Source: Siniperca chuatsi (Eukaryota; Chordata; Actinopteri; Centrarchiformes; Sinipercidae). From it: a stretch of 64,000 nt of DNA. The stretch is from contig NC_058058.1 in assembly GCF_020085105.1 (NCBI RefSeq), positions 3,605,587 to 3,669,586 on the forward strand, given 5' to 3'. Made by a program: the position numbers and the translations under genes. This document shows, one piece after another, positions 1 through 64,000 of the stretch (positions are counted from its first letter, which is position 1; each line of letters opens with the position of its first letter). A model generated the notes under the pieces. That model searched no databases. It worked only from the letters and a program-made list of their open reading frames with translations, and was not told the origin of the DNA.

Positions 1-1372
1 CTCTGGCACAGCGGCAACAACACATTTTCCCTTACATGCAACTCAGAAACCCGACAAATACAAAGAGACTGAAAATTCATTCTCAATCTTGGTAACAGCA
101 AACCCATTCTCCACAGTGTCCATGTACTCACTTTTGTGGAGCTTTCAGTCATATCACATGATCTTCCTCAGCAGATGGAGTTGCTCAGTCGTCACTAAAA
201 TGTAGATTTTTGAATTCCCATTCCTCTGAAAATTTTTGGGACTTCTTGTCCACGTTGGCTTCAAAGGTAAAAGATTCCATGACAACTGGGCAAACTACTT
301 CTGCTGAGGTGTGAGAACAAATTTGAGAGAAACTGTGAGTTTTGATGAAACTTATATTTTGTCTGTGCTTTATTGATCAACAATAAGGAGTATAATGACG
401 CACAGTAAATATTCAATACATTACTATAGAGCATTGAAGACTGCCAGATGTTGATATGGAAATTATTTCTTTCCTCCTTTGCTGAGCTCAGTAACCATGG
501 TAACAAACAGGCATCGCTGCTGAACCATGGCAACAGACAGGTTTCAGTACTAAAGATAAAGTTAAAAGTGACATTTTGTTCCTCTGATGCATTAATGTTT
601 GCTAAGCAAACTACAAACATATCTGAGTTTTAAAGTAAAAAAATACATAACCTAATATGACAGATGTCAGGTTTATATTGTTTTACAGTGTGATAAAGAT
701 TTCTTGTCTAAAACAGAAAGGACCTCGATGGTGTGTGATTATACTGTTCATTCAAAATGAACCCTGTTAACAACTGAGTTACGTATTAAAACTAATCAAA
801 TCAAACCTACTCTTACAGCATGTTGTTTAAATATAACAGCTATGTTTTAAGATAATCATTTGTAATAAAGTAAAGTACTTGATCAAGATCAAGGAAAACC
901 CATGAACAATACTTGGCTCAGTATTTGGGCTGAAATTTAAAAACTTTTCTGAACATTTTCTTCAAAGAGAATACTTTTTTTGCAGTGAAACAAAATGTTT
1001 AACTGAAGAAGATTTTAGTCTGAGACATAATGTGACACAATCAAGCATCACTGTAATTAAATTAAATTCCAATCACTAGTTAAATATTTCAGTAAAGTCT
1101 ACAAGAAAACAGAATTTGGGTTATTAAAGGAGTTAAATGTTCTTATAGTTAACATCCAGTCTGGTTCTCCCTCCCTGTACCACAGTGACAGAAAGACAGC
1201 TCACTGACTTTGATAACAACTCACCTAACACATTCACAGTTATGAGGTAAAGTGTTTAACAGTCAGAAACTCCACAAATTTAAAGGTAACCATTTAACCC
1301 TTACTGAATTGTTAAATGTCTTCAAAATCTTTTAAGTCTCTCACAGTAAAATAAAGGCAAAAAAAAAATTTT
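1..1372. repeat. Duplicated spacer block, copy 1
   Basis: No gene is seen here apart from the J relic listed separately. The block recurs almost unchanged near 16,252-17,590, and in variant form near 36,800-38,090 and 43,290-44,710. It carries paired 'ccatggtaac/ccatggcaac' motifs near 495-540. The short reading frames on both strands are preserved in all copies, but I read that as recent duplication, not as coding. Confidence 0.8.
1151..1180 (-). pseudogene. Degenerate light-chain J segment, copy 1
   Basis: On the minus strand this reads like the 3' half of the intact J segments at 48.4-48.9 kb (shared stretch CCAGACTGGATGTT) and abuts a perfect heptamer (plus strand CACAGTG, 1181-1187). 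The part coding for the W-T-F start and the FGGG bulge is lost, and no ACAAAAACC nonamer lies 23 bp away. It is a J relic, not usable for joining. It is not upstream of any constant exon on its strand within the window. Confidence 0.7.
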
Positions 1373-1842
1373 GTTGAAGGACCTCAGCCTCCTCAGAAAA
1401 TAGAGGCGGTTCTGACCCTTCCTGTAAAGAGCTTGAGTGTTCTTAGCCCAGTCCAGTTTATTGTCCATGTGTACTCCCAGGTATTTGTAGTCCTCAGCAA
1501 TGTCCACACTGACCCCCTGGATGGAAACCGGGATCACTGGTGCCTTGGCCCTTCGTAGGTCTAAAACCAGCTCCTTAGACTTAGTCGCTTTGAGCTGCAG
1601 ATGGTTCTGTTCAAACCATGAGACAAAGCTACCCACCACAGCCCTGTACTCAGTCTTATCACCACCGCTGATACATCCCACCACAGCAGAGTCATCAGAA
1701 AACTTCTGAAGGTGGCAGGACTCTGTGTGGTAGCTGAAGTCTGTGGTGTAGATGGTGAAGAGGAAGGGAGAGAGGACGGTCCCCTGAGGGGCCCCAGTGT
1801 TGCTGACCACACTGTCTGACACACAGTGCTGCAGACGCACGT
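1373..1842 (-). mobile_element. LINE reverse-transcriptase fragment, Rex1/L2-like
   Basis: A minus-strand frame of about 170 codons reads as the palm and thumb part of a non-LTR reverse transcriptase. It shows the G-APQGTVLSPFLFTIYT motif, the catalytic box as FSDDSA (instead of the commoner FADD), then NHLQLKATKSKEL and YKYLGVHMDNKLDW. Endonuclease, N-terminal RT and 3' end are absent, so it is truncated at both ends. The same fragment is at 17,600-18,072, and a longer relative at 23,672-24,836. The clade call (CR1/L2/Rex1 group) is from motif style and is tentative. Confidence 0.8.
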
Positions 1843-1889
1843 GCTGCCAGTCTGGTAGTCAACATCCAGGTAGTCAACATCCTGATCAC

Positions 1890-2849
1890 CTGATGTTATG
1901 AAATATTAGTAATCTGACTCTGAGACAAACCCAGTAACTGTGGATTTCATGGATCAACTGTTATTATTAAGAAAGTAGTTATTCCTGTAATCTTACACAT
2001 GGACACCACTGATGAGATGAATAGGTCTTTCTTTTTCTACATACAGAGACTGTGTTGTCCTAACTTTCATTGGGCCTGTTATTCTAAAACATTCCTGGGG
2101 TTAAAATCTCAGATCACAGTCATGTTGTATCACTTTATGCTGATGATAAAATGCTTTTATTTCTAATCCTAAAAAGAAATCAGACGTTCTTATATTTATT
2201 CAGAGACCTGAAACTTACAATCATTTCTAGGTACAAATTAAATCTATACAACATATCTATCTTCATCAAGAGCAGACTTCAGTGATACAAGATAAATGGG
2301 TGGTCTTGTCGGGTCTCTGTAAAGATATAATAAAGAATATGGTCTAGACTTGCTCTATAAGAAAAGTCCAATGAATTCTGTTTTAAATTGGCGCCATATA
2401 TATAAAATTGAATTGAACTGAATTGGTTTTCTATTAAAATTCTTTAATCATTATGGGTATAGTTACCAAGGTTCATTAATATCAGACAGACCTGCAACGA
2501 CAATGAAAATCATTTCCCCAGTCATTAAATTATGAAGAATTGAAATACAAAAAGGATAGTCTTGTTATTACCGTGGCTTCATGTCATATACTAACATGCG
2601 TTCCTAATACAAAATATATGGCAAAGAAGTCATAAGACTTCACTTCACTTTTATAAATAGAAAATAGAAGGAAACCAATCTTTGATGACACTTTTATTGT
2701 TCTGAAATATTAAAACCTTCAACAATACAACAAGCAAGAAAACATTAATGTTGAAACGTGTGTTGAGAGAAAGAGAGAACCAGAGAGAGGGAGTGCAGAC
2801 TCAGAGCAGTAGCAGTGTAAAACCAGTAGCAGAGTCCCAGTGAGTCAGG
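1890..2849. other. Spacer with LINE relic motif and SINE-like tail
   Basis: Non-coding, AT-rich spacer downstream of C1. Near 2,128-2,165 the plus strand reads a short L-Y-A-D-D motif followed by hydrophobic codons, a possible old L1-type RT scrap. Around 2,300-2,425 lies a retroelement tail ending in 'aaattgaattgaactgaattgg', a style common in fish. The same elements recur at 18.3-18.66 kb. Confidence 0.5.
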
Positions 2850-3178
2850 TCAGGACTGGGAACACTGGTCTCTCCTCAGTGTCTCTGAGACCAGAGTCTG
2901 GGAGCCCTGGGTGGCCTCACAGGTCACAGAGCCCACCTTCCTCCACTGGTCTGCAGGGAGCCTCAGGGTGCTGCTCCAGCTGTAGCGGCCGTCCTTCTCC
3001 AGCACCCCGGGGCTCCTGCTCTCCTCCCAGCTGCTGCTGCTGCTGCCATCCACCTTCCAGGCCAGACTCCAGTCTGAGGAGAAACCCTAATTGGCCAGGC
3101 ACATGAGCGTGGCCTTCCCCTGCTGCAGCTCCTTGCTGGAGGGGGGCAGGACCGTCAGGGCGGGGGTGACTCGACCCA
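2850..3178 (-). pseudogene. Light-chain constant exon C1, nonsense-mutated
   Basis: Kappa-like C1-set domain on the minus strand. The 5' end follows a good acceptor (ctctctgcag|TGGGTCG) and the reading is [15 protein letters not shown], then the first domain Cys in LMCLAN. The next codon is TAG where intact C7 has AAG (Lys). The rest is preserved: WSLAWKVDG, a five-Ser run, [16 protein letters not shown], and a C-terminal RRDQCSQS whose Cys would bond to the heavy chain. The stop truncates the protein after about 30 residues. No J segment lies between it and V1. C4 carries the same stop. Confidence 0.9.
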
Positions 3179-3950
3179 CTGCAGAGAGAGAGAGAGATTA
3201 ATAAAGGATTAATATGAGGTAAACTAAACTCCACCATGTTGGTTGCGGCAGAGGAGGCTACTGGTTCTGTTGGTCTTCCTCAGACTGACTGAAACTGATC
3301 TTAAACATTTCAATTCCCTCTGAGCTCAGTAACCATGGCAACAGACAAGCATCACTGCTGAACCATGGCAGCAGACAAATTTCTGCACTATAGATACACG
3401 TTTACTTGGGTGTATATTTTTTTAATTTTAAAACTAAACATTGATTGTGAGGCTGATATTGTTTTAAATCTTTTAAATCTTAAATATTTCTTGTCTCTAT
3501 CCATATCCTCATAAATGATGATATGTGTTTGTTCTCTTCATGTAAGCAGGATTCATGACTGAACAGTCAAACATTCAAATGAATATTGTTAACTACTGAC
3601 CTACTTTTTCGAAATTCTTATAATTAAACACAACGGCTTTAAAATCATTAGTCTGGGAGAAAGATTGAATAATAGCCATGCACATTAAACAATGAACCAA
3701 ACATTAGAGTTCTTGAGCCAAAATATTAAAACTAAAAAATATTTTCTTCATACAGTGTAATGCAGAGTAGTTTTCTACAATGAATTGACAAGAATATAGA
3801 AAATAAAAGTACCATTTTTAGGGCAACACGATTTTTTATTGGAGTGGATTTTATTCTGGTAAATTGTTGCAAATACATCAAATGTCACATGTCAGACACA
3901 ATAATAAATAAGTATTGATCCATTGATAAACATCATTAGAGTCCCTGCTG
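3179..3950. other. C1 upstream flank / V1 upstream spacer
   Basis: No gene seen. In intact clusters the J segment would be here, upstream of C1 on the minus strand, but no J-like sequence or 23-spacer signal is visible. A motif matching a PU.1/IRF composite pattern (minus strand GGAATTGAAA, 3308-3317) sits about 130 nt from the C exon, as near other C exons. Confidence 0.6.
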
Positions 3951-3981
3951 GAGTCAGTCAGAGCATTTCCATAGAGAGCCA

Positions 3982-4027
3982 CTTTGCATCAGCAGCACCA
4001 TGCTCCAGTGCTCTGGGAGAGTTTATA
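3982..4027 (+). promoter_or_regulatory. V1 promoter: octamer-like and TATA-like elements
   Basis: CTTTGCAT (3982-3989) differs at one base from the Ig promoter octamer ATTTGCAT, and TTTATA (4022-4027) is TATA-like. They lie about 126 and 86 nt before the leader ATG at 4108. The same pair at the same spacing precedes every V of this family, with a 9-nt shorter gap before V14 and V15. Function is inferred from known Ig promoters. Confidence 0.7.
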
Positions 4028-4107
4028 GTCCTGAGAGTTGAACACTGGATGACTGACAGCTGTCCTTCATGACAACAGAAGCCACAGAAATCCTCCTCAT
4101 CAAAAAC

Positions 4108-4590
4108 ATGACTTTGATCTCCGTCCTCATCTGGACTCTCCTCTGCTGCTGCTTCACAGGTAAAGTCCAGAGAATCAAGCTCCTCTCCTCTGTGAACATC
4201 CGTCCCTCTGAAATGAAGCCGACAAAACCATGACGCTGCTTTATGTTTTTGTCTCTGTATCCTCAGAGTCCAGAGGCCAGGTCACAGTGACTCAGCCTGG
4301 AGCAGTGAGCTCTGCTCTGGGAGGCTCCGTCTCCATCAGCTGTAGGACCAGTCAGAATGTTCATGTTTGGAGCAACTACCACCTTTTAGCCTGGTACCAA
4401 CAGAGAGATGGAGATACTCCTAAACTGCTCATTTACTATGCTAGCACTCGAGCATCAGGGATTCCAGGTCGTTTTACAGGCAGTGGATCAAACTCTGACT
4501 TCACTCTGACCATCAGTGGAGTCCAGACTGAAGATGCAGCAGTTTACTACTGTCAGAGTTTTCATGTTGTCAACAGTCAGTGGTTGTTCA
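4108..4590 (+). CDS. Light-chain V gene V1 (kappa-like), intact
   Basis: Leader exon 4108-4159 codes a hydrophobic signal peptide starting [17 protein letters not shown], with donor CAG|GTAAAG. The V exon is 4267-4590 (acceptor CCTCAG|AGTCC). The mature domain starts near GQVTVTQPG and holds the conserved Cys of SISC, the Trp of LAWYQQ and the second Cys of VYYCQS. CDR1 carries [13 protein letters not shown]2 starts YAS, CDR3 starts QSFHVVNSQ. An in-frame ATG 39 nt upstream (4069) could add 13 residues; I chose 4108 because it starts the hydrophobic core. The V exon is identical in translation to V2. Confidence 0.95.
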
Positions 4591-4618
4591 CACAGTGAAA
4601 AAGCGTCGTACAAAAACC
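4591..4618 (+). other. V1 recombination signal, 12-bp spacer
   Basis: Perfect heptamer CACAGTG (4591-4597), 12-bp spacer, nonamer ACAAAAACC (4610-4618). It marks the 3' end of V1 and would pair with the 23-spacer signals of the J segments. Confidence 0.95.
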
Positions 4619-4696
4619 TCCCTCAGTCAGACTGAACAGAAACTGAAGTGACTGCTGCAGCTGGAAGCTACTGCAGAGACTGATACACTTCACTGA

Positions 4697-4743
<47 letters not shown>

Positions 4744-6506
4744 ATTTTATCAAGCAAATTAAACATTTAACCATTGTTGCTTTTAACCACTCATGAACAT
4801 GTAGCAAAATAAGTTCAATGACAAAAAAATGATCTTGGTTGAAATCAAATGACTTTCTCCATCACAGCTTCTCACCATCCATTCATGTCCCATTATAATC
4901 CCATGATGTTATCTGATTTTCCAATGAATAGAAAGGAGCCAAACTGGGACAGTTAATGAGAAAAGTCTTTGACCTCAGCTTCATACTGGATCACAGCTAT
5001 TTCAACTATATGCACTCAAAATATTAAAATATGAAGACCCAGATCAGCATCAGAAACCTTCATGATCAAAGATGGCCCAAACAAAACCTGTACATCCTCA
5101 AACATCAGAAAATATTGTTTAAAATAGAAAAACTTGTGTCAACTAAAAAAAAGATTAATAGGAATTGTAATAATAATAAAGACATATGTGATTCTTTTTA
5201 ATGTAACTATATCGACACATATGACTATAACTGCACATATATAAAGCATATGCAAAAACTCCATCTGCTGAGGAAGGTCATGGAATTCAATTAAAGCTCC
5301 AGAATAGCTACTGAAGGCAGCTTGTGCTGAAATGATCATACAAAAGGTTTAATTAAATGAAAGAATTCCAAATAAAAACATGAATAACTAATGAGAACTA
5401 AACTCACACAGTTAAAAGTTTTAGAGTTATATTTTAGTGAAACACACTGAGAGGTTTCAAAGAAATGAGGACTCATTCCAATGATACAGTAATAAATAAT
5501 TAAATACAGTGAGACATTAGTGGTTTCATAAGTTTTCCTTTATTTGAGGTTGAGTATTTTATTTAAATTCAATGCACCTACGTGTAGATTCTGCAAAATT
5601 TGAGATCACATTTGTGTTTTGTTAGTTTTGTATATTCATTTGTTATTTTTGAGTCTATTATTTCAAAGCCTGAAATCATTTTTATTCAAACGTTTGTAGA
5701 TTTATTGACAGGACTTAGTATATTGTCTTAATGCAAATAAAATATTTACCAAATAGGAATCCTCATTTACCTCAGGGTTTAGAGACACCTGGGAGATTTT
5801 CCATGAAAGGGTTAACCCATGTTAGAGCACTCAAAATATAAGTTTAAAAAAAAACTACATCTGTTCTAAACAGAGAAAACAGGTAATAAAGTCTTTTCTC
5901 TGCAGCTAACAAACTTTAAGATATAATGACATATAACAATATTTTTACATCTGAAAACCATCGACCAGTGCAATAACATCATTTTAAGCATCATGTAAAT
6001 AATGACAAATGACAAACATACAACACTGAAATTAAATCTTTGGTGTAAAAATCTGAGATAAGAACCGAGTGATTTTGTTTTTAATCCTTTAAACCGTATT
6101 GAGTAATGTAGATTTAAGTAAACTACACTTTTAAACATCAAAATGGCCCCCTTTCATCCATCATTCACACCTTGTTTATACCTGCATTAATGTAATCCCA
6201 GAGTGTATTAATAAAACCATCACCAGTACTGAGAAAGTCTTACATTGACATCAGTTATAATCTTGCACTGATGAAATGAAGGAAAAGGCATCTTTCATGA
6301 AATATGATTTAATTTGAAATTACGTTTTTATTTTCTTGCAGGATTAACAGCATGAGCATTATTACAACAATGAAACGTCACTACTTAAAGTTGAATAATG
6401 TTAAAACGATCTGATGACAGAAAGAGAGAGACAGTGTTGCAGAGTGCAGCCTGAGAGCAGTAGCAGAGTAAAACCAGTAGCAGAGTCCCAGTGAGTCAGG
6501 TCAGGA
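4619..6506. other. V1-C2 spacer with CA repeat
   Basis: AT-rich non-coding spacer. A (CA)n microsatellite lies at about 4,699-4,739, roughly 80 nt past the V1 signal, as after every V. The region 5,000-6,500 is repeated almost base for base at 8,690-10,180 and in diverged form after V7 and at 45-47 kb. Minus-strand polyadenylation-like TTTATT (plus strand) near 6,328 could serve C2. No other gene is seen. Confidence 0.7.
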
Positions 6507-6824
6507 CTAGGGACACTGGTCTCTCCTCAGTGTCTCTGAGAGCGGAGTCTGGCAGCCCTGGGTGGCCTCACAGGTCACAGAGCCCACCTTCCTCCACTGG
6601 TCTGCAGGGAGCCTCAGGGTGCTGCTCCAGCTGTAGCGGCCGTCCTTCTCCAGCACCCCGGGGCTCCTGCTCTCCTCCCAGCTGCTGCTGCTGCTGCCGT
6701 CCACCTTCCAGGCCAGACTCCAGTCTGAGGGGAAGCCCTTGTTGGCCAGGCACATGAGCGTGGCCTTCCCCTGCTGCAGCTCCTCGCTTGAGGGGCAGCA
6801 CCGTCAAGGTGGGACGGGCATCAC
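6507..6824 (-). pseudogene. Light-chain constant exon C2, frameshifted
   Basis: Acceptor cctag|GTGATG is like that of intact C7 and the start reads (A)[12 protein letters not shown]. Two bases are missing in the C run of the L-P-P-S-S codons, which puts the rest out of frame. The downstream frame still reads [20 protein letters not shown], five Ser, [16 protein letters not shown] and ends RRDQCP-stop, shorter than the C7 end. No J is found between it and V2. This is either a pseudogene or a consensus error; C3, its duplicate, has a related defect, which favours a real one. Confidence 0.85.
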
Positions 6825-6904
6825 CTAGGAGACACCAATCAGCTTAGAGGACAGGGACTGATTCTGTTGGTCTTCCTCAGATTGAATGAAACTGTTCTTT
6901 AACG

Positions 6905-6914
6905 TTTCACTTCC
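6905..6914 (-). promoter_or_regulatory. PU.1/IRF composite-like motif near C2
   Basis: The minus strand reads GGAAGTGAAA, matching the ETS-IRF composite pattern GGAANNGAAA, about 80 nt upstream of the C2 exon. Function is inferred by analogy with Ig light-chain enhancers. Confidence 0.4.
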
Positions 6915-7632
6915 CTCTCTGAGCTCTGTAACCATGGCAACCAAGCCATCACTGCTGAACCACGACAACAGACAGGTTTCAGTACTAAAGATAAAAAGTT
7001 TTAACTGGCAGACTTTTATTCTGAGGCATTTTCTTCATATTCTGAGTTTTATATCGCAAAATATTACACATTAGATGAAGACTGTGAAGCTTTTATTGTT
7101 TTAACTATCTTAAATATTTCTTGTCTCAATCTAAAACCTCTTAAACGATGATATGTGTTTGTTCTCTTCACGTAAGCAGGAATCATCACTGAACAGTCAG
7201 GCTTCATTACTGAAACATTCAAATGAATATTGTTAACTACTGAACTACTTTTTCAAACTGATAAAATTAAACACGTCGAATGACTTTAAAATCATTAGTC
7301 TGGGGGAAAGATCGAGTAATAGCCATGCACATTAAACACTTAACCAAACATTATTGGCAAAGTTCTTGAACCAAAATATTAAAAGTTAAAACTTAAAAAT
7401 ATTTTCTTTATACAGAGTAATGCAGAGTAGTTTTCTAACATGAACTGATGAGAATGTAGAAAATAAAAGTTACATTTTAGTACTTTTTTTACTGGAGTGG
7501 ATTTTAGTCTGGTTAATAACACTGGGAAGCTTTCAAGAATTGTTGCAAATACATCAAATTTCCAGATAAAATAATAAAATAAGTATTGATCCATTTGTAG
7601 ACAGCATCATCAGAGTAATCCAAGACCCTGTT
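6915..7632. other. C2-V2 spacer
   Basis: No gene and no J segment seen; AT-rich, matching 10,590-11,333. Confidence 0.6.
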
Positions 7633-7790
7633 GGAGTCAGTCAGAGCATTTCCATAGAGAGCCACTTTGCATCAGCAGCACCATGCTCCAGTGCTCTGGG
7701 AGAGTTTATAGTCCTGAGAGTTGAACACTGGATGACTGACAGCTGTCCTTCATGACAACAGAAGCCACAGAAATCCTCCTCATCAAAAAC

Positions 7791-8273
7791 ATGACTTTGA
7801 TCTGCGTCCTCATCTGGACTCTCCTCTGCTGCTGCTTCACAGGTAAAGTCCAGAGAATCAAGCTCCTCTCCTCTGTGAACATCCGTCCCTCTGAAATGAA
7901 GCCGACAAAACCATGACGCTGCTTTATGTTTTTGTCTCTGTATCCTCAGAGTCCAGAGGCCAGGTCACAGTGACTCAGCCTGGAGCAGTGAGCTCTGCTC
8001 TGGGAGGCTCCGTCTCCATCAGCTGTAGGACCAGTCAGAATGTTCATGTTTGGAGCAACTACCACCTTTTAGCCTGGTACCAACAGAGAGATGGAGATAC
8101 TCCTAAACTGCTCATTTACTATGCTAGCACTCGAGCATCAGGGATTCCAGGTCGTTTTACAGGCAGTGGATCAAACTCTGACTTCACTCTGACCATCAGT
8201 GGAGTCCAGACTGAAGATGCAGCAGTTTACTACTGTCAGAGTTTTCATGTTGTCAACAGTCAGTGGTTGTTCA
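7791..8273 (+). CDS. Light-chain V gene V2, intact duplicate of V1
   Basis: Leader 7791-7842 (MTLICVLIW, Ser to Cys compared with V1), intron, V exon 7950-8273. The translated V exon is identical to V1, including CDR1 [10 protein letters not shown] and CDR3 QSFHVVNSQ. It lies 3,683 bp after V1 within the tandem duplication. Octamer-like CTTTGCAT lies about 125 nt upstream. An identical germline V adds no sequence diversity, so the pair is either a very young duplication or was homogenised by conversion. Confidence 0.95.
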
Positions 8274-8301
8274 CACAGTGAAAAAGCGTCGTACAAAACC
8301 T
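8274..8301 (+). other. V2 recombination signal, altered nonamer
   Basis: Heptamer CACAGTG and 12-bp spacer as in V1, but the A run is one shorter, so the nonamer reads ACAAAACCT. It may be weaker than V1's. Confidence 0.85.
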
Positions 8302-8376
8302 CCCTCAGTCAGACTGAACAGAAACTGAAGTGACTGCTGCAGCTGGAAGCTACTGCAGAGACTGATACACTTCACT

Positions 8377-8424
<48 letters not shown>

Positions 8425-10182
8425 ATTTTATCAAGCAAATTAAACATTTAACCATTGTTGCTTTTAACCACCCATGAAAATGTAGCAAAATAAGTTCAGT
8501 GACACCAAATGATCTTGGTTGAAATCAAATGTCTTTCTCCAAAACAGCTTCTCACCATCCATTCATGTCCCAATATAATCCCATGATGTTATCTGATTTG
8601 CCAATGAATAGAAAGGAGCCAAACTGGGACAGTTAATGAGAAAAGTCTTTGACCTCATACCTTCATACTGGATCACAGCTATTTCAACTATATGCACTCA
8701 AAATATTAAAATATGAAGACCCAGATCAGGATCAGAAACCTTCATGATCAAAGATGGCCCAAACAAAACCTGTACATCCTCAAATATCAGAAAATATTGT
8801 TTAAAATAGAAAAACTTGTGTCAACTAAAAAAGATTAATAGGAATTGTAATAATAACAAAGACATATGTGATTCTTTTTAATGTAACTATATCGACACAT
8901 ATGACTATAACTGCACATATATAAAGCATATGCAAAAACTCCATCTGCTGAGGAAGGTCATGGAATTCAATTAAAGCTCCAGAATAGCTACTGAAGGCAG
9001 CTTGTGCTGAAATGATCATACAAAAGGTTTAATTAAATGAAAGAATTCCAAATAAAAACATGAATAACTAATGAGAACTAAACTCACACAGTTAAAAGTT
9101 TTAGAGTTATATTTTAGTGAAACACACTGAGAGGTTTCAAAGAAATGAGGACTCATTCCAATGATACAGTAATAAATAATTAAATACAGTGAGACATTAG
9201 TGGTTTCATAAGTTTTCCTTTATTTGAGGTTGAGTATTTTATTTAAATTCAATGCACCTACGTGTAGATTCTGCAAAATTTGAGATCACATTTGTGTTTT
9301 GTTAGTTTTGTATATTCATTTGTTATTTTTGAGTCTATTATTTCAAAGCCTGAAATCATTTTTATTCAAACGTTTGTAGATTTATTGACAGGACTTAGTA
9401 TATTGTCTTAATGCAAATAAAATATTTACCAAATAGGAATCCTCATTTACCTCAGGGTTTAGAGACACCTGGGAGATTTTCCATGAAAGGGTTAACCCAT
9501 GTTAGAGCACTCAAAATATAAGTTTAAAAAAACTACATCTGTTCTAAACAGAGAAAACAGGTAATAAAGTCTTTTCTCTGCAGCTAACAAACTTTAAGAT
9601 ATAATGACATATAACAATATTTTTACATCTGAAAACCATCGACCAGTGCAATAACATCATTTTAAGCATCATGTAAATAATGACAAATGACAAACATGCA
9701 ACACTGAAATTAAATCTTTGGTGTAAAAATCTGAGATAAGAACCGAGTGATTTTGTTTTTAATCCTTTAAACCGTATTGAGTAATGTAGATTTAAGTAAA
9801 CTACACTTTTAAACATCAAAATGGCCCCTTTCATCCATCATTCACACCTTGTTTATACCTGCATTAATGTAATCCCAGAGTGTATTAATAAAACCATCAC
9901 CAGTACTGAGAAAGTCTTACATTGACATCAGTTATAATCTTGCACTGATGAAATGAAGGAAAAGGCATCTTTCATGAAATATGATTTAATTTGAAATTAC
10001 GTTTTATTTTCTTGCAGGATTAACAGCATGAGCATTATTACAACAATGAAACGTCACTACTTAAAGTTGAATAATGTTAAAACGATCTGATGACAGAAAG
10101 AGAGAGACAGTGTTGCAGAGTGCAGCCTGAGAGCAGTAGCAGAGTAAAACCAGTAGCAGAGTCCCAGTGAGTCAGGTCAGGA

Positions 10183-10502
10183 CTAGGGACACTGGTCTCT
10201 CCTCAGTGTCTCTGAGAGCGGAGTCTGGCAGCCCTGGGTGGCCTCACAGGTCACAGAGCCCACCTTCCTCCACTGGTCTGCAGGGAGCCTCAGGGTGCTG
10301 CTCCAGCTGTAGCGGCCGTCCTTCTCCAGCACCCGGGGCTCCTGCTCTCCTCCCAGCAGCTGCTGCTGCTGCTGCCGTCCACCTTCCAGGCCAGACTCCA
10401 GTCTGAGGGGAAGCCCTTGTTGGCCAGGCACATGAGCGTGGCCTTCCCTGCTGCAGCTCCTCGCTTGAGGGGGCAGCACCGTCAAGGTGGGACGGGCATC
10501 AC
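10183..10502 (-). pseudogene. Light-chain constant exon C3, multiple indels
   Basis: Sister of C2. The acceptor cctag|GTGATG is kept. One base is missing in the L-P-P-S-S codons, another in the CAGGGG run that follows, and one in the CCCC of the SRSPGV codons, which brings the frame back to [12 protein letters not shown]. The middle third, holding the first domain Cys and Trp, is thus out of frame. There is also an extra CAG triplet by the Ser run. No J is seen upstream. All changes are in short runs, so consensus error cannot be excluded. Confidence 0.8.
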
Positions 10503-11491
10503 CTAGGAGACACCAATCAGCTTAGAGGACAGGGACTGATTCTGTTGGTCTTCCTCAGATTGAATGAAACTGTTCTTTAACGTTTCACTTCCCTCTCTGA
10601 GCTCTGTAACCATGGCAACCAAGCCATCACTGCTGAACCACAACAACAGACAGGTTTCAGTACTAAAGATAAAAAGTTTGAACTGGCAGACTTTTATTCT
10701 GAGGCATTTTCTTCATATTCTGAGTTTTATATCGCAAAATAATACACATTAGATGAAGACTGTGAAGCTTTTATTGTTTTAACTATCTTAAATATTTCTT
10801 GTCTCAATCAAAAACCTCTTAAACGATGATATGTGTTTTTTTTCTTCATTTCTCAAAAATTATGTGTTTGTTCTCTTCACGTAAGCAGGAATCATCACTG
10901 AAAAGTCAGGCTTCATTACTGAAACATTCAAATGAATATTGTTAACTACTGAACTACTTTTTCAAACTGATAAAATTAAACACGTCGAATGACTTTAAAA
11001 TCATTAGTCTGGGGGAAAGATCGAGTAATAGCCATGCACATTAAACACTTAACCAAACATTATTGGCAAAGTTCTTGAACCAAAATATTAAAAGTTAAAA
11101 CTTAAAAATATTTTCTTTATACAGAGTAATGCAGAGTAGTTTTCTAACATGAACTGATGAGAATGTAGAAAATAAAAGTTACATTTTTAGTACTTTTTTT
11201 ACTGGAGTGGATTTTAGTCTGGTTAATAACACTGGGAAGCTTTCAAGAATTGTTGCAAATACATCAAATTTCCAGATAAAATAATAAAATAAGTATTGAT
11301 CTATTAATAGACAGCATCATCAGAGTCCCTGTTGGAGTCAGTCAGAGCATTTCCATAGAGAGCCACTTTGCATCAGCAGCACCATGCTCCAGTGCTCTGG
11401 GAGAGTTTATAGTCCTGAGAGTTGAACACTGGATGACTGACAGCTGTCCTTCATGACAACAGAAGCCACAGAAATCCTCCTCATCAAAAAC

Positions 11492-11973
11492 ATGACTTTG
11501 ATCTGCGTCCTCATCTGGACTCTCCTCTGCTGCTGCTTCACAGGTAAAGTCCAGAGAATCAAGCTCCTCTCCTCTGTGAACATCCGTCCCTCTGAAATGA
11601 AGCCAAACAAAACCATGGCGCTGCTTTATGTTTTTGTCTGTATCCTCAGAGTCCAGAGGCCAGGTCACAGTGACTCAGCCTGGAGCAGTGAGCTCTGCTC
11701 TGGGAGGCTCCGTCTCCATCAGCTGTAGGACCAGTCAGAATGTTTATTATGGTAGCCCATACCACTATTTAGCCTGGTACCAACAGAGAGATGGAGAAAC
11801 TCCTAAACTCCTCATTTACTATGCTAGCACTCGAGCATCGGGGATTCCAGGTCGCTTTACAGGCAGTGGATCAAACTCTGACTTCACTCTGACCATCAGT
11901 GGAGTCCAGACTGAAGATGCAGCAGTTTACTACTGTCAGAGTGAACACTATATAAACAGTCAGCATGTGTTCA
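11492..11973 (+). CDS. Light-chain V gene V3, intact exon
   Basis: Leader 11492-11543 ([17 protein letters not shown]), V exon 11650-11973. The intron's pyrimidine tract is 2 nt shorter than in V1 but the CCTCAG acceptor is intact. CDR1 carries [14 protein letters not shown]2 YAS, CDR3 starts QSEHYINSQ. Domain Cys-Trp-Cys are all present. It is preceded by the octamer-like element about 126 nt upstream. The coding part looks functional, but the recombination signal is degenerate at both ends (next entry), so its use may be low. Confidence 0.92.
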
Positions 11974-12001
11974 CACAGTAAAAAAGCGTCGTACAAAATC
12001 C
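11974..12001 (+). other. V3 recombination signal, degenerate
   Basis: Heptamer CACAGTA (last base changed), 12-bp spacer, nonamer ACAAAATCC. It is the weakest-looking signal of the full-length V genes. Confidence 0.85.
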
Positions 12002-12079
12002 TCCCTCAGTCAGACTGAACAGAAACTGAAGTGACAGCTGCAGCTGGAAGCTACTGCAGACACTGATACACTTCACTGA

Positions 12080-12138
<59 letters not shown>

Positions 12139-12529
12139 GATTCAGATTTACAGGATGAAACAATTACACACAGGACTTACTGGAAAATCATTACATTTGA
12201 AAGTTTGTAAAAAATAGACTCATTACAGATACCAAAACATCAAATTTCATCATTAGTTTCATTGTGGACACAGACAGTTTCTGAACCTTCTGGCAACTTT
12301 TATCACTGAGAAAACAAACAGTGCTGGACTCTTCAAACTCTTTTCAGATTGAGATTTCCAATATTTTACAAGAAGCATCAAGGCCAAGAATGTTCTTTGT
12401 GACAAATTCAGTTGTTTAGAGCAAATCAAGATTAGATAAGATAAGATGTACCTTTATTGATCCCCTGTAGGGGAAATTCAATTTGACACAGCAGCACAAG
12501 GGAATGTAGAAAAAAATTATATACAATAA

Positions 12530-12565
<36 letters not shown>

Positions 12566-13594
12566 ATTTTATCAAGCAAATTAAACATTTAACCATTGTT
12601 TCTTTTAACCACTCATGAACATGTAGTAAAATAAGTTCAATGACAAAAAATGATTTTGGTTGAAATCAAATGACTTTCTCCATCACAGCTTCTCACCATC
12701 CATTCATGTCCCATTATAATCCCATGATGTTATCTGATTTTCCAATGAATAGAAAGGAGCCAAACTGGGACAGGTAATGAGAAAAGTCTTGGTCATGACC
12801 TTTGACCTCAGCTTCATACTGGATCACAGCTATTTCAACTATATGCACTCAAAGGAAAATATGAAGACACAGATCAGCATCAGAAACCTTCATGATCAAA
12901 GATGGCCCAAACAAAACCTGTACATCCTCAAATATCAGAAAATATTGTTTATAATATAAAAACTTGTGTCCTCTAAAGAAAAGATGGATAGGAATTGTAA
13001 TAATAACAAAAGACATAAGTGACCTCTTTGATGTAACTATATCTACATATATGACTATAACTGCACATATATAAAGCATATGCAAAAACTCCATCTGCTG
13101 AGGAAGGTCATGTATTTTGATCCAAAGCTATAGAATAGCTACTGAATGCAGCTTGTGCTGATATGATCATACAAAATGTTTAGTTAAATGAAAGAATTCC
13201 AAATAAAAATATAAATAACTAATGAGAACTAAACTCACCCAGTTAAAAGTTTTAAAGTTATATTTTAGTGAAACACACTGAGGGGTTTCAAAGAAATGAA
13301 GACACATTCAATGACACAATAATAAATAATTTAATACAGTGAGACATTAGTGGTTTCATAAGTTTTCCTTTATTTGAGGTTGAGTATTTTATTTAAATTC
13401 AATACACCTACGTGTAGATTTTGCAAAATTTAAGATCACGTTCATGTTTTGTTAGTTTCATATATTCATTTGTTATTTTTGAGTCTTTTTATTTCAAAGC
13501 CTGAAATCATTTTTATTCAAACATTTGTAGATTTATTGACATGACTGAGTATGTCACAGATATGCCAGGCCTCACAGCCAGTAATCACCCACAC
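12002..13594. other. Spacer after V3 with CA repeats
   Basis: Long (CA)n at about 12,082-12,138 and a second run at about 12,533-12,561, the two flanking a LINE 3' fragment. From about 12,560 the sequence rejoins the common post-V spacer. No gene is seen. Confidence 0.6.
12432..12532 (-). mobile_element. LINE 3' end fragment
   Basis: The plus strand reads 'ctttattgatcccctgtagggg', the reverse of the conserved 3' end of the Rex1/L2-like LINEs here. A sister fragment lies at about 32,365-32,470. It interrupts the CA repeat that follows V3. Confidence 0.6.
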
Positions 13595-13711
13595 CTACAG
13601 GCAGTGGATCAAACTCTGACTTCACTCTGACCATCAGTGGAGTCCAGACTGAAGATGCAGCAGTTTACTACTGTCAGAGTCTCCATTACATCAACAGTCA
13701 GTGGTTGTTCA
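13595..13711 (+). pseudogene. V4, truncated V exon (FR3-CDR3 only)
   Basis: Starts abruptly in framework 3 ([13 protein letters not shown]) and ends at CDR3 QSLHYINSQ, the same CDR3 as V10. Leader, FR1, CDR1 and FR2 are missing; the sequence before it is post-V spacer joined through about 45 nt of unplaced sequence. It cannot encode a domain but could in principle donate sequence in gene conversion. Confidence 0.9.
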
Positions 13712-13738
13712 CACAGTGAAAAGCATCGTACAAAAACC
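13712..13738 (+). other. V4 recombination signal, 11-bp spacer
   Basis: CACAGTG and ACAAAAACC are both perfect, but the spacer is 11 bp, one A short. Confidence 0.85.
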
Positions 13739-13853
13739 TCCTCAGTCAGACTGAACAGAAACTGAAGTGACTGCTGCAGCTGGAAGCTACTGCAGAGACT
13801 GATACACTTCACTGAGTACAATGACATGCTTCACACACATAAAACATACTGTA

Positions 13854-14451
13854 TGTGACTAGTTTTCTCTGTGTTTTCCTTCCCTGGTGTCCTTTGTGTG
13901 TTTTTATCTGTCTCTTTGTGTCTGTGTGTGTATGTGTGCTGTGGGTGTTGTTCTCATTCACTCTCCATCCTGGCTCCTGGTTACCTTCTGAGTACACACT
14001 CCTGCCTCTCATCAAGTTCATCACGTTGCAGTATATTAACCCTGGTTCTTCAGCCACTCATCGCCTGATCGTCTTGTCGTCCTGTGGTAGTATGTGCTCC
14101 AGGCCTCTGTCATGACTTTGTGATTCAGTATGTCCTTGTGACTTTTTCTCGTGTGATTCTCCTGCCTAATCGTGTTTTTCCTTGTGCTTCAGGACCACAC
14201 TCATCTGCCTGCCTGCCTGCTCTCAACCAGCTTTCCACCAGCCATCTCCAGCAAGCCACACCATTCCACCTCACTCATCCACGTAGCTCAGGTCTCCTCA
14301 GCCATCGCTCACCGCCCTCTGCCTTTGCAGGCTGCCTCTCAGCTCACTCAATCTCCATTCCCCATTCCCCTTACAATTAAGACCCACTTTTATATTCATT
14401 TACTCTGGCGTTTGTGCCAGCTTTTGGGTTAAAATCTGCAAAACTGTAACA
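13854..14451. mobile_element. Solo LTR-like fossil, about 0.6 kb
   Basis: Begins TGTGAC and ends GTAACA (TG...CA ends) and is flanked by a 5-bp direct repeat, ctgta, at 13,849-13,853 and 14,452-14,456. A TATA-like stretch near 14,032 fits an LTR. The size, ends and 5-bp duplication suggest a Gypsy-type solo LTR; no internal region is present. Open frames inside it are not genes. Confidence 0.65.
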
Positions 14452-14570
14452 CTGTATATATAAATATTTTAATTTAAATAAATATTTTGAATAGAATAAA
14501 AATAAAATAAATAAAACACTATATACAGTTATTTACATACATATGCCATACATATGACATATTACATACA

Positions 14571-15200
14571 TATTGCCATCTTGGACAGTGTCTCCCACCC
14601 ACTCCATGACGTGCTGGTCAAGCAAAGGAGCACCTTCAGCAGAAGACTCATCCCCTAAAATGCACCACAGAGCGCCAGAGGAAGTCATTCCTGCCTGTGG
14701 CCATCAAACTCTTTAACTCCTCCCTCTAAGGGTTAGTCTGTTTGACCCTAGGTCACTAAACTGGACATTGAGCATTACCTCTCCGCCATAATTAATAATA
14801 ATTGTGCAATATTCTGTGTACTTCTCCTGTGCAATATTAGTTTTCCCATGTTAGTTTTTCTTATTTATTGTTATTGATATTATATACCTCTATTACTCTC
14901 GACAGTACATGCACCTCCGCTTATTACTATTACTTATTACATATTTGGTTACATTGTATTTTATACTGTACTTTCATCATCAACCAGAAAACCTCTTGGT
15001 ACTTGACACTTAGTTTATCTTATACTTATACCGACCTGATACTTAATTTATTTTCTGACCTGTTTTATTGTGTTTATAGTGTATCATATCGTTTTCTAGT
15101 ACTTTCTCCTGTGTGCACTGACGTAAAGGCAAGCTACTGTAACAAAGAGTTTCCCTACGGGGATCAATAAAGTATTTCTGATTCTGATTCTGATTCTGAT
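14571..15200 (+). mobile_element. LINE 3' end, Rex1/L2-like
   Basis: The first 130 nt are the plus-strand counterpart of the RT C-terminus (D-S-V-S-H-P-L-H-D-V-L) also seen on the minus strand at 24,140-24,300. It continues through a 3' UTR to 'ggggatcaataaagtatttctgattctgat', ending in a TGATTC repeat. Strongly 5'-truncated. It is the same family as 23,672-24,836, in opposite orientation. Confidence 0.8.
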
Positions 15201-16251
15201 ATATAACATATACACCCAGAAATCTTTAATGTATAGCAAGGTTGGTTGCAGATTCTGGTATCCACATATCATCAAAGTGAAATGAAACTGTTAAAACTCA
15301 AAAACATTGTTAATAAGTACTTCACTAATAACTCCCAATGGAGTACTACATAGTAGACAATGATGAGTTACTAGAGAATGGACTGGGAGAGGATATACTA
15401 GTGAATCATTAGGTAATGATTAGTTCATGAATATCTGTGAATCGATCATACTGACCTTTTTCTTCATGAGTTGTTCCTGTTAAACTACCAGCTGGTGAAC
15501 AGCACAAAACTAGTAACAGCTCATTCATTACTAATTACTTACACATTACTTACAGTTTTTATGCAAGTAAAGTAATACATCATACTGAGTTAAGTAGTCG
15601 CTCATTACTTCATCATTAGTTTAAGATTACTTAGCCTTTTTGTGCCCCCTCAAGTAGATTGGTGCATCATACTGAGTGGTTACTGAGTACTGAATCATTG
15701 CTGTCCATTAGTTAAATATTTCAGCATTAAGCAACAGTGTTTGGGATTTCCTTTCATTGTTTTCAGATACAAGAACAGCCACAACATACACAATAGTGGT
15801 TAGCATTAGCACTTGGCATTAGCATGTAGCTGACATTAGTTTTTTGCAAGGGTAATAATTGCTTGACATAAGTTAGCGTTTTAGCATTTAACAAGAATCA
15901 TGTTTGTGTATGTGTTTTACCTTTAATCGACTGGTCATCCGTTTCCATATCTTCCACCAGGGGTGTAGAACTAAATTCTGGACCCTGTACATCAGCATTC
16001 TCTATGGGCCCCTCCCCGCATCCACGGCTATTCATTCCAGTATCTTTGTGGGCACTCCTCAAATGAGGGCCCTGTATACTCAGTCACCATTTCCCCCCCA
16101 GACCTAAGCCTATCTTCCACCATGGCTGCCAACAGCGCAGGAGCTGAGTCTTTACACCATGGCAGCAAGCCCCACCCCCAAAGTTCCTGTACTTTTGGAA
16201 AGTGCTACCCCCCGAGCAGGGACTTTTTGAGGGGGGTCACAGACTGGCCTT
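15201..16251. repeat. Unclassified spacer block, copy 1 of 3
   Basis: No gene recognised. The block recurs at about 35,545-36,800 and 41,960-43,285, with small indels. It runs directly into the 1-1,372-type block, so the two together form a larger repeated unit. Short frames near 16,100-16,400 are shared by all copies but match no protein I know. Confidence 0.65.
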
Positions 16252-17599
16252 CTCTGGCACAGCGGCAACAACACATTTTCCCTTACATGCAACTCAGAAA
16301 CCCGACAAATACAACGAGACAGAAAATTCATTCTCAATCTTGGTAACAGCAAACCCATTCTCCAGAGGGTCCATGTACTCACTTTTGTGGAGCTTTCAGT
16401 CATATCACATGATCTTCCTCAGCAGATGGATTTGCTCAGTCGTCACTGAAATGTAGATTTTCGAATTCCCATTCCTCTGAACATTTTTGGACTTCTTGAC
16501 CACGTTGGCTTCAAAGGTAAAAGATTCCATGACAACTGGGCAAACTACTTCTGCTGAGGTGTGAGAACAAATTTGAGAGAAACTTATATTTTGTCTGTGC
16601 TTTATTGATCAACAATAAGGAGCATAATGACGCACAGTAAATATCCACTACATTACTATAGAGCGTTGAAGACTGCCAGATGTTGATATGGAAATTGTTT
16701 TTTTCCTCCATTGCTGAGCTCAGTAACCATGGTAACAAACAGGCATCGCTGCTGAACCATGGCAACAGACAGGTTTCAGTACTAAAGATAAAGTTAAAAG
16801 TGACATTTTGTTCCTCTGATGCATTAATGTTTGCTAAGCAAACTACAAACATATCTGAGTTTTAAAGTAAAAAAATACATTACCTAATATGACAGATGTC
16901 AGGTTTATATTGTTTTACAGTGTGATAAAGATTTCTTGTCTAAAACAGAAAGGACCTCGATGGTGTGTGATTTTACTGTTCATTCAAAATGAACCCTGTT
17001 AACAACTGAGTTACGTATTAAAACTAATCAAATCAAACCTACTCATACAGCATGTTGTTTAAATATAATAGCTATGTTTTAAGATAATCATTTGTAATAA
17101 AGTAAAGTACTTGATCAAGATCAAGGAAAACCCATGAACAATACTTGGCCCAGTAATTGGGCTGAAATTTAAAAACTTTTCTGAACATTTTCTTCAAAGA
17201 GAATACTGCTTTTGCAGTGAAACAAAATGTTTAACTGAAGAAGATTTTAGTCTGAGATAATGTGACACAATCAAGCATCACTGTAATTAAATTAAATTCC
17301 AATCACTAGTTAAATATTTCAGTAAAGTCTACAAGAAAACAGAATTTGGGTTATTAAAGGAGTTAAATGTTCTTATAGTTAACATCCAGTCTGGTTCTCC
17401 CTCCCTGTTCCACAGTGACAGAAAGACAGCTCACTGACTTTGATAACAACTCACCTAACACATTCACAGTTGTGAGGTTAAGTGTTTAACAGTCAGAAAC
17501 TCCACAAATTTAAAAGTAACCATTTAACCCTTACTGAATTGTTAAATGTCTTCAAAATCTTTTAAGTCTCTCACAGTAAAATAAAGGCAAAAAAGATAT
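16252..17599. repeat. Duplicated spacer block, copy 2
   Basis: Matches 1-1,372 at an offset of about 16.23-16.25 kb; the match continues through the LINE fragment and C4. No gene apart from the J relic. Confidence 0.8.
17381..17410 (-). pseudogene. Degenerate light-chain J segment, copy 2
   Basis: Same relic as at 1151-1180, with the heptamer CACAGTG kept at 17,411-17,417 and the nonamer and FGGG codons lost. A single base differs in the relic. Confidence 0.7.
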
Positions 17600-18072
17600 T
17601 TTGTTGAAGGACCTCAGCCTCCTCAGAAAATAGAGGCGGCTCTGGCCCTTCCTGTAAAGAGCTTGAGTGTTCTTAGCCCAGTCCAGTTTATTGTCCATGT
17701 GTACTCCCAGGTATTTGTAGTCCTCAGCAATGTCCACACTGACCCCTTGGATGGAAACCAGGATCACTGGTGCCTTGGCCCTTCGTAGGTCTACAACCAG
17801 CTCCTTAGACTTAGTCGCTTTGAGCTGCAGATGGTTCTGTTCAAACCATGAGACAAAGTTACCCACCACAGCCCTGTACTCAGACTCATTACCACCGCTG
17901 ATACTTCCCACCACAGCAGAGTCATCAGAAAACATCTGAAGGTGGCAGGACTCTGTGTGGTAGCTGAAGTCTGTGGTGTAGATGGTGAAGAGGAAGGAAG
18001 AGAGGACAGTCCCCTGAGGGGCCCCAGTGTTGCTGACCACACTGTCCGACACACAGTGCTGCAGACGCACGT
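17600..18072 (-). mobile_element. LINE reverse-transcriptase fragment, copy 2
   Basis: Duplicate of 1,373-1,842: an open minus-strand frame of about 170 codons with GTVLSSFLFTIYT, FSDDSA and YKYLGVHMDNKLDW. It was inserted before the 16-kb duplication, since both copies have the same ends. Confidence 0.8.
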
Positions 18073-19078
18073 GCTGCGGTCTGCCAGTCAGGTAGTCAAC
18101 ATCCTGATCACCTGATGTTATGAAATATTAGTAATCTGACTCTGAGACAAACCCAGTAACTGTGGATTTCATGGATCAACTGTTATTATTAAGAAAGTAG
18201 TTATTCCTGTAATCTTACACATGGACGCCACTGATGAGATGAATAGGTCTTTCTTTTTTTCTACATACAGAGACTGTGTTGTCCTAACTTTCATTGGGCC
18301 TGTTATTCTAAAACATTCCTGGGGTTAAAATCTCAGATCACAGTCATGTTGTATCACTTTATGCTGATGATAAAATGCTTTTTTATTTCTAATCCTAAAA
18401 ATTAGAAATCAGACGTTCTAATAATTATTCAGAGACCTGAAACTTACAATCATTTCTAGGTACAAATTAAATCTATACAACATATCTATCTTCATCAAGA
18501 GCAGACTTCAGTGATACAAGATAAATGGGTGGTCTTGTCGGGTCTCTGTAAAGATATTATAAAGAATACGGTCTAGACTTGCTCTATAGGAAAAGTGCAA
18601 TGAATTCTGTTATAAATTGGCGACATATATATAAAATTGAATTGAACTGAATTGGTTTTCTATTAAAATTCTTTAATCATTATGGGTATAGTTACCAAGG
18701 TTCATTAATATCAGACAGACCTGCAACGACAATGAAAATCATTTCCCCAGTCATTAAATTATGAAGAATTGAAATACAAAAAGGATAGTCTTGTTATTAC
18801 CGTGGCTTCATGTCATATACTAACATGCGTTCCTAATACAAAACATATGGCAAAGAAGTCATAAGACTTCACTTCACTTTTATAAATAGAAAATAGAAGG
18901 AAACCAATCTTTGATGACACTTTTATTGTTCTGAAATATTAAAACCTTCAACAATACAACAAGCAAGAAAACATTAATGTTGAAACGTGTATTGAGAGAA
19001 AGAGAGAACCAGAGAGAGGGAGTGCAGACTCAGAGCAGTAGCAGTGTAAAACCAGTAGCAGAGTCCCAGTGCGTCAGG
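18073..19078. other. Spacer downstream of C4
   Basis: Same content as 1,890-2,849: short Y-A-D-D motif near 18,360 and a SINE-like tail at about 18,530-18,660. No gene. Confidence 0.5.
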
Positions 19079-19407
19079 TCAGGACTGGGAACACTGGTCT
19101 CTCCTCAGTATCTCTGAGACCCGAGTCTGGGAGGCCTGGGTGGCCTCACAGGTCACAGAGCCCACCTTCCTCCACTGGTCTGCAGGGAGCCTCAGGGTGC
19201 TGCTCCAGCTGTAGCGGCCGTCCTTCTCCAGCACCCCGGGGCTCCTGCTCTCCTCCCAGCTGCTGCTGCTGCTGCCGTCCACCTTCCAGGCCAGACTCCA
19301 GTCTGAGGGGAAACCCTAATTGGCCAGGCACATGAGCGTGGCCTTCCCCTGCAGCAGCTCCTCGCTGGAGGGTGGCAGCACCGTCAGGGTGGGGGTGACT
19401 CGACCCA
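19079..19407 (-). pseudogene. Light-chain constant exon C4, nonsense and splice-site loss
   Basis: Duplicate of C1. It has the same TAG after LMCLAN, so the nonsense change predates the 16-kb duplication. In addition the acceptor is changed: the minus strand reads CTCCACTG|TGGGTCG, with no AG at the junction, where C1 has ctgcag. The downstream frame is kept (five-Ser run, [22 protein letters not shown]). No J lies between it and V5. Two independent defects make this a secure pseudogene. Confidence 0.9.
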
Positions 19408-20240
19408 CAGTGGAGAGAGGGTTTAATAAAGTTTACATGAGGGAAAATAAACTCCACCCTGTTGGTCTTCCTCAGATTGAATGAAACTGATCTTTAACAT
19501 TTCACTTCCCTTTGAGCTCAATAACTATGGCAACAGACAGGAATCACTGTTGAACCACGGCAACAGACAGGTTTCAGTACTAAAGATAAAAAGTTTCCAC
19601 TGGCAGACTTTTACTCTGAGGCATTTTCTTCATATTCTGAGTTTTATATCGCAAAATATTACACATAAGATGAAGACTGTGAGGTTTTGATTGTTTTAAC
19701 TATCTCAAATAATTTCTTTTCTCTATCCAAAGCCTCATAAATGATGATATGTGTTTGTTCTTATCATGTAAGCAGGAATCATCACTGAACAGTCAGGCAT
19801 CATTACTGAAACATTCAAATGAATATTGTTAACTACTGAACTACTTTTTCAAACTAATAAAATTCTCACAAATAAACACGTCGGATGACTTTAAAATCAT
19901 TAGTCTGGGAGAAAGATCGAGTAATAGCCATGAACATTAAACCGGAGGTCTTGAGCCAAAATATTAAAACTTAAAAATATTTTCTTCATACAGAGTAATG
20001 CAGAGTAGTTTTCTACAATGAACTGATAAGAATGCAAAAAATAAAAGTTACATTTTTTGTGCAACAAGATTTTTTAGTGTAGTGGATTTTAGTCTGGTTA
20101 ATTACACCGTGAAGCCTTCATGAATTGTTGCAAATACATAAAATTTCAAATGTCAGACACAATAAGAAAATAAGTATTGATCCATTGGTAAACAGCATCA
20201 TCAGAGTCCCTGTTGGAGTCAGTCAGAGCATTTCCATAGA
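19408..20240. other. C4-V5 spacer
   Basis: No gene or J segment. A minus-strand GGAAGTGAAA motif (19,500-19,509) lies about 95 nt upstream of the C4 exon. Confidence 0.55.
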
Positions 20241-20372
20241 GAGACACTTTGCATCAGAAGCACCATGCTCCAGTGCTCTGGGAGAGTTTATAGTCCTGAG
20301 AGTTGAACACTGGATGACTGACAGCTGTCCTTCATGACAACAGAAGCCACAGAAATCCTCCGCATCAAAAAC

Positions 20373-20845
20373 ATGACTTTGATCTCCGTCCTCATCTGGA
20401 CTCTCCTCTGCTGCTGCTTCACAGGTAAAGTCCAGAGAATCAAGCTCCTCTCCTCTGTGAACATCCGTCCCTCTGAAATGAAGCCGACAAAACCATGACG
20501 CTGCTTTATGTTTTTGTCTCTGTATCCTCAGAGTCCAGAGGCCAGGTCACAGTGACTCAGCCTGGAGCAGTGAGCTCTGCTCTGGGAGGCTCCGTCTCCA
20601 TCAGCTGTAGGACCAGTCAGAATGTTTATAGCTCAGACCGTTTAGCCTGGTACCAACAGAGAGATGGAGAAACTACTAAACTCCTCATTTACGCTGCTAG
20701 CACTCGAGCATCAGGGATTCCAGATCGTTTTACAGGCAGTGGATCAAACTCTGACTTCACTCTGACCATCAGTGGAGTCCAGACTGAAGATGCAGCAGTT
20801 TACTACTGTAAGGTGCACACATCATCAACAGTCAGTGGTTGTTCA
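20373..20845 (+). CDS. Light-chain V gene V5, altered CDR3 frame
   Basis: Leader 20373-20424 (MTLISVLIW), V exon 20532-20845. Short CDR1 class ([10 protein letters not shown]), E-T-T-K-L-L instead of E-T-P-K-L-L, and CDR2 starting AAS. The second Cys is followed by KVHTSSTV because the germline CDR3 is one base shorter than in siblings, shifting the last codons. As the V 3' end is trimmed and refilled on joining, this need not disable the gene, but it changes the usual CDR3 start. The domain is otherwise intact. Confidence 0.9.
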
Positions 20846-20873
20846 CACAGTGAAAAAGCGTCGTACAAAAACC
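20846..20873 (+). other. V5 recombination signal, 12-bp spacer
   Basis: CACAGTG, 12 bp, ACAAAAACC; all canonical. Confidence 0.95.
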
Positions 20874-20951
20874 TCCCTCAGTCAGACTGAACAGAAACTG
20901 AAGTGACTGCTGCAGCTGGAAGCTACTGCAGAGACTGATACACTTCACTGA

Positions 20952-20994
<43 letters not shown>

Positions 20995-22046
20995 ATTTCA
21001 TCAAGCAAATGAAACATTTAACCGTTGTTGCTTTTAACCACCCATGAGCATGTAGGAAAATAAGTTCAATGACAAAAAAATGATCTTGGTGTAGTCAAAT
21101 TACTTTCTTCATGACAGTTTCTCACCATTAATTCATGTCCCATTAAAATCCCATGTTCTTATCTGATTTGCAAATGATTCAAGAGGAACCAACCTGGGAC
21201 AGTTAAGGAGAAAAGGCTTGGTCATGACCTTTGACCTCAGCTTCATACTGGATCATAGCTAATTCAACTTTATTCAAAAGAAAATATGAAGACACAGATC
21301 AGCATCAGAAATACCAAATAGAATCTCATTTACCTCAGGAGTTTAGAGATAACTGGGAGATTTTCCATGAAAGGGTTAACCCATGTTAGAGCACTCAAAA
21401 GATAAGTTTAAAAGCTTACATCTATTTCTAAACAGAGAAAATAGGTATTGCAGTCTTTTCTCTGCAGCTAGCAAACTTTAAGATATAATGATACATAACA
21501 GTTTGCATCCAGTAAAATGACTTAACAGCACAACACTATTTTAAGCATCACAATACAATGACAAACATACAACACTGAAATTAAATCTTTGTGTAAAAAT
21601 CTGAGATAAGAACCGAGTGATTTTGTTTTAACTTTAAACTGTATTGAGTAATGTAGATTTAAGTAAACTACACTTTTAAACATCAAATGGCTCCCTTCAT
21701 CCATCATTCACACCTTGTTTATACCTGCATTAATGTAATCCCAGAGTGTATTAATAAAACCATCACCACTGGAGTGAAAGTCTTACATTGACATCAGTTA
21801 TAATCTTGCACTGATGAAATGAAGGAAAAGGCATCTTCATGAAATATGATTTAATTTGAAATTACGCTTTTATTTTCGCAGGATTAATAGCATGAGCATT
21901 ATTACAACAATGAAACGTCACTACTTAAAGTTGAATAATGTTAAAACGATCTGATGACAGAAAGAGAGAGACAGTGTTGCAGAGTGCAGCCTGAGAGCAG
22001 TAGCAGAGTAAAACCAGTAGCAGAGTCCCAGTGAGTCAGGTCAGGA
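20874..22046. other. V5-C5 spacer
   Basis: (CA)n at about 20,954-20,990. From about 21,310 it aligns with 9,440-10,180, but homopolymers and short repeats are systematically shorter (see findings). No gene. Confidence 0.6.
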
Positions 22047-22350
22047 CTAGGGACACTGGTCTCTCCTCAGTGTCTCTGAGAGCGGAGTCTGGCAGCCCTG
22101 GGTGGCCTCACAGGTCACAGAGCCCACCTTCCTCCACTGGTCTGCAGGGAGCCTCAGGTGCTGCTCCAGCTGTAGCGGCCGTCCTTCTCCAGCACCTGGG
22201 CTCCTGCCCCTCCCAGCTGCTGCCTGCGTCCACCTCCAGGCCAGACTCCAGTCTGAGGGGAAGCCCTTGTTGGCCAGGCACATGAGCGTGGCCTTCCCCG
22301 CTGCAGCTCCGCTTGAGGGGGCAGCACCGCCAAGGTGGGACGGGCATCAC
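22047..22350 (-). pseudogene. Light-chain constant exon C5, many short deletions
   Basis: Recognisable as a C2/C3-type exon (acceptor cctag|[41 protein letters not shown]). It is about 15-30 nt shorter, with losses in the Ser run, the SRSPGV codons and several G or C runs that break the frame repeatedly. No J is seen. The deletions fall almost only in homopolymers and short repeats, as in its flanks, so an unpolished assembly stretch is a real alternative to decay. Confidence 0.75.
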
Positions 22351-22890
22351 CTAGGAGACACCAATCAGCTTAGAGGACAGGGACTGATTCTGTTGGTCTT
22401 CCTCAGATTGAATGAAACTGTTCTTTAACGTTTCACTTCCTCTGAGCTCTGTAACCATGGCAACCAAGCCATCACTGCTGAACCACAACAACAGACAGGT
22501 TTCAGTACTAAAGATAAAAAGTTTGAACTGGCAGACTTTATTCTGAGGCATTTTCTTCATATTCTGAGTTTTATATCGCAAAATATTACACATTAGATGA
22601 AGACTGTAGCTTTTATTGTTTTAACTATCTTAAATATTTCTTGTCTCAATCAAAACCTCTTAAACGATGATATGTGTTTTTTCTTCATTTCTCAAAATTA
22701 TGTGTTTGTTCTCTTCACGTAAGCAGGAATCATCACTGAAAAGTCAGGCTTCATTACTGAAACATTCAAATGAATATTGTTAACTACTGAACTACTTTTC
22801 AAACTGATAAAAACTGGTTGATCCATTGATTAACAACATCATCAGAGTAATCCAAGTCCCTGCTGGAGTCAGTCAGAGCATTTCCATAGA
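22351..22890. other. C5-V6 spacer
   Basis: No gene or J segment; matches 10,503-10,980 with shortened runs, then jumps to the V6 upstream region. Confidence 0.5.
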
Positions 22891-23022
22891 GAGCCACTTT
22901 GCATCAGCAGCACCATGCTCCAGTGCTCTGGGAGAGTTTATAGTCCTGAGAGTTGAACACTGGATGACTGACAGCTGTCCTTCATGACAACAGAAGCCAC
23001 AGAAATCCTCCTCATCAAAAAC

Positions 23023-23505
23023 ATGACTTTGATCTCCGTCCTCATCTGGACTCTCCTCTGCTGCTGCTTCACAGGTAAAGTCCAGAGAATCAAGCTCCTC
23101 TCCTCTGTGAACATCCGTCCCTCTGAAATGAAGCCGACAAAACCATGACGCTGCTTTATGTTTTTGTCTCTGTATCCTCAGAGTCCAGAGGCCAGGTCAC
23201 AGTGACTCAGCCTGGAGCAGTGAGCTCTGCTCTGGGAGGCTCCGTCTCCATCAGCTGTAGGACCAGTCAGAATGTTTATGTTTCGAGCAACAACCACATT
23301 TTAGCCTGGTACCAACAGAGAGATGGAGAAACTCCTAAACTCCTCATTTACTATGCTAGCACTCGAGCATCAGGGATTCCAGGGCGTTTTACAGGCAGTG
23401 GATCAAACTCTGACTTCACTCTGACCATCAGTGGAGTCCAGACTGAAGATGCAGCAGTTTACTACTGTCAGAGTTATCACTACATCAACAGTCAGCGTGT
23501 GTTCA
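23023..23505 (+). CDS. Light-chain V gene V6, intact
   Basis: Leader 23023-23074, V exon 23182-23505 with standard splice sites. CDR1 carries [11 protein letters not shown] (long class), CDR2 YAS, CDR3 starts [10 protein letters not shown]. Conserved Cys, Trp, Cys present. Octamer-like CTTTGCAT about 126 nt upstream. The recombination signal is one base short in the spacer and the 3' flank also has shortened runs, like the stretch before it. Confidence 0.95.
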
Positions 23506-23532
23506 CACAGTGAAAAGCGTCGTACAAAACCT
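23506..23532 (+). other. V6 recombination signal, 11-bp spacer
   Basis: CACAGTG, 11-bp spacer, ACAAAACCT. Both deviations are single A losses, so sequencing error is possible. Confidence 0.8.
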
Positions 23533-23609
23533 CCTCAGTCAGACTGAACAGAAACTGAAGTGAGTGCTGCAGCTTGAAGCTACTGCAGACACTGATACAC
23601 TTCACTGAG

Positions 23610-23642
<33 letters not shown>

Positions 23643-23671
23643 CACACACACATGCAGACACACACACTTCA

Positions 23672-24836
23672 GAATCAGAATCAGAATCAGAAATACTTTA
23701 TTGATCCCCAAGGGGAAACTCTTGTTACAGCAGCTCACTATCATGTCAGTGCAGACAGGAATAGAAGTACTAAGCAAAAAATATAATTCACAATAATATA
23801 GTTCAGAAAAGCAATTAAGTACCAAGTTCGTATAAGTATAAAATAAAATAAGTGTAAAATAAGATAAGTGTGAGGTACCAAGTGGGTTTACCGGTTGATG
23901 ATAATAGTACGGTATAAGGTAATAGTGCATGAACTGTCAAGTTAAGTAAAGCTGATTAAGGTTATAATGAGACGGAGGATATTGCACAGCAGTAATAGAG
24001 GTATGAATAAATATCAATATCAGTAAATTGGGAATTTTAAACTAAAATATTGCACAGCAGTATTAACACAGAATATTGCACAATTATGTCAAGTATTGTA
24101 GTGATGATAATGATCAATGTCCAGTTTAATGACTTAGGGTCATATAGACTGACACTTAGAGGGAGGAGTTAAAGAGTTTGATGGCCATAGGCAGGAATGA
24201 CTTCCTGTGGTGCTCTGTGGTGCATTTTGGGGGATGAGTCTTCCGCTGAAGGTACTCCTTTGTTTGACCAGCACGTCATGGAGTGGGTGGGAGACACTGT
24301 CCAAGATGGCGTGTAGTTTGGCCAGCATCCTCCTCTCTGACACCACCGCCAGAGAGTCCAGCTCCACCCCCATAATGTCACTGGCCTTACGGATCAGTTT
24401 GTTGAGCCTGTTAGCGTCCGCTACCCTCAACCTGCTGCCCCAGCTTGCAACAGCATACAGGATAGCACTGGCCACCACAGACTCATAAAACACCTTCAGC
24501 ATTGTCCGGCAGATGTTGAAGGACCTCAGCCTCCTCAGAAAATAGAGGCGGCCCTTCCTATAGAGGGCTTGAGTGTTCTTAGCCCAGTCGAGTTTATGGT
24601 CCATATATAGTCCAAGGTACTTGTAGTCCTCAACAATGTCCACACTGAGCCCCTGGATGGAAACCGGGATCACTGGTGCCTTGGCCCTTCGTAGGTCTAC
24701 AACCAGCTCCTTAGACTATGTCGCATTGAGCTGCAGATGGTTCTGCTCACACCATGAGACAAAGTTACCCACCACAGCCTTGTACTCAGTCTCATCACCA
24801 CCGCTGATACTTCCCACCTCGGCAGAGTCATCAGCC
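23672..24836 (-). mobile_element. LINE 3' portion, Rex1/L2-like
   Basis: The longest copy of this family here. The minus strand runs from the RT region through an open frame of about 177 codons (IPVSIQG, YKYLGLYMDHKLDW, LYFLRRLRSF, the C-terminal SVVASAILYAVASWG and SHPLHDVL) to a 3' UTR ending at a TTCTGA repeat (about 23,672-23,690) beside the CA repeat of V6. 5'-truncated, with the 5' end fused directly to C-flanking spacer. The frame is broken near its upper end. Confidence 0.85.
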
Positions 24837-25880
24837 TGTTATTCTAAAACATTCCTGGGGTTAAAATCTCAGATCACAGTCATGTTGTATCACTTTATGC
24901 CGATGATAAAAGCTTTTTATTTCTAATCCTAAAAATAAGAATTCAGACATTCTTATATTTATTCAGAGACCTGAAACTTAACATCATTTCTAGGTACAAA
25001 TTAAATCTATACAACATTTCTATCTTCATCAAGAGTAGACTAAAGTGATATGATATAAATGGGTGGGTTTTCTGGGTCTCTGTAAAGATATTATAAAGAG
25101 TATGGTCTAGACTTGCTCCTGGTTCCGAGCAGTTCCGCCCTGGAGTGAGTTCATCGCTTTCCCAAGAGCTATAGTGGACAGCTCTTATTTCCCCCTCAAG
25201 TAAAGACTAGATCTTTGCACTGATCCTTGTGAGAATAAATACCGACTTACCTTCGTACTCAGTGTGTTCTGCTTTTTGTGGGTTCTGACTCGGACACTAC
25301 GACAAAAATATTACACATAAGCTGAAGACTGAGGCTTTTATTGTTTTAACTATCTAAAATATTTCTTGTCTCAATCTAAAACCTCAAAAATGATGTGTTT
25401 GTTCTCTTCACGTAAGCAGGAATCATCACTGAAAAGTCAGGCTTCATTACTGAAACATTCAAATGAATATTGTTAACTACTGAATTACTTATTCAAACTG
25501 AGAAAATTCTCACAATTAAACATGTCGACAGACTTTAAAATCATAATTCTGGGAGAAAAATCGATAAATAGCCATGCACATTAAATACTGAATAAAAAAT
25601 TATCAGAGTTCTTGATCCAAAATATTAAAACTTAAATATTTTCTTCATACAGAGTAATGCAGAGTAGTTTTCTACAATGAACTGATGAGAAAGTAGAAGA
25701 GGAAAAAAAAAGTTACATTTTTAGTACAACGGGATTTTTTTATTGTAGTGGATTTTATTCTGGTTAACGACAGTGTGAAGCCTTCACATTTCCAATGTCA
25801 GACACAATAAAATAAGTATTGATCCATTAATAAACAGCATCATCAGAGTCCCTGCTGGAGTCAGTCAGAGAATTTCCATA
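24837..25880. other. Spacer before V7, with LTR-like remnant
   Basis: 24,837-25,120 matches the spacer downstream of C1 and C4 (including the Y-A-D-D scrap and retroelement tail). About 25,121-25,305 is an unrelated insert with an AATAAA and an end 'actacgaca' resembling an LTR end fossil; short pieces of the same end recur at about 57,848 and 61,438. The rest is V-upstream spacer. No gene. Confidence 0.5.
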
Positions 25881-26014
25881 GAGAGCCACTTTGCATCAGC
25901 AGCACCATGCTCCAGTGCTCTGGGAGAGTTTATAGTCCTGAGAGTTGAACACTGGATGACTGACAGCTGTCCTTCATGACAACAGAAGCCACAGAAATCC
26001 TCCTCATCAAAAAC

Positions 26015-26494
26015 ATGACTTTGATCTCCGTCCTCATCTGGACTCTCCTCTGCTGCTGCTTCACAGGTAAAGTCCAGAGAATCAAGCTCCTCTCCTCTGT
26101 GAACATCCGTCCCTCTGAAATGAAGCCGACAAAACCATCACGCTGCTTTATGTTTTTGTCTCTGTATCAGAGTCCAGAGGCCAGGTCACAGTGACTCAGC
26201 CTGGAGCAGTGAGCTCTGCTCTGGGAGGCTCCGTCTCCATCAGCTGTAGGACCAGTCAGAATGTTTATGTTTCGAGCAACAAGCACTATTTATCCTGGTA
26301 CCAACAGAGAGATGGAGATACTCCTAAACTCCTCATTTACCATGCTAGCACTCGAGCATCAGGGATTCCAGATCGTTTTACAGGCAGTGGATCAAACTCT
26401 GACTTCACTCTGACCATCAGTGGAGTCCAGACTGAAGATGCAGCAGTTTACTACTGTCAGAGTTTTCACTACATCAACAGTCAGCGTGTGTTCA
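26015..26494 (+). CDS. Light-chain V gene V7, intact
   Basis: Leader 26015-26066, V exon 26171-26494. The intron end is changed (gtatCAG|AGTCC, lacking the usual ctc), but CAG remains at the right place, so splicing should stay in frame. CDR1 carries [16 protein letters not shown]2 HAS, CDR3 starts [10 protein letters not shown]. Domain residues intact. Its downstream J-C region has been replaced by a LINE (28.0-31.1 kb). Confidence 0.93.
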
Positions 26495-26522
26495 CACAGT
26501 GAAAAAGCGTCGTACAAAAACC
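26495..26522 (+). other. V7 recombination signal, 12-bp spacer
   Basis: CACAGTG, 12 bp, ACAAAAACC; canonical. Confidence 0.95.
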
Positions 26523-26600
26523 TCCCTCAGTCAGACTGAACAGAAACTGAAGTGAGTGCTGCAGCTGGAAGCTACTGCAGAGACTGATACACTTCACTGA

Positions 26601-26647
<47 letters not shown>

Positions 26648-28040
26648 ATTTTATCAAGCAAATTAAACATTTAACCATTGTTGCTTTTAACCACTCATGA
26701 ACATGTAGCAAAATAAGTTCAATGACAAAAAAATGATCTTGGTTGAAATCAAATGACTTTCTCCATCACAGCTTCTCACCATCCATTCATGTCCCATTAT
26801 AATCCCATGATGTTATCTGATTTTCCAATGAATAGAAAGGAGCCAAACTGGGACAGTTAATGAGAAAAGTCTTTGACCTCAGCTTCATACTGGATCACAG
26901 CTATTTCAACTATATGCACTCAAAATATTAAAATATGAAGACCCAGATCAGCATCAGAAACCTTCATGATCAAAGATGGCCCAAACAAAACCTGTACATC
27001 GTCAAACATCAGAAAATATTGTTTAAAATAGAAAAACTTGTGTCAACTAAAAAAAAGATTAATAGGAATTGTAATAATAACAAAGACATAAGTGATTCTT
27101 TTTGATGTAACTATATTGACACATATGACTATAACTGCACATATATAAAGCATATGCAAAAACTCCATCTGCTGAGGAAGGTCATGGAATTCAATTAAAG
27201 CTCCAGAATAGCTACTGAAGGCAGCTTGTGCTGAAATGATCATACAAAAGGTTTAATTAAATGAAAGAATTCCAAATAAAAACATGAATAACTAATGAGA
27301 ACTAAACTCACACAGTTAAAAGTTTTAAAGTTATATTTTAGTGAAACACACTGAGAGGTTTCAAAGAAATGAGGACTCATTCTAATGATACAGTAATAAA
27401 TAATTAAATACAGTGAGACATTAGTGGTTTCATAAGTTTTCCTTTATTTGAGGTTGAGTATTTTATTTAAATTCAATGCACCTACGTGTAGATTCTGCAA
27501 AATTTGAGATCACATTCATGTTTTGTTAGTTTTGTATATTCATTTGTTATTTTTGAGTCTATTATTTCAAAGCCTGAAATCATTTTTATTCAAACGTTTG
27601 TAGATTTATTGACAGGACTTAGTATATTGTCTTAATGTAAATAAAATATTTACCAAATAGGAATCCTCATTTACCTCAGGGTTTAGAGACACCTGGGAGA
27701 TTTTCCATGAAAGGGTTAACCCATGTTAGAGCACTCAAAATATAAGTTTAAAAAAAAACTACATCTGTTCTAAACAGAGAAAACAGGTAATAAAGTATTT
27801 TCTCTGCAGCTAACAAACTTTAAGATATAATGACATATAACAATATTTTTACATCTGAAAACCAGTGACCAGTGCAATAACATAATTTTAAGCATCATGT
27901 AAATAATGACAAATGACAAACATGCAACACTGACATTAAATCTTTGGTGTAAAAATCTGAGATAAGAACCATGTGATTTTGTTTTTAATCCTTTAAACCG
28001 TATTGAGTAATGTAGATTTAAGTAAACTACACTTTTAAAC
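26523..28040. other. Post-V7 spacer
   Basis: (CA)n at about 26,604-26,643, then the common V-C spacer, matching 4,619-6,140, cut off at about 28,040 where the LINE starts. No gene. Confidence 0.65.
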
Positions 28041-31000
28041 AGCCCGAAGGAGCGACGCGGGCCGTCCTCCCGTGGACCCACCACCCGCAGGAGGATCCGT
28101 AAGGGGCGGTGCAGAGAGATCTGGGCGGCAGTCGAAGGCAGGGGCTTGGCACCAGATCTCCGGACACAGAAACTGGCTCTAGGGACATGGAATGTCACTT
28201 CGCTGGGGGAAGGAGCCTGAGCTTGTGCGGGAGGTTGAGCGTTACCGGCCAGATATAGTCGGCCTCGCCTCCACGCACAGCCTGGGCTCTGGAACCCGTC
28301 TCCTCGAGAGGGGCTGGTCGCTCCATTTCTCTGGCGTTGCCGGCGGGGAGAGGCGGCGGGCTGGTGTGGGCCTGCTCATAACCCCACAGCTCAGCCGTCA
28401 CGTGTTGGAGTTTACCCCAGTGAACGAGAGGGTCGCGTCCCTCCACCTCCGGGTGGGGACAGGTCTCTCACCGTTGTGGCGGCCCCACGGGCCGAACAGC
28501 AGTGCAGAGTACCAGGCCTTCTTGGAGTCCCTGGGAGGGGTACTAGATAGTGCACCACCCGGGACTCCGTTGTTCTACTGGGGACTTCAACGCCCACGTG
28601 GGCAACGACAGTGACACCTGGAGAGGGGTAATCGGAAGGAACGGCCCCTGATCTGAACCCGAGCGGTGTTCAGTTGTTGGACTTCTGTGCTAGTTACAGT
28701 TTGTCCATAACTAACACCATGTTCAAGCACAAGGGTGTCCATCAGTGCACGTGGCACCAGGACACCTAGGTCGGAGGTCGATGATCGACTTTGTTGTCGT
28801 ATCATCTGACCTCCGCCGCGTGTCTTGGACACTCGGGTGAAGAGAGGGGCGGAGCTGTCAACCGATCACCACCTGGTGGTGAGTTGGATCCGCTGGCGGG
28901 GGAGGAAGCCGGACAGACTTGGCAGGCCCAAGCGTATCGTGAGGGTCTGCTGGGAACGTCTGGCGGAGCCCTCTGTCAGCAGGGTCTACAACTCACACCT
29001 CCGGGAGAGCTTCTCCCAGATCCCGGGGGAGGTTGGGGACATTGAGTCCGAGTGGACCATGTTTTCCACCTCCATTGTCGATGCGGCGGCTCGTAGCTGT
29101 GGTCGCAAGGTTTCTGGTGCCTGTCGCGCGGCAATCCCGAACACGGTGGTGGACGCCGGAAGTAAGGGATGCCGTCAGGCTGAAGAAAGAGTCCTATCGG
29201 GCCTTGTTGGCTCGTGGGACTCCCGAGGCAGCTGACAAGTACCGGCAGGCTAAGCGTGCTGCAGCCCGTGCGGTCACAGAGGCCAAAACTTAGGACTGGG
29301 AGAGGTTCGGAGAGGCCATGGAGGAGGACTATCGGTCAGCCTCAAAGAAATTCTGGCAAATCGTCCGACGGCTCAGGAGGGGGAAGCAGTTCTTCAGCAA
29401 CACCTTGTACGGTGCGGGTGGAGAGCTGTTGACCTCGACTGGGGATGTTGTCGGACGGTGGAAGGAATACTTTGAGGATCTCCTCAATCCCGCTGTCACG
29501 TCTTCCGAAGAGGAAGCGGAGGCTGGGGACCCGGAGGTGGACTCATCCATCACCCTGGCCGAAGTCACTGAGGTTGTTGGCAAGCTCCTTGGTGGCAAGG
29601 CTTCGGGGGTGGATGAGATCCGTCCTGAGTATCTTAAGTCTCTGGATGTTGTGGGACTGTCTTGGCTGACACGTCTCTGCAACATCGCGTGGCGGTCTGG
29701 GACAGTGCCTCTGGACTGGCAGACCGGGGTGGTGGTCCCTCTGTATAAGAAGGGGGACCGGAGGGTGTGTTCCAATCACAGAGGGATCACACTTCTCAGC
29801 CTCCCCGGTAAGGTCTATTCCAGGGTACTGGAGAGGAGAATTGGTCCGATAGTCGAACCTCGGATTCAGGAGGAGCAGAGTGGTTTTCGTCCCGGTCGTG
29901 GAACACTGGACCAGCTCTATACTCTCCATCGGGTGCTCGAGGGTTCATGGAGTTTGCCCAACCAGTCCACATGTGCTTTGTGGATCTGGAGAAGGCATTC
30001 GACCGTGTGCCCCGGGCGCTTTGTGGGGAGTGCTCTGGGAGTATGGGGTCCGGGGCCCTTTGCTAAGGGCTGTCCGGTCCCTGTATAACCGAGCAGGAGC
30101 TGTGTTCGCATTGCCGGCAGTAAGTCAGACCTGTTCCCGGTGCATGTTGGACTCCGCCAGGGCTGCCCTTTGTCACCCGGTTCTGTTCATAATTTATATG
30201 GACAGAATTTCTAGGCGCAGTCAGGGGCCGGAGGGTGTCCGGTTTGGGAACCACAGGATCTCATCTCTGCTGTTTGCAGATGATGTCGTTCTGATAGCTT
30301 CTTCAAACCAGGACCTGCAGCATGCACTGGGACGGTTTGCAGCCGAGTGTGAAGCAGCTGGGATGAGAATCAGCTCTTCCAAATCTGAGGCCATGGTTCT
30401 TGACCGGAAAAAGGTGGTTTGCTCTCTTCGCGTGGGTGGGGAGTCCTTGCCCCAAGTGGAGGAGTTTAAGTATCTCGGGGTCTTGTTCACGAGTGAGGGA
30501 CGGATGGAGCGTGAGATTGACAGGCGGATCGGTGCAGCGCCTGCAGTGATGCGGGCGCTGTATCGGACCGTTGTGGTAAAGAAGGAGCTGAGTCGAAAGA
30601 CAAAGCTCTCGATTTATCGGTCAATCCACGCCCTGCCCTCACCTATGGTCATGAGCTTTGGGTAGTGACCGAAAGGACAAGATCGCGGATACAAGCGCCG
30701 AAATGGGCTTCCTCCGCCGAGTGGCTGGGCGCCCCTTAGAGATAGGGTGAGGAGCTCAGTCACACGGGGAGCTCGAGTAGAGCCGCTGCTCCTCCACGCC
30801 GAGAGGAGCCAGCTGAGGTGGCTAGGGCATCTGATCCGGATGCCTCCTGGACGCCTCCCTCGGGAGGTGTTCTGGGCATGTCCCACCGGGAGGCGGCCCC
30901 GGGGAAGACCCAGGACACGCTGGAGGGACTATGTCTCTCGGCTGGCCTGGGAACGCCTCGGGATCCCCCCGGAGGAGCTGGAGGAAGTGTCTGGGGCGAA

Positions 31001-31100
31001 GGAAGTCTGGGAGTCCCTGCTTAGACTGCTGCCCCCGCGACCCGGCCCCGGATAAGCGGAAGAAGATGGATGGATGGATGGATGGATGGATGGATGTTTA
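28041..31100 (+). mobile_element. Near full-length LINE, RTE-like, decayed
   Basis: GC-rich relative to its AT-rich surroundings. In order: an AP endonuclease-like domain (GTWNVTSL near 28,183, D-I-V-G-L, later DFNAHVGN and S-S-DLRP), a linker, a reverse transcriptase (VVVPLYKKGDRR, SGFRPGRGTLDQLY near 29,880, LLFADDVVLIASS near 30,270), a C-terminal RRWLGHL-type region (LRWLGHLIRMP near 30,820) and a (GATG)n tail at about 31,067-31,096. Reading needs at least six frame changes plus stops, so it is inactive. The RTE clade is my best guess from the C-terminus and tail. Confidence 0.88.
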
Positions 31101-31330
31101 TTTTATACATATTGATTTCCTATTAAATTTATAGTAATTGCTCTAGCAATACATTCAGATAAGAAAGGAGACATTTGGAAACAAAATATGTCTAGAAGAA
31201 TTAAGCCAAAATCATGTCAAACAGGTTTTTCAAAAATTCCTAATCACTTTTCCAACAAACTGATTGATCCATTGGGAAACAGCATCATCAGAAACCCTGC
31301 TGGAGTCAGTCAGAGCATTTCCATAGAGAG
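31101..31330. other. V8 upstream spacer matching the J1 flank
   Basis: This stretch aligns with about 49,037-49,270, the sequence between J1 and V12, showing that V8 once stood next to a similar J-C unit. Confidence 0.75.
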
Positions 31331-31459
31331 CCACTTTGCATCAGCAGCACCATGCTCCAGTGCTCTGGGAGAGTTTATAGTCCTGAGAGTTGAACACTGG
31401 ATGACTGACAGCTGTCCTTCATGACAACAGAAGCCACAGAAATCCTCCTCATCAAAAAC

Positions 31460-31942
31460 ATGACTTTGATCTCCGTCCTCATCTGGACTCTCCTCTGCTG
31501 CTGCTTCACAGGTAAAGTCCAGAGAATCAAGCTCCTCTCCTCTGTGAACATCCGTCCCTCTGAAATGAAGCCGACAAAACCATCACGCTGCTTTATGTTT
31601 TTGTCTCTGTATCCTCAGAGTCCAGAGGCCAGGTCACAGTGACTCAGCCTGGAGCAGTGAGCTCTGCTCTGGGAGGCTCCGTCTCCATCAGCTGTAGGAC
31701 CAGTCAGAATGTTCAATTTTATAACAACAAGCACCTTTTAGCCTGGTACCAACAGAGAGATGGAGAAACTCCTAAACTGCTCATTTACTATGCTAGCACT
31801 CGAGCATCAGGGATTCCAGATCGTTTTACAGGCAGTGGATCAAACTCTGACTTCACTCTGACCATCAGTGGAGTCCAGACTGAAGATGCAACAGTTTACT
31901 ACTGTCAGAGTAAACATTACATCAACAGTCAGCATGTGTTCA
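31460..31942 (+). CDS. Light-chain V gene V8, intact
   Basis: Leader 31460-31511, V exon 31619-31942, standard CCTCAG acceptor. CDR1 carries [14 protein letters not shown]2 YAS, CDR3 starts QSKHYINSQ, and the framework has TEDATVYYC (Ala to Thr, shared with V9). Cys-Trp-Cys intact. Octamer-like element about 126 nt upstream. It lies just 3' of the RTE-like LINE. Confidence 0.95.
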
Positions 31943-31970
31943 CACAGTGAAAAAGCGTCGTACAAAAACC
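31943..31970 (+). other. V8 recombination signal, 12-bp spacer
   Basis: CACAGTG, 12 bp, ACAAAAACC; canonical. Confidence 0.95.
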
Positions 31971-32364
31971 TCCCTCAGTCAGACTGAATAGAAACTGAAG
32001 TGAGTGCTGCAGCTTGAAGCTACTGCAGAGACTGATACACTTCACTGAGGACACACACACATACACACACACACACCAATTCAGATTTACAGTATGAAAC
32101 AATTACAAACAGGACTTACTGGAAAATCCTGAAATTTCAAAGTATGTAAAAATAGACCCATTACAGATACCAAAACATCAAATTTCATCATTAGTTTCAT
32201 TGTGTCAGTTTCTGAACGTTCTGGCAACTTTTGTCACTGAGAAAACAAACAGTTCTGGACTCTGCAAACTCTTTTCAGATTGAGATTTCCAATATTTTAC
32301 AAGAAGCATCAAGGCCAAGAATGTTCTGTGTGAAAAATTCAGTTGTTTACAGCAAATCAAGATA

Positions 32365-32704
32365 AGATAAGATGTACCTTTATTGATCCCCTGTAGGGAA
32401 AATTCAATTTGACACAGCAGCACAAGGGAATGTAAACAATTATATACAATAAAATAAGATAAAAGATGAATAAGATATACAATAAATTGATCTGTGCATA
32501 TGTCCATGTGCAATGTTTCTCAAATATACATACAGTACAGACACTCATACAGCAACTGTTTGTATATACATGCCCCCTAAGCGCTTTGAGGCTTATGGGG
32601 CTGGATGAGTCTGTGGCTGAACGTACTCCTGAGCCGGCTCAGCTCGGCATAGAGAGGATGAGAGAGGTTGTCCATGATAGCTTTCAACTTCCCTCTCATC
32701 CTCC
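32365..32704 (-). mobile_element. LINE C-terminal/3' fragment
   Basis: On the minus strand a short frame reads M-D-N-L-S-H-P-L-Y-A-E-L, related to the SHPLHDVL region of the other LINEs but from a different subfamily, followed by a 3' end with 'ttgatcccctgtaggg' (plus strand). Its upper end abuts the C6 fragment. Between V8 and this fragment (31,971-32,364) there is only a short CA repeat and spacer. Confidence 0.65.
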
Positions 32705-32706
32705 TC

Positions 32707-32828
32707 TCCTTCCTCCACTGGTCTGCAGGGAGCCTCAGGGTGCTGCTCCAGCTGTAGTGGCCATCCTTCTCCAGCACCCCGGGGCTCCTGCTCTCCTCCC
32801 ACCGTCAGGGTGGGGACGACTCGACCCA
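32707..32828 (-). pseudogene. Light-chain constant exon C6, deletion remnant
   Basis: Only two pieces of the exon remain: the start after a ctctgcag acceptor (G-R-V-V-P-T-L-T-V) and the middle (GEQEP.. shifted frame, then the codons for [16 protein letters not shown]). About 140 nt between them, with the first domain Cys and the Trp, and the whole 3' third are missing. The 3' break is at the LINE fragment. Clearly non-functional. Confidence 0.85.
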
Positions 32829-33640
32829 CTGCAGAGAGAGAGAGATTAATAAAGTTTATTTGAGGGAAACTAAACTCCACCCTGTTGGTTGCAGCAGAGG
32901 AGGCTACTGGTTCTGTTGGTCTTCCTCAGATTGACTGAAACTGATCTTAAACATTTCACTTCCCTCTGAATTCTGTAACCATGGCAACAGACAAGCATCA
33001 CTGCTGAACCATGGCAACAGACAGACTTCTGTACTAAAGATACACATTTACTTGTGTGTATATGTTTTTAATTTTGAAACTAACCATTGATTGTGAGGCT
33101 GTTATTTTTTTTAACTATCTATCTTAAATATTTCTTGTCTCTATCCAAAACTTCATAAATGATACTATATTTTGGTTCTCTTCATATAAGCAGGAATCAT
33201 CACTGAACAGTCAAACATTCAAATGAAAATTGTTAACTACTGAACTACTTTTTCAAAATTCTCTTAATTAAACACAACAAATGGCTTTAAAATAATTAGT
33301 CTGGGAGGAAGATAGCCATGCACATTAAACAATGAACCAAAAGAGTTAGCCAAAATATTAAAATCTTACAAATAATTTCTTCATACAGAGTAATGCAGAG
33401 TCGTTTTATACAATGAATTGATGAGAATGTAGAAAATAAAAATTACACTTTTAGTGCATCAAGATTATTTATTGAAGTGGATTTTAGTCTGGTTAACGAC
33501 ACTGTGAAGCCTTCAAGAATTGTTGCAAATACATCAAATATCCAATGTCAGACCCAATAAGAAAATAAGTATTGATCCATTAACAGACAGCATCATCAGA
33601 GTAATCCAAGTCCCTGTTGGAGTCAGTCAGAGCATTTCCA
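32829..33640. other. C6-V9 spacer
   Basis: No gene and no J segment; resembles 3,179-3,950. GGAAGTGAAA on the minus strand at 32,954-32,963. Confidence 0.55.
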
Positions 33641-33776
33641 TAGAGAGCCACTTTGCATCAGCAGCACCATGCTCCAGTGCTCTGGGAGAGTTTATAGTCC
33701 TGAGAGTTGAACACTGAGTGACTGACAGCTGTCCTTCATGACAACAGAAGCCACAGAAATCCTCCTCATCAAAAAC

Positions 33777-34259
33777 ATGACTTTGATCTCTGTCCTCATC
33801 TGGACTCTCCTCTGCTGCTGCTTCACAGGTAAAGTCCAGAGAATCAAGCTCCTCTCCTCTGTGAACATCCGTCCCTCTGAAATGAAGCCGACAAAACCAT
33901 GACGCTGCTTTATGTTTTTGTCTCTGTATCCTCAGAGTCCAGAGGCCAGGTCACAGTGACTCAGCCTGGAGCAGTGAGCTCTGCTCTGGGAGGCTCCGTC
34001 TCCATCAGCTGTAGGACCAGTCAGAATGTTTATGTTTCGAGCAACAAGCACCGTTTAGCCTGGTACCAACAGAGAGATGGAGAAACTCCTAAACTCCTCA
34101 TTTACGATGCTAGCACTCGAGCATCAGGGATTCCAGGTCGTTTTACAGGCAGTGGATCAAACTCTGACTTCACTCTGACCATCAGTGGAGTCCAGACTGA
34201 AGATGCAACAGTTTACTACTGTCAGAGTTTTCATGTTATCAACTGTCAGTATGTGTTCA
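33777..34259 (+). CDS. Light-chain V gene V9, extra Cys in CDR3
   Basis: Leader 33777-33828, V exon 33936-34259. CDR1 carries [14 protein letters not shown]2 DAS, framework [12 protein letters not shown]3 starts [10 protein letters not shown]: an unpaired Cys replaces the Ser found in all siblings, which could bring an unusual disulfide to the binding site or be trimmed on joining. Otherwise intact. The 3' flank begins a block duplicated after V11. Confidence 0.94.
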
Positions 34260-34287
34260 CACAGTGAAAAAGCGTCGTACAAAAACC
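34260..34287 (+). other. V9 recombination signal, 12-bp spacer
   Basis: CACAGTG, 12 bp, ACAAAAACC; canonical. Confidence 0.95.
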
Positions 34288-34527
34288 TCCCTCAGTCAGA
34301 CTGAACAGAAACTGAAGTGACTGCTGCAGCTGGAAGCTACTGCAGAGACTGATACACTTCACTGAGTAAATACTACTGAGTAAGTGTGTAAATGTACACA
34401 CTTACCCACGCACACACACACAAACTAAATATGTATATGTCAATATACTTTTAGGAACAAGGATTTATTAGACATAAGTATTTTGTATATTCACTACTCA
34501 TTGCAATATTTAATAAATGCTTGGCTG

Positions 34528-35395
34528 TGTCGTAATGTACGATCTACGAACCCAAGGATGCAGAACACAGATAGAGGGGTATCAAATGACAAAGTCAATC
34601 TTTTTTAGAATAACACGGAATCACTGGGAATGGGTTTCTTTCTCTAATCCGGTGCCGTCCTCCGTGGCTCTGGGAAGGAAGTGAAGATCCAGGAGCAGAG
34701 GCTGGAGAATCGTATCCTGGACCAACTCGGGTAGAGTGCTGTGTGGATCTGGACAGGAAGTGGACCCGTGGTGTGGAGCAGACGGCGATGTGGCGACTCG
34801 GACAGGCAGCGACTCCGATGCGTGGGGCAGGCGTTGACGTGTAGGCCTGGACTGGCGGCGATGTGTAGACATGGACAGACAGCTGACCCGTGGCGTGGAG
34901 GTGGCTGAGTCCGAGAGGTCTGGCTCAGGGTTGTAGCTTACAGAGTCAGGAAGTCAGCCGGCAAGGCAGTGTGGCTGGCGAGGCAGGTAGACAGGCAGGT
35001 AGGAATCCGGAAGGAGACAGGAGCAGCTATCACAGGCACAGGATAATTCTGAGGCAGAAGTAGATCACGGTCAACAAATGAGGTAACTAGAAACATTTGC
35101 AAAGGTACTTAACTTTTTAAGTGCGGTGCATTAACGCAGTGGCCATACAAGTGTACGGAGACAACCTGCCGTTGGTGGTGTGGGTGATCCTGGTATTTGA
35201 GCTGTGGAGACTGATGGGTAATTGAAGTCAGGTGAGCTGGTGATCAGCAGCAGGCGGGAAACCAAGGAACCAGACCAGAAGACACACACACAGACACACA
35301 TCTAGAGATGAGCCAAGGACACACAAGAAACACAAGGAGAGGAGAGCACACAAGAGCACACAGGGATGGGGAGGACAGGGTGGCTGACTATGACA
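34528..35395 (-). mobile_element. Solo LTR-like fossil, copy 1
   Basis: About 0.87 kb, with TG...CA ends (TGTCGTA...TATGACA) and a 5-bp flanking repeat, ggctg, at 34,523-34,527 and 35,396-35,400. Base composition is unlike its surroundings. It probably is a Gypsy-type solo LTR; its layout resembles the 13.85-kb element but in the other orientation. No internal region is present. The second copy at 40,916 arose by segmental duplication, since it has the same flanks. Confidence 0.7.
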
Positions 35396-35400
35396 GGCTG

Positions 35401-36800
35401 CTTCCAACAGGAAACGCATTAGCATCTCAGATGTCTGTTCATTGTCATTGCACCATAAAATCATCTTGTATGCCGATGACATACTATATAAATCACACAA
35501 CCTGCGTGTTTCCCAGTTGTCTCGCTACCCTCACTCCCCTCTTTAATGTATAGCAAAGTTGGTTGCAGACTCTAGAATCCACATTTCATCAAAGTGAAAT
35601 GAAATTGTTAAAACTCAAAAACATTGTTAATAAGTACTTTCCTAATAACTCCTAATGGAGTACTACATAGGAGACAATGATGAGTTAGTAGAGAATGGAC
35701 TGGGAGCGGATATACTAGTGAATCATTAGGTAATGATTAGTTCATGAATATCTGTGAATCGATCATACTGACTTTTTTCTTCATGAGTTGTTCCTGTTAA
35801 ACTACCAGCCGGTGAACAGCACAAAACTAGTAACGGCTCATTCATTACTAATTACTTACACCTTACTTACAGTTTTTGTGCACCCCAAGTAAAGTGATAC
35901 ATCGTACTGAGTTAAGTAGTCCTTCATCATTAGCTTATGATTACTTACCCTTTTTGTGCCCCCTCATGTAGATTGGTGCATTAGTTAAATATTTCAGCAG
36001 TAAGCAACAGTGTTTGGGATTTCCTTTCATTGTTTTCAGATACAAGAACAGCTACAACATACACAGTTGGTTCCACAACTATTTATTTATCTGCAAAAAT
36101 ATAAATATGCAAAACATACTGTTTGTGTGCTTCAGTAGGAGACACCTTGACGAGTGCTGCTGGTGGTCGCAGGGGTAAACCATAGACTGTATTAACGCAC
36201 TATTTTCTGCAGCCTGCAGTTCAGTATGCCCGCTCGCTTTCATCTGAAAACATGTTTAAAAAAACGTTTTGTCTCACTGCGACGATATTAACACAATATC
36301 ATTTAGTATGATCGATTTAGCCAACCCTTGCCTTAGGAACACCACGATTCTAATGTTATACCATTAGTGGTTAACATTAGCACTTGGCATTAGCATGTAG
36401 CTGACATTAGTTTTTTGCAAGGATAATAATAGCTTGACATAAGTTAGTGTTTTAGCATTTAACAACAATCATGTGGGTGCACGTGATTTACCTTTAATCG
36501 ACTGGTCATCCGTTTCCATGTCTTCCACCAGGGGCTTAGAACAAAATTCTGGACCCAGTACATCAGCATTCTCTATGGGCCCCTCCCCGCATCCACGGCT
36601 ATTCATTCCAGTATCTTTGTGGGCACTCCTCAAATGAGGGCCCTGTATACTCAGTCACCATTTCCCCCCCAGTCCTAAGCCACGGCTGCCAACAGCGCAG
36701 GAGTTGAGTCTTTACACCATGGCAGCAAGCCCCACCCCCAAAGTTCCTGTACTTTTGGAAAGTGCTACCCCCCGAGCAGGGACTTTTTGGGGGGGTCATA
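35401..36800. repeat. Unclassified spacer block, copy 2 of 3
   Basis: From about 35,545 it matches 15,201-16,251, with an extra segment near 36,065-36,360 that is shared with copy 3. No gene recognised. Confidence 0.6.
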
Positions 36801-38095
36801 GGCTGGCCCTCTCTGGCGCAACGGCAACAACACATTTTCCCTTACATGCAACCCAGAAACCCAACAAAAACAAAGAGACTGAAAGTTAATTCTTAATCTT
36901 GGTAACAGCAAACCCATTCTCCACAGGGTCCATGTTCTCACTTTTGTGGAGCTTTCAGTCATATCACATGATCTTCCTCAGCAGATGGAGTTGCTCAGTT
37001 GTCACTGAAATGTAGATTTTCGAATTCCCATTCCTCTGAACATTTCTGGGACTTCTTGTCCACGTTGGCTTCAAAGGTAAAAGATTCCATGACAACTTGG
37101 CAAACTACTTCTGCTGAGGTGTGAGAACAAATTTGAGAGAAACTTATATTTTGTCTGTGCTTTATTGATCAACAATAAGGAGCATACGGACGCACAGTAA
37201 ATATTCAGTACATTAGTATAGAGCGTTGAAGACTGCCAGATGTTGATATGGAAATTGTTTCTTTCCTCCTTTGCTGAGCTCAGTAACCATGGTAACAAAC
37301 AGGCATCGCTGCTGAACCATGGCAACAGACAGGTTTCAGTACTAAAGATAAAGTTGAAAGTGACATTTTGTTCCTCTGATGCATTAATGTTTTATAAGCA
37401 AACTACAAACATATCTGAGTTTTAAAGTAAAATAATGCATTACCTAATATGACAGATGTCAGGTTTATATTGTTTTACCTACTCATACAGCATGTTGTTT
37501 AAATATAACAGCTATGTTTTAAGATAATCATTTGTAATAAAGTAACGTACTTGATCAAGATCAAGGAAAACCCATGAACAATACTTGGCCCAGTATTTGG
37601 GCTGAAATTTAAAAACTTTTCTGAACATTTTCTTCAGAGAGCATACTTTTTTTGGAATCTTAAAATCTAGAAACTTTTGAAATTAAAATTGCAGTGTAAC
37701 AAAATGTTTAACTGAAGAAGATTTTAGTCTGAGACATAATGTGACATACTCAAGAATCACTGTAATTAAATTAAATTCCAATCATCAGCTAAAATATTTC
37801 AGTAACGTCTACAGTTATGAAATCAAGCAGAAAAAAACAGAATTTGGGTTATTAAAGGAGTTAAATGTTCTTTTAGTTAACATCCAGTCTGGTTCTCCCT
37901 CCCTGTACCACAGTGACAGAAAGACAGCTCACTGACTTTGACAACAACTCACCTAACACATTCACAGTTATGAGGTAAAGTGTTTAACAGTCAGAAACTC
38001 CACAAATTTAAAGGTAACCATTTAACCCTCACTGAATTGTTAAATGTCTTCAAAATCTTTTAAATCTCTCATAGTAAAATAAAGGCAAAAACAAA
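36801..38095. repeat. Duplicated spacer block, copy 3
   Basis: Matches 1-1,340 with an internal deletion near 37,480. The J relic is listed separately. The LINE fragment that follows in copies 1 and 2 is absent here, so this lineage split before that LINE insertion. No other gene. Confidence 0.7.
37879..37908 (-). pseudogene. Degenerate light-chain J segment, copy 3
   Basis: Same relic with intact heptamer CACAGTG (37,909-37,915), no nonamer. Confidence 0.7.
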
Positions 38096-38599
38096 ATTTA
38101 TTGGGAATACACTGTACAACACATCCAGCCGGATAAACACACAAAAATGATCAGAGATAAATATTAACTGCAAAACACAACAGGACAAGGCACCTTGACT
38201 AGTGATAAAATGAATAAAAATCACCGTGTTGAAACTTCAGTATGTATGTATCACAATGATGTTGATTTTGTGAATTTAGGGGAATTTAGACAACAGAGGA
38301 CATTCTGAAATAAAGTTTTATCCACGGATTTTTCTTTCAAATCCACATAGAAAAAAGCAATAACACATTCCTAATAAATGCTCTGATTAACTGGTTGATC
38401 GACTGATTAACATCATCATCAGAATGATCCAAGTCCCTGTTGGAGTCAGTCAGAGCATTTCCATAGAGAGCCACTTTGCATCAGCAGCACCATGCTCCAG
38501 TGCTCTGGGAGAGTTTATAGTCCTGAGAGTTGAACACTGGATGACTGACAGCTGTCCTTCATGACAACAGAAGCCACAGAAATCCTCCTCATCAAAAAC

Positions 38600-39073
38600 A
38601 TGACTTTGATCTCCGTCCTCATCTGGACTCTCCTCTGCTGCTGCTTAACAGGTAAAGTCCAGAGAATCAAGCTCCTCTCCTCTGCGAACATCCGTCCCTC
38701 TGAAATGAAGCCGACAAAACCATGACGCTGCTTTATGTTTTTGTCTCTGTATCCTCACAGTCCAGAGGCCAGGTCACAGTGACTCAGCCTGGAGCAGTGA
38801 GCTCTGCTCTGGGAGGCTCCGTCTCCATCAGCTGTAGGACCAGTCAGAATGTTCAGAATTCAAACTATTTATCCTGGTACCAACAGAGAGATGGAGAAAC
38901 TCCTAAACTCCTCATTTACCTTGCTAGGACTCGAGCATCAGGGATTCCAGGTCGTTTTACAGGCAGTGGATCAAATTCTGACTTTACTCTGACCATCAGT
39001 GGAGTCCAGACTGAAGATGCAGCAGTTTACTACTGTCAGAGTCTCCATTACATCAACAGTCAGTGGTTGTTCA
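38600..39073 (+). pseudogene. Light-chain V gene V10, splice acceptor lost
   Basis: Leader 38600-38651 (Phe to Leu near its end), V exon region 38759-39073 with short CDR1 [13 protein letters not shown]2 LAR and CDR3 QSLHYINSQ. The coding domain is open. The acceptor, however, reads cctCAC|AGTCC where all siblings have cctCAG|AGTCC. The nearest AG is two bases into the exon (ends at 38,760) and its use would put the V exon out of frame with the leader. It is therefore probably unable to make a protein, though the exon and recombination signal look usable for conversion. Confidence 0.85.
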
Positions 39074-39101
39074 CACAGTGAAAAAGCGTCGTACAAAAAC
39101 C
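39074..39101 (+). other. V10 recombination signal, 12-bp spacer
   Basis: CACAGTG, 12 bp, ACAAAAACC; canonical although the gene has a splice defect. Confidence 0.95.
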
Positions 39102-39179
39102 TCCCTCAGTCAGACTGAACAGAAACTGAAGTGACTGCTGCAGCTGGAAGCTACTGCAGAGACTGATACACTTCACTGA

Positions 39180-39181
<2 letters not shown>

Positions 39182-39251
<70 letters not shown>
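39182..39251. repeat. (CA)n microsatellite after V10
   Basis: About 70 bp, the longest of the CA runs that follow each V about 80-90 nt past its recombination signal. Confidence 0.95.
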
Positions 39252-39252
<1 letters not shown>

Positions 39253-39949
39253 TGCTGTACACAGACAAATTCATTAAGCGGTTTGAACATTTCACCATTA
39301 TTGCTTTAATTACCAGTGAATATGTATCAAAACAAGTTTAACTACAAAAAAATGATCTTGATGGAAACCAAATTACTTTCTCCTTCACATTTTCTCACCA
39401 TCCATTCATATCTCATTATAATCTCATGTTCTTATCAATTTTCCAAAGAATATAAAGGCCAACCTGGGACAGTTAATGAGAAAATGCATCAGCTTTGACC
39501 TCAGCTTCATACTGGATCACAGTTTTCTCAACTATTTCCGGTGAAAAGAAAATACAAAGACATAGAAACAAAACCTGTACATCCCTCAAATCACACAAAA
39601 TATTACTTTAAATATGTAATACTATGTTATCTAATGAAAAGCTCAAAATCAACTGAAATCATAAAAAGGCAAAAGACATAAGTGATCTACTTAATATGAC
39701 GAGATCTACATAAATAACTCTAACTGTCGATATATAAAGCAATGCAATAACACATTTTCCCCTACATGCAACTCAAAAACCCAACAAATACACTGTGATT
39801 AAAGTTCATTCTTGGCCATGGAAACACCAAAACGATCTGCACAACTTCCATCCACTAACTGTTGTGAAGCTTTCAATCCTATCACATGATCTTCCTCAGC
39901 AGATGGAGTTGCCCAGTTGTCATTGAAATGTAGATTTGTAGAAGTTCTT
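39252..39949. other. Post-V10 spacer
   Basis: AT-rich; a diverged version of the post-V spacer, closest to those after V12 and V16. No gene. Confidence 0.5.
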
Positions 39950-40204
39950 GTATTTCAAATACATGGGCCGGACGTGACCATCCAATAGGCCGGGGGGGTC
40001 AGGCACCGTGTAGTTTCTAGAGCACCTCCTCTTTTTGCATTCATCACATGGGATGGAAATAAAGTACCGTTGGTTCAGCACGTCGATCAAAGATCCGTAG
40101 GTGTAAAGCAGGAAGCCCTGCACAATAAGGATGTGAGTCTCCTCCTCCTCCTCCTCATGGTCAGGCTTTGGGACTTCTCAGTGTCCAAGGTGTTATTAAC
40201 GCCA
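39920..40204 (-). pseudogene. nmrk2: nmrk2-like fragment, copy 1
   Basis: The minus strand reads [14 protein letters not shown], then [21 protein letters not shown] and [19 protein letters not shown], ending KNFYKSTFQ-stop. From memory this matches the middle of nicotinamide riboside kinase 2 ([40 protein letters not shown]). The ATP-binding P-loop N-terminus and the normal C-terminus are absent, and the upstream part is in another frame, so it is a dead fragment. It is not an immune gene; it appears to be a passenger in the duplicated units. Confidence 0.8.
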
Positions 40205-40422
40205 TATACAGAGTAATGCAGAGTAGTTTTCTAACATGAACTGATGAGAATGTAGAAAATAAAAGTTACATTTTTAGTACTTTTTTTACTGGAGTGGATT
40301 TTAGTCTGGTTAACGACAGTGTGAAGACTTCAAGAATTGTTGCAAATACATAAAATTTCAAATGTCAGATCAATAATAAAATAAGTATTGCTCCATTAAT
40401 AGACAGCATCATCAGAGTCATC

Positions 40423-40655
40423 CAGTCAGAATGTTTATAGCTCAAACTATTTAGCCTGGTACCAACAGAGAGATGGAGAAACTACTAAACTCCTCATTTA
40501 CTATACTAGCACTCCAGGATCAGGGATTCCAGGTCGTTTTACAGGCAGTGGATCAAACTCTGACTTCACTCTGACCATCAGTGGGGTCCAGACTGAAGAT
40601 GCAGCAGTTTACTACTGTCAGAGTGGACACAATATCAACAGTCAGTGGTTGTTCA
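40423..40655 (+). pseudogene. V11, V gene with 5' deletion
   Basis: Begins inside framework 1/CDR1 ([12 protein letters not shown]) directly after V-upstream spacer. Promoter, leader, intron and the first domain Cys have been removed by one deletion of roughly 600 bp. The rest is open to CDR3 QSGHNINSQ, with a changed CDR2 stretch (YTSTPGSG). It cannot be expressed as a V domain. Confidence 0.9.
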
Positions 40656-40683
40656 CACAGTGAAAAAGCGTCGTACAAAAACC
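40656..40683 (+). other. V11 recombination signal, 12-bp spacer
   Basis: CACAGTG, 12 bp, ACAAAAACC; canonical despite the truncated gene. Confidence 0.95.
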
Positions 40684-40915
40684 TCCCTCAGTCAGACTGA
40701 ACAGAAACTGAAGTGACAGCTGCAGCTGGAAGTTACTGCAGAGACTGATACACTTCACTGAGTAAATACTACTGAGTAAGTGTGTAAATGTACACACCCA
40801 CGCACACACAAACTAAATATGTATATGTCAATATACTTTTAGGAAGAAGGATTTATTAGACATAAGTGTTCTGTATATTCACTACTCATTGCAATATTTA
40901 ATAAATGCTTGGCTG

Positions 40916-41810
40916 TGTCGTAATGTACGATCTACGAACCCAAGGATACAGAACACAGATAGAGGGGTATCAAATGACAATGTCAATCTTTATTAGGATA
41001 ACACAGAATCACTGGGAATGGGTTTCTTTCTCTAATCCGGTGCCTTCCTCTGCGGCTCTTGGAAGTCAGTGAAGATCCAGGAGCAGAGGCTTGAGAAGCT
41101 TATCCTGGACCAACTCGGGTAGAGTGCTGTGTGGATCTGGACAGGAAGTGGACCCGTGGTGTGGAGCAGATGGCGATGTGGCGACTCGGACAGGCAGCGA
41201 CTCCGATGCGTGGGACAGGCGTTGACGTGTAGGCCTGGACTGGCAGCGGATCCGTGGTGTGGCGTTGGCGGCGATGTGTAGACATGGACGGACAGCCGAC
41301 CTGTGGCGTGGAGGTGGCTGAGTCCGAGAGGTCTGGCTCAGGGTTGTAGCTTACAGAGTCAGGAAGTCAGCCGGCAAGGCAGTGTGGCTGGCGAGGCAGG
41401 TAGATAGGCAGGTAGGAATCCGGAAGGAGACAGGAGCAGCGATCACAGGCACAGGATAATTCTGAGAAGTAGATCACGGTCAACAAATGAGGTAACTAGA
41501 AACATTTGCAAAGGTACTTAACTTTTTAAGTGCGGCGCCTTAACGCAGTGGCCGTACAAGTGTACGGAGACAACCTGGCATTGGTGGTGTTTGTGATCCT
41601 GGTAATTGAGCTGTGGAGACTGATGGGTAATTGAAGTCAGGTGAGCAGGTGATCAGCAGCAGGCAGGAAACCAAAGAGCCAGACCAGAAGACACACACAC
41701 AGACACAGACACACATCTAAAGACGAGCCAAGGACACAAAAGAAACACAAGGAGAGGAGAGCACACAAGAGCACACAAGGATGGGGAGGACAGGGTGGCT
41801 GACTATGACA
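40916..41810 (-). mobile_element. Solo LTR-like fossil, copy 2
   Basis: About 0.9 kb, same ends and the same 5-bp flanking repeat ggctg (40,911-40,915 and 41,811-41,815) as the copy at 34,528. The insertion thus predates the duplication. Confidence 0.7.
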
Positions 41811-41815
41811 GGCTG

Positions 41816-43285
41816 CTTCCAACAGGAAACGCATTAGCATCTGAGATGTATGTTCATTGTCACTGCACCATAAAATCATCTTGTATGCCGATGACATACT
41901 ATATAAATCACACAACCTGCGTGTTTCCCAGTTATCTCTCTACCCTTACTCCCCTCTTTAATGTATAGCAAAGTTGGTTGCAGACTCTAGAATCCACATT
42001 TCATCAAAGTGAAATGAAATTGTTAAAACTCAAAAACATTGATAATAAGTACTTTCCTAATAACTCCTAATGGAGTACTACATAGGAGACAATGATGAGT
42101 TACTAGAATATGGACTGGGAGCGGATATACTAGTGAATCATTAGGTAATGATTAGTTCATGAATATCTGTGAATCGATCATACTGACTTTTATCTTCATG
42201 AGTTGTTCCTGTTAAACTACCAGCCGGTGAACAGCACAAAACTAGTAACGGCTCATTCATTACTAATTACTTACACATTACTTACAGTTTTTGTGCACCC
42301 CAAGTAAAGTGATACATCGTACTGAGTTAAGTAGTCCTTCATCATTAGCTTATGATTACTTTCCCTTTTTGTGCCCCCTCAAGTAGATTGGTGCATCATT
42401 CTGAGTGGTTAATGAGTACTGAATCATTGCTTCATGAGTACCTGTCCGTTATTTATAATATTTCAGCAGTAAGCAACAGTGTTTGGGATTTCCTTTCATT
42501 GTTTTCAGATACAAGAACAGCCACAACATACACAGTTGGTTCCACAACTATTTATTTATCTGCAAAAATATAAATGTGCAAAACATAGTGTTTGTGTGCT
42601 TCAGTAGGAGACACCTTGACGAGTGCTGCTGGTGGTCGCAGGGGTAAACCATAGACTGTATTAACGCACTATTTTCTGCAGCCTGCAGTTCAGTGTGCCC
42701 GCCCGTTTCATCTGAAAAACATGTTTAAAAAAACGTTTTGTCTCACTGCGACGATATTAACACAATATCATTTAGTATGATCGATTTAGCAAACCCTTGC
42801 CTTACGAACACCACGATTCTAATGTTATACCATTAGTGGTTAGCATTAGCACTTGGCATTAGCATGTAGCTGACATTAGTTTTTTGCAAGGGTAATAATA
42901 GCTTGACATAAGTTAGCATTTTAGCATTTAACAAGAATCATGTGGGTGTATGTGATTTACCTTTAATAGACTGGTCATCCGTTTCTGTGTCTTCCACCAG
43001 GGGCGTAGAACAGAATTCTGGACCCAGTACATCGGCATTCTCTAGGGGCACCTCCCCGCATCCACGGCTATTCATTCCAGTATCTTTGTGGGCACTCCTC
43101 TAATGAGGGCCCTGTATACTCAGTCACCATTTCCCCCCCAGTCCTATGCCTATCTTCCACCATGGCTGCCAACAGCGCAGGAGCTGAGTCTTTACACCAT
43201 GGCAGCAAACCCCACCCCCAAAGTTCCTGTACTTTTGGAAAGTGCTACCCCCCGAGCAGGGACTTTTTGAGGGGGGTCACAGACT
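41816..43285. repeat. Unclassified spacer block, copy 3 of 3
   Basis: Matches 35,401-36,800; no gene recognised. Confidence 0.6.
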
Positions 43286-44494
43286 GGCCTTCTCTGGCAC
43301 AATGGCAACAACACATTTTCCCTTACATGCAACCCAGAAACCCAACAAATACAAAGAGACTGAAAGTTCATTCTTAATCTTGGTAACAGCAAACCCATTC
43401 TCCACAGTGTCCATGTACTCACTTTTGTGGAGCTTTCAATCATATCACATGATCTTTCCCAGCAGATGGAGTTGCTCAGTCGTCACTGAAATGTAGATTT
43501 TTGAATTCCCATTCCTCTGAACATTTCTGGGACTTCTTGTCCACGTTGGCTTCAAAGGTAAAAGATTCCATGACAACTTGGCAAACTACTTCTGCTGAGG
43601 TGTGAGAACAAATTTGAGAGAAACTGAGTTTAGATGAAACTTATATTTTGTCTGTGCTTTATTGATCAACAATAAGGAGCATACGGACGCACAGTAAATA
43701 TTCAGTACATTAGTATAGAGCGTTGAAGACTGCCAGATGTTGATATGGAAATTGTTTCTTTCCTCCTTTGCTGAGCTCAGTAACCATGGTAACAAACAGG
43801 CATCGCTGCTGAACCATGGCAACAGACAGGTTTCAGTACTAAAGATAAAGTTGAAAGTGACATTTTGTTCCTCTGATGCATTAATGTTTTATAAGCAAAC
43901 TACAAACATATCTGAGTTTTAAAGTAAAATAATGCATTACCTAATATGACAGATGTCAGGTTTATATTGTTTTACAGTGTGTTAAAGATTTCTTGTCTAA
44001 AACAGAAGGACCTCGATGATGTGTGATTTTACTGTTCATTCAAAATGAACCCTGTTAACAACTGAGTTACGTATTAAAACTAATCAAATCAAACCTACTC
44101 ATACAGCATGTTGTTTAAATATAACAGTTCTGTTTTAAGATAATCATTTGTAATAAAGTAAAGTACTTGATCAAGATCAAGGAAAACCCATGAACAATAC
44201 TTGGCCCAGTATTTGGGCTGAAATTTAAAAACTTTTCTGAACATTTTCTTCAGAGTGCATACTTTTTTTCGAATCTTAAAATCTAGAAACTTTTGAAATT
44301 AAAATTGCAGTGTAACAAAATGTTTAACTGAAGAAGATTTTAGTCTGAGACATAATGTGACATACTCAAGAATCACTGCAATTAAATTAAATTCCAATCA
44401 TCAGCTAAAATATTTCAGTAACGTCTACAGTTATGAAATCAAGCAGAAAAAAACAGAATTTGGGTTATTAAAGGAGTTATATGTTCTTATAGTT

Positions 44495-44524
44495 TACATC
44501 CAGTCTGGTTCTCCCTCCCTGTAC
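44495..44524 (-). pseudogene. Degenerate light-chain J segment, copy 4
   Basis: Same relic; heptamer CACAGTG at 44,525-44,531, no nonamer. Confidence 0.7.
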
Positions 44525-44917
44525 CACAGTGACAGAAAGACAGCTCACTGACTTTGACAGCAACTCACCTAAAACATTCATAGTTATGAGGTAAAGTGTT
44601 TAACAGTCAGAAACTCCACAAATTTAAAGGTAACCATTTAACCCTTACTGAATTGTTAAACGTCTTCAAAATCTTTTAAGTCTCTCATAGTAAAATAAAG
44701 ACAAAATGAAATTTCTTGGGAATACACTGTACAACACATCCAGCCGGATAAACACACAAAAATGATCAGAGATGAATATTAACTGCAAAACACAACAAGA
44801 CACCTTGACTAGTGATAAAATGAATAAAAATCACTGTGTTGAAACTTCAGTATGTATGTATGTATGACAATGATGTTGATTTTGTGAATTTAGGGGAATT
44901 TAGACAACAGAGGACAT

Positions 44918-44997
44918 TCTCCCTCAGTCAGACTGAACAGAAACTGAAGTGACTGTTGCAGCTGGAAGCTACTGCAGAGACTGATACACTTCACTGA

Positions 44998-45032
<35 letters not shown>

Positions 45033-46060
45033 ATTTCATTTAAGTGGATCAGAACTAATAATCTATTAAAATAATTGAATAAGCAAATTTTTTAATTATC
45101 AATGGTCATAAATAAACTGTTGTATTTGTAAATAGGAACTTGACAATTACATTAAAATATATGAAGTTTACCATCACAGCTTCTCACCATCAATTCATAG
45201 CACATTAGGATTTGATCCCATCTTTGTCATTAATAACAAACCCAGTTTTAACCCATCTGAGTAAACATTTCATCCTTGTAGCTTTTAACCACACATGAAC
45301 ATGTAGCAAAAAATGATCTTAGTTGAAATCAAATGTCTTTCTCCATCACAGCTTCTCACCATCCATTCATGTCCCATTATAATCCCATGATGTTATCTGA
45401 TTTGCCAATGAATAGAAAGGAGCCAAACTGGGACAGTTAATGAGAAAAGTCTGACCTCATCTTCATACTGGATCACAGCTTTTTCATTATACTAGTATTA
45501 TAGTACTCGAAAGGAAAATATGAAGACACAGATCAGCATCAGAAACCTTCATGATCAAAGATGGCCCAAACAAAACCTGTACATCCTCAAATATCAGAAA
45601 ATATTGTTTAACATATAAAAACTTGTGTCATCTAAAGAAAAGATTAATAGGAATTGTAATAATAACAAAAGACATAAGTGACCTCTTTGATGTAACTATA
45701 TCGACACATATGACTATAACTGCACATATATAAAGCATATGCAAAAACTTCATCTGCTGAGGAAGGTCATGTAATTCGATCCAAAGCTCCAGAATAGCTA
45801 CTGAATGCAGCTTGTGCTGAAATGATCGTACAAAATGTTTAGTTAAATGAAGAATTCCAAATTAAAACATAAATAACTAATGAGAATTAAACTCACCCAG
45901 TTAATTTTTTAAAGTTATATTTTAGTGAAACACACTGAGAGGTTTAAAAAAATGAAGACTCATTCCAATGACACAATAATAAATAATTGAATACAGTGAG
46001 TCATTAGTGGTTTCATAAGTTTTCCTTTATTTAAGGTTGAGTATTTTATTTAAATTCAAT
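44918..46060. other. Orphan post-V spacer (V itself missing)
   Basis: Starts with the sequence that normally follows a V nonamer (ctccctcagtcagactg), then a (CA)n run at about 45,001-45,028 and the usual spacer. The V exon and signal that should precede it are deleted. No gene. Confidence 0.7.
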
Positions 46061-46073
46061 ACACCTACGTGTA

Positions 46074-46342
46074 TCGTAGAAAAGGTTTCAGTCGTAGTCA
46101 TCTGGACACTGTTTTCAGAATCAAGACGTTTCGGCTCCCACCCGGAAGTCATTCTCAATTGTGAAAAAATTGGACGGGAACTGGAAATTTAAGCTAATCT
46201 GAGTTACATAAGCCCTGCCCTCAGGAGGGAATCTGCCTGAGTATCTGTTAATAGCTAGTTTCACCTGAAACTGACCTAATAGTTTCAAGATGGCCCAGTG
46301 ATCAGTAATCAGGCCTATTGTTCTCTGGCTGCATCTACTTCA
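46074..46342. mobile_element. Short retroelement insertion with 13-bp target duplication
   Basis: A 269-bp stretch absent from all sister spacers, bounded by the direct repeat ACACCTACGTGTA (46,061-46,073 and 46,343-46,355), which occurs once in the sisters. It includes 'aagacgtttcggctcccacc', reminiscent of Penelope-like element ends in fish; that family call is weak. It lies about 1 kb downstream of C7. Confidence 0.75.
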
Positions 46343-46355
46343 ACACCTACGTGTA

Positions 46356-47278
46356 GATTTTGCAAAATTTGAGATCACGTTCATGTTTTTTTAGTTTCGT
46401 ATATTCATTTGTTATTTTTGAGTCTTTTTATTTCAAAGCCTGAAATCATTTTTATTCAAACGTTTGTAGATTTGTTGACAGGACTGAGTATATTGTCTTC
46501 ATGCAAATAAAACATTTACCAAATAGGAATCCTCATTTACCTCAGGGTTTAGAGATACCTGGGGGATTTTCCATGAAAGGGTTAACCCATGTTAGAGCAC
46601 TCAAAATATGAGTTTAAAAAAACCTACATCTGTTCTAAACAGAGAAAACAGGTAATAAAGTCTTATCTCTGCAGCTAATAAACTTTAAGATATAATGACA
46701 TATAAGAATATTTTTATATCTGAAAACCAGTGACCAGTGCAATAAGAAAATTTTAAGCATCATGTAAATAATAACAAATGACAGATATGCAACACTGACA
46801 TTAAATCTTTGGTTTAAAAATCTGAGATAAGAACCATGTGACATTATCTCATTCTGACAATACGCATTTGTTTTTAATCCTTTAAACTGTATTGAGTAAT
46901 GTAGATTTAAGTAAACTACACTTTTAAACATCAAAATGGCCCCCTTTCATCCATCATTCACACCTTGTTTATACCTGTATTAATGTAATCCCAGAGTGTA
47001 TTAATAAAACCATCACCAGTAATGAGAAAGTCTTACACTGACATCAGTTACATTCTTGAACTGATAAAATGAAGGAAAAGGCATCTTTCATGAAATATGA
47101 TTTAATTTGAAATTCCGTTTTTATTTTCTTGCAGGATTAACAGCATGAGCATTATTACAACAATGAAACGTCACTACTTAAAGTTGAATAATGTTAAAAT
47201 GATCTGATGACAGAAAGAGAGAGACAGACTGAGAGCAGTAGCAGAGTAAAACCAGTAGCAGAGTCCCAGTGAGTCAGG
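46356..47278. other. C7 downstream flank
   Basis: Common spacer. TTTATT on the plus strand at about 47,120-47,125 gives AATAAA on the minus strand, about 155 nt past the C7 stop, a plausible polyadenylation signal. No other gene. Confidence 0.6.
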
Positions 47279-47613
47279 TCAGGACTGGGAACACTGGTCT
47301 CTCCTCAGTGTCTCTGAGACCAGAGTCTGGCAGCCCTGGGTGGCCTCACAGGTCACAGAGCCCACCTTCCTCCACTGGTCTGCAGGGAGCCTCAGGGTGC
47401 TGCTCCAGCTGTAGCGGCCGTCCTTCTCCAGCACCCCGGGGCTCCTGCTCTCCTCCCAGCTGCTGCTGCTGCTGCTGCTGCTGCCGTCCACCTTCCAGGC
47501 CAGACTCCAGTCTGAGGGGAAGCCCTTGTTGGCCAGGCACATGAGCGTGGCCTTCCCCTGCTGCAGCTCCTCACTGGAGGGGGGCAGCACCGTCAGGGTG
47601 GGACGGGCATCAC
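47279..47613 (-). CDS. Light-chain constant exon C7, intact
   Basis: The only undamaged constant exon. Acceptor cctag|GTGATG; spliced from J (ending in phase 1, G-G-A-A) it continues [16 protein letters not shown] for about 110 residues. C1-set features: first Cys in [32 protein letters not shown], second Cys in SVTCEAT, and a terminal RRDQCSQS whose Cys would link to the heavy chain. An eight-Ser run (AGC repeats) sits in the loop after KVDG, against five in sisters. Two J segments lie 0.83 and 1.2 kb upstream on the same strand. Kappa-like type (teleost L1/L3 group) is inferred from sequence style. Confidence 0.95.
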
Positions 47614-48442
47614 CTAGGAGACACCAATCAGCTTAGAGGACAGGGACCACACAGCTGTCAATCAACCACCAGACACCTGGACACCGTTACTGTGTGAGAG
47701 CTGATTTTCTCCTTTAAGGAGTTTCTGTCAGATGGTTTTTCTGCTCCACCAGTCACTCACTCACACATTGTTTCACTTCCCTTTAAGAAGCCTCTCATGC
47801 ATATCAGCGCAGAGAGAATCATCATACAGAATGAGCTGAAATATGTCAAACTACACTGGAAATAAAAGGAGCAGATTTGGCAAAATGTTCAAACTTTGTC
47901 ATCAAAATCATCAAAAATCTTAGCTATACATTACTTTAAAGTATTTAGTGGAAACATAAACAATACAAAAAATTAATTGACAACAATCAAATGTTCTTTA
48001 TGTGGATTTCAATCATCATTACCAAACTGTTTGAAACAATACATGGCACGACAAATTGATTTTGCACATTTTGAAATACCCATCTTTGACTTCACTCTGT
48101 TCACTTTTCTTGAAGAAAGTTATTTTTTAATTAATAATAACAACAGTTATAATTTGGGTTTACAATTTTAAACAAATCAAGGCAAACTCTTTTACATTAA
48201 GATTAAAGTTTTATCCTTTCTACACTTCCAGCTGTTTGAATTTCAGTATGACAGGAATTTGTAAAGAAAGTTTAGTAAAGCTGCTCTGAGTTAGCCTCCA
48301 TGATAAAGGAGGAGAAATTCAAACATGAATACCTAATATTTTATAATAAAAACAAGATGTATTTATCTGCCTCAAAAATCCAAAAACTGAATTAAAACAT
48401 TAATTTACAATATTATTTTAAGTATTTGTGCAGATACTTACT
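47614..48442 (-). other. J-C intron of the intact cluster
   Basis: About 0.83 kb between J2 and C7, with good donor (A|GTAAGT) and acceptor. The C-proximal 200 nt carry several motifs typical of Ig enhancers (next entry). The rest is AT-rich with no gene; the frame at 47,977-48,171 has no recognisable content. Confidence 0.7.
47648..47806. promoter_or_regulatory. Candidate intronic light-chain enhancer
   Basis: Clustered sites: E-boxes CAGCTG (near 47,651) and CACCTG (near 47,675), an ETS-IRF composite match GGAAGTGAAA on the minus strand (47,771-47,780), and an octamer-like ATGCATAT (near 47,796-47,803). Such E2A, PU.1/IRF4 and Oct sites mark known kappa and lambda enhancers. Single sites of this size occur by chance; the cluster and position make it a candidate only. 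Confidence 0.4.
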
Positions 48443-48480
48443 TCCAACATCCAGTCTGGTTCCTCCACCAAAAGTCCACC
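48443..48480 (-). CDS. Light-chain J segment J2, intact
   Basis: 38 nt on the minus strand reading [12 protein letters not shown], with the FGXG bulge, then a splice donor A|GTAAGTATC. Identical in protein to J1. It is the C-proximal J of the working cluster, 829 nt before C7. Upstream on the minus strand is a canonical 23-spacer recombination signal. Confidence 0.95.
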
Positions 48481-48519
48481 ACAGTGATACAAACTCATTG
48501 AGCCGCCGTACAAAAACCT
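48481..48519 (-). other. J2 recombination signal, 23-bp spacer
   Basis: On the plus strand: CACAGTG (48,481-48,487), 23-bp spacer, ACAAAAACC (48,511-48,519). Satisfies the 12/23 rule with the V signals; since both open toward higher coordinates, joining requires inversion. Confidence 0.95.
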
Positions 48520-48826
48520 CTCACTGTAGAGAGACACGGCTCTCTGACTTTGACAGACTGAACTAAACCTACTGGCCCTCAAGATGCAACTTTACCATTA
48601 AAATTGGAAACAATAACTTCTTCTCTGGCTTAATATTTTATCTTCGTTGGAATGAGTTTTATTTAATTTTTATTGCTGAAGTGAACTTTGTATCTTAAAT
48701 ATTTGTACAAAAATTAGACGTTACAACGAAAAGGCATCAATAGTGTTTCAGGCATGCTGAATATTAAAGAGTTAAATAGAAAAATAGCTCCTGAAACAAT
48801 ACAAATTTTGAGAACATTTGACTTAC
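48520..48826. other. J1-J2 spacer
   Basis: About 0.3 kb, AT-rich, no gene; ends of about 70 nt after each J signal are identical. Confidence 0.5.
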
Positions 48827-48864
48827 TTCCAACATCCAGTCTGGTTCCTCCACCAAAAGTCCAC
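48827..48864 (-). CDS. Light-chain J segment J1, intact
   Basis: Same 38-nt sequence and reading as J2 ([12 protein letters not shown]) and the same donor start (GTAAG). It lies 384 bp farther from C7. J1, its signal and flanks form a roughly 115-bp perfect direct repeat of J2, so the two add no coding diversity but offer two joining targets. Confidence 0.95.
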
Positions 48865-48903
48865 CACAGTGATACAAACTCATTGAGCCGCCGTACAAAA
48901 ACC
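48865..48903 (-). other. J1 recombination signal, 23-bp spacer
   Basis: CACAGTG (48,865-48,871), 23 bp, ACAAAAACC (48,895-48,903) on the plus strand; identical to J2's. Confidence 0.95.
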
Positions 48904-49270
48904 TCTCACTGTAGAGAGACACGGCTCTCTGACTTTGACACAAACAAACTCACCAAAATTAGTCTCTGTTTGTAAAATGTATTCAGATAAAATGAAAAGT
49001 AACAATAAAAACAACAGTAACAAATTTCCACACAAATGTTTATTTTATATATATTGATTCCCTCTTAAATTTATAGTAATTGCTCCAGCAATACACTTAA
49101 ATAAGAAAGGAGACAATTGGAAACAAAATATGTCTAGAAGAATAAAGCCAAAATCATGTAAAACAGGATTTGAAAAATTCGTAATCACTATTCTGACAAA
49201 CTGATTGATCCATTGATAAACAGCATCATCAGAGTCCCTGCTGGAGTCAGTCAGAGCATTTCCATAGAGA
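48904..49270. other. J1-V12 spacer
   Basis: No gene. From about 49,037 it matches the region 5' of V8 (31,101-31,330). Confidence 0.65.
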
Positions 49271-49400
49271 GCCACTTTGCATCAGCAGCACCATGCTCCA
49301 GTGCTCTGGGAGAGTTTATAGTCCTGAGAGTTGAACACTGGATGACTGACAGCTGTCCTTCATGACAACAGAAGCCACAGAAATCCTCCTCATCAAAAAC

Positions 49401-49874
49401 ATGACTTTGATCTCCGTCCTCATCTGGACTCTCCTCTGCTGCTGCTTCACAGGTAAAGTCCAGAGAATCAAGCTCCTCTCCTCTGTGAACATCCGTCCCT
49501 CTGAAATGAAGCCGACAAAACCATGACGCTGCTTTATGTTTTTGTCTCTGTATCCTCAGAGTCCAGAGGCCAGGTCACAGTGACTCAGCCTGGAGCAGTG
49601 AGCTCTGCTCTGGGAGGCTCCGTCTCCATCAGCTGTAGGACCAGTCAGAATGTTTATAGCTCAAACTATTTAGCCTGGTACCAACAGAGAGATGGAGAAA
49701 CTCCTAAACTCCTCATTTACTATGCTAGCACTCGAGCATCAGGGATTCCAGGTCGTTTTACAGGCAGTGGATCAAACTCTGACTTCACTCTGACCATCAG
49801 TGGAGTCCAGACTGAAGATGCAGCAGTTTACTACTGTCAGAGTTTTCATGTTATCAACAGTCAGTATGTGTTCA
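49401..49874 (+). CDS. Light-chain V gene V12, intact
   Basis: The V nearest to the intact J segments: its leader ATG is about 0.5 kb from the J1 signal. Leader 49401-49452, V exon 49560-49874, octamer-like CTTTGCAT at 49,275. Short CDR1 class [13 protein letters not shown]2 YAS, CDR3 starts [10 protein letters not shown]. Domain residues intact. Joining to J1 would invert only about 1 kb. The frame runs on past the signal because the usual TGA there is TGG; this has no bearing on the rearranged gene. Confidence 0.95.
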
Positions 49875-49902
49875 CACAGTGGAAAAGTGTTGTACAAAAA
49901 CC
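49875..49902 (+). other. V12 recombination signal, 12-bp spacer
   Basis: CACAGTG, 12-bp spacer of variant sequence shared only with V16 (gaaaagtgttgt), ACAAAAACC. Confidence 0.95.
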
Positions 49903-49979
49903 TCCCTCAGTCAGACTGAACAGAAACTGAAGTGACTGCTGCAGCTGGAAGCTTCTGCAGAGACTGATACACTTCACTG

Positions 49980-50018
<39 letters not shown>

Positions 50019-50360
50019 ACGCACATGCTGTACACAGACAAATTCATTAAGCGGTTTGAACATTTCACCATTATTGCTTTAATTACCAGTGAATATGTAT
50101 CAAAACAAGTTTAACGACAAAAAAAATCTCATTATAATCTCATGTTCTTATCAATTTTCCGAAGAATATAAAGGCCAACCTGGTACAGTTAATGAGAATA
50201 GGCATCAGCTTTGACCTCAGCTTCATACTGGAACACAGTATTATCTCAACTATTTCCAATGAAAAGAAAATACAAAGACATAGATCAGCATCAGAAATCT
50301 TTGCTATAAAAAAAGTCCAAACAAAACCTGTACATCCTTCAAATCACAAAAATATTGCTT
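49903..50360. other. Post-V12 spacer
   Basis: (CA)n at about 49,984-50,022; spacer like that after V10 and V16. No gene. Confidence 0.55.
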
Positions 50361-50625
50361 TTTAGTTTCTAGAGCACCTCTTCTTTTTGCATTCATCACA
50401 TGGGATGGAAATAAAGTACCGTTGGTTCAGCAGGTCGATCAAAGATCCGTAGGTGTAAAGCAGGAAGCCCTGCACAATAAGGATGTGAGTCTCCTCCTCC
50501 TCCTCCTCATGGTCAGGCTTTGGGACATCTCAGTATCCAGGGTGTTATTAACGCCATGCGACGACCTCTCAAACCTGGCACTCCAACCAAGCATAGATCG
50601 TACTCTTTTTGGCGTTTAATGCCAA
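50361..50625 (-). pseudogene. nmrk2: nmrk2-like fragment, copy 2
   Basis: Same source as 39,920-40,204 but extending further 5': the minus strand also reads S-T-I-Y-A-W-L-E-C and, in another frame, [11 protein letters not shown], matching the NMRK2 stretch before HILLLEGF. It stops at CSRN. Frames change at least twice. Confidence 0.75.
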
Positions 50626-50639
50626 ATGTTTAATGCAAT

Positions 50640-51386
50640 AAATTCTTCTCAGGCTTTGTAGTTTACGCTAATAGTTCATGTACGCATGCGTCGGCGTTGT
50701 GTGTGCCCGCCAGAGGCAACGTCTTAAACCGTCAGGATTTGACATTTTATCCAGTTTTTAAGCCACTTTTCATGCTACACTTTTATCCTGGCTATTTGTT
50801 ACCCATATGTTTTAACATGGTAAAAGTTTTTAGTCATCGGATGTGTGGATCTAAAGTTATTTTAAGTGGCTTGGCTCCATCATCACAGGCGCTCCGGGGC
50901 ATGCAGTTGTTTCAGCTAAGCCTGAAGATCCGTCGCTCCTTGTGGGTGCAAAGCCCAAAGCAATGGCCTTTTCTACTCCTTGCCATGTCCCAGTGGAGGC
51001 ACGGTCACTCGTCGGTGGGGGTGGTGAGAAGTCTCCAGTGGGTTCGAGTCCACGTCAACTGGAGCACTGACATGGTGCAAAGCACCCACCTCCCCCTCCT
51101 TCACTCTCCAGGTTTGACATCCTGGAAACGCAGGACTTTCCTCCACTGGAGGGATGCTCCTATTTTCCAGCGGTCAAGTCCTCCTCCTCCTCTTACTGAA
51201 AGTTACTGAAAGAGGCTGTGATCACGAGAAGCTCTGGAGGTCTTTATTGTTATTATCTCTTATTTAGTTTTTGCTCATCATGTATTTTATCATTCACTGT
51301 GGTATTTAATTTTCTCTCTCTGTGAAGCACTTTGTACTTTGTTTCGATAAGTGCTCTATAAATAAAGTTTTTATTATTATTATTAT
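50640..51386 (+). mobile_element. Unclassified retroelement-like repeat, copy 1
   Basis: Non-AT-rich insert ending 'gtgctctataaataaag' followed by a TTA run, a 3' end usual for fish non-LTR elements. A plus-strand frame of 170 codons has no family I recognise; another frame holds R-F-D-I-L-E-T-Q. Copies 2 and 3 lie at 56,640-57,551 and 60,235-61,139 and keep about 150 bp that is deleted here. Confidence 0.6.
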
Positions 51387-51920
51387 TACTCCGATTCACT
51401 AAACTTTCTTGACTCTAAAACTTTTAAACATGAAAGTTTCTACCAATTTCACATTTCATTTGTAAGACACATACAGTATATCTTATAATTCACTTCAATA
51501 TATTTATATAGCGCCAACTCATAACAGAAGTTATCTCATTGCACTTTTCCTATAGAGCAGGTTTAGACCTTTACAGAGACCCGACAAATTCCACCATGAG
51601 CAAGCATTTGTAGCAAGAAAAAACTTCCTGTGTGTAGCATGAAGGGACTACTAGCTTATTTTCATTATACAACCTTGTGTTGTATAATGATGAATAAATT
51701 ACCATGTATCTAAACATGTTAAACCTGCATTAATATTAATATAATTAATCACTGTCAAGAAAGACCATATTACCAAACTGGAAACACAGAAAATACCGGG
51801 ATCAGTTTTCTACCAGACTTTTCAATATCCTCTACGTGTAAATATGTAAATATGCAGGGCAACGCTCTCAGCACTGAGGGGGAAACACCATGATATGTTG
51901 AGGACAGCTACAGTTCACTG
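51387..51920. other. Spacer with inverted SINE-like tail
   Basis: About 51,490-51,640 is the reverse complement of the retroelement tail at 2,300-2,425 (gcgccaac, then 'cctatagagcaggtttagacc'). The remainder is unassigned; no gene. Confidence 0.55.
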
Positions 51921-51929
51921 ACTCTGTGT

Positions 51930-51937
51930 GTTTGCAT
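51930..51937 (+). promoter_or_regulatory. V13 octamer-like element
   Basis: GTTTGCAT, one base from ATTTGCAT, about 95 nt before the V13 leader ATG. It is set in a flank unrelated to the other V promoters. Confidence 0.6.
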
Positions 51938-52031
51938 ATGTGTCCTGCCTCTCTGCTCCCGGCCGTTAAGAGGCCAGTGTTGATCAGTGGCTGTCCAGGC
52001 CTTTCAGAGCCACTGACACGCCTGCAGCACA

Positions 52032-52599
52032 ATGATGATGTCACTGATTCTACTGCTGGCCACCCTGGGGCTCCTTGTTCAGGGTGAGACTCTCTTCTGA
52101 AAACTTTGCTTCAGGATGCAACCAGGTTCACCACAATGACGTTCTGCTGTGATGGAGAAACACTGAAACGAGCAGCATTTACCTTCTTCCATCTACTCTC
52201 CATGTTAACGAAATTAGACTCTTCTGTTTGGATGTTGATCATCTATCTCCAAAGTGGATTTGTCTCAATAACCCTTCTGCTCTTTTTCACGTTTTCCAGA
52301 TTCATCAGGAGAAATCATCCTGACTCAGTCTCCTGAATCTGAGTCTTTTGTTCCAGGACAGACTGTCTCTATCAGATGTAAAGCCAGTTCAAGTGTTGGT
52401 ACTTGCCTCAACTGGTACCTTCAGAAACATGGAGAAGCTCCCAAACTCCTGATTTATTATTCTACAACTCGTCAGTTTGGAGTTTCAGATCGTTTTAGTG
52501 GAAGTGGATCTGGGACTGACTTCACTCTGACCATCAGTGGAGTCCAGACTGAAGATACAGGAGATTATTATTGTCAGCACTGTTACAGCTGGCCATTCA
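52032..52599 (+). CDS. Light-chain V gene V13, divergent family, intact
   Basis: Leader 52032-52083 codes [17 protein letters not shown], donor AGG|GTGAG; V exon 52300-52599 after ttttccag. The mature domain reads [13 protein letters not shown], Cys in [40 protein letters not shown], second Cys in DYYCQHC, CDR3 [10 protein letters not shown]. It resembles classical vertebrate kappa V genes ([12 protein letters not shown]) more than its neighbours do. Its intron is about twice as long (216 nt). An extra Cys lies in CDR1 (VGTCLNW) and another in CDR3, so a CDR1-CDR3 disulfide is possible. Single copy in the window. Confidence 0.95.
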
Positions 52600-52627
52600 C
52601 ACAGTGATTCAACGTCGTACAAAAACC
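52600..52627 (+). other. V13 recombination signal, 12-bp spacer
   Basis: CACAGTG, 12 bp (attcaacgtcgt), ACAAAAACC; canonical, spacer ending shared with the main family. Confidence 0.95.
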
Positions 52628-53979
52628 TCCCTCTGCTAGAGAGGAACTGATCTGAACGAACAGCTGCACAGAAATTAAAACACTAAAGGATTGATTAACA
52701 TATATTTTTATGGTAGACCACAACATTACTTTCAGCATTAAAACCTTTTTCATATTTCTGTTAAATATAGTTTTAGGAGTATTCTTTGTGCAATTTGCAC
52801 GCAAGTATACGTTGGCTCAAAGTCAGAATCGATACTAGATCATTTCAGCTCTTAAAACATTCTAGTTTAAGTAACAGTAAAACACATAATCAACATTTTG
52901 GTACAAATGTTTAATAAATGCTTAATTTGAAACTTTGAAAAAGCCAGAAACTTCAAATTGTCAAACTCAGAGCAGAAAATTATCAAAGAATTTCAGCACT
53001 TAACAAAAGAAAATATATTCATGCATTTCTGAATTACACAGTATCGTTGGTACATTTTATTACACGCAAACACGTTGAGTGTCTTGTTGTTAATTAGATC
53101 ATCTTGATAAACTATATAATACAGCACACTTCAATACAGAATAGGACACTGAGAATGATTCTTTGTAAAATGTTCAGAGAAAGTTACAAAATCCTTTCAA
53201 TCTGACCCTGAGACAAACTCCGTGTCTTAAGTTTATATGGACCCACTGTTTTAAGTCAAAACAGCAACATATGACGTCAGTTACAGATTTATAATATGCA
53301 TGGAAACCAGTGATTTAATGAATAGGTCTTATTGTTTGATTACAACAGCAAGAGGCAGAGACTGTGCTATCTTCTCGTTTGTGTGTCAAGTCTTTTGGTG
53401 AAGTTACTCTGTCTCATTTAAACACTATCTGGTGGAAAATCTCAAATACTATTCATGGTGTGTGACTTTATGCAGATGATACCCTCCTTTTAATTTCTAA
53501 TCTCAAAGGTCCTTATTATAGTTTAGACTGTAAAATTCAGAACTTCAGAATCATTTCTAGATACAAATTAAGAACATATCAACACACTGATATTCCACAA
53601 GGGTAGACATTAGTAATAACAAACAGCTTTGTGTTTTACCATTAAAATGGTCTTACTATGTGAATTGTTACCAAAGTTAATTAATATATATATAAAACTG
53701 GAACGACTATAGAAGAATAGCCACAGTCTTAAATCTGTTTCTGATGTAACAACGTGCATTAATCTGTTCCTAGTGTATAATAAATGTCAAAAGACAATTC
53801 ACTTTTGAAATACACAATATAATCTTTTTAGTTTTAAAATGTTGAAACCATCAACAAGCAAGAACACATCAATGTTGAAACATGTCATGAGACAAAGAGA
53901 GAACCAGAGAGAGAGACAGAGAGTGCAGACTGACAGCAGTAGCAGAGTAAAACCAGTAGCAGAGTCCCAGTGAGTCAGA
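52628..53979. other. V13-C8 spacer
   Basis: No gene; unlike other V flanks it lacks a CA repeat. Near 53,465-53,500 the plus strand reads L-Y-A-D-D-T-L-L-L-I-S-N, a scrap of L1-type reverse transcriptase related to that at 2.13 kb. Confidence 0.5.
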
Positions 53980-54314
53980 TCAGGACTGGGAACACTGGTC
54001 TCTTCTCAGTATCTCTGAGACCGGAGTCTGGCAGCCCTGGGTGGCCTCACAGGTCACAGAGCCCACCTTCCTCCACTGGTCTGCAGGGAGCCTCAGGGTG
54101 CTGCTCCAGCTGTAGCAGCCGTCCTTCTCCAGCACCCCGGGGCTCCTGCTCTCCTCCCAGCTGATGCTGCCGCTGCTGCTGCTGTCCACCTTCCAGGCCA
54201 GACTCCAGTCTGAGGGGAAGCCCTTGTTGGCCAGGCACATGAGCGTGGCCATCCCCTGCTGCAGCTCCTCGCTGGAGGGGGGCAGCACCTTCAGGGTGGG
54301 GACTACTCGACCCA
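53980..54314 (-). pseudogene. Light-chain constant exon C8, open frame but acceptor lost
   Basis: Full-length open reading: [31 protein letters not shown], a Ser-rich loop with Gly and Ile (SSSSGSIS), KDGCYSWSS (Arg to Cys), [15 protein letters not shown]. The splice acceptor, ctctgcag|TGGG in C1, is ctctgcaA|TGGG here, so the AG is gone. No J segment lies upstream on its strand. The exon would need a cryptic acceptor to be used. The extra Cys in the E strand region is also unusual. Confidence 0.85.
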
Positions 54315-54830
54315 TTGCAGAGAGAGAGAGAGATTAATAAAATTTACATGAGGGAAACTAAACTCCACCTTGTTGGCTGCAGCAGAGGAGGCTACTAGTT
54401 CTGTTGGGCTCAGTAACCATGCAGAGTAGTTTTCTAAAATTAACTGATGAGAATGTAGACGAGAAGAAAAAGTAACATTTTTTTGTGCAACAGGATTTTT
54501 TTATTGTAGTGGATTTTATTCTGGTTAACGACACTGGGAAACCTTCAAATTTCAAATGTCAGACACAATAAAATAAGTAATAATAAGAAAACTTTATTTA
54601 TAGAGCACTTATCAAAACAAAGTACAAAGTGCTTCACAACAAGATAAATGAAATACCACAGTGAATGACGAAATATAAAGAAATAAAACATATAAAATAC
54701 ACAAAAGCCATAAAATAAACAGTAAAATATAATAAATAAACAGCCAGTTCAGGTAAAGTCAGGATATGCTTTTTTGTATATATAAGTATTGATCTATTAA
54801 TAAACAGCATCATCAGAGTCCCTGTTGGAG
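54315..54830. other. C8-V14 spacer with inverted retroelement tail
   Basis: About 54,577-54,770 is a minus-strand retroelement tail (ctttatttatagagcac..), the inverse of the end of the 50.6-51.4 kb repeat. No gene or J segment. Confidence 0.55.
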
Positions 54831-54975
54831 TCAGTCAGAGCATTTCCATAGAGAGCCACTTTGCATCAGCAGCACCATGCTCCAGTGCTCTGGGAGAGTT
54901 TATAGTCCTGAGAGTTGAACACTGGATGACTGACAGCTGTCCTTCATGACAACAGAAATCCTCCTCATCAAAAAC

Positions 54976-55458
54976 ATGACTTTGATCTCCGTCCTCATCT
55001 GGACTCTCCTCTGCTGCTGCTTCACAGGTAAAGTCCAGAGAATCAAGCTCCTCTCCTCTGTGAACATCCGTCCCTCTGAAATGAAGCCGGCAAAACCATG
55101 ACGCTGCTTTATGTTTTTGTCTCTGTATCCTCAGAGTCCAGAGGCCAGGTCACAGTGACTCAGCCTGGAGCAGTGAGCTCTGCTCTGAGAGGCTCCGTCT
55201 CCATCAGCTGTAGGACCAGTCAGAATATTCATTATAATAGCCCATCCCACTATTTAGCCTGGTACCAACAGAGAGATGGAGAAACTCCTAAACTGCTCAT
55301 TTACCTTGCTAGCACTCGAGCATCAGGGATTCCAGGTCGTTTTACAGGCAGTGGATCAAACTCTGACTTCACTCTGACCATCAGTGGAGTCCAGACTGAA
55401 GATGCAGCAGTTTACTACTGTCAGAGTGGACATAACATCAACAGTCAGTGGTTGTTCA
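54976..55458 (+). CDS. Light-chain V gene V14, intact
   Basis: Leader 54976-55027, V exon 55135-55458. CDR1 carries [14 protein letters not shown]2 LAS, CDR3 starts QSGHNINSQ; framework 1 has LRGSVSISC (Gly to Arg), shared with V15. The upstream in-frame ATG is kept although 9 nt between it and the leader ATG are deleted. Octamer-like element at 54,859. Domain residues intact. Confidence 0.95.
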
Positions 55459-55486
55459 CACAGTGAAAAAGCATCGTACAAAAACC
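55459..55486 (+). other. V14 recombination signal, 12-bp spacer
   Basis: CACAGTG, 12 bp (one base variant), ACAAAAACC. Confidence 0.95.
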
Positions 55487-56340
55487 TCCCTCAGTCAGAC
55501 TGAACAGGAACTGAAGTGACTGCTGCAGCTGGAAGCTACTGCAGAGACTGATACACTTCACTGAGGACACACACATGCACACACACACACAAACACACAG
55601 ACAGTATCATCAAGCAAATTAAACATTTAACCATTGTTGCTTTTAACCACCCATGAACATCTAGCAAAATAAGTTCTATGAGAAAAAAATGATCTTAGTT
55701 GAAATCAATTGACTTTCTCCATCACAGCTTCTCACCATCCATTCATGTCCCATTATAATCTCATGTTCTTATCAATTTTCTGAAGAATATAAAGGACAAC
55801 CTGGGACAGTTAATGAGAAATGGCTCGGTCATCAGTTTTGACCTCAGCTTCATACTGGATAACAGTTATCTCAACTATATCCAATGAAAAGAAAACACAA
55901 AGACATAGATCATCATCAGAAATCCAAAACCTGTACATCGCTCAAACCACACAAAATATTACTTTAAATATGTAATACTATGTTATATAATGAAAAGCTC
56001 AAAATCAACTGAAATCATACAAAGGCAAAAGACATAAGTGACCTACTTAATATGACGAGATCTACATAAATAACTCTAACTGTCGATATACGTAGCAATG
56101 CAATAACACATTTTCCCCTACATGCAACTCAAAAACCCAACAAATACACTGCGATTAGAGTTCATTCTTGACCATGGAAACACCAAAACGATCTGCACAA
56201 CTTCCATCCACTAACTGTTGTGAAGCTTTCAATCCTATCACATTATCTTCCTCAGCAGATGGAGTTGCCCAGTTGTCATTGAAATGTAGATTTGTAGAAG
56301 TTCTTGTATTTCAAATACATGGGCCGGAAATGGCCATCAA
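55487..56340. other. Post-V14 spacer
   Basis: Interrupted CA repeat at about 55,566-55,598, then spacer like that after V10. No gene. Confidence 0.5.
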
Positions 56341-56625
56341 ATAGGCCGGGGGGGTCAGGTAGTAGTTTCTAGAGCACCTCCTCTTTTTGCATTCATCACA
56401 TGGGATGGAAATAAAGTACCGTTGGTTCAGCACGTCGATCAAAGATCCGTAGGTGTAAAGCAGGAAGTCCTGCACAATAAGGATGTGAGTCTCTCCTCCT
56501 CCTCCTCCTCATGGTCAGGCTTTGGGACATCTCAGTATCCAGGGTGTTATTAACGCCATGCGACGACTTGTCAATCCTGGTTCTCCAACCAAGCATAGAT
56601 CGTACTACTCTTTTGGCGTTCAATG
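56341..56625 (-). pseudogene. nmrk2: nmrk2-like fragment, copy 3
   Basis: As copy 2, with an additional 3' part ([12 protein letters not shown], the shifted reading of the DPPGL-DGHV region) and S-T-I-Y-A-W-L-type codons at its 5' end. Broken by frame changes. Confidence 0.75.
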
Positions 56626-56639
56626 CCAAATGTTTAATG

Positions 56640-57551
56640 CAATAAATTCTTCTCAGGCTTTGTAGTTTACTCTAATAGTTCATGTACGCATGCGTCGGCG
56701 TTGGTGTGCCCGCCAGAGGCAACGTCTTAAACCGCCAGGATTTGACATTTTATCCAGTTTTTAAGCCACTTTTCATGCTACACTTTTATCCTGGCTATTT
56801 GTTACCCATATGTTTTAACATGGTAAAAGTTTTTAGTCATCGGACGTGTGGATCTTTATTTGAAGTTATTTTAAGTTGGCTGTCAACTCAACGTGGTTTA
56901 ACGGACTACCTCCACTGCTGCTAGCTCAGCTCGGTTTGTTTTTTGCCTGGCGGCTAGGCTAGCCGGTCGCTTTATTGAGGATTTTAAGCTTGAGGAGTCT
57001 AGCTTATGATCCCACTCCTTCGTGGCTTGGCTCCATCATCACAGGCGCTCCGGGGCATGAAGTTGTTTCAGCTAAGCCTGAAGATCAGTCGCTCCTCATG
57101 GGTGCAAAGCCCAAAGCAATGGCCTTTTCTACTCCTTGCCATGTCCCAGTGGAGGCACGGTCACTCGTCGGCGGGGGTGGTGAGAAGTCTCAAGTGGGTT
57201 CGAGTACACGTCAACTGCAGCACTGACATGGTGCAAAGCGCCCACCTCCCCCTACTTCACTCCCACTGGCAAACAGGTTTGACATCCTGGAAACGCAGGG
57301 CTTCCCTCCACTGGAGGGACGCTCCCATTTTCCAGCGGTCAAGTCCTCCTCCTCCTCTTACTGAAAGTTACTGAAAGAGGCTGTGATCACGAGAAGCTCT
57401 GGAGGTCTTTATTGTTATTATCTCTTATTTAGTTTTTGCCCATCATTTATTTTATCATTCACTGTGGTATTTAATTTTCTCTCTCTGTGAAGCACTTTGT
57501 TGTTTTGATAAGTGCTCTATAAATAAAGTGTGTTATAATTATTATTATTAC
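56640..57551 (+). mobile_element. Unclassified retroelement-like repeat, copy 2
   Basis: Longer form of the 50,640 repeat, ending 'gtgctctataaataaag' and a TTA-rich run. An inverted SINE-like tail follows at about 57,655-57,800. Confidence 0.6.
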
Positions 57552-58420
57552 TCCGATTCATTAAACTTTCTGGACTCTAAAACTTTTAAACATGAAAGTT
57601 TCTACCAATGTCACATTTAATTTGTAAGACACATACAGTATATCTTATAATTCACTTCAATATATTTATATAGCGCCAACTCATAACAGAAGTTATCTCA
57701 TTGCACTTTTCCTATAGAGCAGGTTTAGACCTTTACAGAGACCCAACAAATTCCACCATGAGCAAGCATTTGGCGACAGTAGCAAGAAAAAACTTCCTGT
57801 GTGTAGCATGAAGGGACTACTAACTTATTTTCATTATACAACCTGAGTTGTGGGTTCTGACTCGGACACTACGACAAAAATATTACACATAAGCTGAAGA
57901 CTGAGGCTTTTATTGTATTTATTTCTTGTCTCAATCCAAAACCTCATAAATGATGTGTGTGTTCTCTTCATGTAAGCAGGAATCATCACAACAGTCAGGC
58001 TTCATTACTGAAACATTCAAATGAATATTTCTGACTACTGAACTACTTTTTCAAACTGATAAAATTCTCACAATTAAACATGTCGACAGACTTTAAAATC
58101 ATTAGTCTGGGAGAAAGATCGAATAATAGCCATGCACATTAAATACTGATCAAAAATTATCATTTCTTGAGCCAAAATATTAAAACTATCAAATATTTTC
58201 TTCATACAGAGTAATGCAGAGTAGTTTTATAACATGAACTGATGAGAATGTAGAAGAGAAGAAAAAGTAAAATTTTTTTTGTGAAACAGGATTTTTTTTT
58301 ATTGTAGTGGATTTTATTCTGATTAAAGACACTGGGAAGCCTTCAAATTTCAAATGTCAGCCACAATAAAATAAGTATTGATCTATTAATAGACAGCATC
58401 ATCAGAGTCCCTGTTGGAGT
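57552..58420. other. Spacer before V15
   Basis: Includes the inverted SINE-like tail and a short LTR-end-like scrap near 57,848; then V-upstream spacer. No gene. Confidence 0.5.
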
Positions 58421-58564
58421 CAGTCAGAGCATTTCCATAGAGAGCCACTTTGCATCAGCAGCACCATGCTCCAGTGCTCTGGGAGAGTTTATAGTCCTGA
58501 GAGTTGAACACTGGATGACTGACAGCTGTCCTTCATGACAACAGAAATCCTCCTCATCAAAAAC

Positions 58565-59048
58565 ATGACTTTGATCTCCGTCCTCATCTGGACTCTCTCT
58601 CTGCTGCTGCTTCACAGGTAAAGTCCAGAGAATCAAGCTCCTCTCCTCTGTGAACATCCGTCCCTCTGAAATGAAGCCGGCAAAACCATGACGCTGCTTT
58701 GTGTTTTTGTCTCTGTATCCTCAGAGTCCAGAGGCCAGGTCACAGTGACTCAGCCTGGAGCAGTGAGCTCTGCTCTGAGAGGCTCCGTCTCCATCAGCTG
58801 TAGGACCAGTCAGAATATTCATTATAATAGCCCATCCCACTATTTAGCCTGGTACCAACAGAGAGATGGAGAAACTCCTAAACTGCTCATTTACCTTGCT
58901 AGCACTCGAGCATCAGGGATTCCAGGTCGTTTTACAGGCAGTGGATCAAACTCTGACTTCACTCTGACCATCAGTGGAGTCCAGACTGAAGATGCAGCAG
59001 TTTACTACTGTCAGAGTGGACACATAATCAACAGCCAGTGGTTGTTCA
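58565..59048 (+). pseudogene. Light-chain V gene V15, leader frameshift
   Basis: Duplicate of V14: V exon 58725-59048 is open, with CDR1 [14 protein letters not shown]2 LAS and CDR3 QSGHIINSQ (one residue from V14). The leader exon 58565-58617 is 53 nt instead of 52 because of one extra base in its CTCTCT run, so the leader would be spliced out of frame with the V domain. Translation from MTLISVLIW leads to stop in the wrong frame. One base in a CT run could be a consensus error; if real, V15 is a very young pseudogene. Confidence 0.8.
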
Positions 59049-59076
59049 CACAGTGAAAAAGCGTCGTACAAAAACC
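59049..59076 (+). other. V15 recombination signal, 12-bp spacer
   Basis: CACAGTG, 12 bp, ACAAAAACC; canonical. Confidence 0.95.
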
Positions 59077-59156
59077 TCCCTCAGTCAGACTGAACAGAAA
59101 CTGAAGTGACTGCTGCAGCTGGAAGCTACTGCAGAGACTGATACACTTCACTGAGG

Positions 59157-59190
<34 letters not shown>

Positions 59191-59935
59191 AGACAGTATC
59201 ATCAAGCAAATTAAATATTTAACCATTGTTGCTTTTAACCACCCATGAACATCTAGCAAAATAAGTTCTATGAGAAAAAAATGATCTTAGTTGAAATCAA
59301 TTGACTTTCTCCATCAGAGCTTCTCACCATCCATTCATGTCCCATTATAATCTCATGTTCTTATCAATTTTCTGAAGAATATAAAGGACAACCTGGGACA
59401 GTTAATGAGAAATGGCTCGGTCATCAGTTTTGACCTCAGCTTCATACTGGATAACAGTTATCTCAACTATATCCAATGAAAAGAAAACACAAAGACATAG
59501 ATCATCATCAGAAATCCAAAACCTGTACATCGCTCAAACCACACAAAATATTACTTTAAATATGTAATACTATGTTATATAATGAAAAGCTCAAAATCAA
59601 CTGAAATCATACAAAGGCAAAAGACATAAGTGACCTACTTAATATGACGAGATCTACATAAATAACTCTAACTGTCGATATACGTAGCAATGCAATAACA
59701 CATTTTCCCTACATGCAACTCAAAACCCAACAAATACACTGCGATTAGAGTTCATTCTTGACCATGGAAACACCAAAACGATCTGCACAACTTCCATCCA
59801 CTAACTGTTGTGAAGCTTTCAATCCTATCACATTATCTTCCTCAGCAGATGGAGTTGCCCAGTTGTCATTGAAATGTAGATTTGTAGAAGTTCTTGTATT
59901 TCAAATACATGGGCCGGAAATGGCCATCAAATAGG
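59077..59935. other. Post-V15 spacer
   Basis: (CA)n at about 59,157-59,190; same as 55,487-56,340. No gene. Confidence 0.5.
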
Positions 59936-60220
59936 CCGGGGGGGTCAGGTAGTAGTTTCTAGAGCACCTCCTCTTTTTGCATTCATCACATGGGATGGAA
60001 ATAAAGTACCGTTGGTTCAGCACGTCGATCAAAGATCCGTAGGTGTAAAGCAGGAAGTCCTGCACAATAAGGATGTGAGTCTCCTCCTCCTCCTCCTCAT
60101 GGTCAGGCTTTGGGACATCTCAGTATCCAGGGTGTTATTAACGCCATGCGACGACTTGTCAATCCTGGTTCTCCAACCAAGCATAGATCGTACTCTTTTT
60201 GGCGTTCAATGCCAAATGTT
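59936..60220 (-). pseudogene. nmrk2: nmrk2-like fragment, copy 4
   Basis: Near-identical to copy 3, carried by the tandem duplication. Confidence 0.75.
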
Positions 60221-60234
60221 TAATGCAATAAATT

Positions 60235-61139
60235 CTTCTCAGGCTTTGTAGTTTACTCTAATAGTTCATGTACGCATGCGTCGGCGTTGGGTGTGCCCGC
60301 CAGAGGCAACGTCTTAAACCGCCAGGATTTGACATTTTATCCAGTTTTTAAGCCACTTTTCATGCTACACTTTTATCCTGGCTATTTGTTACCCATATGT
60401 TTTAACATGGTAAAAGTTTTTAGTCATCGGACGTGTGGATCTTTATTTGAAGTTATTTTAAGTTGGCTGTCAACTCAACGTGGTTTAACGGACTACCTCC
60501 ACTGCTGCTAGCTCAGCTCGGTTTGTTTTTTGCCTGGCGGCTAGGCTAGCCGGTCGCTTTTATTGAGGATTTTAAGCTTGAGGGAGTCTAGCTTATGATC
60601 CCACTCCTTCGTGGCTTGGCTCCATCATCACAGGCGCTCCGGGGCATGAAGTTGTTTCAGCTAAGCCTGAAGATCAGTCGCTCCTCATGGGTGCAAAGCC
60701 CAAAGCAATGGCCTTTTCTACTCCTTGCCATGTCCCAGTGGAGGCACGGTCACTCGTCGGGCGGGGTGGTGAGAAGTCTCAAGTGGGTTCGAGTACACGT
60801 CAACTGCAGCACTGACATGGTGCAAAGCGCCCACCTCCCCTACTTCACTCCCACTGGCAAACAGGTTTGACATCCTGAAACGCAGGGCTTCCCTCCACTG
60901 GAGGGACGCTCCCATTTTCCAGCGGTCAAGTCCTCCTCCTCCTCTTACTGAAAGTTACTGAAAGAGGCTGTGATCACGAGAAGCTCTGGAGGTCTTTATT
61001 GTTATTATCTCTTATTTAGTTTTTGCCCATCATTTATTTTATCATTCACTGTGGTATTTAATTTTCTCTCTCTGTGAAGCACTTTGTTGTTTTGATAAGT
61101 GCTCTATAAATAAAGTGTGTTATAATTATTATTATTACT
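60235..61139 (+). mobile_element. Unclassified retroelement-like repeat, copy 3
   Basis: Near-identical to copy 2; an inverted SINE-like tail follows at about 61,245-61,395. Confidence 0.6.
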
Positions 61140-62030
61140 CCGATTCATTAAACTTTCTGGACTCTAAAACTTTTAAACATGAAAGTTTCTACCAATGTCA
61201 CATTTCATTTGTAAGACACATACAGTATATCTTATAATTCACTTCAATATATTTATATAGCGCCAACTCATAACAGAAGTTATCTCATTGCACTTTTCCT
61301 ATAGAGCAGGTTTAGACCTTTACAGAGACCCAACAAATTCCACCATGAGCAAGCATTTGGCGACAGTAGCAAGAAAAAACTTCCTGTGTGTAGCATGAAG
61401 GGACTACTAACTTATTTTCATTATACAACCTGAGTAGTGGGTTCTGACTCGGACACTACGAAAAAAATATTACACATAAGCTGAAGACTGAGGCTTTTAT
61501 TGTATTTATTTCTTGTCTCAATCCAAAACCTCATAAATGATGTGTGTGTTCTCTTCATGTAAGCAGGAATCATCACAACAGTCAGGCTTCATTACTGAAA
61601 CATTCAAATGAATATTTCTGACTACTGAACTACTTTTTCAAACTGATAAAATTCTCACAATTAAACATGTCGACAGACTTTAAAATCATTAGTCTGGGAG
61701 AAAGATCGAATAATAGCCATGCACATTAAATACTGATCAAAAATTATCATTTCTTGAGCCAAAATATTAAAACTATCAAATATATTTTTCATACAGAGTA
61801 ATGCAGAGTAGTTTTGTAACATGAACTGATGAGAATGTAGAAGAGAAGAAAAAGTAAAATTTTTTTGTGAAACAGATTTTTTTTTTTTATTGTAGTGGAT
61901 TTTATTCTGATTAAAGACACTGGGAAGCCTTCAAATTTCAAATGTCAGCCACAATAAAATAAGTATTGATCTATTAATAGACAGCATCATCAGAGTCCCT
62001 GTTGGAGTCAGTCAGAGCATTTCCATAGAG
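61140..62030. other. Spacer before V16
   Basis: Same content as 57,552-58,420; no gene. Confidence 0.5.
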
Positions 62031-62161
62031 AGCCACTTTGCATCAGCAGCACCATGCTCCAGTGCTCTGGGAGAGTTTATAGTCCTGAGAGTTGAACACT
62101 GGATGATTGACAGCTGTCCTTCATGACAACAGAAGCCACAGAAATCCTCCTCATCAAAAAC

Positions 62162-62644
62162 ATGACTTTGATCTCCGTCCTCATCTGGACTCTCCTCTGC
62201 TGCTGCTTCACAGGTAAAGTCCAGAGAATCAAGCTCCTCTCCTCCGTGAGCATCCGTCCCTCTGAAATGAAGCTGACAAAACCATGACGCTGCTTTATGT
62301 TTTTGTCTCTGTATCCTCAGAGTCCAGAGGCCAGGTCACAGTGACTCAGCCTGGAGCAGTGAGCTCTGCTCTTGGAGGCTCCGTCTCCATCAGCTGTAGG
62401 ACCAGTCAGAATGTTTATGTTTCGAGCAACAACCACTATTTAGCCTGGTACCAACAGAGAGATGGAGAAACTCCTAAACTCCTCATTTACCATGCTAGCA
62501 CTCGAGCATCAGGGATTCCAGGTCGTTTTACAGGCAGTGGATCAAACTCTGACTTCACTCTGACCATCAGTGGAGTCCAGACTGAAGATGCAGCAGTTTA
62601 CTACTGTCAGAGTTTTCATGTTATCAACAGTCAGTATGTGTTCA
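62162..62644 (+). CDS. Light-chain V gene V16, intact
   Basis: Leader 62162-62213, V exon 62321-62644 with standard splice sites. CDR1 carries [14 protein letters not shown]2 HAS, CDR3 starts [10 protein letters not shown], the same CDR3 as V12, and it shares V12's signal spacer. Unlike V14 and V15 it has the full-length leader upstream region. Conserved residues intact. Confidence 0.95.
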
Positions 62645-62672
62645 CACAGTGGAAAAGTGTTGTACAAAAACC
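62645..62672 (+). other. V16 recombination signal, 12-bp spacer
   Basis: CACAGTG, 12 bp (gaaaagtgttgt, as V12), ACAAAAACC. Confidence 0.95.
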
Positions 62673-62750
62673 TCCCTCAGTCAGACTGAACAGAAACTGA
62701 AGTGACTGCTGCAGCTGGAAGATACTGCAGAGACTGATACACTTCACTGA

Positions 62751-62786
<36 letters not shown>

Positions 62787-63215
62787 TGTACACAAATTCA
62801 TTAAGCAGTTTGAACATTTCACCATTGTTGCTTTAATTACCAGTGAATATGTATCAAAACAAGTTTAACTACAAAAAAATGATCTTGATGGAAACCAAAT
62901 AACTTTCTCCGTCACATTTTCTCACAATCCATTCATATCTCATTATAATCTCATGTTCTCAATTTTCCGAAGAATATAAAGGCCAACCTGGGACAGTTAA
63001 TGAGAAAAGGCATCAGTTTTGACCTCAGCTTCATACTGGATCACAGTTTTCTCAACTATTTCCGGTGAAAAGAAAATACAAAGACATAGATCAGCATCAG
63101 AAACCTTTGCAATAAAAAAAGTCCAAACAAAACCTGTACATCCCTCAAATCACACAAAATATTACTTTAAATATGTATAACTATGTTATCTAATGAAAAG
63201 CTCAAAATATAAAAA
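62673..63215. other. Post-V16 spacer
   Basis: (CA)n at about 62,753-62,783, then spacer like that after V10. It is cut off by the LINE that follows. No gene. Confidence 0.55.
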
Positions 63216-64000
63216 AAACTTTGTCCTTCACCCTCCGCGGGTGGTCTCATCCTTCGAGCTCGGGTCCTCTACCAGAGGCCTGGGAGCTTGAGGGTTCTGC
63301 GCAGTATCTTTGCTGTTCCCAGTACTGCACTCTTCTGGACAGAGATGTCTGGTGTTCTTCCAGGGATCTGCTGTAGCCACTCCTCCAGTTTGGGGGTCAC
63401 TGCCCCGAGTGCGCCGACGACCACGGGCACCACTGTTGCCTTCATCTTCCAGGCCTTCTCCAGCTCTTCTCTGAGCCCTTGGTACTTCTCTAATTTCTCA
63501 TGTTCCTTTTTCCTGATGTTGCCATCACTTGGTATTGCCACGTCAACCACAACAGCTTTCCTCTTCTGTTTGTCCACCACCACGATGTCAGGCTGGTTCG
63601 CCATTACCATTCTGTCAGTCTGAATCTGGAAGTCCCACAGGATCTTGGCTCGGTCATTCTCTACCACCTTTGGAGGTATTTCCCACTTTGACCTCGGGGT
63701 TTCCAGTCCATACTCAGTGCAGATGTTCCTGTACACTATGCCAGCTACTTGGTTATGGCGCTCCATGTATGCTTTTCCTGCCAGCATCTTACACCCTGCA
63801 GTTATGTGCTGGATTGTTTCAGGGGCTTCTTTGCACAGCCTACACCTTGGGTCTTGTCTGGTGTGGTAGATCTGGGCCTCTATTGCTCTGGTGCTCAGGG
63901 CCTGCTCCTGTGCAGCCATGATGAGTGCCTCTGTGCTGTCCTTCAATCCAGCCCACTCTAGCCATTGGTAGGACTTCTTGATATCAGCCACTTCAGTTAT
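63216..64000 (-). mobile_element. LINE C-terminus, R4/Rex6-like, runs off window
   Basis: An open minus-strand frame (63,269 to at least 63,991, about 240 codons) reads the C-terminal part of a site-type LINE: a zinc-knuckle CRLCKEAPETIQHITAGC (C-x2-C...H...C) followed by a restriction-like endonuclease (PDIVVVDKQKRKAVVVDVAIP, then K-Y-Q-G-L-REELEKAW, VVPVVVGALG) and LRRTLKLPGLW-stop. This zinc finger plus endonuclease after the RT is typical of the R2/R4/Dong group; Rex6 is the fish representative. The RT lies beyond the edge. No break is seen in the visible part, so this copy may be young. Confidence 0.85.

Follow-up and report, generated by a model that had tools for sequence, protein, structure and literature searches.

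Composition of the locus

The window, a 64,000-nucleotide stretch of the Siniperca chuatsi genome (contig C17, positions 3605587-3669586), contains a light-chain constant exon, C7, two J segments on the same strand and an oppositely oriented V gene, V12 (Table 1). C7 matched the Pfam C1-set domain (E = 3.8e-14) and the V12 exon the V-set domain; antibody light-chain chains were among the best C7 matches in 7050 PDB sequences, the top match being labelled an IgA1 heavy chain. The two J segments are identical over a 120 bp stretch that includes the recombination signal, which in each case reads exactly CACAGTG-23-ACAAAAACC. In its anatomy, C7-J-J-V12 is a self-contained teleost kappa-type cluster, one of many.

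C, J and V places were located by BLAST and a J profile. All 16 V places in the window, 15 of a main family and one of a second family, lie on the plus strand and flank C7 on both sides, in agreement with the initial annotation, which had placed every V gene opposite C7 and to its left and right. Seven of the 15 main-family V genes are intact under strict criteria and ten under lenient ones. Exact recombination signals in the window, 12 with a 12-spacer and two with a 23-spacer, share a single orientation, and 200 dinucleotide shuffles yielded none. The second-family V (52291-52627, plus strand) has an open exon and an exact 12-spacer signal; its four relatives in the surrounding 260 kb have poor signals, as judged from a scan confined near the exon end.

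Table 1 Features of the window (positions are those of the window)
Feature	Position	Strand	Remarks
C1	2850..3164	-	Internal stop; acceptor AG kept; no intact J
C2	6501..6823	-	Frameshift and early stop; acceptor AG kept; no intact J
C3	10177..10501	-	Frameshift and early stop; acceptor AG kept; no intact J
C4	19079..19393	-	Stop; acceptor AG lost; no intact J
C5	22041..22349	-	Frameshifts and early stop; acceptor AG kept; no intact J
C6	32708..32801	-	Fragment
C7, kappa-type light-chain constant exon	47279..47613	-	Acceptor and frame intact (BLAST, translation)
C8	53980..54300	-	Open frame; canonical acceptor AG reads AA; no intact J
C7-proximal J	48442..48479	-	Donor gtaagt
23-spacer signal of C7-proximal J	48480..48518	-	Exact consensus
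Second J of C7 unit	48827..48864	-	Sequence and J profile
23-spacer signal of second J	48865..48903	-	Exact consensus
V12 leader exon	49401..49452	+	Further in-frame ATG upstream at 49362
V12 exon	49560..49874	+	Open frame
V12 12-spacer signal	49875..49902	+	Exact consensus
J relic	1151..1197	-	J profile
J relic	17381..17428	-	J profile
J relic	37879..37925	-	J profile
J relic	44496..44542	-	J profile
V gene (exon and signal) left of C7	4267..4618	+	Intact; adjoins decayed C1
V gene (exon and signal) right of C7	62321..62672	+	Intact; rightmost found in window

Decayed constant exons and J relics

BLAST with C7 located eight C-like places in the window, all on the minus strand, whose frames, stops and acceptors we read by eye from translations. 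Only C7 combines an acceptor, a full frame and an intact J, and to that extent its description as the sole such exon in the window held. C8 carries alternative in-frame AGs 9 and 12 nt into its exon and may not be dead. An early stop and a homology end-point are common to C2, C3, C5 and a copy at 3521235 outside the window, so that C2, C3 and C5 look like copies of one decayed ancestor. Four J relics, overlooked in the initial annotation, matched the J profile with E values of 4.8e-5 to 1.6e-4; inspected by eye, these four lack the nonamer, the FGxG motif and the donor.

LINE-type reverse transcriptase pieces lie between units at window positions 29294-30085, 17555-18124, 24143-24712 and 1322-1858. 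RVT_1 scored above the cut-off at 17555-18124, part of which also matches ALKBH8_N, and just below it at 29294-30085; 24143-24712 matches only ALKBH8_N, and 1322-1858 was assigned because its translation resembles that of 17552-18127.

Complete J-C units in the surrounding 260 kb

We joined neighbouring stretches into 260 kb of C17 (3430001-3689500) and searched them in the same way, defining a complete J-C unit as an intact C with at least one intact J. Five such units are present, with C at 3457665, 3510076, 3586791 and 3600516, and C7. The nearest to the window has its C at 3600516-3600843 and its J segments at 3601668 and 3602029; the C ends 4.7 kb, and the J segments lie 3.5-3.9 kb, to the left of the window start. 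Three further places are partial: at 3553236 a C with a frameshifted end accompanies two intact J segments, at 3487187 an intact C has a truncated J, and the C at 3582948 has an acceptor and full frame with no J. In total the 260 kb hold 55 V places, 10 intact J segments (two of them C7's) and 31 C places. All 55 V places are on the plus strand, the 31 C places and 12 J hits are on the minus strand, and the array continues past the 260 kb, with a V at 3693051.

Beyond the known J segments, the J profile recovered one truncated J (3488325) and nine decayed relics, among them the four in the window; most hits of lower significance (E > 0.03) coincide with V signals. This sensitive search found no unrecognised intact J in the J-less units of the 260 kb. 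By acceptor and N-terminus, read by eye, the C exons across C17:3440066-3687882 fall into two subtypes, GDARP and GRVVP-like. The GRVVP-like subtype is mostly decayed, its J type is intact only at 3458882 among the J segments found, and the nine relics resemble that J type by eye.

A sister array on the same chromosome

A second array lies at C17:1.58-1.80 Mb, ~1.8-2.1 Mb from the window and in the same orientation. We searched the species' own genome (719 Mb, 65 contigs) with one J, scoring 40 of 45 candidates, and obtained at least 40 J matches: 10 in the window's array, at least 26 in the sister array and at least four on contig C15. The sister array also has at least 14 stop-free C1-set matches, with 150 candidates scored out of 219, and at least 45 V matches, with 150 scored out of 446. 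Among the matches listed there, all 45 V are on the plus strand, and all 26 J and all 14 C are on the minus strand. J segments and stop-free C exons are commoner in the sister array than in the window's.

One sister-array unit was fetched; J and acceptor intactness were checked in that unit, the other matches being counted as matches. It consists of a C, two J segments and an inverted V whose exon is 77% identical to that of V12 over 216 aligned positions. With its C at +0, its J segments lie at ~+1.17 and ~+1.55 kb and its leader at ~+2.1 kb, nearly the spacing of C7-J-J-V12, which is at odds with the initial annotation's view that the locus departs from self-contained clusters. The C7 unit is an ordinary fish light-chain cluster, one of several on the same chromosome.

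Joining geometry

Since the signals of V and J share one orientation along the chromosome, each join inverts the intervening DNA. We simulated joins of eight V genes from both sides with the two J segments of C7, and in all 16 the V, J and C7 came to lie in order on one strand, bearing out the earlier claim that joining to C7 is inversional from either side. The inverted stretch ranged from 1.0 to 44 kb, and the C7 exon followed the joint by 865 or 1250 bp. Untrimmed joints were out of frame in all 16 cases; with 0-6 nt trimmed per side, 16 of 49 combinations were in frame through the end of C7 for each of the 14 pairs in this test, which is the usual one third (V7950, with two signal mismatches, entered only the first simulation run).

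From this geometry we infer that, in this species, RAG would join V12 to one of C7's J segments through an inversion of 1.0-1.4 kb, after which transcription from the V12 promoter would yield a V-J-C7 message. The same J segments could be reached, by longer inversions, from V genes of the clusters to the left and right, and V12 could in turn join J segments of other clusters. The inversions of about 45 kb proposed in the initial annotation are thus possible, but they are not forced, since V genes in roughly the left third of the window lie nearer to the J-J-C just beyond the window's edge than to C7.

V genes are intact more often than the C exons of the same J-less units

Scoring by eye identified 7 intact C exons among the 31 C places of the 260 kb, the copies not being independent, and among the 50 main-family V genes, five second-family V being set aside, 30 are intact by strict and 34 by lenient criteria. 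To compare within units, we matched every C to the nearest main-family V on its right, giving 29 units; the C places at 3480009 and 3687580 have no V partner and 21 V are not directly preceded by a C. In the 23 units without an intact J, only the V is intact in 12, both are intact in two, neither in nine and only the C in none (exact McNemar P = 0.0005). Collapsing three copies of one lineage leaves 12 versus 0 of 20, and scoring as intact the copy at 3521235, which we scored as broken and which lacks only the last two C residues, gives 11 versus 0. In the six units with an intact J, both are intact in four, the C alone in one and the V alone in one. The split of 12 to 0 suggests that V genes outlast their own J-C because other clusters can make use of them. 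In 19 of the 23 J-less units, the V module's homology to the C7 unit starts exactly at window position 49204, a common start suggesting that the absence of J was for the most part passed on when units were copied and did not arise many times over.

The 40 copies of the V module (~49250-49975) in C17:3430001-3689500 hardly differ in their promoter region, leader, intron or frameworks. Nucleotide diversity in 30 bp bins is mostly 0.002-0.04 outside the CDRs and reaches ~0.20, ~0.08 and ~0.17 over CDR1, CDR2 and CDR3, which thus form islands of diversity in a homogenised module (the alignment is unreliable past ~49980). With a 100 bp leader query, 42 places matched at 95-100% identity, 40 along its full length. 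When non-synonymous and synonymous differences were pooled over 36 V exons, their ratio was 1.02 overall, 0.61 for frameworks and 0.89 for CDRs, hence not above one in the CDRs, with synonymous differences eightfold higher in CDRs than in frameworks (0.24 versus 0.03); CDR1 length differences and multiply changed codons make these ratios unfit as a test of selection.

Competing explanations

We consider it highly probable that C7 and V12 belong to a complete V-J-J-C cluster of the ordinary sort, within a teleost kappa-type array which we provisionally call L1-like. The initial annotation had instead treated C7 as the sole surviving J-C target, to which most V genes join by long inversions, unlike the self-contained clusters of fish. 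Inside the window no other intact J was found, and we dropped this reading once the flanks had been joined and four other complete J-C units had appeared in the 260 kb. As the nearest of these stands just outside the window start, the appearance of a single survivor is a window-edge effect; the initial annotation's own suggestion of looking for J segments beyond the window edges leads to J segments within 4 kb. With at least 26 further J matches in the sister array, and C7 and V12 themselves making up a self-contained cluster, a single target is very improbable indeed. On the reading we prefer, the neighbouring units in the window would be copies that lost their J segments and whose C exons decayed, with some of their V genes remaining fit for use, and these V genes were probably retained for joining to the J-C of other clusters.

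A serious alternative to such retention is gene conversion: V genes beside decayed units may be intact merely through conversion or recent duplication, standing unused while joining takes place within complete clusters. The near uniformity of the V module, intron and near flanks included, and the 42 near-identical leader places are what such renewal would leave. Against it stand the diversity of the CDRs within that uniform module, as expected under selection for variety, and the inter-cluster joins documented for zebrafish in passages of PMC3014032, and we rate it as rather unlikely. Less likely still, J-less C exons could themselves be spliced from another cluster's J after inversion: C8 could be reached through its alternative AGs and the C at 3582948 through its acceptor and full frame, but in all 16 simulated joins to C7's J segments the C7 exon is itself close behind the joint. 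It is similarly a long shot that the window's array is changing from clusters into a reservoir of V genes that have lost J and C, which might act as a distal, translocon-like V bank and join J segments of the sister array through inversions of megabase size. Such joining is conceivable because the window's array lies upstream of the sister array in the J-C reading direction, in the same orientation and with ~1.6 Mb between their nearest ends. This array is a well-resolved teleost kappa-type example in which, inside the same J-less units, broken C exons outnumber broken V genes, so that looking in transcripts for V genes from such units would put inter-cluster joining to the test; the analysis also corrects a window-edge artefact.

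Comparison with known systems

The locus has the features of the kappa-type (L1/L3) class: a 12-spacer on V and a 23-spacer on J, V transcriptionally opposite J-C in both arrays, a C1-set constant exon with a V-set variable exon, and tandemly repeated V-J-C units. A translocon, in which a single J-C serves all V genes, does not describe a 260 kb array with five complete J-C units.

The closest parallels are in other teleosts. In the zebrafish data presented in parts of Zimmerman et al. 2008 (PMC3014032), V is likewise opposite J-C and several clusters lie on a chromosome. The same passages report clusters on several chromosomes and inversional inter-cluster joins that skip across C exons, in one case over 81 kb between V and J, as inferred from cDNA fitted to a BAC; inversional joining between clusters is thus already published for that species. 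A review (PMC5192425) writes, where it treats zebrafish clusters, (V4-J-C-V2) and (V2-J-C-V2). Zebrafish is credited with 84 segments genome-wide (PMC3014032, in the portion concerned), whereas here one array holds 55 V and 31 C places, with many decayed C. Torafugu L1/L3 loci, as set out in sections of Fu et al. 2017 (PMC5241823), resemble ours in their V12-23J signals and in V genes opposite a nearby J-C, and an L3 example there has V on both sides of one J-C that are expected to invert; those loci are spread over many scaffolds, whereas ours are confined to a single chromosome as two contiguous arrays. Atlantic cod chromosome 5, according to excerpts of PMC11223323, also bears a large tandem array of mostly inverted V genes, but with approximately equal numbers of each element (104 V, 98 J and 99 functional C), where the 260 kb of ours hold 55 V places, 10 intact J and, among 31 C places, 7 intact ones.
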